64,000 nucleotides of DNA, from the NCBI GenBank assembly GCA_938020445.1, contig CALIIC010000093.1, positions 1 through 64,000 on the forward strand, read 5' to 3'. Shown here piece after piece: positions 1 through 64,000 of the stretch. The notes under the pieces were generated by a model that was not told where the DNA came from, searched no databases, and was given only the letters and a program-made list of their open reading frames with translations. The translations under genes and the position numbers were made by a program. How positions within the stretch are numbered: the stretch's first letter is position 1; the number at the start of each line of letters is the position of its first letter. This stretch comes from an uncultured Flavobacteriaceae bacterium (GTDB lineage Bacteria; Bacteroidota; Bacteroidia; Flavobacteriales; Flavobacteriaceae).

Positions 1-499
1 TACTACCAAGCAATGTTTTCATCTTTTCGACAATATCATATGCGGCTGGACAAATGGCTACATTTTTCATCGTCAGATGTGCAATTTGCTGAAACTTTTT
101 TCGGTCTGTGTGCGGGAACTCCCTGCAAGCTTTCGGACGCACGTCGTATATAGAACAATAGTTGTCACTTCCTAAAAAAGAACAGGGTACTTGCTGCAGC
201 ACATAATCGTTCTCCTCATCGACCCGTAGATAAGTTGCTATAAATTGTTGGGGTTTTAAACGAAGATGCTTGGAAATCCGTTCAATATCGGCATTGGTAA
301 ACAAGGGGCCCGTTGTTTTGCAACAGTTGGCGCACTCGAGACAATCCGTTTTTTGGAATACCTCCTCGTGCAATTCTTGCATCACATAGTCTAATTTTTT
401 CGGCGGTTTCTTCTTAAGTTTTGTAAAGAACTTCTTGTTTTCTGTCTGTTTCTCCTGGGCTTTTTTCGGAAGCTCCCTCAATCGCTTTTCCATTTTCAT
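1..499 (-). CDS. YkgJ-family cysteine cluster protein (Fe-S/zinc), 3' end outside window
   Basis: Reverse-strand reading from ATG at 499 gives MKMEKRLRELPKKAQEKQ...FQKTDCLECANCCKTTGPLF...; CxxCxxCC cluster typical of YkgJ/UPF0153; no stop before window edge. Confidence 0.8.
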   Translation of the reverse strand, partial: MKMEKRLRELPKKAQEKQTENKKFFTKLKKKPPKKLDYVMQELHEEVFQKTDCLECANCCKTTGPLFTNADIERISKHLRLKPQQFIATYLRVDEENDYVLQQVPCSFLGSDNYCSIYDVRPKACREFPHTDRKKFQQIAHLTMKNVAICPAAYDIVEKMKTLLGS

Positions 500-662
500 A
501 CTTTTAAAGACCCATTATTCAGTTTCGCATGCATCGCACCTAGTTCCCCATATAATAAGCTGTACCCTTAAACATGAAATACGTGTTAAAAGGCAGGTAA
601 CGCTAAAATTCATTTTATTTATCGCCTAAAAAAACCACTTTTGCAGGCAAAGTACAAAATAA

Positions 663-1370
663 ATGGCCACAGATATTTTTGGAAAAGCATTGATCGACTA
701 TCAAAACGGTAACTATACCGAAGATATCCGAACCTTTTCTTCCCTGGAGGAAGAAGATAAAATGCCGCTACCCTATTTGTTCAGAACCTACGAAGAAATG
801 CCCTTATTGGAACAAAAGGCCCTGGCACGTTCCTCAGGAACCGTTCTTGACATTGGTTGTGGTGCTGGTAGCCATAGTTTATACCTGCAAAACCAAGGTT
901 TCGATGTCACCGCCTTGGATAGTTCCGCAGGTGCTATTGAAACCTGCCTATTACGAGGCGTTTTACAAACGATTTTAGGGGATATACATTCATATAACAC
1001 AAAAAAATTTGACACCCTGCTCCTCTTAATGAACGGTATCGGTATCGTTGGCCAATATGAAAATCTGAACTCGTTTTTGGCGCAGCTGAAACAGCTTCTA
1101 CGACCTAAAGGGCAGATTTTAGTAGACTCTAGCGATATCATCTATATGTTCGAGGAAGAAGGTGACGAATTGCCCGCAACCCATTACTATGGGGAAGTAC
1201 AGTTCCAAATGGAGTACAAAGGACAAAAAAGCGCTCCTTTTTCCTGGTTGTATCTAAAATTTGAGGATTTAAAACGGGCCGCGGAAGCACAAAACTTGAA
1301 ATGTGAACTGATAGCTAAAGGCGAACATTACGACTATTTAGCAAGATTAAGCCCGGCTGTATATAGCTAG
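663..1370 (+). CDS. class I SAM-dependent methyltransferase
   Basis: LDIGCGAGSHSLYLQNQGFDVTALD motif I region. Confidence 0.85.
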   Translation: MATDIFGKALIDYQNGNYTEDIRTFSSLEEEDKMPLPYLFRTYEEMPLLEQKALARSSGTVLDIGCGAGSHSLYLQNQGFDVTALDSSAGAIETCLLRGVLQTILGDIHSYNTKKFDTLLLLMNGIGIVGQYENLNSFLAQLKQLLRPKGQILVDSSDIIYMFEEEGDELPATHYYGEVQFQMEYKGQKSAPFSWLYLKFEDLKRAAEAQNLKCELIAKGEHYDYLARLSPAVYS

Positions 1371-1476
1371 GCACGTTTTTTGCGTTATCTTAGAACATTC
1401 AATATCGGATATGCTATGAAATGCCCCAAGCGGATGCCTGGGAAATTCAATCCGACTTTAAAAAAAATTGCTACAG

Positions 1477-2358
1477 ATGAAAAAATACAATTTTCCCCTG
1501 CTTGCCTTGTTTTTAAGTTTGGCCCTTGCCTGTTCTAAAAATGACGACAATGGTCCCGCGAACCCTCCCCAATCAGTAGACAAAAGTGCTAATTTGTTGG
1601 GAACGGGTGATTCTGCCAACGATATTCTATCAAATGGAACCTTCGATAAGCTCCTAGTTGAAATTGCGTATGTGGAAGGTTTTAGACCTGCTCCGGCATC
1701 CATCGCTTCATTTGAATCCTATCTAAAAGAACACACTTTTAAGGAAAATATTGAGGTAGTTTACAATGAATTGCCTTCTCCTGATAAAGAAACGCTGAGC
1801 ATTCAGGAAATCGCCGAGCTCGAAAGCGAAAATAGAACAGCTTACAATGATGGGAAGACCTTGGCTATTTATATTTATTTCGCCGATGCCCCTTCTGACG
1901 ATGATGATGAAGACCAAGGACTGGTAACATTGGGTGCAGTGTACCGTAACACTTCGATGGTTATTCATGAAATTACCGTTGTGCGCTTGGCAGGCCGTAG
2001 CCTTGTCATTACGGAAACCGATGTAGAAGTGGCGACCTTGAACCATGAATTTGGTCACCTGTTCGGACTCGTAAATTTAGGGTCTACCCCTGTAAATAAT
2101 CATGAAGACCCTGAGGCAAGAAATCATTGTGATGTTCAAGGTTGTTTAATGCGTGCCGAACTGCAGTTTGGGGCCGCCGATAAATCTACTTTTGCAAGCA
2201 CTACCAAAAACGTTGAGGGAGATTTAAAAGTCGGTTGCCGGTTGAGTGGCGCCTCTGTCATGAATATGTTAACACGGCAAATAGCGAAAGGAAATAATGT
2301 TACTCCTTTGCTAGATGCAGAGTGCATGTTAGACCTACAAGCAAACGGAGGCAGGTAA
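1477..2358 (+). CDS. secreted zinc metalloprotease-like lipoprotein
   Basis: Lipoprotein signal (MKKYNFPLLALFLSLALAC); NHEFGHLFGLVNLG HExxH motif; ATG at 1477 preferred over upstream TTG at 1468. Confidence 0.75.
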   Translation: MKKYNFPLLALFLSLALACSKNDDNGPANPPQSVDKSANLLGTGDSANDILSNGTFDKLLVEIAYVEGFRPAPASIASFESYLKEHTFKENIEVVYNELPSPDKETLSIQEIAELESENRTAYNDGKTLAIYIYFADAPSDDDDEDQGLVTLGAVYRNTSMVIHEITVVRLAGRSLVITETDVEVATLNHEFGHLFGLVNLGSTPVNNHEDPEARNHCDVQGCLMRAELQFGAADKSTFASTTKNVEGDLKVGCRLSGASVMNMLTRQIAKGNNVTPLLDAECMLDLQANGGR

Positions 2359-2369
2359 GGCGATAGACC

Positions 2370-3629
2370 TTAGGAAAGTGACTTTTCCAATTTTTCGATT
2401 TTTTGTTGTAAAAAACGCTTTTCGACTTCCAATTTGGCAAGCCCTAAGGCGTCCAAGTAAAAATCGAGTGCTTTCCTGGGATGGTTTTCCATTGCATGCA
2501 TTTTACCCAATGCTGCAAAATACAAGTGGTTTTTTTCCAATCCCTTTAGGGATTCCACCTTCTCCATGGCTACTTTTCTTTCCCCCGAATAAAACAGCGC
2601 GATGTATCGGTTCAAAAGCACCAAGGTACTATCGTTTACAATTGACAAACCCTCATACAGGGTCAGAATGGTATTCCATGGTGTTTCGGCAAAGCTTGGA
2701 GCCGTACAGTGCAATGAGGCGATGCCCGCTTCATAATGATAGGAAGACCATTTTTCTGTTTTTCGGGCTGCATTGAAATAACGGATTCCCACTTGAATCG
2801 TTTTCTGGTCCCATAGGGACCTGTCTTGGTTTTCCAATAGAATGGGAATACCCTCAGCATCGGTGCGTGCTTCAAAACGGGCGCTATTAAAAAGCAACAA
2901 AGCATACAAGGCCATAGTATCGGCAGTGCCTATTCGCGGTTCTTCCAACAATGCCTTTAAAGTGCGCATGGCTTCCAAGCAAAGCTCCTTCCGAATCAGT
3001 TGGGATCCTGTAGAGGCACTGTAGCCCTCATTAAAAATCAAATATAAAATGCGATGTACCGTATTGATCCGTTCGTGCGATTGTAGTGCAAACGGCACTT
3101 TGAAAGGAATATTTTGGTCTTTAAGTTTTTGCTTGGCCCTTGAAAGCCCTTTTTTTACAGTTGCCAATTCCATATTCAAGGCTTTGGCGATTTCGGTCGT
3201 ATGAAAACCGATGGATGTTTTTAAAGTAAGTATGATTTGCGCTTTTACAGAGAGGATAGGATGGCAGGTGGCAAAGAGCAAGCGAAGCTGGCTATCCTTT
3301 ATCTCATGTGGTAAAAAGAGCTGCGCTAACCTTTGTGACCGAGATGGGGCCAAGTGATGTTCCGAAAGTTCTGAATAGCGAGTACTTTTTTTTTGTATCG
3401 CATTGATTGTCTTATTCTTGCAGACCTTAAACAACCAAGCCGGTGTTTGCTTTGGCAATCCATTTTCAGACCAGTTTTTTAATGCGGCATAAAACGTATC
3501 CTGAACGATATCCTCTGCCAAATTAATTTCCGATAATTGAAAAAAAGAAACCAAGGAAGCGACCAATTTTCCGTAGTACAGACGGTACAATTGGTCCACT
3601 TCCTGTTGAATATTATTCGGTACAATCAA
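2370..3629 (-). CDS. ECF RNA polymerase sigma factor, ECF42-like with long C-terminal extension
   Basis: Sigma-70 region 2/4 (DIVQDTFYAALKNW; GFHTTEIAKALNMELATVKKGLSRAKQKL) followed by TPR-like C-terminal domain; adjacent DGPF gene. Confidence 0.85.
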   Translation of the reverse strand: MIVPNNIQQEVDQLYRLYYGKLVASLVSFFQLSEINLAEDIVQDTFYAALKNWSENGLPKQTPAWLFKVCKNKTINAIQKKSTRYSELSEHHLAPSRSQRLAQLFLPHEIKDSQLRLLFATCHPILSVKAQIILTLKTSIGFHTTEIAKALNMELATVKKGLSRAKQKLKDQNIPFKVPFALQSHERINTVHRILYLIFNEGYSASTGSQLIRKELCLEAMRTLKALLEEPRIGTADTMALYALLLFNSARFEARTDAEGIPILLENQDRSLWDQKTIQVGIRYFNAARKTEKWSSYHYEAGIASLHCTAPSFAETPWNTILTLYEGLSIVNDSTLVLLNRYIALFYSGERKVAMEKVESLKGLEKNHLYFAALGKMHAMENHPRKALDFYLDALGLAKLEVEKRFLQQKIEKLEKSLS

Positions 3630-3630
3630 A

Positions 3631-3969
3631 TTAATACTTCATTACGGGGCGTACCTCAACAGCACCACCATTCTTAAAAACCGGGCATTTCTTGGCAATC
3701 ACAACCGCTTGATCAATAGTGGTAGCCTGTACAAGAATATAGCCGGTCACCGCCTCTTTCGATTCGATAAATGGTCCGTCGGAATGTACGGCATCCTTTG
3801 TGATATAACGGCCTTCAGGGTCTAATGGATCACCGGAAATATAGTTTCCTGTCTTGCCCATTTCTTCTACCCATTCCATGTACTCCTTTATATCAGCTTG
3901 TACCTCGGTTTCCGACATTTGGGACATGGCCGCGGCATCTTCCCGAATTAAAATCATAAAATTTTTCAT
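3631..3969 (-). CDS. YCII/DGPF-domain protein
   Basis: DGPFIESKEAVTGYILVQATTIDQAVVIAKKCP motif; 1 bp upstream of the ECF gene. Confidence 0.85.
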   Translation of the reverse strand: MKNFMILIREDAAAMSQMSETEVQADIKEYMEWVEEMGKTGNYISGDPLDPEGRYITKDAVHSDGPFIESKEAVTGYILVQATTIDQAVVIAKKCPVFKNGGAVEVRPVMKY

Positions 3970-4056
3970 ATTAAAATTATGTATTGGTTCGCACTATAGA
4001 CAGTTCACCTTAAAAATAAGGGACAAAAATTAAAAAAAAATGTACCTTAGGGATAG

Positions 4057-4437
4057 ATGCGTGAAACGATCAACATAACGGAAAGGTCCCAAATTTGGAT
4101 CGCACTCTCGGACTTGTACCTCGATACGGAACTTCAAGAGTATACCTATCATCATATTGCCAAGATCATAGCGGAAAGTTCGTATACCTTTTCACAAGTA
4201 CGACAAATTGACAAAGCGGAGGTATTTCCCGTACTGTATCCGAACATGATAAGTGCGATTGGTGTTTGGGATGGGTTTCACAATACCTGGTTGATCGAAA
4301 CCATTCAGAAAAAAATAGCCCAGAAAAACTTCTTAAATAACATCAGTAGAAGCCTAACGTATCTGCTATTTAAAAAAACGTTTGCGGCCGATTGGGAAAA
4401 AATACGCGATTCGCTGCCTCCTAAAGACAAGGCTTAG
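4057..4437 (+). CDS. DUF7079-like hypothetical protein
   Basis: Intact ORF; ERSQIWIALSDLYLDTEL...EVFPVLYPNMISAIGVWDGF pattern. Confidence 0.6.
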   Translation: MRETINITERSQIWIALSDLYLDTELQEYTYHHIAKIIAESSYTFSQVRQIDKAEVFPVLYPNMISAIGVWDGFHNTWLIETIQKKIAQKNFLNNISRSLTYLLFKKTFAADWEKIRDSLPPKDKA

Positions 4438-4460
4438 CCTGTTCTTTTCTACTATAATAC

Positions 4461-5093
4461 CTAAGGGATATTGAGGTATTTATGCGTTTGCAGAGACACC
4501 TTCCATTTTGGATTTTGCATCACATAATCAACGATTAACGGCGTTACTTTGTCGCGCACACTCCACTCAGGTTGCAGATAGAGAATACAATTCTTGCCGA
4601 CCTGCGCCGCCTGCTCCTCGGCAAAAATCAAATCGTGTTTGTTGTACACGATTACTTTCAGTTCATGCGCTTTTTGATACACCTCCGCAACTGGAAGCTT
4701 ATTCTTCTTGGGCGATAGGCAAATCCAATCCCAATTACCTGACAACGTATAGGCCCCGGAGGTTTCTATATGGGTCTGTAACTTTTTTTCCTTGAGTGCT
4801 CGGGTCAATGGGGCCATATCCCACATAAGCGGTTCCCCGCCAGTCACAACAATGGTATCTGAAAATTTCGCAGCATTTCCTACAATCTTCTCTATGGCTG
4901 TTGGCGGATGTATATCCGCATCCCAACTTTCCTTCACATCGCACCAATGGCACCCCACATCACATCCTCCGATACGAATAAAATAAGCAGCGGTACCTTT
5001 ATGAAAACCTTCTCCCTGAATGGTATAAAATTCCTCCATTAGTGGCAGCATAAGGCCTTTATCTACCCATTTTGAAACATCCTTCTTAAGCAT
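4461..5093 (-). CDS. queE: 7-carboxy-7-deazaguanine synthase QueE
   Basis: Radical SAM EEFYTIQGEGFHKGTAAYFIRIGGCDVGCHWCDVKESWD; start set at 5093 because the upstream extension is translated low-complexity repeat. Confidence 0.9.
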   Translation of the reverse strand: MLKKDVSKWVDKGLMLPLMEEFYTIQGEGFHKGTAAYFIRIGGCDVGCHWCDVKESWDADIHPPTAIEKIVGNAAKFSDTIVVTGGEPLMWDMAPLTRALKEKKLQTHIETSGAYTLSGNWDWICLSPKKNKLPVAEVYQKAHELKVIVYNKHDLIFAEEQAAQVGKNCILYLQPEWSVRDKVTPLIVDYVMQNPKWKVSLQTHKYLNIP

Positions 5094-5114
5094 CTGGCAA
5101 AGATAGGCGTTGCT

Positions 5115-5159
5115 TTCAAATACAAATACAAATTCAAACACAAATTCAAGTTCAAATTC
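5115..5159. repeat. CAAAYT/ACAAAT-type hexamer array
   Basis: TTCAAATACAAATACAAATTCAAACACAAATTCAAGTTCAAATTC. Confidence 0.8.
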
Positions 5160-5212
5160 GTAAAAGGAACATCCATAAGCGTTCAAACTACATAACCTTA
5201 GGGTTCTTTGTT

Positions 5213-5340
5213 TTCCTCTTTGTTCTCCTTTCTCTTTTCTCTTTCCTCTATTCTATATTCTCCATCCTCCGTTCTCTGTTCTCTTTAAGCTTTTCATCCT
5301 TTGTTCCCTCATCTTTTCCCTTCCTTTTCTTTCCTTCTCA
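5213..5340. repeat. Pyrimidine-rich degenerate heptamer array (NTTCTCT type)
   Basis: TTTCTCT TTTCTCT TTCCTCT ATTCTAT ATTCTCC ATCCTCC GTTCTCT GTTCTCT. Confidence 0.7.
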
Positions 5341-5432
5341 TTTATTGCAAAAGTGGCTACAATTTAACCATGGTGGTTAAAAAGCTGTTTCATTATGCAA
5401 TTTTGCCCTATTTTTATACCAAATTCAAACCA

Positions 5433-6941
5433 ATGAGCAACAAAGACGATTTCTTCGCACATATTGAGAAAGGATACACAACCAAGGGAGATTTTATCAA
5501 TATGGGCGCGGCAATGTTAGATGGTGAAGCAATGACCAATGCATTTGTAAAAATTCCTCTAAAAACCTTGAACCGTCACGGTCTTATTGCCGGTGCGACC
5601 GGTACCGGAAAAACCAAGACCTTGCAGGTTTTGGCGGAAAACCTTTCGAATAAAGGGGTTCCCGTTCTATTAATGGACCTCAAAGGAGATTTGAGCGGAC
5701 TTGCACAACCAAGTCCAGGACACGCAAAAATAGACGAACGTCATGCGAAAATTGGTTTTCCTTTTGAAGCAAGTAATTTCCCAGTTGAAATCTTGTCCTT
5801 ATCAGAACAGGATGGGGTTAAATTAAGGGCGACAGTCTCTGAATTTGGTCCTGTGTTGCTTTCTCGGATTTTGGACCTTAGCGAGACTCAATCGGGTATT
5901 GTTGCCGTAATCTTCAAGTATTGCGATGATAATAAAATGCCGTTGTTAGATTTAAAAGACTTTAAAAAGGTATTGAACTATGCTACCGGGGCCGGAAAAA
6001 AGGAGTTCACGGAAGCCTATGGAAGGATACACACTAGTTCTACCGGAACCATACTTCGTAAGGTCATTGAACTTGAGCAGCAGGGTGCTGAACTCTTTTT
6101 TGGTGAAAAATCCTTTGAGGTGGAAGACCTCACACGAATTGATGAAAAGGGTCGCGGGTTTATTAGTATTTTACGCCTGACAGATATTCAAGATCGGCCG
6201 AAATTGTTCTCAACGTTTATGTTAAGCCTTTTGGCAGAAATATATGCTACTTTTCCAGAACAGGGAGATAGTGACCAGCCAGAACTCATCCTATTCATAG
6301 ATGAGGCCCACCTGATTTTCAATGAAGCTTCCAAAGCACTCTTGGATCAAATAGAAAGTATTGTGAAGCTCATTCGTTCGAAAGGAATTGGGCTGTACTT
6401 TGTGACGCAAAACCCTACGGACGTTCCCAACGCGGTACTTTCGCAACTAGGGCTAAAGGTGCAACATGCCTTGCGTGCGTTTACTGCCAGAGATCGCAAG
6501 GCCATAAAACTCACTGCAGAGAACTATCCCGAATCCGAATTTTATGATACCAAAGAAGTGCTGACAGCCCTTGGTATCGGTGAGGCTTTGATATCGGCGC
6601 TTGATGAAAAAGGCCGCCCAACTCCACTGGCAGCAACGCTATTGCGCGCTCCGATGAGCCGAATGGATGTATTGACCGCTGCAGAGCTAAAAGAAGTCAT
6701 TGGAAATTCAAAATTGGTCAAGAAGTACAACGAGGTCATTGATCGGGAAAGTGCCTACGAGATTTTGAACGAAAAAATAGAGAAAGCCGAAAAAGAGGCG
6801 GAAAAAGAAAAGGAACAACCCGCAGCTCGGAGACGTAGTACAAGTCGAAAAAGTACCCGCATGAATCCTGTAGTAAAAGTGCTTACCAGCGCCACCTTCA
6901 TCAGGGGCGTATTAGGAATACTTAAAAAAGTACTTCGCTAA
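5433..6941 (+). CDS. HerA-like helicase/ATPase, DUF853 family
   Basis: Walker A GATGTGKTKTLQ, Walker B LILFIDEAHLIF; conserved start MSNKDDFFAHIEKGY. Confidence 0.85.
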   Translation: MSNKDDFFAHIEKGYTTKGDFINMGAAMLDGEAMTNAFVKIPLKTLNRHGLIAGATGTGKTKTLQVLAENLSNKGVPVLLMDLKGDLSGLAQPSPGHAKIDERHAKIGFPFEASNFPVEILSLSEQDGVKLRATVSEFGPVLLSRILDLSETQSGIVAVIFKYCDDNKMPLLDLKDFKKVLNYATGAGKKEFTEAYGRIHTSSTGTILRKVIELEQQGAELFFGEKSFEVEDLTRIDEKGRGFISILRLTDIQDRPKLFSTFMLSLLAEIYATFPEQGDSDQPELILFIDEAHLIFNEASKALLDQIESIVKLIRSKGIGLYFVTQNPTDVPNAVLSQLGLKVQHALRAFTARDRKAIKLTAENYPESEFYDTKEVLTALGIGEALISALDEKGRPTPLAATLLRAPMSRMDVLTAAELKEVIGNSKLVKKYNEVIDRESAYEILNEKIEKAEKEAEKEKEQPAARRRSTSRKSTRMNPVVKVLTSATFIRGVLGILKKVLR

Positions 6942-6986
6942 TCTACCTTGTTCACCAAATCATCGATCATTAAACAAAACAACTCT

Positions 6987-7535
6987 ATGAAGCACACCAT
7001 TGCAATACTACTAGTAGCTCTCCTATTTCTCCAATGCAAAAAAGAAATAGATACCACCTGGTTAATCACCAACGGTACGGTAGGAGTACTTGCCAGAGAA
7101 AGTTTGGCAAGGGATATTGAATTGATCTATGCGAACGATTCAGTGGTAAAAGATACAACCAGTTTAAACCTTGGTAACAAAGCAAAAAAATTAAAAATTT
7201 TTGAAAAAGGCGGGAAACACCTCTTGACCTTAACCCCTAGCGCAGACAGTATTCCCACCATCGAAAATGTACGTTTTGAAGATGTACGGTATCAGACCGA
7301 AAAAGGAATCAGTACTGCTAGCAGCTTCAAGGATATCAAAGAAGCCTACACAATACGTAAATTGATCACCTCGACCAATAATGTCCTTATTCTGGTAAAA
7401 GAAAGTGATGTGTATTTCACGATTAGCAAAGAAGAACTTCCCAGTAGCCTACGGTATGCCGCCAGTGCCAATATTGAGGCCGTACAGATACCGGATAAGG
7501 CAAAAATCAAATACATGATGTTGGGGTGGGATTGA
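6987..7535 (+). CDS. hypothetical lipoprotein
   Basis: MKHTIAILLVALLFLQC lipobox. Confidence 0.65.
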   Translation: MKHTIAILLVALLFLQCKKEIDTTWLITNGTVGVLARESLARDIELIYANDSVVKDTTSLNLGNKAKKLKIFEKGGKHLLTLTPSADSIPTIENVRFEDVRYQTEKGISTASSFKDIKEAYTIRKLITSTNNVLILVKESDVYFTISKEELPSSLRYAASANIEAVQIPDKAKIKYMMLGWD

Positions 7536-7614
7536 CTTAAGTTCAAGTACAAGAATCAAGTGCAAGTTCGAGGCTCAGGGGCACGTTCGAAAGATGGGAA
7601 GCCATCACCAACGA

Positions 7615-8067
7615 TCAGCCTTTTCGAAAACGCTTTCGGTTTGAAATGACCGTATCGCTATAGGTTGTAGCCCATTCGCTTAATTCTATCAATTTTTGAA
7701 GATACGAATGCCCAAAATCAGTTAAATTGTATTCTACACGTACGGGAACCTCTGGAAACATGGTTCGGCAAAGATAGCCATCGGCCTCCAATACCTTCAA
7801 TCGCTCACTCAATACCTTGTTTGAAATACCGTAGACTCTTTTCTTCAAATGATTGAAACGCATTACCGGGTAGTACCCCAAATAGAGAATAATCAAAATA
7901 CTCCATTTATCAGACGCAAGGGCCATTACGTCGCGAATTGGGCAGTACTCCATTTCACGGCGATCCATATGACCGAACATTTTTTTTAGTTTTTCTGCGA
8001 CTTTAACTTTCTGATTTTCAGTAATAGTTTCCATTTCCATACTTGCTACAATTTTTATCACCTGCAA
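7615..8067 (-). CDS. HxlR-family transcriptional regulator
   Basis: CPIRDVMALASDKWSILIILYLGYYPVMRFNHLKKRVYGISNKVLSERLKVLEADGYL. Confidence 0.9.
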   Translation of the reverse strand: MQVIKIVASMEMETITENQKVKVAEKLKKMFGHMDRREMEYCPIRDVMALASDKWSILIILYLGYYPVMRFNHLKKRVYGISNKVLSERLKVLEADGYLCRTMFPEVPVRVEYNLTDFGHSYLQKLIELSEWATTYSDTVISNRKRFRKG

Positions 8068-8154
8068 ATTTCTCCTCCAAAATAGTTATTTTTGGTTTTA
8101 AATAAAGAGCAGGTTACCAAAAGTAACTTATTTTCAACAAACGAACAAAATACC

Positions 8155-8418
8155 ATGCCATTTGTAAATATCCGCACTTATAAAGGAGCATTGTCAGCTC
8201 ATGAAAAACGAGAACTACAAGAGAAAATCACCGATCTTTTAGTCACCTACGAAGGAAAGGGCAATCCAGAATTTCGAAAATTGGTCTGGGTAATGCTAGA
8301 GGAGGAAAACGCAGAAAATTGGATGTTGGGAGGCCATAACATTAAAGACCGTCTTGATACCAATCCACAATTCAAAGAAAACTATCTTCGCAATCTAAAT
8401 GAAAAGACTACTCAATAA
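8155..8418 (+). CDS. tautomerase-family (4-oxalocrotonate tautomerase-like) protein
   Basis: N-terminal MPFVNIRTYKG with Pro after Met (catalytic Pro1) supports start at 8155; divergent from HxlR gene. Confidence 0.75.
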   Translation: MPFVNIRTYKGALSAHEKRELQEKITDLLVTYEGKGNPEFRKLVWVMLEEENAENWMLGGHNIKDRLDTNPQFKENYLRNLNEKTTQ

Positions 8419-9238
8419 ACTAGTTCCAATGGGTTTTGGTGCCTATTTCAACATAGCCACCTTTATTGCTCGTGAAAAGACGGCAAAAAAAGCCTTTCTA
8501 CTCTTCTGTACTCCGCGAAAAGGGAGGGTGTTGCCCACGCAAAAGTCCTATTTAGAAAATGCAAAGGACACTATTATCGAGACCAACGGCATCGCCATAC
8601 AAACCTATCGCTGGCAAGGAAACGGGCCTACCATACTTTTAATGCATGGTTGGGAAAGCAATACCTTCCGTTGGCGTAATCTGGTTCCCAAACTAGTGGA
8701 AAAAGGGTTTAATATAGTAGCGATGGATGCTCCGGCCCACGGTTATTCGGGGAATAGCACCTTCAATGCGCCCATGTATGCCGATTGTGCACAAAAAATT
8801 ATAGAAACCTACGAACCTAAATTCGTAATCGGCCATTCTTTGGGTGGCATGACCATGATTTTTAACCAGTACAAGTATAAGAATAGTACTATTGAAAAAA
8901 TCGTAGCCTTGGGAGCTCCCTCCGAACTTGCTGATTTTATGAGACAATACCAACGTACGCTGCGGCTAAGTAAACGTCTCATGAACGATTTAGAAAAATA
9001 TTTTATCGCCCATTTTCAAATGCGCTTTGTAGACTTTTCTACCGCCACTTTTGCCAAATCCTTGGAAGTACAGGGCTTGTTGATCCATGACGAGTTTGAT
9101 GCCATTGCCCCTATTTGGTCCTCCGAATCGGTACATGCCAATTGGAAAGGGAGTCAATTTATAAGAACCAAAGGGTTAGGGCATTCCCTACATCAAGACA
9201 AGGTTCGAAATCAGATCATCGACTTCTTGAATTCCTAG
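8399..9238 (+). CDS. alpha/beta hydrolase
   Basis: LMHGWESNTFRWRNLVPKL; GHSLGGM nucleophile elbow; overlaps preceding gene by 20 bp. Confidence 0.85.
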   Translation: MKRLLNKLVPMGFGAYFNIATFIAREKTAKKAFLLFCTPRKGRVLPTQKSYLENAKDTIIETNGIAIQTYRWQGNGPTILLMHGWESNTFRWRNLVPKLVEKGFNIVAMDAPAHGYSGNSTFNAPMYADCAQKIIETYEPKFVIGHSLGGMTMIFNQYKYKNSTIEKIVALGAPSELADFMRQYQRTLRLSKRLMNDLEKYFIAHFQMRFVDFSTATFAKSLEVQGLLIHDEFDAIAPIWSSESVHANWKGSQFIRTKGLGHSLHQDKVRNQIIDFLNS

Positions 9239-9308
9239 GAAAGCAGTATTTTTACTATTCAATGGCTTGCTCGGCCATCCCGGGCAGCTTACCTAATTCG
9301 TTATTCGT

Positions 9309-9734
9309 ATGCAAGCTGTTACCCCTTTCCATATTGCTATTCCCGTTCATAACCTGGCCGAATGCCGTACTTTTTACCGAGATGTGCTAAACTGTGAGGA
9401 AGGTCGCAGTAGTGACCATTGGGTCGATTTTAATTTATTCGGGCACCAACTGGTCATTCATTTCAAAGAAAAAGAAATCGGCGAAGAGGTACACCACAAT
9501 GCAGTGGACGGCAAAGCGGTACCTGTACCCCATTACGGAGTGGTATTGCCATGGGATACCTTTGAAACATTTTCCAATGAATTACGTCAAAAGGGCGTTC
9601 AATTTGTCATTGAACCGTATGTACGTTTTGAAGGAGCGGTTGGCGAACAAGCGACTATGTTTTTTCTAGATCCGGCAGGAAACGCCCTTGAATTCAAAGC
9701 GTTTAAAGATATGGACCAACTGTTTGCTAAATAG
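9309..9734 (+). CDS. VOC-family (glyoxalase/dioxygenase fold) protein
   Basis: [28 protein letters not shown]...[15 protein letters not shown]. Confidence 0.85.
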
Positions 9735-9737
9735 TAC

Positions 9738-10331
9738 TTACAAACTCCACGAATTTCCTATTTCTTCTAAAGAGGTACAGCCAATAAACGTTCCGGGAAC
9801 AGGATCGTAGTTCAATACCTTTTCCCCTATTTCTTCCGAACTGAAATACCCAAAAAGCACCAGCCCTTTCAATTGGCGATAGAACGAAACAGTTCCTTCT
9901 TCTTTGATTTTATTACCCCATAGATAAACAGCGGGAGTAAAGTCCGTCTCCTCTTCCTTGGCGAAAATAGCATCGCGTTCTTCCTTGGAACAGGTTTCAA
10001 AGCCTTTACCATAGTGTTCCTGACATCTTTGCTGAAAAGCGGTCAGTTCCTTATTAAAATCATCCTTGCCTTTGGCATCGTAAGTAGTCCCGATCAATTG
10101 GTCTAAAAAACGGTCTACCAGCACATCTTTGGCTCCTGGTGTAGTTGTTTTTGGTAAAAGGTGTTCGGCAAATTCTCCTATAACAATGGCTTGCTCCTTT
10201 GTAAAAAAAACAGGCTCCCAGGCAAGGCTCGAATCCACCTTACAACCGTTAAGCATACCGGAAAAAACGAGTCCTGAAAGGCCATATCCCATAAAAGCGG
10301 CACTCAATCGCAATGCTTCTCTTCGTTCCAT
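9738..10331 (-). CDS. gluconate 2-dehydrogenase subunit 3-family protein
   Basis: MERREALRLSAAFMGYGLSGLVFSGMLNGC (Tat-like/lipobox) plus typical subunit 3 pattern; coupled to GMC oxidoreductase. Confidence 0.8.
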   Translation of the reverse strand: MERREALRLSAAFMGYGLSGLVFSGMLNGCKVDSSLAWEPVFFTKEQAIVIGEFAEHLLPKTTTPGAKDVLVDRFLDQLIGTTYDAKGKDDFNKELTAFQQRCQEHYGKGFETCSKEERDAIFAKEEETDFTPAVYLWGNKIKEEGTVSFYRQLKGLVLFGYFSSEEIGEKVLNYDPVPGTFIGCTSLEEIGNSWSL

Positions 10332-12040
10332 TAGTTCGATTTTTTTACTGCATGATCTACTGCCCTTGCCGTAAGGGCCATATACGTAATCGAGGGGTTT
10401 ACACAGGAGGAAGAGGTCATCGCGGCCCCATCGGTTACATACACATTCGAAACCGCGTGTAATTGGTTGTTCGCATTGAGTACCGATGTTTTGGCATCGC
10501 GCCCCATACGCGCAGTACCCATCTCATGGATTCCTTTTCCGAGCGCCCCGATTTTGTCATACACCTCCACATTTTGAATTCCGGCGGCTTCCAACATTTC
10601 GGCTGCATCTACCTTTATCTGCTCCCGCATTTTTAACTCGTTCTCCTTAAACTCGGCATCGAAAACGACCAAAGGCAAGCCCCACTGATCTTTCTTTGTT
10701 GGGTGCAAGTACATTTTATTTTCGTGATACGGAAGACATTCCCCAAAACCGTTAAAGATCACCTGCCAATCGCCGGGTTTCATCATTGCTTCCTTAAAGT
10801 CGGCCCCAAAACCTTTGGCAGCGGTTCCCCTGCTCCATTCATCCCTAGAGGCACTTCCCTGGTATCCATACCCTCGTAAAAACGCATCGGTCTTGCTAGC
10901 CTTATCAATGTTTCGATATCGCGGTATATAGAAACCGTTGGGGCGACGCCCTTGGTAATACCCATCCTGCATACCGGAAAAAGTACCACTCGCGCCGGAA
11001 AAATAATGATGGTCCATTAAATTATGCCCCAATTCTCCACTATCATTGCCCATTCCATTAGGAAAACGATCACTTTTGGAATTCAACAATATGGAAGTGC
11101 TTGCAATGGTGGAAGCATTTACGAATACGATGGAGGCAAAATATTCAATAACTTCTTTTGTTTCCTCATCAATGATACGAACACCGGAAGCTTTTCCGGT
11201 TTCATTATCAAAGACGATCTCACTCACGATCGAATGCGGTCGCAAGGTCATATTTCCTGTTCGTTCGGCCGCAGGCAGTGTAACCGCATTGGCGCTAAAG
11301 TATGCTCCATAGGGACATCCACGGTTACAACGATTTCGGAATTGGCAGGTTCCGCGTCCTACGCTACCTTCTAGGGGCTCTGTTAAGTGTGCCACCCTTC
11401 CGATGGTCATATTACGGCCGTCAAAGGTTTTTTCAATTCGTTTTTTGATTTCACTCTCCAAACAATTTAGTTCCATCGGTTTTAGAAACTGCCCGTCAGG
11501 AAGTTGTTTTAATCCCAGTTTTTCCCCGCTAACACCCACAAAGCGTTCAACATAATCGTACCAAGGAGCTAGGTCTTTATAACGAATGGGCCAATCGACC
11601 GCAGTACCGTCTTTGGCGTTCGCCTCAAAATCCATCTCATTCCACCGGTAGCATTGTCGGCCCCAAATCAGGGATTTCCCTCCGGTTTGGTACCCACGAA
11701 TCCAATCAAAGCGTTTTTCTTCCTCATAGGGGTGTTCCAAATCATTGACCAAGAAATGTTTGTTCTGGGCCCCTACGAACCCGGTGCGACTTTGTTTCGG
11801 ATATTTGGCTTGCTCTTCAGGAGTTAGCACTCCTCTATTCTCAAAATCCCACGGATCTTTGGTCGCTGTGGTATAGTCTTCGACATGTTTCACAAGTCTG
11901 CCTCGTTCAAGCACCAGTGTTTTAAGGCCTTTCTCGCATAACTCTTTGGCCGCCCAACTGCCACTCACCCCTGACCCAATTACAATAGCATCATAGGTAT
12001 GTGCGGCCTTGCCTTTTCCATTAAGATAAATATTCTTCAT
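10331..12040 (-). CDS. GMC-family FAD oxidoreductase
   Basis: DAIVIGSGVSGSWAAKELCEKGLKTLVLERG; C-terminal GTARMGRDAKTSVLN...VYVTDGAAMTSSSCVNPS. Confidence 0.9.
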   Translation of the reverse strand: MKNIYLNGKGKAAHTYDAIVIGSGVSGSWAAKELCEKGLKTLVLERGRLVKHVEDYTTATKDPWDFENRGVLTPEEQAKYPKQSRTGFVGAQNKHFLVNDLEHPYEEEKRFDWIRGYQTGGKSLIWGRQCYRWNEMDFEANAKDGTAVDWPIRYKDLAPWYDYVERFVGVSGEKLGLKQLPDGQFLKPMELNCLESEIKKRIEKTFDGRNMTIGRVAHLTEPLEGSVGRGTCQFRNRCNRGCPYGAYFSANAVTLPAAERTGNMTLRPHSIVSEIVFDNETGKASGVRIIDEETKEVIEYFASIVFVNASTIASTSILLNSKSDRFPNGMGNDSGELGHNLMDHHYFSGASGTFSGMQDGYYQGRRPNGFYIPRYRNIDKASKTDAFLRGYGYQGSASRDEWSRGTAAKGFGADFKEAMMKPGDWQVIFNGFGECLPYHENKMYLHPTKKDQWGLPLVVFDAEFKENELKMREQIKVDAAEMLEAAGIQNVEVYDKIGALGKGIHEMGTARMGRDAKTSVLNANNQLHAVSNVYVTDGAAMTSSSCVNPSITYMALTARAVDHAVKKSN

Positions 12041-12168
12041 TTTTTATAGTATCCATGCCTTCTAAAGCATCCCTAAATGTAGTTAAAGCCCCGAGGATGG
12101 AATACGCTTTTTTATTCAGTTTCCGATCATATCATACCAAGACTTCTTATTTGCAACTACTGCGAAGG

Positions 12169-13140
12169 CTATTGGGACCAAGCCGTTGGCTTTCTTACCC
12201 ATTTGTGGTTGCGCAATTCGGTCATTAAAGCCTCTGACAAGCCTTTGCCATCACTTGTAGCAGTATTGGCCAATACATTGCGTGCTTTACGCATTCCGGG
12301 AATAACGGTACCGATGGTTTTGTTCATCGTAATAAAACGTAGGGCCATCTCGGCCATGGTCATTCCCTCTGGTACCAAGGGCCGCAGCGCATCGGCATGC
12401 GCCACACTCGACAAGAGGTTTTCTGGAACAAAATAAGTACCACGCCAATCGCCATCAGGAAAGGTCGTTTCCTTCGTAATATTCCCGGTGAGCGTACCTT
12501 CATCAAAAGGAACACGGGCAATTACACCGATGTCCAATTTTTCGCAAAGGGGAAAAAGAACGTCTTCCGGGTTTTGATCAAAAATGTTATAGATCACCTG
12601 TACCGCATCGATCATGCCCGTTTGCAACGCTTTGATACCATTTTCAGGCTCCCAACGATTCATACTGATGCCCATGGCAGCAATCTTCCCGGAAGTCTTT
12701 AGATCTTCAATGGCACGCTGCCACTCTTCGCGATTCGACCACCCATCGTCCCAGGTGTGAAACTGCATCAGGTCTAGCTGCTCCATCCCAAGATTTTTTA
12801 AGGTCTTTTCGGTAAAGGTGACAATATGCGAAGTGGGATACGACTCTTCAAAACGGTATTCAGGGCGGGCGGGCCATTTAAAATTCTTCGGGGGAATCTT
12901 ACTTGCCGTATATAGCTTCTTAGTGGGATGTCTTCGGATGAGCTGCCCTAAAAGTTCTTCACTGTGCCCCTCGCCATACCCCCAAGCGGTATCAAAAAAA
13001 GTGACGCCATTTTCTACGGCCAGATCCAATGACTTGGCAGACTGTGCATCGTCAGACTCCGTCCAACCAGCCATGCCCCACATACCGTATCCTATCTCGC
13101 TTATTTGCCAATCGGTTCTTCCAAATCTCCTGTATTTCAT
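12169..13140 (-). CDS. aldo/keto reductase
   Basis: MKYRRFGRTDWQISEIGYGMWGMAGW; FFDTAWGYGEGHSEELLG. Confidence 0.9.
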   Translation of the reverse strand: MKYRRFGRTDWQISEIGYGMWGMAGWTESDDAQSAKSLDLAVENGVTFFDTAWGYGEGHSEELLGQLIRRHPTKKLYTASKIPPKNFKWPARPEYRFEESYPTSHIVTFTEKTLKNLGMEQLDLMQFHTWDDGWSNREEWQRAIEDLKTSGKIAAMGISMNRWEPENGIKALQTGMIDAVQVIYNIFDQNPEDVLFPLCEKLDIGVIARVPFDEGTLTGNITKETTFPDGDWRGTYFVPENLLSSVAHADALRPLVPEGMTMAEMALRFITMNKTIGTVIPGMRKARNVLANTATSDGKGLSEALMTELRNHKWVRKPTAWSQ

Positions 13141-13616
13141 CTTTTTTCCCGTGTTTTTATGCTATTCGTATTTTCAAATTTAATCTCCCGAATCAACAGC
13201 TGTTCGCCGGCGACCGTGCTCATTTTGCTTAGCAATTGCGCACGAATCAGTTCTTTTGCCGTACTCAATGAATCTCCCAAGGAAACCGATAACGTCATCA
13301 ACAAGGTATCCCCTTTTTCATGTGAATCCAGAATTTTAAATCCTTGCAGGCCTGTTTTACTTGAAATTTCACTTTTAAAGAGGCCGGTATCGGTTTCTAC
13401 AATATCAAATGCCGGGTATTGTTGAGACAAGCGCGCCTTCTCAAGTCGTTCCTGTAATTTACCCTCTAACATTTTCGCCATCGCCTCTGTTTTTGATAGG
13501 GTGGTCTTTTCTTCCTTGGCTCCTACCACCATCAAATCGGCCTCATTGGGCGAATGATTTCGGTTACAGCCAAGAAGGCTATAGACAATTAATAATATGT
13601 AGGGCCATTTATTCAT
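13137..13616 (-). CDS. hypothetical lipoprotein
   Basis: MNKWPYILLIVYSLLGC lipobox; 4-nt overlap with aldo/keto reductase. Confidence 0.6.
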   Translation of the reverse strand: MNKWPYILLIVYSLLGCNRNHSPNEADLMVVGAKEEKTTLSKTEAMAKMLEGKLQERLEKARLSQQYPAFDIVETDTGLFKSEISSKTGLQGFKILDSHEKGDTLLMTLSVSLGDSLSTAKELIRAQLLSKMSTVAGEQLLIREIKFENTNSIKTREKR

Positions 13617-14526
13617 TCGCTATCTTGAATTTCAATTTTACTACCCGTCCTTCATGATAAGTTGTCTCAATAATTTCCAATTTCTGAAGGGTTTGGGTAG
13701 GTACGCTTAACTTATCTATAAACTGTTTCTTGGAGTACAATTCTACTCCGATCTGAAAAGGCAAAAGTTCAAAAATCACCGCATCATCTGCAATGAGCTT
13801 GTGCAACTCTGTACGTCGCAATTTCCAATCTTTTAAATTGTTGCCCGTATAATATTGCAGCATTAGCGCATAGTCATCGGTTCTCAAACGTACCTGATGC
13901 GATGCATCTCCTTCCACTGATTTGTAAATCGTATCGGTCTTATGATATGGAGATTTGGCAATAAAACGTACATTGGTTTCTTTGGTTTCCCAACTAAAAC
14001 ACCCAAGACTATCGGTCTTATGATAGCTTGGGGATTCTCCTTGTTTTAAGATAATCAAATCGATGGGTATTTCGGTAATGGGCTCCTTTTTGTCCGCATC
14101 AAGAAAACAAAAATGTACCGTCCGTGTTTTTGATGTAAAGGCGAAGATCAAAAAACCGATTGCCACCAACATCACCAACCCTACATACACCCTTCTCATT
14201 CCCTGTTTTGGAAGTTTTCCAGTTTGCGTATCCACTTCTATCGCCCTAAACGCATTCCAATTAGCGTGCCCCACATAGGCCGCCAGCAAATTAAGAATGT
14301 CGACCCTTGGAAGTTTTTCAGGTGTGTTCTTTACATAGTTATAAAACCATTTCTCGCTTACCGTACTTTGGGTAGTAAGACGAAGATCTTCTTGAAAATC
14401 AATAATATCCTGCCCTTTCCACTCATTTATTTTCGCACTACTTGGATGGTGATGCTCCCCGAACCTCAAGGCAACCTGCTTCAACAAGCGTTGAAAAAGT
14501 TTTAAATCTCTTGGCAGTTCGCTCAT
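13609..14526 (-). CDS. single-pass membrane protein, soluble N-terminal domain plus periplasmic domain
   Basis: N-terminal ~95 aa soluble, TM YVGLVMLVAIGFLIFAFTS, C-terminal periplasmic-type domain; 8-nt overlap with next gene. Confidence 0.6.
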   Translation of the reverse strand: MSELPRDLKLFQRLLKQVALRFGEHHHPSSAKINEWKGQDIIDFQEDLRLTTQSTVSEKWFYNYVKNTPEKLPRVDILNLLAAYVGHANWNAFRAIEVDTQTGKLPKQGMRRVYVGLVMLVAIGFLIFAFTSKTRTVHFCFLDADKKEPITEIPIDLIILKQGESPSYHKTDSLGCFSWETKETNVRFIAKSPYHKTDTIYKSVEGDASHQVRLRTDDYALMLQYYTGNNLKDWKLRRTELHKLIADDAVIFELLPFQIGVELYSKKQFIDKLSVPTQTLQKLEIIETTYHEGRVVKLKFKIANE

Positions 14527-14648
14527 ATAATTACCTGAATATCAAATTTTTACAGTAATACAAAAAGATACAAGTCATTTACAACGGTTATACAAAACAT
14601 TTGAAGGTCGGCTTCTTAGTTTGCGGTATCAATTTAAACACAATCGAT

Positions 14649-15494
14649 ATGAAATCAAATCTTTTTAGCAGTATCCTTTTCAGCAGTCTTCTTTTTATTT
14701 GTGTTGGGTGCAACCAACACGGCGCAAACGATTCTTATCTAGTAAACCTAAATGAAGTTGCTGACACCAAAGAAGCCAGTAGCGTTTCTGGGAATTCTAA
14801 TATGGAAGCTTCCCTGCAAAAAACCGACTTGCTACAGAACCTCAAGATTATTAAGAATGCACAATGCCGTTTCAAAGTGGTAGACGTGGATAGTATCACC
14901 AAAATTGCGCGAAGTGTTATTACCGAACATTCCGGATACATTTCCGAGATGCGGTTCACCAATGATCGTCATCGAATTGAAAACCGTTTTACAGTGCGAG
15001 TACCTCAAGAACAGTTCGAAGTGGTTTTAGATGCCTTATCTGATTTGGCAGAATTCGTAGAAGTAAAAGATATTAGTTCTACAGATGTATCAGAGGAATA
15101 TATAGACCTACAAAGCCGTTTACAGACCAAACTGGAAGTAAAACAACGTTACGACCTTATCTTAAGAACTAAAGCCAAAACCGTAGAAGAGGTACTGCTG
15201 GCCGAGGAGAAATTACGGGTACTCCAAGAAGAGATCGAAGCAGCACAAGGGCGATTACAATTTTTAAGCAGCAAAGTAGCATTAAGTACAATTCAAGTAG
15301 ATCTCTACGAAACGGTCACTTTTCAAGAACAACCAGAGCGCTTTACCAAGTCATTTGGGGCCAAAATTGCTGAAAGTATGGGAGCGGGCTGGAACCTATT
15401 GCAGCACTTGGTTCTCGGTATCCTATATATTTGGCCTCTATTTATCCTGGGCATTGGCACCTTCCTTTTTTGGAGATATGGTAGAAAAAAATAG
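14649..15494 (+). CDS. DUF4349-domain lipoprotein
   Basis: Lipobox LLFICVGC; RFTVRVPQEQFEVVLDALSDLAEFVEVKDISSTDVSEEYIDLQSRL; C-terminal TM. Confidence 0.8.
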   Translation: MKSNLFSSILFSSLLFICVGCNQHGANDSYLVNLNEVADTKEASSVSGNSNMEASLQKTDLLQNLKIIKNAQCRFKVVDVDSITKIARSVITEHSGYISEMRFTNDRHRIENRFTVRVPQEQFEVVLDALSDLAEFVEVKDISSTDVSEEYIDLQSRLQTKLEVKQRYDLILRTKAKTVEEVLLAEEKLRVLQEEIEAAQGRLQFLSSKVALSTIQVDLYETVTFQEQPERFTKSFGAKIAESMGAGWNLLQHLVLGILYIWPLFILGIGTFLFWRYGRKK

Positions 15495-15541
15495 CCTCAT
15501 CATACCCTAATCGACATCTTGCTACTTGTACCCTGTTTCCT

Positions 15542-15865
15542 TCATTTAGGTGGCAGGGTCATTACGTAGTCATAACTTTCGTTCAGGTACCCGGAAAGGG
15601 TTTCCAAATCACCCCAAAGTGCTTCGGGAATCAACACATATCCTTGCATTACAGCACCATATGATTTATAAAGGGTGGTATTCAATTCCTTTAAATAATG
15701 CGCCTGTCGCTCTTTGGAAAAACGAATACCAATTTCACTCGCTTTGTTATATAAAGAAAACATATAACCGTTTGCAGAAGTATAGGGCATGGTCTTCCCC
15801 TTGCGCTCAAATCGCGGACATTCAGCAACAAGGGCGTCATAGACTTTTAGCTTTTCTTCCCACAT
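15542..15865 (-). CDS. conserved hypothetical protein
   Basis: Intact ORF, 107 aa. Confidence 0.5.
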   Translation of the reverse strand: MWEEKLKVYDALVAECPRFERKGKTMPYTSANGYMFSLYNKASEIGIRFSKERQAHYLKELNTTLYKSYGAVMQGYVLIPEALWGDLETLSGYLNESYDYVMTLPPK

Positions 15866-15896
15866 CGTCAGTGTTTTAATCTTTTAGAAAACCTTC

Positions 15897-16355
15897 TTAT
15901 ACACCAAACTGCTGTAAATGATGGTCTAAATGTTTTGAAAACAGTGTATTCCATTCGGCTTCGGTCAAGTTCCCGAAGGCATGGGACTCTTTGCCATCAA
16001 AATGGTCTCCTCCCAATTCTTGGGTTTTTTTGATATAAGTGATCAAACGGTTTTTTTCAGCCTCAAAATCACGAGAACCTTCTATGAGGAACATGGGGGC
16101 GGTACGGCTATTTTTCTTATAGGGTTTGGGCCCTACAACCGCACTTTTAGCAAAGAGTTTGATCATGAATTTTTGAAAACCGCCCGGCTTCGGGTGTTTG
16201 TTGTCGTACACAAGTTCATAGGCTACATTTACATGTGCCAACATTTGTGCTACATTCATTTTACCCCATACACTTGGCGTTTCAGAAGTCAAGGAATTCA
16301 CGCGTTCGATTGTTTGCTGTGCCTCTTCGGCATTAAAAAGGTTGCTCCAGTTCAT
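15897..16355 (-). CDS. DUF1569-domain protein
   Basis: MNWSNLFNAEEAQQTIERVNSLTSETPSVWGKMNVAQMLAHVNVAYE. Confidence 0.75.
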   Translation of the reverse strand: MNWSNLFNAEEAQQTIERVNSLTSETPSVWGKMNVAQMLAHVNVAYELVYDNKHPKPGGFQKFMIKLFAKSAVVGPKPYKKNSRTAPMFLIEGSRDFEAEKNRLITYIKKTQELGGDHFDGKESHAFGNLTEAEWNTLFSKHLDHHLQQFGV

Positions 16356-16530
16356 GTTGGTCGTTTTTGATGTACCCTAAAATAAGAAAAAAGTACAAAC
16401 GCCACCACCTATTTAAACATCACATGCTAGAAAAAAGCCTTCCTAAATTTTTCATCTTTAAGCCCTTAAGCGGATCTTATACTGCGAGAAAATTAAAAAT
16501 AAGGCATGTCACAAAAGGTACTTTACCGTT

Positions 16531-17745
16531 TTATTCTGGCATGGTTTTCTTAAGTTCCCCCTCTATTTTGCTCATCGCTTTGGTACGTTGCGGTGCATTG
16601 TAACGCTCCCAGAATTGCGCGTTGTATTCTTTGGCCTGCCCTTCGATACTTGTACCTGACTGCAGGTTTTTATTAAAATGATAGATAGGTACCCCCTCGC
16701 TAATGATCTTATTTATAAAAAGCTCCTTTTTCGGGTTTTTCGTAAACAATAAGGCACTCGGGTTTTGGGCATCATAAATTTGCCAAGTGTCCTCTTCCTG
16801 TTGATATTTTAAATACATCTTACCCTTATATTCCCGGTATTCACAAATGAGATGGTATTGCATTTGCTGGGCACCATTGGTTAGTCGTCGCATCCAAGAG
16901 GCCCCATTATAGGCCTTTCTAGTAAGTTCTATGCGAACAAAGGCAAAGGTTTCCGTGTCGATATGGAGTACGGCGGTTTGGAACGGAGTGTCTTCTCCCA
17001 CAATTTTATAAACGTATTTTCCATTGAAAGGAACAATGCCCTCCACTGTATATTTCCATCCATTTTTTCCTTTAATAGGACCATAATCATAGCGAATAAG
17101 ATCGTCTTCAACGAGGTCTATAATCGAGTTTTTACGGTCTTGGTTCGCATTCCACGGGTGTTTTTCAGCAATGTAGTTACTCCGTACTTCTACCAGCTCT
17201 ACAGCAGGGTCTCGTTGCACTTGATAGCTTTGATAATAAAACTTTGCAGCACATTCGAGATACTCTACGTAGGTACCATCTTCATTTTGAAGATCTCGTA
17301 TATAGCCTTCAAGTATATAGGGTTCGGTAGGGTAGTTATTTTCAATCTCTTTATAAGCTTTCTTAACGAGTTGTTTGGCAGTTAATCGCTTCTCCTTGGC
17401 AGCCATAACGACCACCTCATTCAGTTGGGTCGTTTTCGCTCTAAGCAATAGGGGAAGCTCCATCTCAAAGTCGGACACTTTTTTTTCGATAGATTCATAT
17501 CCGATCATAGAGATAACAACCACCGCTTGCGGACTTGATTCAAAATGAAAAATGTACCGACCTTCTTCATTCGTCGTAGTACCCACTCCTTGCCCTTTTA
17601 AATACAGGGACGCAAATACAATCGGTTCTTTCGTATCACTGTCCAATAATTGCCCGGAAATAGTACGTTCTTCCATTTGTGCGGCAACAGCACATGAGAA
17701 AAAAAGCAGTAATACAAGAATACCAGATGTTATAAACTGTTTCAT
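16531..17745 (-). CDS. carboxypeptidase-like regulatory-domain protein
   Basis: Signal peptide then TISGQLLDSDTKEPIVFASLYLKGQGVGTTTNEEGRYIFHF. Confidence 0.75.
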   Translation of the reverse strand: MKQFITSGILVLLLFFSCAVAAQMEERTISGQLLDSDTKEPIVFASLYLKGQGVGTTTNEEGRYIFHFESSPQAVVVISMIGYESIEKKVSDFEMELPLLLRAKTTQLNEVVVMAAKEKRLTAKQLVKKAYKEIENNYPTEPYILEGYIRDLQNEDGTYVEYLECAAKFYYQSYQVQRDPAVELVEVRSNYIAEKHPWNANQDRKNSIIDLVEDDLIRYDYGPIKGKNGWKYTVEGIVPFNGKYVYKIVGEDTPFQTAVLHIDTETFAFVRIELTRKAYNGASWMRRLTNGAQQMQYHLICEYREYKGKMYLKYQQEEDTWQIYDAQNPSALLFTKNPKKELFINKIISEGVPIYHFNKNLQSGTSIEGQAKEYNAQFWERYNAPQRTKAMSKIEGELKKTMPE

Positions 17746-17787
17746 TTTTTGAAGACGAATCATTCGCTTTTTTGTTACCAAGACATG

Positions 17788-18774
17788 TTAGTCTTCGACT
17801 TGTATCATTTCTGGCAAAATGCGAACAATGATGTTCTCCTGAAACGTACTACTCTGTTCAAAAGGAATTAAATGCCCCGCATTCTCCACTACAAAAAGTG
17901 CCTTTTTAGGCGCCTCTATTTTTTGAAAATACGTTTTGGAAAGTGTAAAATTCGTTTGATAATCTTTTTGCCCAAGCATAAAATAAACAGGACATCCATA
18001 GGTTGCCGTCTTCTCGAATAGGTTTACCCGACTCGCCTCGTTAAAAAGCTTCAACCAGGATGACGACCAGGACAAAACGCGCTTTTTAAAGCCTTTCTTT
18101 TTTGCAAAGCTTTTTCCTTCAAAATCAAAGAGCCATTTACGGGCAAAATAAAGCTGCTCGGCTGTTTCAAAAGGAACTACTACTTCGGCCAGTTCTTTCG
18201 TTGCCCTTGCATTGCTTGTTTTCCCTGCATGTTCTTTGAGCATTCGTAAGGTGATTTGTTCACTTTCAACTTGCTTTACCATGGGGTTGACAGCAATATA
18301 GGCATGTAGTACCTCCGGATGGTTGTCTGCCATATAAAACCCTAGAGAAGTTCCGTACGAGTGGCCCACAAGAACTATTTTTTTCCTCTCAAACCGCTTC
18401 AATAAATATTGCACGAGTGTTTTGGTATCGTTTTCGAACACTGCTTGGGTTAGTTGGCCCTGGGGATTGTTCAACTCTTTTGTTTTGCCTGTTTTTCTTT
18501 GATCCCAAAGTACAACGATGAATTCTTTTTGAAGCGCCCCAAACATTTTATCCATCGCCCCTAAAACCGAATCCCCGGGACCGCCGTTCAAAAAAAGTAA
18601 TAATGGATGCTCTATAGCATCTCCTTTTAATCGAATGTACTGCTTTGAATCGCCAATGGACACTATTTCGGTAGTATCAATTCCTTGCGATTCCTTATCA
18701 GGGATGTTCGAAACTGTTGACTGGGCAGCTATTGAAAAATGAATACAAAGCAGGCAAACAAGAAGGTACTTCAT
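17788..18774 (-). CDS. alpha/beta hydrolase (proline iminopeptidase-like)
   Basis: LLLFLNGGPGDSVLGAMDK; VLVGHSYGTSLG. Confidence 0.85.
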   Translation of the reverse strand: MKYLLVCLLCIHFSIAAQSTVSNIPDKESQGIDTTEIVSIGDSKQYIRLKGDAIEHPLLLFLNGGPGDSVLGAMDKMFGALQKEFIVVLWDQRKTGKTKELNNPQGQLTQAVFENDTKTLVQYLLKRFERKKIVLVGHSYGTSLGFYMADNHPEVLHAYIAVNPMVKQVESEQITLRMLKEHAGKTSNARATKELAEVVVPFETAEQLYFARKWLFDFEGKSFAKKKGFKKRVLSWSSSWLKLFNEASRVNLFEKTATYGCPVYFMLGQKDYQTNFTLSKTYFQKIEAPKKALFVVENAGHLIPFEQSSTFQENIIVRILPEMIQVED

Positions 18775-18943
18775 AGGAAGTTATTGAGTTGGTTTGCCTT
18801 TTTGAAGCAATAACTATTCCAAATTAAAACATTGACCTGAATCATTCCGGGGCAATATTCTTGAGGGAAAAACAAACTCAAATGTGGAGTTCAACCACAA
18901 ACTATAGAATACCACTAATTTAACTCTTTCTTCAAAACCGGTC

Positions 18944-19402
18944 TTAGGCCGTATACGCCTTTACATTAATGGTACGTTTTGTGTAATCTACCGTTCCGGT
19001 AGCCCAGATTTGCTGACTGTTCACCCATTTATATTTCAACGAGGAAGTAAACAATTGAACATTTTCACGAAGTTCTGCAACTCCTGTGCCATTGCTTCGC
19101 GATCGGCTTACCCCATCTGCACGTAAAGCAATATGTTGACGGTCATCGGTTTGAATACGTGCCTGTATATTAAGCTCAATCCGCCCATCGGCACGAAGCC
19201 ACAGATAATCCAATCCGGTTACGGCGCCATTCAATTTGGGGCCATTTATTCTTCCGTCGAAAGCGACATCAAAACGAACACCTTCGGGCGGTGTTTTTGT
19301 GCTACCTGACATCAGGGATTGGAAACTAACCCCATATTCCTTGATTTCCTTAATATTGACAGCAAACTCGTAGACCAATTCTCCTATTTCAATCGTATTC
19401 AT
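18944..19402 (-). CDS. DUF3237-domain protein
   Basis: PEGVRFDVAFDGRINGPKLNGAVTGLDYLWLRADGRIELNIQARIQTDD. Confidence 0.8.
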   Translation of the reverse strand: MNTIEIGELVYEFAVNIKEIKEYGVSFQSLMSGSTKTPPEGVRFDVAFDGRINGPKLNGAVTGLDYLWLRADGRIELNIQARIQTDDRQHIALRADGVSRSRSNGTGVAELRENVQLFTSSLKYKWVNSQQIWATGTVDYTKRTINVKAYTA

Positions 19403-19643
19403 ATTTCAAGTTTTACACCTACTCTACTCGGTTTTCGGCTTTCCCCGCTAAAGCCGCAACTCTTCGTTGCGAACAATATGGTCCAAAATTAATATGGAAG
19501 CACAATTATTTCCCTACACCTAAGTGTAGTTAAACGACAAAAATTAATATCGAAGCAACCGGAAAGGCATTCCCAATTAGGCAAGAAGTATGGTTTAGAT
19601 TTAATTGCCGGTAAGAAAAGTGTAGGAAGTAAGACCCTGTTTT

Positions 19644-21089
19644 CTAATTCGAATGAGGTGACACCTCTGAAAGTACTTTCTCAATAGCTTCATCACCATC
19701 CTTTAGATCTTCTAACAGATAAGCGTATAAAGCTTTTGATTCTTTGGGATAGTTAATGGTCACATCGGGTGGGATACCTATATTTTCATAGCTCTTTCCC
19801 TGCATTGATTCATATACAAGATTGCTAAGACCATACGTCCACCCATTTGGCAGTTTCTTATGAAGGATATCAGAAAAAATTCCTTCGGTGGTAGACCCAA
19901 TAATCTTTGAGTTCGGAATCACCTTGCTCCCCAAAACCAATAACTCTGCGGCGCTTGCCGTTAAATGACTTGTTAAGACATACAATTTCCCTTGAAATAC
20001 ATTTTTCGCAGGAAGCAGGGTCATGGTCTGTTTTTCAGTAAAACCGGTACCACGGCGTGCTTTTTTAGTACAGAAATCGATTTCCCGTTTTGCGAAGTGG
20101 TTCAAAGTCTCCACCGAGACCTCATCAAACCCTCCTCCGTTAAAACGAAGATCAATAATAATCGCCTTTTTAGTATTGAATGTGCCGGCTACCGAATCCA
20201 TTAAATAACGGGTTCCGTCCCAAGTATCCTCATGATAGTTTTTCGCATCGTTCAGTTTTTGCCACCATTGCCCCCAAAAGTCTTCTCTTGGTATGCTATC
20301 GGGAATAGCATAGTGCGCGAACCCGATCATATTAGAGAATTGCAGGTACCCAACATCCTCATTGATGGCACCCCACTTAAAATCCCCGCGATTGTAGTGT
20401 TTAATATTTTTTACATACTTTTCAATCAGGGCGTTTTTTACCTTTTTTTCCAACTCACCGGAGTCATCTTCATCTTCGGCCGCTTCTGCTACTTCACTAA
20501 CGACCATTGATTGTTTTGCGTATTCTTCTTCCAATTCATCTGGCAGATTGATGGAAATATGCCCATCCCCGACTTCGTTCAACATTTTTTCAAGCAATAG
20601 GTAAAGTGCTATGGGTGTGGTTTCAGAAGTTACCTGCGGACGGTATTTCTGGTAGTATTTGTCCCAGTTTACTTTTCGCTCCTTGAAATAACAGTACTGT
20701 TCATTAAAGGTGTTCCACAAAACTTCAAAATTGTACTCCGGGTCGTTGGAAAGTGGTTCGTTTACCATCGCATCATAATCGATATCTGTACGAAACAATT
20801 TAAACGTCTTCACCCCATCCTTGAGCAAGATGGTATCAGTGCTTACTGTATCTACGGTAAAGTATTCAAAAAAATCTTCTGGCGAATTGTCAGACAACGG
20901 TACGTTGCCCACCGCGCTAATATGATAACGCTTGATCAAGGTATCACCAAAGTGCATCGCCCTACCGAAACCTAAATACTCCCAGCTCCCAATGAGGCTG
21001 ATTTTTTTCTTAGGAACCGATTCTTTTTCTTTGGTTTGACAGGAAATACATAAAAGCGTGCAGAAGAATACTAGAACTGACTTTTTCAT
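19644..21089 (-). CDS. S41-family peptidase (CTPase-like), lipoprotein
   Basis: IIDLRFNGGGFDEVSVETLNHF; LTSHLTASAAELLVLGSKV; LCISCQ lipobox. Confidence 0.85.
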   Translation of the reverse strand: MKKSVLVFFCTLLCISCQTKEKESVPKKKISLIGSWEYLGFGRAMHFGDTLIKRYHISAVGNVPLSDNSPEDFFEYFTVDTVSTDTILLKDGVKTFKLFRTDIDYDAMVNEPLSNDPEYNFEVLWNTFNEQYCYFKERKVNWDKYYQKYRPQVTSETTPIALYLLLEKMLNEVGDGHISINLPDELEEEYAKQSMVVSEVAEAAEDEDDSGELEKKVKNALIEKYVKNIKHYNRGDFKWGAINEDVGYLQFSNMIGFAHYAIPDSIPREDFWGQWWQKLNDAKNYHEDTWDGTRYLMDSVAGTFNTKKAIIIDLRFNGGGFDEVSVETLNHFAKREIDFCTKKARRGTGFTEKQTMTLLPAKNVFQGKLYVLTSHLTASAAELLVLGSKVIPNSKIIGSTTEGIFSDILHKKLPNGWTYGLSNLVYESMQGKSYENIGIPPDVTINYPKESKALYAYLLEDLKDGDEAIEKVLSEVSPHSN

Positions 21090-21208
21090 AAGGCTATTCC
21101 TTGGTTGGCCTCGGGAAAGTAGTGAAAATTGTGTTGGCGGTGAACAAATTCTAACACATATTCAAAAATGTTCGTATTTCATAGATACTCTTTACTCCTA
21201 ATTGTCAA

Positions 21209-21239
21209 AAAAGCGCAAATCAATGATTTGCGCTTTTTA
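21209..21239 (-). terminator. Rho-independent terminator
   Basis: AAAAAGCGCAAATCA-A-TGATTTGCGCTTTTT, downstream of the 21276 gene. Confidence 0.85.
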
Positions 21240-21275
21240 TGCTGTTAAAAGTCCAATTCCTTTAAGGAGTAACTT

Positions 21276-21629
21276 TTACATGCTCATTTCTGGCTTGTGC
21301 AAACTCACTACTATCAGTACCGCAGCACCGTTTATCAAATAATAAAGCTTATCTACCCCTTCGAAGGAAAGTACAAAAGGTGCCAGTATAAATACCAAAG
21401 CAACCAAAAAGTCAACCGTGAGATGAACCTTATAGGGAATTACGGGAAACACGCCCAAATGATGATCAGTCAATACTGTCAAAACAAGGGCCGCAATTCC
21501 GGTAATCAAAGAAAGATAGAAGGCCAATGGATCAGACTCGCCCAGTCCTAATAAAAAGGGGAATGCAATAAGGGCAACAGCAACAGGGTAGTCCAAAAAT
21601 GCATGTATTCTTTTTGTTATAAATTTCAT
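21276..21629 (-). CDS. SPW-repeat membrane protein
   Basis: Multi-TM; HAFLDYPVAVALIAFPFLLGLGES...HLTVDFLVALVFILAPFVLSF. Confidence 0.75.
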   Translation of the reverse strand: MKFITKRIHAFLDYPVAVALIAFPFLLGLGESDPLAFYLSLITGIAALVLTVLTDHHLGVFPVIPYKVHLTVDFLVALVFILAPFVLSFEGVDKLYYLINGAAVLIVVSLHKPEMSM

Positions 21630-21641
21630 GATTTTGGGTTT

Positions 21642-22112
21642 TTAATTATACGTCTTCCGCAGTTCTTTCCAATTTTGGTCGGCCGTTTTCCTTAATTTTC
21701 CGTGATCTTTTTCCGCCAGCCATAGTTGTTTGGCATCTAATTCCACATTGTTCAAATACAGGAAATATGCGCCGTCTTTGACAATAAACTTACTGGGATC
21801 CACTCTAAACTTAGCCCCGGCATATACCCCAAAAGCACAGTAACCACCATACTGTGGCAAGTACTTTTCCGGGTTCTTGTCGAATGTGGCCTTTTGGTCT
21901 GCCGATGTAAAGTAGTACACTACTTTTTTATGTGTTGATTTAAAAAGAGCGTTGCCTCTTTGGGCCAATTCCAGATCCAGGTAAGAAACCGGACTATAGC
22001 CTTGCAAGGCAATTGTGCTATTATCAATATTGTTTGCCATTTTATCTTGGGCGGCCAGCATTGTAGTTATTAAAAAAGTTGCTATGCTCAGTGTTGTTTT
22101 TAAAGCTTTCAT
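21642..22112 (-). CDS. YHS-domain protein, secreted
   Basis: Signal peptide MKALKTTLSIATFLITTMLAAQ; KYLPQYGGYCAFGVYAGAKFRVDPSKFIV. Confidence 0.85.
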   Translation of the reverse strand: MKALKTTLSIATFLITTMLAAQDKMANNIDNSTIALQGYSPVSYLDLELAQRGNALFKSTHKKVVYYFTSADQKATFDKNPEKYLPQYGGYCAFGVYAGAKFRVDPSKFIVKDGAYFLYLNNVELDAKQLWLAEKDHGKLRKTADQNWKELRKTYN

Positions 22113-22150
22113 ATTATTTATTTTTACCGTTTTAAGTTCTTTAGTTTGGA

Positions 22151-22504
22151 TTAGGCTGCATTGAAGTATTCTTCTTGCACCACCATACCTTGATCGTTCC
22201 AAACGCGACGAATGATTTCATGCCAATAAATTTTACTGCCATCCTTCATATCAAAATCGAATGTGAATTCAGAAGCGGAAATATTTCCGTCTACAATAGA
22301 ATGATGATGTGTGATTTGATTTACTTTCGCTATTGCAGCTGCGAAACCTTCCATCTTTGCTATCATTTCCGATTTACCCTTGGTCCCTCCACCGCCGTAA
22401 TCGGACGTATTGGCATCCTCGGCAAAAAACTCTTTTACCGCTTCTACAATAGCGCCTTGGCTTACTATTGCATCCATTTTTGCTACTTGATCTTTACTAT
22501 TCAT
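22151..22504 (-). CDS. SnoaL-like/NTF2-fold protein
   Basis: AVKEFFAEDANTSDYGGGGTKGKSEMIAKMEGF... Confidence 0.7.
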   Translation of the reverse strand: MNSKDQVAKMDAIVSQGAIVEAVKEFFAEDANTSDYGGGGTKGKSEMIAKMEGFAAAIAKVNQITHHHSIVDGNISASEFTFDFDMKDGSKIYWHEIIRRVWNDQGMVVQEEYFNAA

Positions 22505-22578
22505 CTTTAAATTTTTTAGTGAATTAATACACTGCAAAGATGAATCGGGTTCAAAATTTAAATACTACCAAAAAAGGA

Positions 22579-23649
22579 CTAAGAATTGTACTTTTTTAAT
22601 TTGAAATCGGTGGGAGTAATACCTGCATAATGTTTAAAAAATCGAGAAAAATGATTTGGCTCTTCAAATCCCAGACGCCTCGAAGCAGTAGTAATCGACT
22701 CGCCGTCCAACAACATTAGTTTGGCCGTATTGATCAACTCCAAACGAATAAGGTATCCTAAAGACGTATTCATCTTAGATTGAACTTTGTTGGACAAAGA
22801 TCGTATGGACAGGTTCATTTTATCTGCATAAAATGCCAATGATCTTTCTTCGGTATGGTATTTCTGAAGTAGTTGTAGTATATCTTGGGTGAATAAATCC
22901 CTATTTTCAAAATCAAAATTTTGCCTGAACTGTTTGGGTGTTTGTCCAGTTGCATTTTTAAAGATTCTATTGAAGTAAGCGTCATCTTTCAGTCCGAGGT
23001 CAAACGAAATTTCTTGAATATTCTTATTTGTGAATGCCACTTCTTTCAAGCCCTCTTGCAACCTTTTGGCACCCATTAAATTTTTAACGGACAATCCGAT
23101 TTTATTCTTAAGCAGCGCCTGAGCGTTATATCCGCGTTCATTGATTAGGTTCACCAAATCATCACTGCTCAAGTTATTGGCGTATTCGACATCAATAATT
23201 TCTTTGGCATCAAAAATAACCTGGTACTCTTCCTTGTTTGCCTTGAAAGGATTTTGCCAATACCATTGCTTGGAAGAAATATCTATAATATCCGCAGAAT
23301 TATCGGTCAAGGTAGTTTCCGATAAAAAAGCATTACAATCCTCGCATTCCAACAAATCGATATAGCCTAAAGAAATAAGGTGCTTAAACAATACCCGTAC
23401 CTCGTCACTATAGAATTTGGTCTCATTTGAAAATTCGATTCTCCGTACAATGAAATCATCCGACAGGAACTTAATGTATTGCCCTTTTTCCAGAAAAATG
23501 GCCTTTTCTTGCCAATCAAAATAATTTTTAAAATCAACCTGAATACTTCCTTTACCAGAAAGAATATGAATAAGGGTATGGCTTTCTATAAAGTATACCT
23601 TGTTGATTTCGGCAGCAAATTTTTCAACCTTTTGCATTCGATTCTGCAC
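22579..23649 (-). CDS. AraC-family regulator with two AraC-type HTH domains
   Basis: IQEISFDLGLKDDAYFNRIFKNATGQTPKQFRQNF and ITTASRRLGFEEPNHFSRFFKHYAGITPTDFK in one ORF. Confidence 0.85.
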   Translation of the reverse strand: MQNRMQKVEKFAAEINKVYFIESHTLIHILSGKGSIQVDFKNYFDWQEKAIFLEKGQYIKFLSDDFIVRRIEFSNETKFYSDEVRVLFKHLISLGYIDLLECEDCNAFLSETTLTDNSADIIDISSKQWYWQNPFKANKEEYQVIFDAKEIIDVEYANNLSSDDLVNLINERGYNAQALLKNKIGLSVKNLMGAKRLQEGLKEVAFTNKNIQEISFDLGLKDDAYFNRIFKNATGQTPKQFRQNFDFENRDLFTQDILQLLQKYHTEERSLAFYADKMNLSIRSLSNKVQSKMNTSLGYLIRLELINTAKLMLLDGESITTASRRLGFEEPNHFSRFFKHYAGITPTDFKLKKYNS

Positions 23650-23698
23650 TATTTCTTCGTAGAATTTAAATCAGGTCGTGGTATGGAAGACGAGCGGT

Positions 23699-24703
23699 TT
23701 ACTTTTCTTCATCGGTCCACGCGATAAACTTATTAAAAATATCTGCCCATTGACTTATGTTTTCGCCCTTTATTTCTTTCTGATAGCTATGATTACAACC
23801 AAGGCACACTTCAAAAGTTAAATTCTTTTTTCGTTTTTGCATGAATTGTATCGGAAGTAAATACGCTGTCTCAATCGGCGTACTTTCATCTTCGGATGCA
23901 AATTGGGCGTAAATGGGAATAGCCAGTTCCAACAAATATTCTATGGGCGCCCTTTCATAAGAAGACCAACGTTTGTTCGTGTAGCCGAAATCATCTATCT
24001 CCGTTGCATTGGGGTTTTCAACTACTGATCCATACCACTCAAGAATTTCCATATTTCTTTGATGCGCTACAGAATCGCTCACATTCCCTTGCAACGATTC
24101 GATCCTATTAAACAGCGAAAATTCATAAAAATTATTTAAGACATTCCCCGACCAAAAACCCAAATGGGTAATGCTTTTATTTTTCAAGGCCAACGGTGCG
24201 GCAATTGTTGCACCTTCAGAATGCCCGTACACTATAATTTTAGTGGGTTCTTGCAAGTGTTTTTGAATGATATCCTTGATGGCAACATCCACTTGATGAA
24301 CGCGGTAATCCAAATGATTTTTTTCATAAAACGCTTTCGGTACAACAATCTCCGCGTCGTTATAAATACCTGCCATCCCGGGCTTGGGTATAATGGCATA
24401 GGTATAATTCGTATCTAATTGCTTGTAATCATCTCCAAACCATCTTGAAATTACCGTTTTCCCGTTGCTTTTACCATAAGAAAAGATGGGATTGGCATCG
24501 GTACCCTGTATATAAACAACCAAATTTGATGGTTTCTCTTTATAATGTTTCAAATAGTAGGTGATGGTATCATTTTTTTCCACTAACTGTTCCTGTATGA
24601 AACCGTATTTCTCTAAGGCCTCATTAATGGTGGGCGTAGCGGATTGCTGTGCTGTGCCTAAAGCACAAAGGGCGATGAAGAGAAGTGTGAATACTGTTTT
24701 CAT
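23699..24703 (-). CDS. secreted alpha/beta hydrolase
   Basis: Signal peptide; IIVYGHSEGATIAAPLAL. Confidence 0.75.
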   Translation of the reverse strand: MKTVFTLLFIALCALGTAQQSATPTINEALEKYGFIQEQLVEKNDTITYYLKHYKEKPSNLVVYIQGTDANPIFSYGKSNGKTVISRWFGDDYKQLDTNYTYAIIPKPGMAGIYNDAEIVVPKAFYEKNHLDYRVHQVDVAIKDIIQKHLQEPTKIIVYGHSEGATIAAPLALKNKSITHLGFWSGNVLNNFYEFSLFNRIESLQGNVSDSVAHQRNMEILEWYGSVVENPNATEIDDFGYTNKRWSSYERAPIEYLLELAIPIYAQFASEDESTPIETAYLLPIQFMQKRKKNLTFEVCLGCNHSYQKEIKGENISQWADIFNKFIAWTDEEK

Positions 24704-24792
24704 GGATCAAGGTTTTCAATACGACGTTTTTAAGCGAAAAATGTAACAGGACAAACCGTTTGTACAATCGTTTCAGTGAATTAGAGGTTGCA

Positions 24793-24864
24793 GGTTAGAG
24801 GTTAGAGGTTAGAGGTTAGAGGTTAGAGGTTAGAGGTTAGAGGTTAGAGGTTAGAGGTTAGAGG
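24793..24864. repeat. Perfect heptamer array (GGTTAGA)x10
   Basis: Ten consecutive identical 7-bp units. Confidence 0.97.
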
Positions 24865-24874
24865 AATAAATAAA

Positions 24875-25180
24875 TTCTAATACAAACGTCAAACTCAAAC
24901 TCAAATACACACGTCAAACTCAAACTCAAATACAAACGTCAAACTCAAACACAAGCGTCAAATTCAAAACTGATTACTGTTTACTGCCAACTGCTCACTG
25001 CTCACTGTTCACTGTTAATTGTTCATTGTTCATTGCAATACAAGTTCAAGCGCAAGAGTCAAAAGTGCAAGTTCAAACTCAAATTCAAACGTCAAACTCA
25101 AATACAAACACTAACGTCAAATTCAAAACTGAATACTGAATACTGTTTACTGCCAACTGCCAACTGCCCACTGCTCACTT
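24875..25180. repeat. Composite degenerate arrays: CAAACT hexamers / ACTGYYN heptamers / CAAACT / ACTGYYN
   Basis: CAAACTCAAACTCAAATACA...; CTCACTG CTCACTG TTCACTG TTAATTG TTCATTG TTCATTG; CAAATTCAAACGTCAAACT; ACTGTTT ACTGCCA ACTGCCA ACTGCCC ACTGCTC. Confidence 0.9.
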
Positions 25181-25185
25181 AGCCC

Positions 25186-26028
25186 TTACCGAAATGTCCA
25201 AGCAATAAAACGGCTTTTTTTATTTCCCTGTCCCATATCAACTACTTTCACCTCAGCGGGGTTTGTTTTATGTATGGAGCGTTTTATGGTCTTAAGGTGG
25301 TCTTTTTGTGAAACCAAAGCCGTAAACCAATGTACTTGTTCTTTGAAGTGAACACTTTCTTGCACCATTTTTTTCACAAAGCGTTCTTCCCCTCCCCTAT
25401 ACCATAATTCGTTCGCATTACCACCAAAGTTTTGGAGTGTCTTTTCTTGTAATCCAAGGTTTTTGACCTTGCGCTGGTTGCTACGCTGTGCTTCTTTTGC
25501 ACTCTTAAAGAAAGGGGGGTTACAAACAACCACATCGAATACATCTTCAGGTCTTATGATATGCTCAAAAATCGTATTCTTGAATTTTTGATGCCTCAGT
25601 GTTATACTTTTCAGGTTTGGGTTTGCATCAACAATGCTTTGTGCATGCCTTAGCGAAGCTACATCTGTTTCGCTAGCGGTACAATTCCAATTAAAATGGC
25701 ATGTACCCAAAATAGGATAGATCAGGTTCGCGCCGGTACCAATATCCAATAAATTTATGGATGCTTTCAACAATAAATCAGCCACATGTAGCAGGTAATC
25801 CAAACGACCTGGAATGGGCGGACAAAGATTGTTTTCAGGAATATCCCATTCAATCCTGTACCGTTCTTTTAGCAAGGCAGCGTTTAAGGCCTTTACCGCT
25901 TTTTGGTTTCCGAATTTAATTGTTTTAGTACCATAGTCGTTTACGAAAACATGGGTTCCCAAGGTATCGCTATACTGAACGAGGGTATCAAAATCGTATT
26001 CTGAAATAAAAGGGTTTTTAGGATGCAA
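25186..26028 (-). CDS. rlmF: 23S rRNA (adenine(1618)-N(6))-methyltransferase RlmF
   Basis: MHPKNPFISEYDFDTLV...WDIPENNLCPPIPGRLDYLLHVADLL; VCNPPFFKS NPPF motif. Confidence 0.88.
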   Translation of the reverse strand: MHPKNPFISEYDFDTLVQYSDTLGTHVFVNDYGTKTIKFGNQKAVKALNAALLKERYRIEWDIPENNLCPPIPGRLDYLLHVADLLLKASINLLDIGTGANLIYPILGTCHFNWNCTASETDVASLRHAQSIVDANPNLKSITLRHQKFKNTIFEHIIRPEDVFDVVVCNPPFFKSAKEAQRSNQRKVKNLGLQEKTLQNFGGNANELWYRGGEERFVKKMVQESVHFKEQVHWFTALVSQKDHLKTIKRSIHKTNPAEVKVVDMGQGNKKSRFIAWTFR

Positions 26029-26100
26029 GGAGGGTCATATCAACTTTGTGAAACAAAAATACAAAAACCAATGTACTTCGTTTTAAAAGTACAACGGAGT

Positions 26101-26733
26101 TCACTTCACTTTAGCAAAGGCCATTTTTACCGCAAGACCGGTTAAAACAGAGGCCATAAACCATTTTTGAATGCGCAACCATATTGGTTTTTTCACAAAC
26201 CAACCGGCCATCTTTGCAGCCGAGATCACAATTAAAAAATTCACGGCAAAACTAATAATGATCTGTACCACCCCCAATTGAAAACTTTGTCCTAAAATTG
26301 ACCCATATTCAGGTTTGATAAACTGAGGGAAAAAAGACAGATAGAACACTGCCATCTTTGGATTCAAAACGTTTGTCAGCAAACCAATATGAAACAATTT
26401 TAAAGGGGTGTCTTTCTTCATACTTTTACCTGCATCGAACAACTGTTTTTTAGAAACAACAGTTGTATAGGCCAAATACAGCAGATACCCTACTCCTAGA
26501 AATTTGACCACCACAAAGGCATAGGGTACTGCAAAAAAGATGGCGGTTAGACCAAATGAAACCATTAGGATATGGAACAAAAACCCGCAAATAATACCAA
26601 AGAGCGAAATAATGCCTGCCCGCTTTCCTTGGGAAAGAGACCTTGAAATCAAATAAATCATATTAGGTCCCGGAGAAAGCACCATGATCAAGGAGGCGAG
26701 TGCAAAAAGCAACAAATCGTTTAAAGGAATCAT
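26101..26733 (-). CDS. LysE-family translocator
   Basis: SLIMVLSPGPNMIYLISRSLSQGKRAG; FYLSFFPQF. Confidence 0.88.
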   Translation of the reverse strand: MIPLNDLLLFALASLIMVLSPGPNMIYLISRSLSQGKRAGIISLFGIICGFLFHILMVSFGLTAIFFAVPYAFVVVKFLGVGYLLYLAYTTVVSKKQLFDAGKSMKKDTPLKLFHIGLLTNVLNPKMAVFYLSFFPQFIKPEYGSILGQSFQLGVVQIIISFAVNFLIVISAAKMAGWFVKKPIWLRIQKWFMASVLTGLAVKMAFAKVK

Positions 26734-26785
26734 AGAAAGAACATTTCGTTTGCTACAAAATTAAGGGAATTAACCCTACAGTACC

Positions 26786-27409
26786 TTATTTCTTTTCTTC
26801 AGCAAGTGCATTCTCTACCAAGAAAATGGTATACTTATAGGTTAGCTCCGAAGCTTTCTTTCGAAGGCGAAAGTAACTATACATTGAAAATGCCCCCAAG
26901 GCCATGCATGGAAATAACAGATACCAGGAAGGGTTCATCCCTCCTTCGCGAGGAATCAAAAACAAAATCGCCAAGAAGACCGAAATGACCACTAGGCTTC
27001 GAAAGAACTTTGAATTGGCCATTTGTAAATTGATTTGCCCTATAATGCTTGCCTCACTTTGAATTACCTTATAGGTCGCCCAATCTAGGTCGCCCAGCGA
27101 ACTCGCCAGACGTTGTTGGCGCATCTCTTTAATCCGTTCTAAGAATGGGCGGTCCTGTTTGTCTATCCACCGGTCATAGAAAGGCTTGTCCATCAAAGAC
27201 CCGATTTCCCGAATAAGGTGCCCAAATAAAAAGGCATATAGCAACAACACGGCCATTGCATAATTCCCTTCCGGATCATCAATACCAAAAACAGCCGACA
27301 CCTTAGACTTGAATTGAATATACAGCACGACGGATAGAATACCACCCGGAAGCAAAATCGAAAAGAAATCAACAATACCGATAAAGAAATTACTGGGTTT
27401 AAAATCCAT
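26786..27409 (-). CDS. hypothetical membrane protein
   Basis: Intact ORF with several predicted TM helices. Confidence 0.6.
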   Translation of the reverse strand: MDFKPSNFFIGIVDFFSILLPGGILSVVLYIQFKSKVSAVFGIDDPEGNYAMAVLLLYAFLFGHLIREIGSLMDKPFYDRWIDKQDRPFLERIKEMRQQRLASSLGDLDWATYKVIQSEASIIGQINLQMANSKFFRSLVVISVFLAILFLIPREGGMNPSWYLLFPCMALGAFSMYSYFRLRKKASELTYKYTIFLVENALAEEKK

Positions 27410-27420
27410 CTTAGGTTGGT

Positions 27421-27463
27421 GTTAGATGTTAGATGTTAGATGTTAGATGTTAGATGTTAGATG
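27421..27463. repeat. Perfect heptamer array (GTTAGAT)x6
   Basis: Six consecutive identical 7-bp units. Confidence 0.96.
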
Positions 27464-27469
27464 AAAAAA

Positions 27470-27648
27470 CAAATTCAAGAGCAAGTGTCAAGCTCAAACT
27501 CAAAAAACTGCTTACCGTTTACTGTTCATTGTTAATTGCTAATTGTTCATTGCTACTTGTCTAAAGAATAAATGAAAAAAGTAAATTCAAACACAAACGT
27601 CAAATTCAAACACATAATTTTTCACTGTTCACTGTTCACTGATTACTA
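27470..27648. repeat. Composite degenerate arrays: CAAACT / ACTGYYN / CAAACT / ACTGYYN
   Basis: Same module order and strand as 24875-25180. Confidence 0.85.
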
Positions 27649-27807
27649 CCTTGTCAGGTCGAGTCGAGATCTACTTGGCATGTTCCTAGGCTTTCGACTG
27701 CGCTCAAGGTGACAATGCGAAAAACAAGAAAGACCGTCACGTGTAAGGAACAAAGACAAAGGGCCGTGATACTGAAAGACAAAATATTGAATTAAAAATT
27801 AAATCCA

Positions 27808-27898
27808 TAATTTTTCACTGGTCACTGTTCACTGTTCACTGTTAATTGTTAATTGTTCATTGCTAATTGTTCACTGTTAACTGCCCATTGTAACCTGT
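27808..27898. repeat. ACTGYYN-type heptamer array
   Basis: TTCACTG GTCACTG TTCACTG TTCACTG TTAATTG TTAATTG TTCATTG CTAATTG TTCACTG TTAACTG CCCATTG. Confidence 0.9.
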
Positions 27899-29635
27899 CT
27901 ACCGATAGCGCCAACTCGTTAAATCAGCGTCTTTGGGAGCGCTTTCAGCAATGCGTTTCATGATTTTGGGTACGTACATGCGATTATAGCGTAAACGGCT
28001 GATGGCATTGGGTTGATTAGGATCGCCGTTCCAACAGTGTTCGGCCTGGTCACCATAGAGCACTTCCCCGTCATAATAGGGCTCTGAAGTATTTTCAAGA
28101 AAATCTTCCATCAAATACACCGCATTGTTCAGGTAATAATTATCCATATCACCACAATAAATATGGATCTTCCCTTTAAGGTGCTCCCCTAGCTTGTCCC
28201 AATCGCGTTCCAGAATATGGCGTAGGTCGTAGTTCTCTTTCCAATACTCGGCCACTTTATGGTCAATAGCACCCGTTTTCTTGTCCCAAATACGCACCGG
28301 GTAACCATCGGCTCCTTGCGGGGAATAAGTAGCTTCCCAAATATCCCATTGCTGTCCCGAACGGCTCTTATCGCCCAATACAAGTTCCAAATGATTTCCT
28401 TGACGCAGCGTCGATTGTATTTGTCCTAAATGATCCCGATGGCTTGGCACTTCCAATTGTTTGTGATCACTGGCATAGTAATAGGCGTTTTCATCCTCAT
28501 AAATATTCGTCAAACAATAGGCCCGAAAATCGATCGGATCGGGGCAGGCAGCAAAACAACCGTTGTATTCCTCAGGATATTTCACTTGAACCGCAAGTGC
28601 CTCCCACCCGCCGGTAGACCCCCCGTATAAAAAGCGCGACCAGCCTTCTCCCATACCCCTAAATTCTTTTTCGATATGCGGAATAAGCTCATAGGTAATT
28701 GCATCGCCATAGGGCCCTTGACTGGCAGAATTCACCGCATAGGAATCATCGTAATAGGGAGTCGGATGTTGGATCTCGATAATTAAAAAACGTGGGAATT
28801 CAGGTTCGTTCCAACGCTTATAAAAATCATAGGCCTCCTGTTGTTGGATGATATTATACCCTTCCAACTGAAAGCGTTCGGAATATTCCGGCTTTAGGTT
28901 GGGATCCGGTGGCGTGGTGCGAAAACCACCAAAGTCTGCCGGAAAATGCCCTTGAAATACCATAAGTGGGTATTTGGCTTCTGGGTGTTCTTCAAAACCT
29001 TTGGGCAATAGCACATGGGCTCCTAAATACATATCCCGGCCCCAAAACTCAGATAGCTTTTCAGATTTGATCTTAATGTGTTTGATCCATTCGGTATCGG
29101 CCGGTTCGGGAAGCGGAGGAATCACCTGATCCATGGTCACGGTCGCAGCCTCGATTCCCGTTTCGGTCACCGTCATCTGAAATGGTTTACTGAACAGATT
29201 CCCTGGAGAACGATTCCATTGCTGCCCTTCACCATTGTCCATCGGCAGCTTGACCGTCTGCCCTGTTGCGAGCTGAAATGTTTCATACACGTGCAATAAG
29301 GCCTGCACTTGATACACTCCCGGTGGCACTTCTGACAGACTGGGATAGGGATATCCAAAAATTTCCGAATCAAAGGTTTGTAGTTCACCTGCCTTCATTC
29401 CTTCTACATTCATCCCGTAAATCAATTGGGTATGGAGGCCATCGCTTATTTGAAAACGGGGTTCTTTTTCAGTATCGGTAGAAAGCATTAACAACAAGCG
29501 ACCATCCACGGGATTGCTACTAACAGAATCTGAAAAAGTGACCGAAATCGTAAAGTTCGACGCTTCTTCGGTTGCGGGCTGGCATCCCACTAGGAAAATT
29601 AGCGCTATTATTAAAAATGAAAAAAGTGATTTCAT
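27899..29635 (-). CDS. putative esterase-fold lipoprotein
   Basis: Lipobox LIFLVGC; LYGGSTGGWEALAVQVKYPEEYNGCFAACPDP nucleophile-elbow-like. Confidence 0.75.
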   Translation of the reverse strand: MKSLFSFLIIALIFLVGCQPATEEASNFTISVTFSDSVSSNPVDGRLLLMLSTDTEKEPRFQISDGLHTQLIYGMNVEGMKAGELQTFDSEIFGYPYPSLSEVPPGVYQVQALLHVYETFQLATGQTVKLPMDNGEGQQWNRSPGNLFSKPFQMTVTETGIEAATVTMDQVIPPLPEPADTEWIKHIKIKSEKLSEFWGRDMYLGAHVLLPKGFEEHPEAKYPLMVFQGHFPADFGGFRTTPPDPNLKPEYSERFQLEGYNIIQQQEAYDFYKRWNEPEFPRFLIIEIQHPTPYYDDSYAVNSASQGPYGDAITYELIPHIEKEFRGMGEGWSRFLYGGSTGGWEALAVQVKYPEEYNGCFAACPDPIDFRAYCLTNIYEDENAYYYASDHKQLEVPSHRDHLGQIQSTLRQGNHLELVLGDKSRSGQQWDIWEATYSPQGADGYPVRIWDKKTGAIDHKVAEYWKENYDLRHILERDWDKLGEHLKGKIHIYCGDMDNYYLNNAVYLMEDFLENTSEPYYDGEVLYGDQAEHCWNGDPNQPNAISRLRYNRMYVPKIMKRIAESAPKDADLTSWRYR

Positions 29636-29803
29636 AGGTTGGATTTTATGGATAGAAGGTACTCATTTTAGGAAAACAATCAAACCTTCGCCTGCCCGAC
29701 GCGCATGGTGTTATACATCGAACATCTCACTATTTCGACAAGAAATCACGCATTTTTTCGTTCGAAAAATATAGTTGTTTTATCAAACCCTAAATCTGTA
29801 CCC

Positions 29804-29950
29804 ATGAAGAAGTTCTGTTGTATCGCCCTCACCATGGTGCTTGTCATAGCAATGGCCAGTTGCATCAACGATGAGGAAGCAACCGATTTAGAGATCATAG
29901 CACCACAAGACAGCACCGCGACGAGCGAGTACCCAGCCATACTCCAATAA
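29804..29950 (+). CDS. small (48 aa) lipoprotein
   Basis: MKKFCCIALTMVLVIAMASC lipobox, stop, then terminator. Confidence 0.6.
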   Translation: MKKFCCIALTMVLVIAMASCINDEEATDLEIIAPQDSTATSEYPAILQ

Positions 29951-29955
29951 AAAAA

Positions 29956-29980
29956 GCCCTGACTATACAAATGTCAGGGC
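29956..29980. terminator. Rho-independent terminator (convergent intergenic region)
   Basis: GCCCTGAC-TATACAAAT-GTCAGGGC stem-loop, A-tract to the left. Confidence 0.75.
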
Positions 29981-30003
29981 CTTGTTTCTGATTGTTTTGG
30001 CTT

Positions 30004-32058
30004 TTACCAAATCTTTACGCGCTTCTCCGGTGGCAGGTATAGGGCATCGCCTTCCTTCACATTGAAGGCTTCATAAAACTCTGGTATGTTTCGCACCACG
30101 CCATTCACCCTAAAATCTCTTGGGGAATGTGGATCCGAACTTACCTGTACACGCAGCGCTTCATCTCGTGACTTACCACACCATCCTTGTGCCCAACCGA
30201 TGAACACCCGTTGATTGGCCGTAAAGCCATCTATTTCAGGAGCTTTTTTGCCATCTAGCGAAATTTTATACGCTTTCAAGGCAATACTCAAACCGCCCAA
30301 ATCCCCAATATTTTCACCTAGGGTAAATTCTCCGTTCACTTTTAAGTTTGGTAATACCTGAAATTCATTGTATTGTGCCACAAGATTCGCAGTTCTTTTT
30401 TTAAATTCTTCCTTGTCTTGTTCGGTCCACCAATTGCGCATGGCACCATCCCCATCAAACGTACTTCCCGTATCATCAAAACCGTGTCCTATCTCATGTC
30501 CAATTACCGCACCGATCGTGCCATAATTAACGGCATCTTCAGCATCCAAATCAAAGAAAGGTGGCTGTAAGATCGCTGCTGGAAAAACAATCTCGTTCAT
30601 GGTCGGATTGTAGTAGGCATTCACCGTTTGAGGGTTCATCTGCCATTCGTCTTTATCAACCGGTTTTCCCAATTTGTTGAGTTGCCGTTGGTATTCCATT
30701 TCGGCAGCACGTTTTAGGTTCCCATAAAGATCATCGGATTTAACGTCGAGGTCGTAGGCCTTCCATTTATCGGGATACCCAATTTTTGGTGTAAACTTAC
30801 TCAACTTGTCCAAGGCTTCTTTTTTGGTGGCATCACTCATCCAATCGAGCTCTTTGATACTCGCTTCATATGCCTTTAAGAGGTTATCGACCAAGGTTTC
30901 CATACGTTGTTTGGCCTCTGGCGGAAAGTGTTTCTTTACGTATACCTTTCCTACTACCTCCCCTAAGTTACTGCTAACAGTAGACACTCCCCTACGCCAT
31001 AGCGGGCGTTGTTCCTTCGTACCTCGAAGCTCCTTGCTGTAAAATTCAAAATTTTGTTGATCAAGAGCGGCATTCAAACGTGACGCTTTCGCATCAATGA
31101 CACTCCATTTTAGATAGGTTTTCCAAGTCTCTAAATCAGTAGAAGTGATGATTCCATCTAACGCCTTCGTATACTCGAGCATCAGAACCCCTAATTTATT
31201 TTGCTGATCCAAGCCCAACTCTTTCAAATAGCCTGTCCAGTTAAAATTCGGCATCACATCGGGCAATGAACTAACATCTAACATATTATAAAGGCTTACC
31301 AAATCACGGGTTTTTTCCTTTTCCATATGTTTTTCCGCAAAGGAAGTCTCCAAAGTCATGATTTTCTTGGCAGCCACTTCACCATTGGGCAAACCGGCAA
31401 GATTGTACATTTTTGCGATGTGCGCCACATACTTTGTCTTAATCTCTTCGGAACGCTCATCCGTTTTTAAGTAGTACTCTCGATCTGGTAGTCCCAAACC
31501 ACTTTGCCAGATATATACTGTATAGATTTCAGGGTTCTTAAAATCTTGGTATAAGAAAAGGCCGATGGGCGCATTGATTCCGTACTTGCTGGCGTATCCA
31601 AAATAAACGGCCAAGTCATCGTAACTCGCAATACCATCGATTTTATCGAATTCCGCTTTCAAAGGAGCGGTTCCCAGCGCATTGCGACGCTCCATATTCA
31701 TATACGATGCATAGAGGTCACCAACTTTTTGTTCGTCACTCCCCGCGGCAAAATTCCCAGAAGCAGATTCTTCAATAATAGCCTTTACCTTGTCTTCCGA
31801 TTCTTCATGAAGAATGGCTCCTATTCCAAAAGAGGATTTATCGGCAGGTATCTCGGTCGTTTTCATCCAACTCCCGTTCACATACTCGGTAAAATTATCT
31901 CCCGGTTTTACGGAAGGATCCATGTTTTTGGTAAGAATTCCTGATTTCAGCGGCTTTTCAAGAGCCACAGCGGTTCCCTCTTGCGCAGTACTTATATAAC
32001 TGGCAAAGCCAAACGCTACTGCCCAAAAAAGCAGCGCGCCCCGTTGTTTTGTTTTCAT
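30004..32058 (-). CDS. M13-family metallopeptidase (neprilysin-like)
   Basis: VIGHEIGHGFDD; NENIGDLGGLSIALKAY; C-terminal W. Confidence 0.92.
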   Translation of the reverse strand: MKTKQRGALLFWAVAFGFASYISTAQEGTAVALEKPLKSGILTKNMDPSVKPGDNFTEYVNGSWMKTTEIPADKSSFGIGAILHEESEDKVKAIIEESASGNFAAGSDEQKVGDLYASYMNMERRNALGTAPLKAEFDKIDGIASYDDLAVYFGYASKYGINAPIGLFLYQDFKNPEIYTVYIWQSGLGLPDREYYLKTDERSEEIKTKYVAHIAKMYNLAGLPNGEVAAKKIMTLETSFAEKHMEKEKTRDLVSLYNMLDVSSLPDVMPNFNWTGYLKELGLDQQNKLGVLMLEYTKALDGIITSTDLETWKTYLKWSVIDAKASRLNAALDQQNFEFYSKELRGTKEQRPLWRRGVSTVSSNLGEVVGKVYVKKHFPPEAKQRMETLVDNLLKAYEASIKELDWMSDATKKEALDKLSKFTPKIGYPDKWKAYDLDVKSDDLYGNLKRAAEMEYQRQLNKLGKPVDKDEWQMNPQTVNAYYNPTMNEIVFPAAILQPPFFDLDAEDAVNYGTIGAVIGHEIGHGFDDTGSTFDGDGAMRNWWTEQDKEEFKKRTANLVAQYNEFQVLPNLKVNGEFTLGENIGDLGGLSIALKAYKISLDGKKAPEIDGFTANQRVFIGWAQGWCGKSRDEALRVQVSSDPHSPRDFRVNGVVRNIPEFYEAFNVKEGDALYLPPEKRVKIW

Positions 32059-32138
32059 TTTCTATTTATTAAATGTTTCTCTGGTTAGAAGCGCTTCTAC
32101 CAATTTTGTTACAGTGCTTTTGTTAAACTTTCGAAGAT

Positions 32139-33023
32139 TTACCCTTTCGCCCTATGCCGCTCTCTGGCCAATAGCGTATTTTTCAGGAGCATGGCGATGG
32201 TCATGGGACCGACACCTCCTGGAACCGGCGTAATAAAAGAGGCCTTTTTACGCACATTTTCGAAGTCAACGTCTCCCGTAATATAGTAGCCTTTAGGCCT
32301 GGTTTCATCGGGAACACGCGTAATGCCTACATCGATTACTACGGCATCATCTTTTACCATTTCGGCCTTTAAGAAATTGGGCACGCCCAAGGCAGAAATG
32401 ACAATATCGGCCTGCGAAATAATTTGAGTGATATTTTTGGTATGACTATGTGTCAAAGTAACGGTTGAATTCCCAGGCCATCCTTTACGTCCCATCAAAA
32501 TGCTCATAGGCCGCCCTACAATATGGCTACGACCAATGACCACGGTATGCTTCCCTTTGGTATCTACTTTATAACGTTCCAACAATTCTAAAATTCCAAA
32601 GGGTGTGGCCGGGATGAACGTACTCATATCCAAGGCCATTTTACCAAAGTTGGCGGGATGAAACCCATCTACATCTTTATCAGGATGGATCGCCATGATT
32701 ACCTTTTGGGTGTCGATCTGCTCGGGCAACGGAAGCTGTACGATAAACCCATCGATGTCATCATTGGCATTCAGTTCTTCGATCTTTTTCAATAGTTCCA
32801 ACTCAGAAGTAGTGCTAGGCAATTGCACCAGGGTAGATTCAAAACCAACCCGCTCGCAGGATCGTACCTTACTACCCACATACGTAAGGCTGGCACCATC
32901 ACTTCCTACGATTACAGCAGCAAGATGTGGCACCTTTTCACCGCGTTCTTTCATTTTCGAAACCGTCTCTTTGATTTCTTCCTTGATTTGGTTCGATACT
33001 TTTTTTCCGTCTAGTATTTCCAT
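32139..33023 (-). CDS. folD: bifunctional methylenetetrahydrofolate dehydrogenase/cyclohydrolase FolD
   Basis: YVGSKVRSCERVGFES; DGFIVQLPLPEQID; VVIGRSHIVGRPMSILM; TPVPGGVGPMTIAMLL. Confidence 0.95.
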   Translation of the reverse strand: MEILDGKKVSNQIKEEIKETVSKMKERGEKVPHLAAVIVGSDGASLTYVGSKVRSCERVGFESTLVQLPSTTSELELLKKIEELNANDDIDGFIVQLPLPEQIDTQKVIMAIHPDKDVDGFHPANFGKMALDMSTFIPATPFGILELLERYKVDTKGKHTVVIGRSHIVGRPMSILMGRKGWPGNSTVTLTHSHTKNITQIISQADIVISALGVPNFLKAEMVKDDAVVIDVGITRVPDETRPKGYYITGDVDFENVRKKASFITPVPGGVGPMTIAMLLKNTLLARERHRAKG

Positions 33024-33026
33024 TTT

Positions 33027-33056
33027 AGTATTCAGTTGCCAGTGCCAGTTAGCAGT
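33027..33056. repeat. ACTGCCA-family heptamers, arm 1 (inverted relative to 33456-33480)
   Basis: CAGTTGCCAGTGCCAGTTAGCAGT. Confidence 0.7.
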
Positions 33057-33059
33057 ATG

Positions 33060-33425
33060 CTATACTCCAAACTTAGCCGGGTTAGTAATCATATATTGAA
33101 TTAGTTTGCCTACTTCATTGCTTTGCTGTTGCAAGGTTTTTTCTATTTCAGCAGTAATATATTGACAAGAAAGTGCAAATTGCAACCATACTTGTGTTTC
33201 CGAATTTTCTCCATCAGCATCGGTCAACTTGCTAATAAAGTGTTTTACATATCTTCTTTTTCGATACGGCTCCGCTATATTAGAACAAACCGAATGAGAA
33301 GACCTTCTAATCTGATCAGTAAGGGAGTAGCTTTCTTCCTTGGGAAATGATTTTGTCAACTCAAAAATCTTTATTGACAAAAAAAAGCCTTTTGATATGC
33401 CAACAATTTTTGAAAACTCATACAT
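33060..33425 (-). CDS. four-helix-bundle protein (S23 / rRNA intervening-sequence-protein-like)
   Basis: 121 aa; LTKSFPKEESYSLTDQIRRSSHSVCSNIAEPYRKRR...HFISKLTDADGENSETQVWLQFAL. Confidence 0.9.
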   Translation of the reverse strand: MYEFSKIVGISKGFFLSIKIFELTKSFPKEESYSLTDQIRRSSHSVCSNIAEPYRKRRYVKHFISKLTDADGENSETQVWLQFALSCQYITAEIEKTLQQQSNEVGKLIQYMITNPAKFGV

Positions 33426-33455
33426 CTTTTTTACAAATACTCTTTACTAAACTTG

Positions 33456-33480
33456 TTTGCAACTGCCAGCTGCCAACTTA
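33456..33480. repeat. ACTGCCA-family heptamers, arm 2
   Basis: GCAACTGCCAGCTGCCAACTTA, ending ~5 bp from ffh stop codon. Confidence 0.7.
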
Positions 33481-33484
33481 GTAA

Positions 33485-34822
33485 TTACTTCATCCCCTTC
33501 ATACCGCCCATCATCTGCATCATTTTTTTACCGCCGCCTCCTTGCATCATCTTCATCATCTTGCCCATTTGATCGAACTGTTTCAACAATTGGTTCACTT
33601 CCTGAATGGTTCTTCCACTTCCTTTGGCAATCCTCTTTTTTCGACTTGCATTTAGTTTCGCAGGCGTGGAACGTTCGTCCGGCGTCATTGAATGAATGAT
33701 CGCTTCAATATGTTTAAAGGCATCATCGTCGATATCAAGTCCTTTGAGCGCTTTACCGGCACCGGGAATCATCCCCATAAGGTCTTTGATATTCCCCATT
33801 TTTTTGATCTGCTGAATCTGGCTCAGAAAGTCATCAAAGCCAAACTTGTTTTTGGCGATTTTCTTTTGAATCTTTCGGGCCTCTTCCTCGTCGAACTGTT
33901 CTTGCGCCCGTTCTACCAGAGAGATAACGTCTCCCATACCCAGGATACGATCCGCCATTCGCGAAGGGTGGAACACATCAATAGCCTCCATTTTTTCCCC
34001 CGTTCCTATAAACTTGATCGGTTTATCTACCACAGATTTGATAGAAATAGCGGCTCCTCCACGGGTATCTCCGTCCAATTTTGTTAGGATGACCCCATCA
34101 AAATTCAAAATATCGTTGAAGGCCTTTGCTGTATTTACGGCATCTTGCCCCGTCATTGCATCCACTACAAAAAGGGTCTCTTCTGGCTGTATGGCTTTGT
34201 GAATATCCGATATTTCGTTCATCATCTTCTCATCCACGGCCAAGCGACCGGCGGTATCGATGATAACAACATTATGGCCATTCGCCTTTGCATGTGCAAT
34301 TCCCGCTTGGGCAATGGCAACCGGGTTCTTGTTTTCCTTATCGGAATACACCTCTACGTTTATCTGCCCTCCTACCACATGTAATTGATCAATTGCTGCG
34401 GGGCGGTATACATCACAGGCAACCAATAAAGGGTTTTTGCTCTTCTTCGTCTTTAAAAAATTGGCAAGCTTTCCGGAAAAAGTGGTCTTACCCGAACCTT
34501 GTAAGCCTGACATAAGGATGATCGATGGGGTACCTGAAAGGTTGATACCCTCGGTTTCCCCTCCCATAAGCTCGGTGAGTTCGTCCTTGACGATCTTTAC
34601 CATGAGCTGCCCCGGTTGTAAGGTGGTCAATACATTCTGTCCCAAGGCTTTTTCCTTGACTCGGTTGGTAAATTCCTTGGCTATCTTGAAGTTGACATCC
34701 GCATCCAATAGTGCTCGCCGCACTTCCTTGGTTGTTTCTGCAACATTAATTTCGGTTATTTGGCCATGTCCTTTTAGTACATGAAGGGCCTTATCGAGCT
34801 TTTCGCTTAAATTATCGAACAT
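33485..34822 (-). CDS. ffh: signal recognition particle protein Ffh
   Basis: GLQGSGKTTFSGKLA, DTAGRL, TKLDGDTRGG; Met-rich C-terminal M domain. Confidence 0.96.
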   Translation of the reverse strand: MFDNLSEKLDKALHVLKGHGQITEINVAETTKEVRRALLDADVNFKIAKEFTNRVKEKALGQNVLTTLQPGQLMVKIVKDELTELMGGETEGINLSGTPSIILMSGLQGSGKTTFSGKLANFLKTKKSKNPLLVACDVYRPAAIDQLHVVGGQINVEVYSDKENKNPVAIAQAGIAHAKANGHNVVIIDTAGRLAVDEKMMNEISDIHKAIQPEETLFVVDAMTGQDAVNTAKAFNDILNFDGVILTKLDGDTRGGAAISIKSVVDKPIKFIGTGEKMEAIDVFHPSRMADRILGMGDVISLVERAQEQFDEEEARKIQKKIAKNKFGFDDFLSQIQQIKKMGNIKDLMGMIPGAGKALKGLDIDDDAFKHIEAIIHSMTPDERSTPAKLNASRKKRIAKGSGRTIQEVNQLLKQFDQMGKMMKMMQGGGGKKMMQMMGGMKGMK

Positions 34823-34958
34823 CGTCTTACTAGATTTTGAAGAAAAGCAAATTTAAGAATAAGGATGGGAATGAAGGGCGAATGGACTCAAAAATATTGT
34901 GTATCCGTATGCTTCTCGGTTTACCAGGTTGGGAAAGGAACTTCAATAAAACAAAAAA

Positions 34959-34980
34959 GCGGTTATCAAATGATAACCGC
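34959..34980 (-). terminator. Rho-independent terminator of 35034-36404 gene
   Basis: GCGGTTATCA-AA-TGATAACCGC followed on minus strand by TTTTTTGTTTT. Confidence 0.85.
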
Positions 34981-35033
34981 TTTCGAATGTGGGGCAAAAA
35001 AGGTGTGGGGTATATTTTCGATCGCCCCGTTAG

Positions 35034-36404
35034 CTAATCGCAATTTCTTTCAAACACCAATAATTCTTCCCCGCGTTTTATTTCGAAACGTTCTTCGGCG
35101 CATGAGATGACCGTCCATTCGCCAATGTAATTGGCAACCTCAAGACTTAAATCATTAAAGCTAAGAACACCTTGAGAGACCGACCAGTTTCCTTCATCGA
35201 CCACCGTTTCGTTCGGATTGCGCACATGAATGTTCATATTCGTAAAGTCCCATTTCAAATATTCCAAAAAGGTTCCTTCACCATTCGCGACTTCCCAAAC
35301 ACACTCAGAAAGTTTGCTTGTAATTTGCTCGTCGCTGCATGGCTTTCCCGCATCACAGGCCCTTTCCAAAATAATTCTGTTCCCATCTCCCTTGAACAGT
35401 TTGATCTTGTCCTCGTCTATTTCATAAACGTACCAAACGAGATTAAAATCGATCAGGTCCGCGAATTCCAGATCCAGGACTACTCGCCAATCGGTCACCC
35501 TTGTTTCCCAGGTTCCGGAAATGGTTCCTCCAGCCGGACCTGTGGCAATTGCAGTACCGTCTTCAGAAAAATTTATCAGATATTCCCTGTACTGATCTGT
35601 TTGGTTCTGCGCATCTCTGCGAATATCTTTGACCCACCAAGGACATTCGACCAATAAATTATCAAGACGTTCCTTGGTAAAATCATCATCATTGTAATCA
35701 TCATCATCGTCCTCGTCGCAGGCATCCTTGAACCTGTTGATCGTATCGGCCAAGGACTCGTAGTCGTTGATCGAGATTTTGGTGCCGTCAAAGGCTTCGA
35801 GTTCTATCGGAAAATCGATACCTATCAAATCTTGTTCTCCCAAACCTGCAAAGAACAATCGCAACTCCCGATCACTACTTACGGTAACACTGCCCGTCTG
35901 CTGTGAATTCACATTAAAAGTGAACATAGTCACAGGGTACACAATGTCAACACATTCAATATCTTCATCGCCACCACCTTCGATACAATTTGCTGCCAAT
36001 TCCCGTAATTCTTCAATATTGTTCAAGGTAACTTCCGCAAAATCGGCCAATGTCACCGTTATTGGGAAGATGATTTCCAAAAGATCCGAATCATCCTCAA
36101 TGGCGTCAAAAATCTTTTCTATCAGTTTTAAGTCTTGTTCAGAATTGACCGTAATCTCAATACCTCCTACCTCAACGGTATATGGAAAGCGAATGTTAAA
36201 ACAGCTAGAACCATCGATGATATTATCAAAGGAACCGTCATTTGAAACTGTTCTTTGAATCAGTTGAGCCGTTGTCGAGTTTACAGAAAGGCTCGTCTCA
36301 TCACCTATAATTGGATCGTCGTCCGCGTCTGATTGGCAGGCGGTAAAAGCAAAGGTTGCAACCAGTAGGCCAGTGTACAACAGGGAGTTAAAAAACTTTT
36401 TCAT
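35034..36404 (-). CDS. hypothetical lipoprotein with internally duplicated domains
   Basis: Lipobox FAFTACQ; two FPYTVEV/VYPVTMF-type repeats and two C-terminal lipocalin-like repeats each ending ..LERAC/..FERNC. Confidence 0.7.
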   Translation of the reverse strand: MKKFFNSLLYTGLLVATFAFTACQSDADDDPIIGDETSLSVNSTTAQLIQRTVSNDGSFDNIIDGSSCFNIRFPYTVEVGGIEITVNSEQDLKLIEKIFDAIEDDSDLLEIIFPITVTLADFAEVTLNNIEELRELAANCIEGGGDEDIECVDIVYPVTMFTFNVNSQQTGSVTVSSDRELRLFFAGLGEQDLIGIDFPIELEAFDGTKISINDYESLADTINRFKDACDEDDDDDYNDDDFTKERLDNLLVECPWWVKDIRRDAQNQTDQYREYLINFSEDGTAIATGPAGGTISGTWETRVTDWRVVLDLEFADLIDFNLVWYVYEIDEDKIKLFKGDGNRIILERACDAGKPCSDEQITSKLSECVWEVANGEGTFLEYLKWDFTNMNIHVRNPNETVVDEGNWSVSQGVLSFNDLSLEVANYIGEWTVISCAEERFEIKRGEELLVFERNCD

Positions 36405-36625
36405 AATGATTTGGAATTTTTCGTTACTTCAATTCTAGAACAACCCACTTAAAAAACACCCTACCCACTTTCCTAAACTTTTTTAAAATATCTTTGGGCA
36501 ACTTTGCGTTAGTAAACTGATTCTGCTCCTTATAAAATGGGAGATGAAGATGTTTCATATGTTTTCATATTTTAACACCAACAAGTACTCATTTTTTTTT
36601 TGATTCAACCTTTAAAACCAGCCAA

Positions 36626-37138
36626 TTGGAAGATACTATCCAAGACAATGTTTGTGAAGAATCGGTTTTTGGTTCTATTTTCAAAGCTACTTCAAAAACG
36701 GTTTTTAATTATATTTATTATAAGTTCGGTAACGAAGAAAAGGCCCATGATGCAGTTCAAGAAGCCTTTGTAAAGCTTTGGGAAAACTGTGGCAAGGTGA
36801 GTCCTCAAAAAGCAAAGTCGTTTGTTTACACTGTTGCAAACAATACCTATCTTAATGTAATCAAGGCCGAGAAGGTACGTTTGAAGTATGCCGACAAGCG
36901 CTTAAAGACCACCAACGAGTCTCCAGAATACATTATGGAGGAAAATGAATTTAAAGAAAAACTAGATAGGGCTTTGGGCGATTTGCCGGAAAACCAACGA
37001 ACTACTTTTCTATTGAATCGCATCGACGGAAAGAAGTATGCCGAAATTGCAGAAATGGAAGGCGTAAGTGTCAAAGCAATCGAAAAAAGAATGCACTTGG
37101 CACTGAAAACGTTACGAGAAAAGATCGATGGTATATAA
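36626..37138 (+). CDS. RNA polymerase ECF sigma factor (FecI-like)
   Basis: KAHDAVQEAFVKLWENCGKV; LPENQRTTFLLNRIDGKKYAEIAEMEGVSVKAIEKRMHLALKTLR; apparent TTG start. Confidence 0.88.
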   Translation: MEDTIQDNVCEESVFGSIFKATSKTVFNYIYYKFGNEEKAHDAVQEAFVKLWENCGKVSPQKAKSFVYTVANNTYLNVIKAEKVRLKYADKRLKTTNESPEYIMEENEFKEKLDRALGDLPENQRTTFLLNRIDGKKYAEIAEMEGVSVKAIEKRMHLALKTLREKIDGI

Positions 37139-37271
37139 AAAATGTGTTTTCAGGTTGAACGTTCGAAGTTTATGGACGAACAGCAAAAAATGGACGATTT
37201 TGGGTGTTCATCCATTTAAAAGTAGGGTTTTTTACTAACCAGTTGTTATTAAGGAGATAAAGCTGCAGATT

Positions 37272-38183
37272 ATGCAAGAAAATCATTTAGCAAAATGGCT
37301 CAACAATGAGCTGACCGAAGCAGAGCTGACGGAATTTAAAAAGTCTGAGGCCTATGCCACCTATGAGCGCATACGTTCGGTATCGGAGACGATGGAAGCG
37401 CCTAATTTTGACGTGGAGCAAGCGTTGGCCGCCGTTCAAAATCGGCGTGCCCTGCAAAGTACCAAGGTAGTGCAATTACACCCTTTCAAGAAATTCTTGC
37501 GGGTTGCAGCAGCAATAGCTGTCTTGATAACCGGTTCTTATTTTTATCTAAACACCCTTGGAGAAAAGATAAGCACGGAGTATGCCGAGAACAAAGAAAT
37601 TGTACTTCCTGATAATTCTGAAATCTTTTTGAATGCTGATTCCGAAATCTCTTATGACGAAAAGAATTGGGATCGCAAACGTACTATTGAATTACAAGGG
37701 GAGGCTTTTTTCAAAGTGGCCAAAGGAAAACGTTTTACCGTCGAAACCGAAGCGGGTACTATAGCCGTTTTGGGCACTCAATTTAACGTGGAAGGCCGAA
37801 AAGATTTTTTTGAAGTAACCTGCTACGAAGGCTTGGTGAGCGTACTTTTTAACGGTGTCGAAACCAAATTACCCGCCGGAAATTCTTTAATGGCCATTAA
37901 TGGGACATTAGTAGATACTATGACTCCCACCACGGAAGCGCCATCCTGGATCAATAAGGAAAGTGAATTTAAGAGTATTCCACTACGGTATGTTTTAGAC
38001 GAATTTCAGAGACAACACAATATTGTTGTTCGTACAGAAAATGTGGATCTTGATCAACTATATACAGGTACCTTTAGTAATACCGATGCCGACTTGGCAA
38101 TGAAGAGCATTAGTGTTCCTTCCCGAATAAAGTTTAAATTTGAGGGGAATAAAGTGCTATTCTATGCTGAGAATACCCCATAG
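37272..38183 (+). CDS. FecR-family anti-sigma factor
   Basis: Central TM (AAAIAVLITGSYFYL); RTIELQGEAFFKVAKGKRFTVETEAGTIAVLGTQFNV. Confidence 0.9.
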   Translation: MQENHLAKWLNNELTEAELTEFKKSEAYATYERIRSVSETMEAPNFDVEQALAAVQNRRALQSTKVVQLHPFKKFLRVAAAIAVLITGSYFYLNTLGEKISTEYAENKEIVLPDNSEIFLNADSEISYDEKNWDRKRTIELQGEAFFKVAKGKRFTVETEAGTIAVLGTQFNVEGRKDFFEVTCYEGLVSVLFNGVETKLPAGNSLMAINGTLVDTMTPTTEAPSWINKESEFKSIPLRYVLDEFQRQHNIVVRTENVDLDQLYTGTFSNTDADLAMKSISVPSRIKFKFEGNKVLFYAENTP

Positions 38184-40689
38184 GTCTTATCTGATCTTTT
38201 CTTGCGTTGTACTTTTCCTGACCGTGTTCTCGACACAGGCGCAGGAAACAGAGACGCGTATTCTTCTTACGAACTACCTGCAACAGATTGAAGCGGACCA
38301 TACCGTCAAGTTTTCATACGTAGATGCGGATATCAGTACTGTAAAAATTGCCCCTCCCAAAAGCACAGTGCTGCAGCAAATTCTAAAGGACATTGAAGTA
38401 CAGACCCAGCTATCTATTCAAAAACTCGACGATCGCTACTATACCATTACCAAAAACAAACGAATTGCGATTTGTGCCCTGGTATTCGATAATTTTGAGG
38501 AAAACACCTTGCCAGGGGCCACGGTAGAAGTCTTAAATACCAACCGTGCCATGGTAACCAATAGTGAGGGCTATTTTTCATTTCAAGATATCCCTAGAGA
38601 TGCCGTACTCCAAATCAAATATGTCGGCTACAAGACGCTCTTTGTAAAAGCGAGCGAACTGGCCGGCAATAGTCCCTGCAAGACCTTATTGTTAGCCTCC
38701 TTTTATCAACAATTGGAAGAAGTGGTCGTCTACAAATTCTTAACAACAGGTCTTATAAAACAGGCAGACGCTAGCATTTTATTGAACACCGCCGAATTTG
38801 GTATTCTTCCGGGAAGCATTGAGCCAGATGTTTTACAAAGCATACAAGCTTTACCAGGTGTTAAAAGTATCGATGAAACCGTATCTGACATCAATATTCG
38901 TGGTGGTAGCAACGACCAGAACCTATTGCTTTGGGATGGTATCAAAATGTATCAGTCCGGTCACTTTTTTGGCTTAATTTCCGCTTTCAACCCCTACCTT
39001 ACCGAAGATGTACTTTTAATAAAGAATGGGGCCAGTGCGACCTATGGGGACGGAGTGAGCGGTATCATAGATATGCGTACGAAAGATGATCTTGAAGAGA
39101 CATTCTTTGGAGGTGCGGGCTTTAACCTTATCAGTGGAGATCTATACGCACAGGTACCCTTAGGATCTAAACTTGCCTTGCAAATTTCAGGACGGCGTTC
39201 GATGACCGATATCATAGACACCCCTACTTACATCGAATTTTCAAACAGGGCATTTCAAGACAGTCCGGCAATTGAGCAAGATGCCGATTTTTATTTCTAT
39301 GATTTTTCAGGAAAACTCTTGTACGATATCAATCAAAAACATCGCCTTCGCTTCAGCTATATTAATATTGCCAATCAATTAAATTATTCAGAGCTAAACT
39401 CAGAGACCAATGAAGCGACGAATAGTAGGCTCGATCAAAAAAATAGCTCTTTCGGCAGTAAGCTAATGAGTGAATGGAACAAGAAATTTAGCAGCCAGGT
39501 AAACCTATACCACACCGTATATACCTTGGATGCGGGGAACGTTTTCCCCGACCCTCAACTCCGATTGGTACAAGTGAATAAAGTGAAAGAAACAGGTCTA
39601 AAACTAGCCACAAATCTAACATTGGCCGAGGATTTTTCGTGGTTGAACGGGTATCAACTTACCGAAACAGGTATCACAAACCAAGCCTTCGTCACCCAAC
39701 CCCCTTTTGAAAGCGACATTAAAAGGGTCATGAGAGCACATTCGGTCTTCTCGGAAATCAGCTACCGATCGCCCGATCGCAAATTGTATACCCGTGGCGG
39801 ACTGCGATTCAACTATTTTCAAAACCCCGAGCTGTTTCAAAAACGTATTTTAGAACCAAGGCTTACCGTAAACTATACCTTAGCAAGGGGGTTAAAGGCC
39901 ATTGCTCAAGGAGAGTTCAAAAGCCAGACAACCAACCAAGTAGTTGATCTGGAGCAAAATTTTCTCGGTGTAGAAAAGAGACGATGGATTATTGCGGATG
40001 GTGAAGATCTTCCCATTACCACCAGCAAACAAGGTGCCGTGGGCATCAATTACGACCAAAAACAATTATACGTAGGCCTTGAAGCCTTCTTCAAAGAGGT
40101 GAAAGGTGTAAGTACGGCCACCCAAGGATTCCAAAATCAAAACCAGTTTAATGGGGAGATCGGACAATACGATGTAAAGGGGATTGAATTTCTAATAAAC
40201 AAAAAAACGGACGATTATAGCATCTGGGGAAGTTATACCTATAATTTTAATAATTACTACTTCCCAACCGCCGTACCACCTGAATTTCCGAACAATCTTG
40301 ATGTGCGCCATACGGCAACTTTGGCAGCGACCTATACCCGCGGACAGTTAAAATTAAGCCTTGGCTTGAATTACCGCAGCGGGAAACCATTTACAGAACC
40401 TTCAGCGGAAAACCCCATTGATAACACCGTATTTCCCAGCCGTATTTTATTCGCCAATGCCAATAGCAGTCGACTACCCGACTATCTCAGAGCTGATTTT
40501 TCCGCGGTGTATGATTTTGAACTAATGACAGGAATAGATGCCTCCGTGGGCGCTTCGGTCCTTAACTTTACAGACAGACGCAACGTTTTTAATACCTATT
40601 ACCGGCTTACTGCTGAAGAAGAAATTGAAAAAATAGAAAGTACTTCATTGGGCCTTACCCCAAATTTTAGCTTTAGAGTACGTTTTTAA
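38164..40689 (+). CDS. TonB-dependent receptor with STN and carboxypeptidase-like domains
   Basis: N-terminal STN-like region, PGATVEVLNTNRAMVTNSEGYFSF, plug DINIRGGSNDQNLLLWDGIKMYQSGHFFG, C-terminal beta strand ending F; start 38164 preferred. Confidence 0.9.
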   Translation: MLRIPHRSYLIFSCVVLFLTVFSTQAQETETRILLTNYLQQIEADHTVKFSYVDADISTVKIAPPKSTVLQQILKDIEVQTQLSIQKLDDRYYTITKNKRIAICALVFDNFEENTLPGATVEVLNTNRAMVTNSEGYFSFQDIPRDAVLQIKYVGYKTLFVKASELAGNSPCKTLLLASFYQQLEEVVVYKFLTTGLIKQADASILLNTAEFGILPGSIEPDVLQSIQALPGVKSIDETVSDINIRGGSNDQNLLLWDGIKMYQSGHFFGLISAFNPYLTEDVLLIKNGASATYGDGVSGIIDMRTKDDLEETFFGGAGFNLISGDLYAQVPLGSKLALQISGRRSMTDIIDTPTYIEFSNRAFQDSPAIEQDADFYFYDFSGKLLYDINQKHRLRFSYINIANQLNYSELNSETNEATNSRLDQKNSSFGSKLMSEWNKKFSSQVNLYHTVYTLDAGNVFPDPQLRLVQVNKVKETGLKLATNLTLAEDFSWLNGYQLTETGITNQAFVTQPPFESDIKRVMRAHSVFSEISYRSPDRKLYTRGGLRFNYFQNPELFQKRILEPRLTVNYTLARGLKAIAQGEFKSQTTNQVVDLEQNFLGVEKRRWIIADGEDLPITTSKQGAVGINYDQKQLYVGLEAFFKEVKGVSTATQGFQNQNQFNGEIGQYDVKGIEFLINKKTDDYSIWGSYTYNFNNYYFPTAVPPEFPNNLDVRHTATLAATYTRGQLKLSLGLNYRSGKPFTEPSAENPIDNTVFPSRILFANANSSRLPDYLRADFSAVYDFELMTGIDASVGASVLNFTDRRNVFNTYYRLTAEEEIEKIESTSLGLTPNFSFRVRF

Positions 40690-40693
40690 CTTT

Positions 40694-41296
40694 CTATTCT
40701 TTTTCACTATACTCCGGGCAATCGATTCGAATATCGGACGGCTGTAATTCTTTTTGCAGCAGATTGCAATAATCGGTTTTACTCTTTTTATCATAAAATT
40801 TGCAGCCATAACACGTACGTTGTACGTTCAGGATACCGGCCTTGTTCAATTGATAGATAAATTTACTGAGCGTTCCAAAGAGGTTCTGCAACTCTTCTGG
40901 CGCTATTTGAAACTGATCTCGCATAGGGTCGGCAAAATTCTCGGTTCGTTTTACCATATCCTTTCCGGCATCGGATAAAAAAATCGTGTAGCTACGGCTA
41001 TCCCTCCCTGAAAAATCTTTTTCAACAAGTTTCTTTTTTTGCAATACCCGAACAGCATCACTTATAGTGGGTTTCGTGACATTGAATTCTTTTGCCAAAT
41101 GGCTTACATTACAAAATGGTGCTTTATGGTAGGCGATGAAAATTAACAATTGAATCTGAATAGGGCTTAGTCCCAACTGCTTCGCCTTGTCCCACAATAA
41201 CACTTTAAACGCTTCCGAAATTCGTTCAAGTCCGGCGATGACCTTTCCCGAAAGATCTTCATTTTGTCTGTTTGGGTCGAAAATTGATGTATCCAT
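40694..41296 (-). CDS. MarR-family regulator with C-terminal cysteine cluster
   Basis: wHTH NVSHLAKEFNVTKPTISDAVRVLQKKKLVEKDFSGRDSRSYTIFLSDAG; C-terminal TCYGCKFY...DYCNLL...RIDCPEY. Confidence 0.88.
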   Translation of the reverse strand: MDTSIFDPNRQNEDLSGKVIAGLERISEAFKVLLWDKAKQLGLSPIQIQLLIFIAYHKAPFCNVSHLAKEFNVTKPTISDAVRVLQKKKLVEKDFSGRDSRSYTIFLSDAGKDMVKRTENFADPMRDQFQIAPEELQNLFGTLSKFIYQLNKAGILNVQRTCYGCKFYDKKSKTDYCNLLQKELQPSDIRIDCPEYSEKE

Positions 41297-41302
41297 ATAA
41301 AA

Positions 41303-41330
41303 AGCCTGTCGAAATTAGTTTCGACAGGCT
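41303..41330 (-). terminator. Strong stem-loop between DUF2024 gene and marR-type gene (terminator or attenuator)
   Basis: AGCCTGTCGAAA-TTAG-TTTCGACAGGCT, 12-bp perfect arms, followed on minus strand by TTTTAT. Confidence 0.75.
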
Positions 41331-41334
41331 AAAG

Positions 41335-41347
41335 TTAGTTATCCTAA
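41335..41347. promoter_or_regulatory. Degenerate copy of putative MarR operator
   Basis: TTAGTTATCCTAA, 39 nt upstream of marR-type ATG. Confidence 0.35.
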
Positions 41348-41352
41348 TCAAA

Positions 41353-41613
41353 TTAGTTACAATTTTCCATTTCCAAGATGTCAAAACCATTTTGGGCAAT
41401 GCCTTGGATGACCGTATCGGGGGCATTTTCCATATGACAAAACCGACACTCCTTCGACGATAATGTAGTGCTAGCAAGCCGTTTTCGCAATAGGTAGACT
41501 TTCCCAAAGGCGATTACCTTACTTTCAATCGTGTCGGCAGGCACCAAAATGTCAAAATGCATTGTTTTACCATCGGTTCTTTTTACATACGTATCCCACA
41601 CAGCAACTTTCAT
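41353..41613 (-). CDS. DUF2024-family protein
   Basis: MKVAVWDTYVKRTDGKTMHFDILVPA...KECRFCHMENAPDTVIQGIAQNGFDILEME. Confidence 0.8.
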   Translation of the reverse strand: MKVAVWDTYVKRTDGKTMHFDILVPADTIESKVIAFGKVYLLRKRLASTTLSSKECRFCHMENAPDTVIQGIAQNGFDILEMENCN

Positions 41614-41616
41614 AGG

Positions 41617-42339
41617 CTATTTTACAGTATAGGGTAAAGACAAATCACCACTGGCAACACCAAACACTTCATAAACTCCCAAAAGTGGTAGGTCCTCTTT
41701 GCTGCCGTTTACCTGCATAAAGGCCGTAACGCCGTCGTAAGTGAAATTTATTTGGTGATTGATGCGATAATCGGGTACTACCACTCGAATGGTGTTTGCT
41801 TTCGTGATCACTGGAAAGCCCGGAGAGTCCATATACATGGGCATTCCAGGATTTGTAGGTGGTAATACGACCGTGGTATCGTCTTTTTTAAACTGTTTTA
41901 CCGACAGGCCGCCGGTTACGCGTTCGTCTTTGACCAACAGCACCCAATGCGGATGCCAAACGATTCCGTCATTGTCGAAGGTTCGGTCATTGTTCTCATC
42001 CCAAAGCGGCGTATCATCAAAATCGGGATGTGAGGTCAATGCCAGGGCAACGATGCCCTCGGTTTCCCCGAAACCTACGTCAGTCGATTTTAGCGTCGTG
42101 GGAAACACATACCCCAGTACCGGGGCACCATCAAGCTGCCCCACTGGTGTTGGGGTCGTTTTTCCCGCGGTTCCCTTCACCTGAATTTCCCAGACGGTCG
42201 CACCAATCTCCGCTTGGTGTACAACCGCCACTTCTTCAATTGAGAAATCAGCTGAATTATAGGTGCTTTTCTGTGCGCAAGAGGTTGTAAAAAAACCACT
42301 GAATACCGCCGTGGCGGCTACTACTATTGTTATTTTCAT
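41617..42339 (-). CDS. hypothetical lipoprotein
   Basis: Lipobox-like FFTTSC; intact ORF. Confidence 0.6.
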   Translation of the reverse strand: MKITIVVAATAVFSGFFTTSCAQKSTYNSADFSIEEVAVVHQAEIGATVWEIQVKGTAGKTTPTPVGQLDGAPVLGYVFPTTLKSTDVGFGETEGIVALALTSHPDFDDTPLWDENNDRTFDNDGIVWHPHWVLLVKDERVTGGLSVKQFKKDDTTVVLPPTNPGMPMYMDSPGFPVITKANTIRVVVPDYRINHQINFTYDGVTAFMQVNGSKEDLPLLGVYEVFGVASGDLSLPYTVK

Positions 42340-42375
42340 TTTATTGGATTTAAAAAGTCAGGAATCGATATATAT

Positions 42376-42388
42376 TTAGGATTCCTAA
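42376..42388. promoter_or_regulatory. Putative MarR operator 1
   Basis: TTAGGA-T-TCCTAA, 37 nt upstream of 42339 ATG. Confidence 0.55.
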
Positions 42389-42406
42389 CTTTATAGTTTA
42401 AAAAAA

Positions 42407-42631
42407 TTACCCTTTTACAGCTTCCATAGATGCTCCGAAATTCAGATGCAATACTTGGCCATTTGGAGTCAATAACGCTGGTACGGATGCCACACCGGCA
42501 TCCTCCGCTTCGGAAATACGTGTTCGTTCTTCCCCGATATGTACCCTTTCGACACCGATTAAAGAAATAATTTCATGTTCTGCACTAATGCAAACCGGAC
42601 AGCCCGCATGGTAAAAAATTGCTTTTTTCAT
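42407..42631 (-). CDS. small thioredoxin/glutaredoxin-like protein (CPVC)
   Basis: MKKAIFYHAGCPVCISAEHEII...VASVPALLTPNGQVLHLNFG (cis-Pro VPAL). Confidence 0.85.
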   Translation of the reverse strand: MKKAIFYHAGCPVCISAEHEIISLIGVERVHIGEERTRISEAEDAGVASVPALLTPNGQVLHLNFGASMEAVKG

Positions 42632-42667
42632 TCTACTTCTGTTTTAAGTTAAATTATACTTCAAATT

Positions 42668-42686
42668 TAGTAAGGATTCCTAACTA
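42668..42686. promoter_or_regulatory. Putative MarR operator 2
   Basis: TAGTAAGGA-T-TCCTAACTA near-palindrome, shares AGGATTCCTAACT with operator 1. Confidence 0.55.
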
Positions 42687-43064
42687 TATAATTTATTTAT
42701 GATATGTTTTTCTTATGGCATGCTTTAAAAAATTGATAATAGCGGGCATTGCCCTTATCGAAATCCACACTTGGTATGTTGTTTACGCTGCTGTAAAACC
42801 TTCGGGAAATCAGGTTACCGTATAGTACAATAAAGAATATTCCCATGATAACAGCAACTGTTCGGCCATTTTAAAACCAATTCCTTCCATCTTACTTTAT
42901 TCAATAGCCACCTCATTCCAATCGAATCAATCGGTGCCCCTTCAACTTTTTCCACATCTCGACTCCTGCTCATTACCATTATTCTTGTAAAGGCCTTCTT
43001 GACACCGAACGTAAGAACCAAAAAAGCGACCGCTCAGCCTCCTGTCCTGTTCATTTGTAGAAAG

Positions 43065-43094
43065 AAAAACAGCGGGTGTTCACCCGCTGTTTTT
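43065..43094 (-). terminator. Rho-independent terminator of 43121-44497 gene
   Basis: AAAAACAGCGGGTG-TT-CACCCGCTGTTTTT. Confidence 0.9.
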
Positions 43095-43120
43095 AAGCCT
43101 AGCTCCAAACATATACCTCC

Positions 43121-44497
43121 CTATTTTCCGGCCAAATATCCCAAAGAAAGTAAATTACTATAGCCTTCGTTAGACTTTTGATTAAAATCAGCCCCACTCG
43201 TCACCATCACTTGGTCTAAAGCGTCGTTTGATTTCTGCATTACCCTTACCTCAATTCCTCCGCTAGAGGGCTCACTTTGCCAGAGATAACCCAAAAACCT
43301 ATTAATGTCAACGCTATCACTCCAATAGTTAAGCACATAATAACGAGTTATACCATTCACGGTAACGTCGTACTCATACAACGGAAGATAACCAGACTGA
43401 GCACTGGAACTGATTCTCCCTAAGATGTCAACACTATCAAACTCATCTGTGGTATACTCTAACCCTGTATATTCTTTATGATAACTAAAAACATTTGTGC
43501 CGTTCTTTACACCATTGTAGCGAATCAAAAGATTGCCCCCATTTTTATTTTTACCGAAAAGATTGTACAACCCTATTTTATCGGCCATGGTAAAGGGCAG
43601 GTCATATCCCACTGCGCAAGAAATCATATAAGAATCTTGAAGAGCGGCCGTTGCGATATTCTCGGTTCCATCGATGGCGTAATATTGAGAATCCGGAGTG
43701 GTAGAGGACTCCGAGCCTTGGCAATTTTGAAATGCCTGAGGTTGCAAATGATTGGTATGTAGCATCCCTATGGCATGTCCCAGTTCGTGAGCCAGCAAGC
43801 TAACCCTTTGCCCATGGAAACCTATTAAAAGATCAAATTTTATTCTCATGTTTTCTCCAGGCTTATCGACCGCTTGTCCCGCTTCCCCCTCCGGAAGGTC
43901 GGTCAACGCCAACTCTGAAATAACATCCCAATATGCTTTTATGTCGGCATTGTTCTTAGATGTAGTAAGCTCAAATCGGATTCCCAGATCAAGATTGTTG
44001 TATCTATCCATAGCCGCTTGCATATCACTCTCCATAAAAAAATTCACCCAAAAACCCAAGTGGACCTTTATGGTTTTTTGCGAACCATCAAAAGGTCGGG
44101 CGACCCAATTCTTATAACGATAAACTCTTCTGGTCTGCCCAGAGGAATCTTTTATTGTACTGGGCACCAGCATAGCATCCATCTGAGATTCACTTATGAG
44201 CATGTCTCCCTCTACCACATAGCTGTTCGCCTCTTTTTCGGTCCCTTCAAAACCCTCAGTATCTCCTAAACGATAGGTACGTTCGTCGATAGTAAAGCCC
44301 ATTTTTTCCAATTTCCCCCGTACCTGTGGTGGTATATTGGATACAGGTCTTACCAGTGGTGTTCTATTTTCATTCTCTCGTATAAATTCAGCAATTGGAT
44401 CCTCTATCGGTTCTGCAAAATCTTCCTCTTTGTGGCAGGCTTGAAACAAACCGACCATTAGCACTAGTACAATACTGTACACCTTTAAATTTTTCAT
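43121..44497 (-). CDS. zinc metalloprotease lipoprotein (metzincin-like)
   Basis: Lipobox GLFQACH; LLAHELGHAIGMLHTNH = HExxHxxGxxH. Confidence 0.85.
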   Translation of the reverse strand: MKNLKVYSIVLVLMVGLFQACHKEEDFAEPIEDPIAEFIRENENRTPLVRPVSNIPPQVRGKLEKMGFTIDERTYRLGDTEGFEGTEKEANSYVVEGDMLISESQMDAMLVPSTIKDSSGQTRRVYRYKNWVARPFDGSQKTIKVHLGFWVNFFMESDMQAAMDRYNNLDLGIRFELTTSKNNADIKAYWDVISELALTDLPEGEAGQAVDKPGENMRIKFDLLIGFHGQRVSLLAHELGHAIGMLHTNHLQPQAFQNCQGSESSTTPDSQYYAIDGTENIATAALQDSYMISCAVGYDLPFTMADKIGLYNLFGKNKNGGNLLIRYNGVKNGTNVFSYHKEYTGLEYTTDEFDSVDILGRISSSAQSGYLPLYEYDVTVNGITRYYVLNYWSDSVDINRFLGYLWQSEPSSGGIEVRVMQKSNDALDQVMVTSGADFNQKSNEGYSNLLSLGYLAGK

Positions 44498-44810
44498 AAG
44501 TACGTTTTATTTAGTTAAAAATAGAAGAGGTATGTCTCTTTAAATGAGTCAAAAAGCTATTTTTCCCTTTTTGCTACTTTTTATCATTGCACAGGCCTGA
44601 AATACAAGTCAAAAAAACGCGAAAGAGAACACCGAACCGTTGGTTTTGATGTTAGATGTTATCAGCCTCCCTCTTTGATGTTAATTTGTGTTAAAATTAC
44701 TTCATAGATTACCTGATTTGGAAGCTAAGTAATAGTCGTTGTATATAGTAAATAAATGGCCTATAGAACGAATAGAAGTATCCTGAAAAGCGGGAAGGGG
44801 TATTTTTGGT

Positions 44811-45599
44811 TTACTGAAATTCGAATTTGAGCATGCTCTTGACGATTCCGTACAGCTCGGGGAAATCTGTGTGAAACTTAGTCGGGGTCTCTACATAGTT
44901 CTCGACCGCGACCGAGAAGAATTCCTGTGGGTTGGTCATCCCGTATTCTCGAAAATACTGTGCCGTCTCTAACTGGCCACGAAAATCATCGAGCGCCAAA
45001 AGTGCTTTAATTTTCCTAAAACCCACCCTGAACTTGAGGGCCTCCCAAGAACCCTTTTGTTTCATTTCGTAGCTCAATGCATGGGCGAACTCATGCATTG
45101 CCAGGTTCATATTGTCATTCGGAATTTTAAAGCCTTCCCATAGTTTCTCAGCCGAGAACACCACTGTTTTAAAAAAGGGGTTGTACTCTCCGAAATGATG
45201 TCTTCGACCAATTCGCGAATAATATTGTGAAGGATATACTATAATTCGCAGCAGTGAGCGGCGCATTTTATAATTTTTCAGTCCCAAGGTCATCAAGACG
45301 ATGCTACCACTTAAGATGAGTCTAATATCGGCTTGGCGGGTCACATCGCCATAAAAGACAAATTTTTTTCGGCTTAAAAACCATTGAATGCGCTCTTCAC
45401 ACCTTTTTCTTTGCGAATCGGGCAATTTTCGATATACCGGAAAATTATCGAACAAAATACCCCTATCCGCTTCGGTAATGGGTTTTAATTTTACAAACGG
45501 ATTGAACTGCATCAAGCCTATTGCATAATAAATGATATACAATAGTTGACAAACAATATAGACTCCAGCAAGAATCGCAAAGATCTTTGGTCCGAACAT
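44811..45599 (-). CDS. MtfA-like zinc-dependent peptidase
   Basis: MNLAMHEFAHALSYEMK; N-terminal TM; VVFSAEKLWEGF. Confidence 0.82.
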   Translation of the reverse strand: MFGPKIFAILAGVYIVCQLLYIIYYAIGLMQFNPFVKLKPITEADRGILFDNFPVYRKLPDSQRKRCEERIQWFLSRKKFVFYGDVTRQADIRLILSGSIVLMTLGLKNYKMRRSLLRIIVYPSQYYSRIGRRHHFGEYNPFFKTVVFSAEKLWEGFKIPNDNMNLAMHEFAHALSYEMKQKGSWEALKFRVGFRKIKALLALDDFRGQLETAQYFREYGMTNPQEFFSVAVENYVETPTKFHTDFPELYGIVKSMLKFEFQ

Positions 45600-45648
45600 A
45601 CAGTTTAAAAACTTAGAAAACCGGAATTAATTGCAACGGATCGTTGCG

Positions 45649-47433
45649 TTACATTCTTTCGGGCACCTGAATACCCAATAAAAGAAAGGCCGATTGCACC
45701 ACCTCTGCCACTTTTTTGGAAAGTTGCACCCGAAACGATTTTTGATCTACATTGGTCTCTCCCAAAATAGATACTTGCTGGTAAAACGAATTGAACCCTT
45801 TTACCAAATCGTAGGTATAATTTGCAATCAAGGCCGGACTATACTGCTGAGCGGCCAACTGAATGGTCTCGGGAAAATGCCGTAATTGTTTCAATAGTTC
45901 CTTTTCTTTTGGGTGAAGCCCAACTTTGGTATCCACCGCTTCCATAGGCACACCCAAACTGTCGGCCTTGCGTAAAATAGACTGTATACGTGCGTAGGTA
46001 TATTGTATAAACGGACCCGTATTGCCTTGAAAATCGACTGACTCCTCTGGATCGAACAGAATTCGTTTTTTCGGATCTACCTTTAAAATATAGTACTTCA
46101 AGGCTCCCAAACCGATCATTTTATACAACTGCTGTTTTTCGGTTTCGGAATACTCCTCCAACTTGCCGAGCTCCTCAGAAATATTGCCTGCTGTCTGTGT
46201 CATCTCTACCATCAAATCATCGGCATCTACCACCGTACCTTCTCGGCTCTTCATTTTTCCGCTGGGAAGATCCACCATCCCGTAGCTTAAATGATGCAGC
46301 TTTTCCGCCCATGAAAAGCCTAGTTTTTTAAGAATCAGAAAAAGTACTTTAAAATGATAGTCCTGCTCATTCCCCACAGTATAGACCATTCCTCCGATGT
46401 CCGGGTAATCTTTTACCCGCTGAATGGCGGTTCCAATATCTTGGGTCATATAGACTGCAGTCCCGTCGGAACGTAATACAATTTTTTCATCCAAACCTTC
46501 GTCGGTCAAATCAATCCACACACTGCCATCGTCTTTTCTATAAAAAACACCTTTTTCCAAACCATCTGCCACCACATCTTTTCCCAGTAGATAGGTATTG
46601 CTTTCGTAATAGAGCTGATCAAAATCTACACCCAGATTCTTATATGTAACATCAAATCCTTCATAGACCCACCCATTCATTTTTTTCCACAGGGCGACAA
46701 CTTCTTCGTCCCCTGCTTCCCAATTACGCAGCATCTCTTGTGCTTCTTGTAAAATAGGAGCCTCTTTCTCAGCAACTTTCAAATCAGCTCCCTCGGCAAC
46801 TAGCTTTGCAATTTCTTCCTTGTATGCCTTGTCAAACGTCACATAATAATTCCCTACAAGCTTGTCGCCTTTTAAACCAGTACTTTCGGGGGTTTCTCCA
46901 CTTCCAAAGCGCTGCCAAGCAACCATACTCTTACAAATATGGATGCCCCGATCGTTGATTATTTGTGTTTTATACACCTTTTTACCCGCCGCTTTTAAAA
47001 TCTCCGCGACGGAATATCCTAAGAGATTGTTGCGGATGTGTCCTAAATGAAGTGGTTTGTTCGTGTTGGGAGAAGAATACTCGACCATTACCGCATCTGA
47101 ATCGGCCGGTGTTGCATATCCGAAATTTTCCTGAGATCGAATGCCATTAAAAAAGTGTAGATAGTACTCGTCCGAAATCACAATATTCAAAAAACCTTTG
47201 ATCACATTAAAAGCAACCACTTCGGCAACCGCCTCGACCAAAAATTCCCCTATCTGCTCCCCTATCTGAGCCGGATTGCCCTTCACAAAACGCAGCATTG
47301 GAAAGACCACCACCGTAATATCCCCTTCAAAATCCTTTCGCGTAGGCTGAAATTCTACCGAAGGTAGCTCCACTTCAAACAAAGACAATACTGCCTTTTT
47401 CACTTCGGTTTCCAATGTGTGTTGTATGTTCAT
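45649..47433 (-). CDS. argS: arginine--tRNA ligase
   Basis: VEYSSPNTNKPLHLGHIRNNLLG (HIGH-class); MKSREGTVVDADDL; C-terminal anticodon-binding ...LLGIQVPERM. Confidence 0.95.
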   Translation of the reverse strand: MNIQHTLETEVKKAVLSLFEVELPSVEFQPTRKDFEGDITVVVFPMLRFVKGNPAQIGEQIGEFLVEAVAEVVAFNVIKGFLNIVISDEYYLHFFNGIRSQENFGYATPADSDAVMVEYSSPNTNKPLHLGHIRNNLLGYSVAEILKAAGKKVYKTQIINDRGIHICKSMVAWQRFGSGETPESTGLKGDKLVGNYYVTFDKAYKEEIAKLVAEGADLKVAEKEAPILQEAQEMLRNWEAGDEEVVALWKKMNGWVYEGFDVTYKNLGVDFDQLYYESNTYLLGKDVVADGLEKGVFYRKDDGSVWIDLTDEGLDEKIVLRSDGTAVYMTQDIGTAIQRVKDYPDIGGMVYTVGNEQDYHFKVLFLILKKLGFSWAEKLHHLSYGMVDLPSGKMKSREGTVVDADDLMVEMTQTAGNISEELGKLEEYSETEKQQLYKMIGLGALKYYILKVDPKKRILFDPEESVDFQGNTGPFIQYTYARIQSILRKADSLGVPMEAVDTKVGLHPKEKELLKQLRHFPETIQLAAQQYSPALIANYTYDLVKGFNSFYQQVSILGETNVDQKSFRVQLSKKVAEVVQSAFLLLGIQVPERM

Positions 47434-47675
47434 CGATTCTTCCTTTCTAAGGGTGCAAAACTAATCAATTTTTATGCTTTTACAGCTGTGCGAATGGGAA
47501 TGCCTCGCTTTTCACTAACTTTATAAAAAAGAATTGTTGATGGAGCATCTTCCTGCATTCCTTTCGTGTTGGCTTCTTTGCTGACAAGAAAACCGGGATT
47601 CATACGACTCAAGGGAATAGATGCAATGTTAGACGCACACGGAATAACAATCAAACTCGCGCAATACCAAGAAGC

Positions 47676-48101
47676 ATGCTGGTAAACGTATCGTATACTA
47701 ATAAGCACATTACTAGGAAGGTAGACACAGCCGTCGGAAAACCCTTTCCGTTAAAAGACCGCTGGAAGATGGGAGGCATTGGCTCCCCCAAGTTGTTCAT
47801 TACCGAAACCAGCGTCGAAATTCACAATCTTTTGATTCTCGATAACAATGTAAATTCCTGCAATATCGAAATGCGCCCTAAAGGCATCATATTGCGGTTT
47901 CGTTCCTTATTGGAAACCTATGCCCTTGTAATTCCCTATTACAAGCTTAGCGTTTACAAAGGTGATTTTGCCGTGTACTCTGTGTATCGAGATCATCATT
48001 TTATCAAAGTACGATCGGATACCAAGGCCATTCAAAAGTTTTTTAGAAAGTTGTTGGATTATAAGGCCGATAATGCCCCTACTTCTATTGAAGATTTGTA
48101 A
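47676..48101 (+). CDS. conserved hypothetical protein (start uncertain)
   Basis: Intact ORF, 141 aa. Confidence 0.55.
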   Translation: MLVNVSYTNKHITRKVDTAVGKPFPLKDRWKMGGIGSPKLFITETSVEIHNLLILDNNVNSCNIEMRPKGIILRFRSLLETYALVIPYYKLSVYKGDFAVYSVYRDHHFIKVRSDTKAIQKFFRKLLDYKADNAPTSIEDL

Positions 48102-48104
48102 CCT

Positions 48105-49529
48105 ATGAAAATACTCCTCACCGGTGCCAACGGCTATATCGGCATGCGCCTCCTTCCCCAACTATTAGCACTGGGCCACCAAGTCGTCTGTGCGGTGCGG
48201 GACGCGGAACGACTATCGGTCGATGTGGAAATTCGGTCTCAGATAGAAGTCATCGAAATAGACTTTTTACAAGAAATGGTCCCCGGTTTGCTTCCTTCGG
48301 ACATTGATGCAGCCTACTTTCTCATTCATTCCATGAGTTCTTCCACCAAAGAGTTTGATGCGATGGAATCGGCTACCGCGCATCACTTTAATGGTTATCT
48401 GGCCAACACCAATGCAAAACAAGTTATTTACCTCAGCGGTATTGCCAACGAAGAAAACCTTTCAAAGCATCTTTGGTCCCGAAAAAATGTAGAAGGAATT
48501 CTAGCACAAGGCACCTTTGCACTTACAGTACTACGGGCAGGTATAATCGTGGGATCCGGCAGTTCCTCTTTTGAAATTATCAGGGACCTCTGCGAAAAGT
48601 TACCCTTTATGATTACCCCAAAATGGGTTCTTACCAAAACGCAACCGATTGCCATTCGGGATGTCATTCATTTTCTAACGGGCGTTTTGGGCAACGATCA
48701 GGCGTATGGTTCTTTTGACATTGCCGGACCGAATGTGCTTAGTTACAAACAAATGATGCAACAGTACGCGAAAGTCCGTGGCTTTAAAAACTGGATCGTC
48801 ACCGTTCCTATCATGACCCCAAAGCTATCGTCTTATTGGTTGTATTTTGTGACCTCTACCTCTTACAAGCTGGCAATGAACCTAGTAGATAGCATGAAAA
48901 TAGAAGTTATTGCCAGAGACAATCGGTTACAGCAATTACTGGGTATCAAAACACATACCTATGCAGCGGCAATTGACATGGCCTTTAAAAAAATAGCCCA
49001 AAACCTAGTCGTTAGTAGTTGGAAGGACAGCATGGTAAGCGGGCGTTTCAACAAAGACTTGGGCAAGTACATACAAGTACCCAAATATGGGGTGTTAAAA
49101 GACGTACAACAGCGGGTCGTTACTAATCCGGATCAGGTACTTAAAAACATCTGGCGGATCGGGGGCGATCATGGCTGGTACTATGGTAATTGGTTATGGA
49201 AGACGCGCGGACTATTAGACAAAGCGATTGGTGGGGTGGGTCTTCGCAGGGGCCGTACCCATCCCGATAAGTTGTTTCCCGGCGATTCGCTGGACTTTTG
49301 GCGGGTACTCCTAGCGGATAAAAAAGAAAAACGCTTGCTTTTGTTCGCTGAAATGCGGCTCCCGGGAGAAGCGTGGCTGGAATTTAAGATCGATACCGAC
49401 AATGTATTGCACCAGACCGCTACTTTTAGGCCACGCGGGCTACGAGGACGGTTGTACTGGTATAGCATTGTGCCCTTGCATTACTTTATTTTCGGGGGGA
49501 TGATACGTAATATCGCCAAGGCGAAGTAA
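48105..49529 (+). CDS. SDR/NAD(P)H-binding protein with DUF2867-like C-terminal domain
   Basis: MKILLTGANGYIGMRLLPQLLALGHQVVCAVRD; VFDRIAGPNVLSYKQMM region; C-terminal LDFWRVL...YWYSIVPLHYFIFGGM. Confidence 0.85.
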   Translation: MKILLTGANGYIGMRLLPQLLALGHQVVCAVRDAERLSVDVEIRSQIEVIEIDFLQEMVPGLLPSDIDAAYFLIHSMSSSTKEFDAMESATAHHFNGYLANTNAKQVIYLSGIANEENLSKHLWSRKNVEGILAQGTFALTVLRAGIIVGSGSSSFEIIRDLCEKLPFMITPKWVLTKTQPIAIRDVIHFLTGVLGNDQAYGSFDIAGPNVLSYKQMMQQYAKVRGFKNWIVTVPIMTPKLSSYWLYFVTSTSYKLAMNLVDSMKIEVIARDNRLQQLLGIKTHTYAAAIDMAFKKIAQNLVVSSWKDSMVSGRFNKDLGKYIQVPKYGVLKDVQQRVVTNPDQVLKNIWRIGGDHGWYYGNWLWKTRGLLDKAIGGVGLRRGRTHPDKLFPGDSLDFWRVLLADKKEKRLLLFAEMRLPGEAWLEFKIDTDNVLHQTATFRPRGLRGRLYWYSIVPLHYFIFGGMIRNIAKAK

Positions 49530-49548
49530 TATATAGATGATCGCGTAC

Positions 49549-50670
49549 TTATTGTTTGGGAAGTGCCTTCCACTTTTGCCATTCCTGAAAGGCAGGGCGG
49601 GGGTTTCCTTCCCCGTCCAATAAACCATTGTCTCTCCAAACCTTCAGAATATCGGGCGAATTCTGCGTTTTTTCATACAAGCCATCATAATCACGGTATA
49701 CAAACCAAATCAAAAACGCGGCATCCAGTTCATTGCACGCTTCGAATAGCTTCGTCAGGTATTGTTCTTGCCATTCCTCGGTGCCTTTTACTTCTACTCC
49801 CAGATTCTCAATAATCAAATCCTCTGCACAAAAACCGGTCTCAGAAATGGCAAAAGGCTTTGCGCTGTCCAAATTTCTAAAATCGTTCAACCAAGTATTG
49901 GCAAAAAGTTGGGGATCCGCATCTCTTTGAAGATTGGTATACTCTAGAAAGGGATAGGTACTCATTGCGATCAAATCAGAATACTGTAACAACATTTGCG
50001 ATGTTTCCAACAATTCCGGATGCGAATTTTCAAAAGATCTGTCCTGCAGGGTCAAAAAAATCGGAAGGTCGGGATAGGCCGTTTTTAAGGATGTATAGGT
50101 GGCTTGTGCGAGGGTCAGAAACTGCGTAAAAGCTACCTCTTCTTTCTTAAAAGTAGCATTGGTTTCAATTCCGTAGGCGAAATAATCGGGCTGCACTTCA
50201 TCAATGATCCGTTTGCAATATTTTTCATAGGCCGCGATTACGTCTTGGTCATCAAAACTTTTACCTTCCCAAAAATCGGGCAAGTCTTGATGACTCCCCT
50301 CATTGTTCCAGTACCCTGCCAATTCTTTTCGGTTCTGCTGGGCCGGAGTGGCCGTCAATAAGATTTTAGTACCAGGTCGCAGCCCTGTTTTGGTGGCATT
50401 TAAGGTATTCTGAACTTCTGAGGGAAAAGGGGTATCGTTCAACGCTTCGTCCCATGGAACGCCATGGTCTAAATGGTTTAAGAAAATATCTCCATTGGCC
50501 GCAACTTCCTCATAGGTATCCAACTGTGCGGCAACGGTAAGATCATACGGAAAAGCCGTAAATCCCATGGTAAAAGAGCGGGTCTCCTGCGTCTCGACCA
50601 CTGTTGGGTCGTTCTCTTTTGCACAGCCCGACAAAACTGCTAATACTACAAGTAAACACCTGAATTTCAT
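49549..50670 (-). CDS. lipoprotein with TIM-barrel glycosidase-like domain
   Basis: Lipobox LAVLSGC; DYFAYGIETN, PIFLTLQDRSFEN, DLIAMSTYPF, PFAISETGF consistent with a GH-A-type barrel. Confidence 0.55.
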   Translation of the reverse strand: MKFRCLLVVLAVLSGCAKENDPTVVETQETRSFTMGFTAFPYDLTVAAQLDTYEEVAANGDIFLNHLDHGVPWDEALNDTPFPSEVQNTLNATKTGLRPGTKILLTATPAQQNRKELAGYWNNEGSHQDLPDFWEGKSFDDQDVIAAYEKYCKRIIDEVQPDYFAYGIETNATFKKEEVAFTQFLTLAQATYTSLKTAYPDLPIFLTLQDRSFENSHPELLETSQMLLQYSDLIAMSTYPFLEYTNLQRDADPQLFANTWLNDFRNLDSAKPFAISETGFCAEDLIIENLGVEVKGTEEWQEQYLTKLFEACNELDAAFLIWFVYRDYDGLYEKTQNSPDILKVWRDNGLLDGEGNPRPAFQEWQKWKALPKQ

Positions 50671-50801
50671 TACAATAGACCTATAAGATGATAACGCAGA
50701 CAGGTAGGCCTATATTGTAGAAAGCTGAAAGCTATGACTCGTTTGTACCCTATGGACACATATCAAAACCATATCTACATTTAACCGGTGCAACGAGCCT
50801 A

Positions 50802-51731
50802 TCATTTTTTCGGCAAAAACACTTCTGCCATCATACAACGGGCACTACCGCCCCCGCAAGTCTCGATAGTATCGAGCGGACTATGGATAATAGCGCAGCT
50901 TTTTTCGATGGCCGCTATTTGATCGGGGCGCAAACTCTTATAGGCAGCCGTACTCATCACCATAAATCGCCGATCGTTTTCTCCAAATACTTGTAGCATA
51001 TTGCCCGCAAACTGATGCATTTGTTCGTCCGTGATAGAAATCACCTCTTTCCCGTCATTTTTTAGATGTTTTACGACTTGGGCGCGTTCTTTCTTGTCAT
51101 CGATCGCATCAAGGTTAATCACCGCAAAATCTTCTGCCATCGCCATCATTACATTGGTATGGTAAATGGGAAGTCGCTCCCCATCTACAGTTTGATTGGC
51201 CGTGAAAATAACCGGGAAACAGTCGAAATCTTCACAAAACTCAATAAACAATTCTTCATGCGCCCGTTCAGACAAGGCACAATAGGCTTTTTGATGTACC
51301 CGATCTTTTAAAATACTACCGGTACCTTCTAGAAAAACCCCTTCCTCCTCAGCCGCCGTATAGTCCACTACATGGTCGATCCGAAAACCCTCGCCTTCCA
51401 AAATATCAAAAATATCTTCCCTTCGTTCATTTCGTCGATTCTCCGCAAACATGGGGTATACCACTACGGTACCATTCGCGTGAAACGAGATCCAGTTATT
51501 TGGAAAAATAGAATCGGGCGTATCGGGCTCTTTGGTATCGTCTACTACGATCACGTTGACACCTTTCGCCCTGAGTTTTTCAACAAAAGCATCGAATTCG
51601 GACTGTGCCCGGGCGTTCACCTCTTGCTGTTTTAGGGCCAGGTTTTCTTGAAAATAATTGTTCACCGCTGTTTGTTCGTTCATTCGAAATCGTACAGGGC
51701 GAACCATCAAAATGGTGTTGGTAATTTGCAT
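50802..51731 (-). CDS. ctlX: amidinotransferase-fold protein, CtlX-like (citrulline utilization hydrolase)
   Basis: NTILMVRPVRFRMNEQTAVNNYFQ; DSIFPNNWISFH; CGGGSARCMMAEVF catalytic Cys. Confidence 0.82.
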   Translation of the reverse strand: MQITNTILMVRPVRFRMNEQTAVNNYFQENLALKQQEVNARAQSEFDAFVEKLRAKGVNVIVVDDTKEPDTPDSIFPNNWISFHANGTVVVYPMFAENRRNERREDIFDILEGEGFRIDHVVDYTAAEEEGVFLEGTGSILKDRVHQKAYCALSERAHEELFIEFCEDFDCFPVIFTANQTVDGERLPIYHTNVMMAMAEDFAVINLDAIDDKKERAQVVKHLKNDGKEVISITDEQMHQFAGNMLQVFGENDRRFMVMSTAAYKSLRPDQIAAIEKSCAIIHSPLDTIETCGGGSARCMMAEVFLPKK

Positions 51732-51893
51732 TTCGTTTCTATTTAAAAAACAATAAATGTATTTTGGCAACTGCTTTTTGCGATGGCTAAATTATGCTTT
51801 TTTATAGTGCTCTTTGAATACATTTACAGAAAAAAAATACACTTTTAAAATAAGTGGTAGCTTGCAGGTTTTAAACCACTTTCAAGGACTATT

Positions 51894-52292
51894 ATGCAGG
51901 GAGAAACACAATTGGAAGAACTGATCAAAGGAATGAAACCCAGCTTGCATTCGGGACGTTATGTGTTTGCAACAGTCGCAACCACCGAACATATTCAGCG
52001 AGCCGATATCCTGGGAGAATTTAAGGAAGAAGAAGGAATTACTATTATTCTAGCGCAGCAAAAAGCGGATGCCTTGCGTATACCCTATGAGTTCATTGCC
52101 GCGTGGATTACCCTCACCATTCATTCTTCCCTATCCGCTCACGGATTAACGGCCGCTTTTGCAACCGCCCTGGCAAAAAACAAGATCAGTTGTAATGTGA
52201 TTGCCGGCTATTACCACGACCACCTCTTTGTTCCCCACACTGAGGGAAAAAGGGCTCTAGAAGTACTAAAAGCGCTGGCCAAAGCCGACTAA
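51894..52292 (+). CDS. ACT-domain-like protein
   Basis: LTIHSSLSAHGLTAAFATALAKNKISCNVIAGYYHDHLFVP. Confidence 0.75.
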   Translation: MQGETQLEELIKGMKPSLHSGRYVFATVATTEHIQRADILGEFKEEEGITIILAQQKADALRIPYEFIAAWITLTIHSSLSAHGLTAAFATALAKNKISCNVIAGYYHDHLFVPHTEGKRALEVLKALAKAD

Positions 52293-53497
52293 AAGAACTT
52301 GGAAATGGCAATGCGAAGAAAACTATCGTCTTGAAAGTTCGACAAAATAAGTTCGTTCGCATCAATCGATTGAAAGACCCGCGCCTCTACCTCCACCGTC
52401 CAAGTGCTTCCAAAGCGTCGGGATGCCTCTAAGCTGAAAATTTTACTGCTTGAATCCAAGTCGGACAGTCCGCCTATCAAAAAAGACGTATCCGCCGTAT
52501 CATTTAAGGCGATACGACTCCCAAAAAATAAATCATTTTGTAGTGCATTCAACGCCAATTCGTCTCGTTCATCGTAGCTGTATTCCCCTAGAATTCCAAT
52601 ATCCAAACCATTGCCGTCAATATTGCTAAAGGTATATTCCAAACCAGCGGCCAATGCGAAAAAATCTTGGATTTTAGATTGGCGATAGATCGATTCCAAT
52701 TTCCAAAGGAATGCACTATGGGTTAGCTGTAATTCTAGGCCTGTCTGGTTGATCACTGGATAAAAGGCATTGATATTCCCTAGCGCATCAAATGCAAACA
52801 AAGGTTCTCTTCCGTTTCCGTAAAAATGGGACACTGCCACGTCTACAATACCAACGTAGTGTTTCCACCGAACTGCAACATCCTGCCGCCATTCTTCGGC
52901 CCCACTTTCATATAGCAGGTCATCCTGATTCAATACGGTACCAAAACGCAAGCGCCCCGCTTCCCCAGCAAAGGTACGTTTGCGATGATATGGTAAATAG
53001 AACAGATCAAAGGTCCCGATCTTATTGGTTATCCAACTGAACTGCACCATGGGCTGTCCCAGTTTCTCCTCGCCATCAAAGGTTTCAACAGCATCGGTCT
53101 GGTTGATAACATCTACCAAATGGTTGCTCTCTGCAACGCCCCAATACACTTTTTTAAAACCCGCGCTCACCTCCCAGTTTCCCTTGGCTTTTTGGTAATA
53201 GAGTTCGCGAATATCCCAATGCGTTCGTTCATCATCCCTATCGAGCCTTAAAAATCCTTGAAAATTGATACTTTCGTACCCTTTGTTCCAAGAGGCTTCA
53301 TAGGATGGTTTAAACGCAATGGAAGGATAGTGGTTTTCTTGCCCCTCAAAACGGGCCGCATCAACAAAATAACGATACTCCCCTGCTATTTCGAGTTCTA
53401 CTTCATGGGTCACCTTTCGCTGCGGTTCCCCTTCTTGAGAACGTACGTACGTTGTTGCCAAAAGAATTAGTACCCCCCAGACCATGCTCGTTTTCAT
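52289..53497 (-). CDS. outer-membrane beta-barrel (porin-like) protein
   Basis: Signal peptide; alternating beta-strand pattern, C-terminal ...LRIAISKFF. Confidence 0.65.
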   Translation of the reverse strand: MKTSMVWGVLILLATTYVRSQEGEPQRKVTHEVELEIAGEYRYFVDAARFEGQENHYPSIAFKPSYEASWNKGYESINFQGFLRLDRDDERTHWDIRELYYQKAKGNWEVSAGFKKVYWGVAESNHLVDVINQTDAVETFDGEEKLGQPMVQFSWITNKIGTFDLFYLPYHRKRTFAGEAGRLRFGTVLNQDDLLYESGAEEWRQDVAVRWKHYVGIVDVAVSHFYGNGREPLFAFDALGNINAFYPVINQTGLELQLTHSAFLWKLESIYRQSKIQDFFALAAGLEYTFSNIDGNGLDIGILGEYSYDERDELALNALQNDLFFGSRIALNDTADTSFLIGGLSDLDSSSKIFSLEASRRFGSTWTVEVEARVFQSIDANELILSNFQDDSFLRIAISKFF

Positions 53498-53597
53498 ACC
53501 TATTTATTTAAAAAGGCCGAGCCGAACCAAGAGTAACAGAGTTACTACCGTTCAAAACATTCGCCAACCAACATAAGATCGGCCCGACCTTTACCAA

Positions 53598-54371
53598 TTA
53601 CTTCCCTGCGCGCTGCAGGGCCACCTGTGAAAAATCATCTTCTGAATAGGTCACTCCAAAATCGTAGCCCGCAAATTGCAACAAGGTCTCCTTGTTGCTT
53701 TGGTGGTTCACCATTTTTAAAGTACCAGCACGCCAGAATTTATTTTTATATAGTTTGTAATCGCTGTACGTCAACGTTTTCAAAAGGGCATTCTTTCGAT
53801 CATAGAATTCTATCTTTTCCAAGCGATACCCTTTGTCTTTGTTGTAGGATACAATGCGCCTGGTGTATCCCGACTTTGGGTCAACTGGGTCTTGCTCAAC
53901 TATCAAGAGCCCATTCTTTTCCTCCAAGAATGTATAAGTGTACTTCTCTACCTCCTGTGAAGAGAGGTCTTCATACGCAAATTCGCTCCCAACGAACGGA
54001 CCCGATTTGTTATTGGATGAAATTCGTTTCACCCTCTTGATCGACGGTAGGTATAGCCATTGATCGTCGGATCCTACCTTGTGCGTATAGGTCAGTGTGG
54101 ATGTTCCCTTCACATCCTTGGGGCTGTTAAAGGCTATCAGCGATTTGTCACCATCCTCGATCAACTCCAAGGTCTTTGTGGTCATGGTTCGTTCACTCTT
54201 TTGGCCGTTCTTGTTCTTTAAGATCATTTTGAGCTCTACCGTAGAGCTGCCAAATCCCAAATCGGCCTGCTCGGCCGCCTTGGCAATCTCTAGCCCTTTC
54301 TCTTTTGCGGTTTGGGCCGAGACCAAGTTGAATGCTACAAATGCGGCTACTGTAAAAATGGATGTTTTCAT
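53598..54371 (-). CDS. outer-membrane lipoprotein-sorting (LolA-like) protein
   Basis: LIAFNSPKDVKGTSTLTYTHKVGSDDQWLYLPSIKRVKRISSNNKSGPFVGSEFAYEDLS. Confidence 0.88.
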   Translation of the reverse strand: MKTSIFTVAAFVAFNLVSAQTAKEKGLEIAKAAEQADLGFGSSTVELKMILKNKNGQKSERTMTTKTLELIEDGDKSLIAFNSPKDVKGTSTLTYTHKVGSDDQWLYLPSIKRVKRISSNNKSGPFVGSEFAYEDLSSQEVEKYTYTFLEEKNGLLIVEQDPVDPKSGYTRRIVSYNKDKGYRLEKIEFYDRKNALLKTLTYSDYKLYKNKFWRAGTLKMVNHQSNKETLLQFAGYDFGVTYSEDDFSQVALQRAGK

Positions 54372-54401
54372 CGTACTATTTTGTTTAGGTTTAAATCGAA
54401 T

Positions 54402-56783
54402 TTATTTTTTTAGCTTCATTGCAGGCTGCCCTGTAAGCTGAGCTGCGCCTACTTCACTTTTTTTGCTAGACAATATCAGCAAGGCCGGAAGCAACAGAAA
54501 ATCAATGATCAAGGCGGCCAAGATGATAATGACGGTTATACGGGCCATATAACTGTTCAGTGCGAAGGAGGAGGTAGATAGTACCACAAAGCCCGATAGC
54601 AATACCAACGTGGTCGTTACCAAGGCGCGGCCCACCGTCTCAAAGGCGTATACAACGGCTTGCTTGGCATCGTACCCCAATTCGCGACGCGCTCGCAGGA
54701 ACTTGCTCATAAAGTGCACCGTATCATCCACGATAATTCCCAAGGTCATACCAAAAACGATGACCATACCCGTATTGATCTGCCCCTTGTACAACGCCCA
54801 TATTCCGAAACCGACCAAGACCGGGGTTACATTGGGTATGATACTTAGCAATCCTAGTTTAAAGCTTTGCAAGGCAAGCATCAACACCAATGAGATGAGG
54901 ATCAACGCAATAATATTACCATTGAACATACTATCTGCCTGTCTGAACCCAAGTTTGGAAAACATCATGGTAGGGCTCACCCCGATGGCATGCATTGGTT
55001 CATCTGCATTGGTTCGCAACCATTCCTCTGCTCTAGAGGAAAAAGCGATCATTTCGGCACTGGAAATATTTTTTAAGGTGGTAGTGACCCGTGTTTCGGA
55101 CTTATCTACATTGATTTGGTTGTTTAAATCAAGACCAAAAGGCAGTGAAAGCTCGTACAATAAGAGAAATTGGGCCGCTTCCTCCCTGTTATCGGGTACC
55201 CGGTAATAGGCTTCGTCATCGCCATGCATAGAGCGATTCACCCTTCGTGCGACCTCACTAAAAGCATTTACATGTACCACTTCGGGCTGTTCGTTCAACC
55301 AGTCTTCAAATTCATTCAACTTGCTTAAATAGGCTGGGTTATTAATTCCCCCACTTTCTCCACTGCCTATGGAGAATTCTACATTGTAAAAGCCTGTGAG
55401 GTTGTCATTGATAAAATCGCTATCGCGCCGAAACTCGACCGAATCATCGAAATACTCCACGAACTCGTCATTAAAAACATTTAAGGTCGCCAAATAGGTC
55501 AAACCCGAAATGATCACCAAAGAAACAACGGTAAGACGAATGGGTTGCCTGGTTACAAAAAGGCCCAATCTAGTATATAGGTCGCTCTTTTTCTTTGCCT
55601 GTACCCCGGCCTTTTTCTTCCAAAGCGGAAAGATGGCCATTAGGGCCGGTAAGGTCGTGGTAGAATATAGAAAGGCCATGGTCATCCCAAATGCGGTAAT
55701 ATTCCCTAAATCCCAAAAGGGAGGTACATCACCAAAATTCATGGTTAGAAACCCGATCACAGTTGTTAAACTGGTAATCAAGACCGGCATAAAATTAAGG
55801 CGCATACTTTCTACCAACGCCTCTTTCTTGGTCATCCCGTCCTTTCGAGCTTTTTGGAGCATTGTAATCAGAATATGAATACTATCGGCCACCGCTAACG
55901 TAAGGATCATGGTCGGAAATACAGAAGAGGGCGGAGTAAGCTTGATATCATTGAGACCAATAAAACCAACGGCACTTAGTATCGAAAACAATACGACTAA
56001 CAAGGTGGCAATGGTCGCAAAGAAGTTACGAGTCAACACGAATGTCACCAATACAACAATCAACAACATGATTCCGATAAGCGCCAAATCGTTTTGTGAG
56101 GATTCAAAAAAGGCCGTATTCAACGGAACCAAACCAGTGGTATAGACTTCAAACTGCGGATGATTCTCCTTGAATTCAGCTACCATTTTTCGGGTAGCTA
56201 CGGTCACTTCAGGGATTTCCGTGGCACTATCGATACCTGGTAGGCGCAAGGTTACATTAATAGCGGTAACACTGCCCGCTTCATTAATGATCCGATGTAA
56301 AAGCAATGGTTCTTTGAGTGCTTTTGCTTTTATCTCTTTGATTTCAGCTTCCGTTTTATTGGCAGATTCGTACGAAAGATCATCTACGTACAAATCATCG
56401 CCAACGGCGCTCGTATGCTGAAAATTCGTTACCGCATCTACCCTAGAGGAGTATGGGGTATTCCACGCGCTGGCGGTCAGTTCTTCAATCGCTACCAAAT
56501 TTTCTTTGGTGAAGACCTCTCCGTTTTCGGGAGCTAAGACAATGACAATGTTATCATCTTTCGTATATTTTTCCTGAAGCGCATCGAACGCTTCCAATTC
56601 GGGGTTCGATTCACTAAAGAACACATGATAATCTCCATCAAAGGCCATTTTACCCTGGGAGGCCAATCCAATTGCCAGTGCAGTGGTAAGCAATAGCACG
56701 GGCCATTTAAATTTGATTACGAATTCAGCCCATTTCCTGGCAAAGGTGTTGACGGATTCTCCCGTCTTTTTAAATGCATTCAT
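54402..56783 (-). CDS. RND/MMPL-family transporter
   Basis: Two large repeats with TM clusters; FPTMILTLAVADSIHILITM and GMTLGIIVDDTVHFMSKFLRARRE. Confidence 0.9.
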   Translation of the reverse strand: MNAFKKTGESVNTFARKWAEFVIKFKWPVLLLTTALAIGLASQGKMAFDGDYHVFFSESNPELEAFDALQEKYTKDDNIVIVLAPENGEVFTKENLVAIEELTASAWNTPYSSRVDAVTNFQHTSAVGDDLYVDDLSYESANKTEAEIKEIKAKALKEPLLLHRIINEAGSVTAINVTLRLPGIDSATEIPEVTVATRKMVAEFKENHPQFEVYTTGLVPLNTAFFESSQNDLALIGIMLLIVVLVTFVLTRNFFATIATLLVVLFSILSAVGFIGLNDIKLTPPSSVFPTMILTLAVADSIHILITMLQKARKDGMTKKEALVESMRLNFMPVLITSLTTVIGFLTMNFGDVPPFWDLGNITAFGMTMAFLYSTTTLPALMAIFPLWKKKAGVQAKKKSDLYTRLGLFVTRQPIRLTVVSLVIISGLTYLATLNVFNDEFVEYFDDSVEFRRDSDFINDNLTGFYNVEFSIGSGESGGINNPAYLSKLNEFEDWLNEQPEVVHVNAFSEVARRVNRSMHGDDEAYYRVPDNREEAAQFLLLYELSLPFGLDLNNQINVDKSETRVTTTLKNISSAEMIAFSSRAEEWLRTNADEPMHAIGVSPTMMFSKLGFRQADSMFNGNIIALILISLVLMLALQSFKLGLLSIIPNVTPVLVGFGIWALYKGQINTGMVIVFGMTLGIIVDDTVHFMSKFLRARRELGYDAKQAVVYAFETVGRALVTTTLVLLSGFVVLSTSSFALNSYMARITVIIILAALIIDFLLLPALLILSSKKSEVGAAQLTGQPAMKLKK

Positions 56784-56793
56784 AGTTATTAGG

Positions 56794-56821
56794 TTTACTA
56801 GTTGACCAGTCGATTAGTAAA
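56794..56821. promoter_or_regulatory. Putative TetR operator A
   Basis: TTTACTAGTTGACCAGTCGATTAGTAAA, near-perfect 28-bp palindrome. Confidence 0.7.
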
Positions 56822-56904
56822 AGACCAGTTTTTTTACAATAATTTTAAGCGTACTATGGTATGACGTTTTGCGAAATTAGAATTGGACATGTTTTAATAA
56901 TTAT

Positions 56905-56932
56905 TTAAAAGATGACCGGTCGTCTATTAAAC
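56905..56932. promoter_or_regulatory. Putative TetR operator B
   Basis: TTTAAAAGATGACCGGTCGTCTATTAAA. Confidence 0.65.
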
Positions 56933-57007
56933 AATTCCAAGCATTATAACATCTCTTCCTCTTTACAGCAATGTAATTGGTCTGTTCGCCCTTTTCAGTT
57001 TAGAAAA

Positions 57008-57604
57008 TTACTGGAACAGCATTGTTTTCACCATATTCATATAGTTATCGATTGGATAACTACTTTTCATTTCTTTCATCGTCGTCATGGCACCTTTTCC
57101 TGCATCTTCGAAAAAGGCAACCAAATCGGTCGCGTTCAACGCGGCGTTCACATCTCCATCTGCCTGCGCTTCCCTGACCACTTCAACTATTTCTGCCTGA
57201 ACGGCCGTCTCTAGTTCCAGAATTGCCTCACGGATATTTTCACTGTGTTCGGCCATTTCGTTCCCTATATTGCAAGCCAGGCAACCCATTTTGAAATCCA
57301 TCTCATTCTTCAATACACTGTATCGATAGTTATGAAAAGTGAGCAATCGCTCTTTTGCAGAAAGTTCTTTATTTCCTAGTATTTCCCTAGCTGGGCCGAA
57401 TTGTGCCTCGAAATACATTTCTATTGCCTTGATTACAAAATCTTCCTTGCTTTCGAAATAAAAATAGAACGACCCTTTGGGAACCCCTGCAGCGTTTACA
57501 ATATCATTCACGCTGGTCGCATTGTATCCTTTGGACCAAAGCAAAGCCATTCCCTTTTCCAAAAGAGAATCTGCTTTTATCTCATGCTTTAATGTCTTTG
57601 ACAT
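57008..57604 (-). CDS. TetR/AcrR-family regulator
   Basis: ATSVNDIVNAAGVPKGSFYFYFESKEDFVIKAI; start MSKTLKHEIK at 57604. Confidence 0.9.
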   Translation of the reverse strand: MSKTLKHEIKADSLLEKGMALLWSKGYNATSVNDIVNAAGVPKGSFYFYFESKEDFVIKAIEMYFEAQFGPAREILGNKELSAKERLLTFHNYRYSVLKNEMDFKMGCLACNIGNEMAEHSENIREAILELETAVQAEIVEVVREAQADGDVNAALNATDLVAFFEDAGKGAMTTMKEMKSSYPIDNYMNMVKTMLFQ

Positions 57605-57621
57605 TGCTCGTTTACTGTGGC

Positions 57622-57649
57622 GTAAAAATATGACCACTCGTCTAGTAAA
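57622..57649. promoter_or_regulatory. Putative TetR operator C
   Basis: GTAAAAATATGACCACTCGTCTAGTAAA, immediately upstream of tetR-type start. Confidence 0.6.
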
Positions 57650-57765
57650 ACAACTTTTAAGGTGTTAAAATTTTCCAATCACCATTTAAAAAGCTGTTTT
57701 TCAATTACTTAAATTAATTTTCCTCCGTATTACCATCTACGAACGCTTGTTTAAACGGTACCCTG

Positions 57766-58677
57766 TTACGCACGCACCAAGGGGAGTGTGCTGCAGCGTA
57801 AAAGGCCTTCTTGTTTTGAGATTTCGCCATAGGGTATCTCCTCGACCGTAAAACCTTGGTCGCGTAACCAATTGTTCAAACGTGTAAAGTTCCGTTCTGA
57901 CACCACGACTTCCGGAGAAATGGAAAACACATTGCTGAACATCGCATACATTTCATCGGAGCTTATTTCGAATACATTTTCTTTTCCAAAAAATTCGACC
58001 AACCACTGATATTCCGCTTCGACCAGAAAGCCATTTTTATGAAGTATGGCCTTTCCTTTTCCCAAAGGTTGAAAGCAACAATCTAGGTGAAGAGCATTCT
58101 CCCTAGCGTTTTTGGATTTACGCAGCTCAAAGGCCTTTACAGTTTTGTTAGGAAATTGCCGGGCAAGAAATGCGACCGCTTCCGCATTGGTACGCGCCGT
58201 AATATGTTCCGGGTAATCAGCTGCGGTATAGGTACCCACAAAGATATAATCGTTCCAGGGCATTACATCCCCGCCTTCCACATGTACTTCTTCCGGAGCG
58301 TGAATGATATGTTCTGGATCAATATACTCCAACACATGTAAAATTGCCTCGAACTCTTTTTCCCTATCTGGTAAGATGTTCGCTTTGATCAGCTTATTTT
58401 CAATTACAAAGGCAATATCCCTAGAAAAAATCTGATTGCAATCTTTCAAAACCTCGGGTCGAAATACTTCCACCCCATACTTTGTCAATACCGCTACAAA
58501 GGCCGTCATTTCTTGCACCATATCAGTTTCTTCGGGGTAGGTACCCGCCAAAATATGTTCCAATGATTTTGGATCATACGCTTCTTCAGGTAATGGTACT
58601 GGTCCGCAACTCTCCGCAGTACCCAAAACCACTGCTTTTAGAGGTGAAATTTCATCATTGACATTGAGATGGAGCAT
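57766..58677 (-). CDS. arginine deiminase/dimethylarginase-like amidinotransferase-fold protein
   Basis: FSRDIAFVIENKLIKA; EEVHVEGGDVMPWNDYIFVGT; HLDCCFQPLG; GLLRCSTLPLVR catalytic Cys. Confidence 0.82.
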   Translation of the reverse strand: MLHLNVNDEISPLKAVVLGTAESCGPVPLPEEAYDPKSLEHILAGTYPEETDMVQEMTAFVAVLTKYGVEVFRPEVLKDCNQIFSRDIAFVIENKLIKANILPDREKEFEAILHVLEYIDPEHIIHAPEEVHVEGGDVMPWNDYIFVGTYTAADYPEHITARTNAEAVAFLARQFPNKTVKAFELRKSKNARENALHLDCCFQPLGKGKAILHKNGFLVEAEYQWLVEFFGKENVFEISSDEMYAMFSNVFSISPEVVVSERNFTRLNNWLRDQGFTVEEIPYGEISKQEGLLRCSTLPLVRA

Positions 58678-58720
58678 AGCTAAAATTTTGGCAAATATAC
58701 CATTGTTCGTGCGGGTAAAA

Positions 58721-58752
58721 AAAAGCCCTTCCAAGTTTCTGGAAGGGCTTTT
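58721..58752 (-). terminator. Rho-independent terminator of gltA
   Basis: AAAAGCCCTTCCA-AGTTTC-TGGAAGGGCTTTT. Confidence 0.9.
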
Positions 58753-58776
58753 ATATTTTGTTTTTGTTCGCAACGA

Positions 58777-60063
58777 CTATCGCTGGTCTACCTCTACAAA
58801 ACCGCGGGAATTCGCTCCCGTATATACTTGTCTAGGGCGACCTATGGGTTCGTTGTTCAAACGCATTTCCCTCCATTGTGCAATCCACCCGGGAAGTCTT
58901 CCCAAAGCAAACATCACCGTAAACATTTCGGTAGGTATTCCCAAAGCCCGGTAAATAATACCTGAATAAAAATCCACATTTGGATAGAGCTTTCGATCTA
59001 CAAAGTACTGATCTTCCAATGCTTCTTTTTCAAGCCCTTTGGCTATTTCCAAAATAGGATCTTCGATTCCTAAATCGGCCAATACCTCATCTGCTGCCAC
59101 TTTTATAATCTTGGCCCTCGGATCAAAGTTTTTATATACGCGGTGTCCAAAGCCCATAAGACGAAAAGGGTCGCTCTTGTCTTTTGCCTTGGCCATATAC
59201 TTCTTGGTATCTCCCCCATCTGCTTCTATTGCCTCCAACATTTCAAGTACCGCTTGGTTGGCACCACCATGCAAGGGGCCCCATAAAGCCGAAATACCTG
59301 CCGAAAGCGATGCAAACAAGCCCGCATGGGATGAACCTACGATCCGCACGGTCGAAGTAGAGCAGTTCTGCTCATGATCAGCATGCAGTATCAAAAGTTT
59401 GTCTAAAGCTTCTATAACGATTTCATTCTTTTGGTAGGTTTGGGTCGGTTTTTTAAACATCATTTTGTGGATGTTCTCTACATACCCCAAGCTATCATCG
59501 CCATAATCCAAAGGAAGTCCTTTCTTTTTGCGCATAGTCCAAGCGACCAACACCGGAAACTTTGCCAGAATGCGCACAATTGCGTGGTACATGGCCTTTT
59601 CCGAAGAAACATCTACTGTTGAAGGGTTAAAAGCAATCAAAGCACTTGTCAAAGATGACAATACCCCCATAGGATGCGCTGATTTTGGAAAGCTGTCCAG
59701 AATTTTCTTCATTTCCTCATCAACATGCGATTCCTCTTTGATATCCGCATGAAACTTAACGAGCTGCTCTTTATTGGGTAATTCTCCAAAAATCAATAAA
59801 TAAGCTACCTCTAAAAAATCAGCTTTTTCTGCAAGTTCCTCGATTGAATAACCGCGATATCTGAGTATACCCTTTTCCCCATCCAAAAAAGTAATGGCAC
59901 TGGAGCAAGAACCCGTATTCTTATAACCGGGGTCTATGGTGGTGATACCCCCTGTTGCCGACCGCAAGGTTTTTATATCGATGGCAAGCTCGTCTTCGGA
60001 GCCTTTTATTACCGGAAATTCGTATTTCTGACCGTTATATTCTAAAGTAGCTTTGTCTGTCAT
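58777..60063 (-). CDS. gltA: citrate synthase
   Basis: YRGYSIEELAEKADFLEVAYLLIFGELP; ALWGPLHGGANQAVLEML; GFGHRVYKNFDPRAKI. Confidence 0.96.
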   Translation of the reverse strand: MTDKATLEYNGQKYEFPVIKGSEDELAIDIKTLRSATGGITTIDPGYKNTGSCSSAITFLDGEKGILRYRGYSIEELAEKADFLEVAYLLIFGELPNKEQLVKFHADIKEESHVDEEMKKILDSFPKSAHPMGVLSSLTSALIAFNPSTVDVSSEKAMYHAIVRILAKFPVLVAWTMRKKKGLPLDYGDDSLGYVENIHKMMFKKPTQTYQKNEIVIEALDKLLILHADHEQNCSTSTVRIVGSSHAGLFASLSAGISALWGPLHGGANQAVLEMLEAIEADGGDTKKYMAKAKDKSDPFRLMGFGHRVYKNFDPRAKIIKVAADEVLADLGIEDPILEIAKGLEKEALEDQYFVDRKLYPNVDFYSGIIYRALGIPTEMFTVMFALGRLPGWIAQWREMRLNNEPIGRPRQVYTGANSRGFVEVDQR

Positions 60064-60180
60064 TTGTCGTAATTACTTAATTTTAAAGTGAATTGTAAAT
60101 TTAAGAAAAACAAGGGACGTTAACAATTTAGTCTTGGTATTTAGACATTAATTAACGCCTGTTAATTCGGTAGATACGCA

Positions 60181-61716
60181 CTATAACAAGTAAAGTTGTT
60201 TGTAATAGTCCGTCACCGATTTTTCCCATGTAAATCTCATTTTTTTTGCCCCTGACCGAATGCGTTGCCATTTTTTTGGATCGTTCTTAAAAACATCCAA
60301 AGCAAGATCGAAACTTGCCAGCATATTCTGTATTTTTTCCTCGTAGGTATCCCCATCGAACGCAAAGCCCGTTTTCATATGCGCAACAGTGTCCTTGAGG
60401 CCGCCCGTGTGATGCACCAAACAGGGGTTTCCATTTCGCATTGCCAGCATTTGACTGATACCACATGGCTCAAAAAGGCTCGGCATAAAGTATAAATTCG
60501 ATTCTAGATAAATAGAATCTATCAGATCCTCGGATTGTCCGTTCGTAAAAATAAAATTCTGATGCGTATAGCTCATTTCCCTGAAAAGTGCTTCGTACTC
60601 TGGAGCACCCGTACCCAATAGCATAAAGATACCATCAACTTCGTCGAGCTTTTTCAAGATACTTACGAATGCCTCCGGGGAACGTTTAAAAAAGTAAAAT
60701 TTTTGCTCCGTTAGGCGTGCTACGCTCGAAACAATGAATTTTGGTTGTTTCGCTACATACTGCATTACCTTCTCCCCGGTATGGGCCAAAAAGTCGGCCT
60801 TGTACTTCTTAGACTCTTCTTGAAGCCATCGAAACAATGCTTTTACCGTATTCCGATACAACTTGCCCGTATCCGCAACTCTAATATTGCCATAATTACA
60901 GCCATTCAAAATACCGTAAAGGCGCCCTTCATTGTCTGCTTTCAACAAATCTTGTTCCAAGCCTTCGCCTCCGATAAATTCTGGTGGGGAACTGGGTTTT
61001 AGCACATCTTCCTTGTAAGAAGGGGAAACGGTATGTACGGCATCTGCTAAGCGTATGCCCACCGCCATCAAATTCACACAATCCTGATAGCGATAATCCA
61101 TCAACGCCTTCTCATCATAATTGATTTCGGGAAACCATGTTTTTAGCGAAGAGTAGTTGTTCTCAAAAGGACGTATGCCCTGTATTGCCAAGTTATGGAT
61201 GCTATACACATACCGCATCTTTGTAAGTGCCTTATAAGCAGGGTGGTATTTCTTTAAGAACAGGACCAAACTTGAGTGCCAATCGTGCATATGCACAACA
61301 TCTAATTTCCCAAAAGCCTCTTTTTTAAGCGCCTCAGCCACGCCGGTACAAAAAATAAAGTACTTGATAGCATCGGTATAGAAGGGTTCGGTAGGATCGT
61401 TGTGATAAATATGGGCAATATCGCCTTCCTCTATCTCAGGATGATGCAATACATAATGATGAACGTTCTTATATTCTTTCTTGGGAATGACCTCATACAA
61501 TTCAGCAGTATAGGTTGTGCCTCTAAGCGGGAAATTAAGGTGGGTCTTGAAGGTCCCGTTTTGATGCAATCGCCCATAGGAAGGTACGACCACATGTACT
61601 TTATCTCCCATAGCAGAAATCTGTCTCGGTACGTCGCGGACTACATCACCCATGCCCCCGGCCTTGCAATCCGGTATTGCATCATTTTCGGCGGCAACGA
61701 AAAGAAAATTGTTCAT
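60181..61716 (-). CDS. glycogen/starch synthase (GT5)
   Basis: KAGGMGDVVRDVPRQISAMGDKVHVVVPSYG; FMPSLFEPCGISQMLAMRNGNPCLVHHTGGLKDTV. Confidence 0.88.
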   Translation of the reverse strand: MNNFLFVAAENDAIPDCKAGGMGDVVRDVPRQISAMGDKVHVVVPSYGRLHQNGTFKTHLNFPLRGTTYTAELYEVIPKKEYKNVHHYVLHHPEIEEGDIAHIYHNDPTEPFYTDAIKYFIFCTGVAEALKKEAFGKLDVVHMHDWHSSLVLFLKKYHPAYKALTKMRYVYSIHNLAIQGIRPFENNYSSLKTWFPEINYDEKALMDYRYQDCVNLMAVGIRLADAVHTVSPSYKEDVLKPSSPPEFIGGEGLEQDLLKADNEGRLYGILNGCNYGNIRVADTGKLYRNTVKALFRWLQEESKKYKADFLAHTGEKVMQYVAKQPKFIVSSVARLTEQKFYFFKRSPEAFVSILKKLDEVDGIFMLLGTGAPEYEALFREMSYTHQNFIFTNGQSEDLIDSIYLESNLYFMPSLFEPCGISQMLAMRNGNPCLVHHTGGLKDTVAHMKTGFAFDGDTYEEKIQNMLASFDLALDVFKNDPKKWQRIRSGAKKMRFTWEKSVTDYYKQLYLL

Positions 61717-61790
61717 CTGATATTATTGTATTGAGTATGTTACAAGATATTCAAATTAATCTTACAAAAATGGTCCTACTATCAAAAAAC

Positions 61791-61824
61791 CCCCTACAAT
61801 CCCATCAAGGGAATGAAAGGGGGC
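61791..61824 (-). terminator. Terminator downstream of eno
   Basis: CCCCCT..TCCC-ATCAA-GGGA..AGGGGG with A-tract to the left (T-tract on minus strand). Confidence 0.7.
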
Positions 61825-61847
61825 TTCTTTATTATTTTAAGTAAGGT

Positions 61848-63143
<1,296 letters not shown>

Positions 63144-63250
63144 TTATTTTTTTACAATTGTTTTTAAAAAGGGCAAAGATACAAAACCACTGCCTCACAA
63201 AGGACAGGGTAAATGTGATATTACCGCATATATAACACTAATTTAATCTA

Positions 63251-64000
63251 CTATGCCGATGCCGTCGCAACTGATTTGATCATATCAAAAAACTGATCAA
63301 ATAAGTATTCAGCATCATGAGGTCCCGGACTTGCCTCTGGATGGTACTGCACAGAAAATACATTCTTGCCCTTAACCCGCATTCCGGCAACTGTCTGGTC
63401 GTTCAAGTGCACATGGGTTATCTCCAAATTGGTATTTGCTTCGGTCTCTTCTTTGTTGATGGCAAAACCATGGTTTTGCGAAGTAATCTCCCCTTTCCCT
63501 GTCAAAAGATTCAAGATAGGGTGATTGATACCACGATGACCGTTATGCATTTTATAGGTTGAAATACCATTGGCCAGGGCAATAACCTGATGCCCCAAAC
63601 AGATTCCGAAAACAGGTATATCTGTTTCGATCATCTTCTTCGCGGTCGCAATTGCGGCTGTTAAAGGTTCTGGATCTCCAGGGCCATTTGAGATAAAATA
63701 CCCGTCGGGGTTAAAAGCAGCCATCTCTTCGAAGGAAGTATTATAAGGAAATACCTTTATGTACGCCCCTCTTTTCACCAAATTCCGTAGAATATTCTTT
63801 TTTATTCCAATATCCAACGCGGCAATACGGTACTCCGCATTTTCATCGCCTACAAAGTAGGGTTCCTGGGTCGACACTTTTGAAGCAAGTTCCAAACCCT
63901 CCATGCTGGGTACTTCCGCTAGCTGTTTTTTAAGTTCATCAACCTTATCCACCTCCGTGGAAATTACGGCATTCATGGCCCCATTGTCTCGAATATAGCT
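63251..64000 (-). CDS. carA: carbamoyl-phosphate synthase small subunit, 5' end outside window
   Basis: FGICLGHQVIALANG; FISNGPGDPEPL; VQYHPEASPGPHD. Confidence 0.94.
   Translation of the reverse strand, partial: SYIRDNGAMNAVISTEVDKVDELKKQLAEVPSMEGLELASKVSTQEPYFVGDENAEYRIAALDIGIKKNILRNLVKRGAYIKVFPYNTSFEEMAAFNPDGYFISNGPGDPEPLTAAIATAKKMIETDIPVFGICLGHQVIALANGISTYKMHNGHRGINHPILNLLTGKGEITSQNHGFAINKEETEANTNLEITHVHLNDQTVAGMRVKGKNVFSVQYHPEASPGPHDAEYLFDQFFDMIKSVATASA

What the first reader, a model, noticed from the sequence alone, without database searches (positions are those of the whole stretch)
33027..33484. S23-type four-helix-bundle gene bracketed by inverted ACTGCCA heptamers: candidate mini mobile cassette between folD and ffh
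Seen: a 121-aa four-helix-bundle ORF sits between folD and ffh. On one side is CAGTTGCCAGTGCCAGTTAGCAGT (33032-33056), on the other GCAACTGCCAGCTGCCAACTTA (33456-33480), whose reverse complement is TAAGTTGGCAGCTGGCAGTTGC, so the two arms are inverted copies of one heptamer family. The outer ends lie a few bp from the folD start and ffh stop. Established: S23/IVP proteins are encoded inside 23S rRNA intervening sequences in, e.g., Leptospira, and those insertions are bounded by inverted repeats. Inference: this ~450-bp unit is an intergenic relative of those elements, with the heptamers as its terminal structure.
Basis: partly seen in the sequence, partly recalled or inferred. Interest (0 to 1): 0.72.

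Follow-up and report, generated by a model that had tools for sequence, protein, structure and literature searches.

The report
S23 gene cassettes with heptamer-repeat arms
The small gene between ffh and folD is one copy of a widespread, apparently mobile bacterial cassette that sits between operon genes and is framed by two mirror-image arrays of a 7-base repeat, a layout until now noted only inside ribosomal RNA genes.

Summary
A 121-aa S23/IVP-family ORF (PF05635, TIGR02436) lies between ffh and folD, with heptamer arms filling the gaps. In this decayed copy inverted and direct matches score alike; G001 and G006 orthologues show the arms are inverted. The feature is general: in 211 S23 loci from many phyla the flanks are inversely complementary (z>3 in 48-73%, versus 2% of 364 control genes). 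Arms are locus-specific, with period 7 in 110 of 127. The gene is co-directional with both neighbours in 84% (50% in controls). The array starts at the upstream stop codon, and TAG stops are over-represented. At fadJ-fadA, related species have only a 3-26 bp spacer, or a different S23 lineage with different arms, so gene and arms behave as one unit. Gene-less heptamer hairpins also occur. The published Coxiella 23S rRNA intervening sequence carries GACAGAT heptamers before its S23 ORF, tying these cassettes to rRNA IVSs. Most likely this is an IVS-type selfish element living in operon mRNAs, its arms forming a stem around the gene. The mobilising enzyme is unknown, and RNA-level selection on the arms was not detected. 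At ffh-folD itself the element is old and decaying, not a fresh insertion.

The parts
33060..33425 (-). S23/IVP four-helix-bundle gene, 121 aa (start 33425, stop 33060)
   Evidence: PF05635 1.7e-28, bAvd PF22296 2e-10; TIGR02436 4.7e-28; solved relatives 2rld and 2gsc. pS 0.79, pN 0.24 against the G001 orthologue.
33457..33480 (-). Upstream (5') arm on the gene strand: TAAGTTGGCAGCTGGCAGTTGCAA, heptamers of AGTTGGC type, starting just after the ffh stop
   Evidence: lag-7 run in this gap
33034..33057 (-). Downstream (3') arm on the gene strand, heptamer-type ACTGCTAACTGGCACTGGCAACTG, ending about 10 nt before the folD start
33485..34822 (-). ffh, upstream neighbour in the same direction
   Evidence: orthologues in 10 of 10 congeners
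32139..33023 (-). folD, downstream neighbour in the same direction

Best explanation
The unit from about 33034 to 33480 is a copy of an IVS-type selfish cassette: an S23 gene between two inverted arrays of an imperfect, locus-specific heptamer. It inserts (or is retained) between the stop codon of one operon gene and the start codon of the next, in the direction of transcription. Inferred working: the cassette is transcribed with the operon, its arms pair into a stem with the S23 ORF in the loop, and the stem is cut (by analogy with 23S rRNA IVSs, by RNase III), so the S23 message is released and the neighbours are little harmed. S23, a four-helix bundle related to the retroelement accessory protein Avd, is inferred to act on this RNA or on a copy of it during spread. 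Shown here: arms, period, orientation bias, empty sites, recurrent independent occupation, purifying selection on the protein. Inferred: RNA processing, the role of S23, and the transposition route.
For: 211 S23 loci: inverted flank complementarity z>3 in 58/48/73% (genus/phylum/wide sets) versus 2% of 364 control genes, Fisher p about 2e-60. Own arm partner scores median 17 versus 9 for arms of other loci. Period 7 in 110 of 127. Co-directional with both neighbours 149/178 versus 138/276 controls, p 9e-14. Arrays start at the upstream stop codon and run to the next start; TAG stops 42% (Bacteroidota) and 55% (wide) versus 20%. Empty fadJ-fadA sites of 3-26 bp. S23 genes occupying fadJ-fadA are not one clade, AU p 0.002. 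Arm similarity follows protein similarity, Mantel r 0.24, 0 of 500 permutations. pN far below pS. Up to 16 copies per genome, present in 117 of 149 Bacteroidota genomes. The Coxiella IVS has tandem GACAGAT heptamers before its S23 ORF, and RNase III cuts at the first repeat (PMC4990558).
Against: No excess of G-U over A-C mismatches between arms (158 versus 181), so selection for RNA pairing is not shown. The window element as a whole folds no better than shuffles (z -1.1), although the arms do pair in the best fold. No mobilising enzyme was found: reverse transcriptase is absent from S23-rich complete genomes, and Y1 transposase is associated but missing from at least 12 named S23+ genomes. 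Many loci (27-52% by set) do not pass z>3, through decay, misplaced starts or true lack of arms. The Mantel and array statistics are confounded by ancestry.
Confidence: 0.62

Rival explanations
1. Heptamer arrays form first by slippage in operon spacers and make hairpins; S23 genes then insert into the loop of such a hairpin. The arms belong to the site, not to the cassette.
For: Gene-less heptamer hairpins exist at the same kind of site (G008 atpA-atpG, MFE z -7.2; fadA-acd spacers of G000/G004/G009/G006). Gene-free heptamer arrays are frequent in S23-bearing genomes. rRNA IVSs replace natural hairpin loops.
Against: Empty fadJ-fadA sites carry no array. Arms follow the protein lineage. At ruvC-hemW two S23 subfamilies carry two different arm types.
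Confidence: 0.2
2. A DNA transposition system acting in trans (for example Y1/HUH transposases, which act on hairpins) moves arm-bounded DNA; S23 is a passenger or accessory.
For: S23 and Y1_Tnp co-occur, about 93 of 117 S23+ genomes versus about 13 of 32 S23-free, p 4.5e-5 (counts read off the two lists). Mismatches between arms are strand-symmetric, as expected for a DNA process.
Against: Complete S23-rich genomes such as G037 (9 copies) lack Y1_Tnp. The arms share no sequence for an enzyme to recognise. The orientation bias towards the operon is unexplained except by selection.
Confidence: 0.13
3. Not a mobile unit: S23 is an ordinary vertically inherited gene and the arms are regulatory stem-loops or simple-sequence noise.
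For: The gene is under purifying selection and old at ffh-folD.
Against: Patchy distribution (0-8 copies per congener), clean empty sites, unrelated S23 lineages at one site, and arms far beyond controls.
Confidence: 0.05

Closest known systems
23S rRNA intervening sequences (IVS) with S23 ORF, e.g. Coxiella burnetii (PMC4990558), Leptospira, Brucella
   Same: Same protein family, similar length (428 nt; here a median of 474 nt), ORF in the loop between complementary ends; Coxiella even has tandem heptamers (GACAGAT) before the ORF, with varying copy number.
   Different: These copies lie between protein-coding genes in operons, not in rRNA; up to 16 per genome; the protein is under purifying selection rather than decaying as in Coxiella; the arm unit differs at each locus.
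Avd proteins of diversity-generating retroelements (bAvd, PF22296)
   Same: Homologous four-helix bundle; the window protein just passes the bAvd cut-off (41.5 bits against 40).
   Different: No reverse transcriptase found in the window genome; below the NCBI Avd cut-off (32 against 80).
REPIN/ERIC-type intergenic inverted-repeat elements
   Same: Short inverted-repeat units in operon spacers, also present without a gene (recalled knowledge; gene-less hairpins).
   Different: No conserved consensus; heptamer arrays; most copies studied here carry an S23 gene.
Heptanucleotide arrays of cyanobacteria and TAACTGA arrays of Beggiatoaceae/Bacteroidetes (PMC4679880)
   Same: Seven-base intergenic arrays in overlapping phyla, often next to start codons.
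   Different: That paper describes direct repeats of one fixed heptamer and does not mention S23; here the arrays are inverted pairs with variable units around S23.

Membership tests
S23/IVP protein family (PF05635, TIGR02436) | Profile match above the curated cut-off | tested here: met
   99.3 bits against 33.8; 97.6 against 24; PDB 2rld, 2gsc
Intervening sequence (IVS) element | S23-type ORF of about 360 nt inside a unit of about 430-470 nt | tested here: met
Intervening sequence (IVS) element | Complementary ends that can form a stem | tested here: met
   Met for the family; weak in the window copy, near-perfect in the G006 orthologue
Intervening sequence (IVS) element | Located inside a 23S or 16S rRNA gene | tested here: not met
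   Between ffh and folD; no Rfam rRNA match nearby, nor in 20 other S23 loci
Intervening sequence (IVS) element | Excised from the transcript by RNase III | not testable with these tools
   Needs RNA data
DGR Avd | NCBI Avd equivalog cut-off and a linked reverse transcriptase | tested here: not met
   32.2 bits against 80; no RVT_1 in G000 (genome 82% complete)
DNA transposon / MITE with defined terminal inverted repeats | Terminal repeats of one conserved sequence shared by copies | tested here: not met
   Five copies in the window genome have five different units
Mobile element (general) | Empty orthologous sites in relatives | tested here: met
   fadJ-fadA clean in four congeners; ffh-folD not clean

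The most novel reading that the evidence does not exclude
S23 genes define a phylum-spanning class of mobile element whose ends are not a fixed sequence but inverted, locus-specific heptamer arrays kept complementary to each other within each copy; rRNA IVSs are the small subset that landed in rRNA helices, and gene-less heptamer hairpins are their non-autonomous forms.
Probability: 0.5. Interest if true: 0.86.

Novelty: new variant of a known kind. Interest (0 to 1): 0.74.

Why it matters
S23/IVP proteins are common in bacterial genomes with no known role, and rRNA IVSs have been unexplained for decades. If most S23 genes are cassettes in operon spacers with heptamer arms, then the role of the protein, the origin of IVS-driven rRNA fragmentation and the source of many heptamer arrays in bacterial genomes become one testable question. 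The cassettes also place a possible RNA cutting site inside core operons (ATP synthase, fatty-acid oxidation, ffh-folD).

Tried and rejected
RNA selection through G-U mismatches: 158 G-U-type against 181 A-C-type, p 0.23, not supported. Whole-element RNA fold of the window copy: z -1.1, not informative. A reverse transcriptase in trans as a requirement: rejected by S23-rich near-complete genomes without RVT_1, G037, G133 and G006. Y1 transposase as a requirement: associated but absent from many S23+ genomes. A jump from ruvC-hemW to ffh-folD: the two sets of S23 genes are sister or nested (joint clade 100/100), but the AU test does not reject a single ruvC clade (p 0.69), so direction and nesting are not claimed (the FastTree nesting is not relied on). 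S23 in phages: no match for one query. Literature: no paper found that links S23 genes outside rRNA with heptamer arms (open-access papers only). A first attempt at duplex energies over all loci timed out.

Full report
Observation. The window has ffh (33485-34822), a 121-aa ORF (33060-33425) and folD (32139-33023), all on the minus strand. The ORF is an S23/IVP protein: PF05635 1.7e-28, TIGR02436 4.7e-28, and just above the bAvd cut-off, with solved relatives 2rld and 2gsc. The inverted match of the flanks has z 4.8, with 0 of 200 shuffles reaching it; the direct match is equally good in this copy. In orthologues the inversion is plain: in G006 the arms are a 25-nt near-perfect inverted pair, and G001 is similar.

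The same genome. Five S23 genes are present in the window's assembly. Each lies in a spacer between genes, with short-period arrays on both sides whose unit differs at every locus: RTACTNN, AGTAANN, an octamer-like ACTAATTC, ACTGCCA, and a hexamer-like AAACTC. The arms of the octamer-like copy (L003) are aligned; that copy was truncated by its internal stop.

Statistics. I collected 211 distinct S23 loci: 31 in the genus, 90 in Bacteroidota and 90 from a wide genome scan that includes Acidobacteriota, Planctomycetes, Chloroflexi, Nitrospirota and Proteobacteria. The 120 nt before each gene were compared with the reverse complement of the 120 nt after it. Inverted z>3 occurs in 58, 48 and 73% of the three sets against 2% of 364 control genes; direct matches reach this in 16, 11 and 20%. 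A gene's own partner arm scores median 17, arms of other loci 9. The best period is 7 in 110 of 127 clear cases; identity at lag 7 is 0.52 and at lag 14 0.49, against 0.27 at other lags. Three of five cyanobacterial plasmid copies also show arms: Nostoc sp. MS1 NZ_AP023442.1, Tolypothrix NZ_CP050442.1 and Leptolyngbya NZ_CP046156.1.

Position. Of 178 cassettes with close neighbours, 149 point the same way as both, against 138 of 276 control genes (p 9e-14). The period-7 signal begins at the upstream stop codon and ends at the downstream start codon. The upstream stop is TAG in 42% (Bacteroidota) and 55% (wide), against 20% of control genes: the stop codon is often part of the first repeat unit.

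Presence and absence. At ffh-folD the gene is intact in G000 and G001, a pseudogene in G006, a remnant in G008, with possible traces of its last codons in G002 and G007 (inspection, not scored), and not seen in the rest. This site is therefore old and decaying. At fadJ-fadA, four congeners have 3-26 bp between the genes and no arms; G000, G004 and G009 have one S23 type, G006 a related one with different arms, and G008 an S23 of another lineage with other arms. The fadJ-fadA genes do not form one clade (AU p 0.002). At ruvC-hemW, G004 carries a bAvd-like S23 with CAATTAN arms where other species carry S23 with AGTNNNN arms. At atpA-atpG, G004 and G009 carry S23 with arms, while G008 and G000 carry a gene-less heptamer hairpin of about 76 nt (z -7.2 and -4.0). 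S23 genes are under purifying selection (omega 0.02-0.14 where measurable).

Heptamer arrays without the gene. Intergenic period-7 runs number 23 in 600 kb of six S23-rich genomes and 2 in 505 kb of S23-free ones, but taxa were not matched by phylogeny. Most such arrays have no inverted partner (7 of 70 runs do), so inverted pairing is a mark of the cassettes and hairpins rather than of every array.

Mechanism. The Coxiella study reports that the 23S rRNA IVS is excised by RNase III, that complementary ends form its stem, and that tandem GACAGAT heptamers precede its S23 ORF with RNase III cutting at the first repeat. The operon cassettes have the same anatomy. I infer that they too form a stem around the S23 ORF and are cut out of the operon transcript. 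I could not show RNA-level selection: there is no G-U excess among arm mismatches, and the window copy as a whole folds like shuffles. What moves the cassette is open: reverse transcriptase is not required, and Y1 transposases are associated but dispensable.

Verdict. The finding is real and larger than first described. It is best filed as a new variant of the IVS/S23 element, living in operon spacers; it fails the rRNA-location feature of classical IVSs.

Noticed in passing
window 24775-25193: About 420 nt of gene-free short-period arrays: GAGGTTA x11, hexamers of CAAACTC type, and two ACTGNNN heptamer arrays, not inverted.
   Followed up: partly
window 27405-27891: Second gene-free composite array: repeated TTAGATG, hexamers, and ACTGTTC/TTGTTAA heptamers.
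   Followed up: partly
window 5104-5296: Hexamer array followed by a pyrimidine-rich heptamer array without an inverted partner.
   Followed up: no
L325 (G008) and L326 (G000), atpA-atpG spacer: Gene-less heptamer hairpin of about 76 nt starting at the atpA stop codon, with near-perfect arms in G008.
   Followed up: yes
L083, L084, L086, L088, fadA-acyl-CoA dehydrogenase spacer: Inverted heptamer-like arms with no gene between them, where other congeners have S23 or an empty spacer.
   Followed up: partly
L275 12636-13074: Inverted heptamer arms about 390 nt apart with no S23 match between them; the arm is next to the start of a dihydrolipoyl-dehydrogenase-like gene.
   Followed up: no
G111 genome: 19 reverse-transcriptase hits, many with identical scores, suggesting recently spread copies such as group II introns.
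   Followed up: no
L320, Oscillatoria plasmid NC_019730.1: S23 gene flanked by GAGAGGG-type arrays in direct, not inverted, orientation.
   Followed up: no
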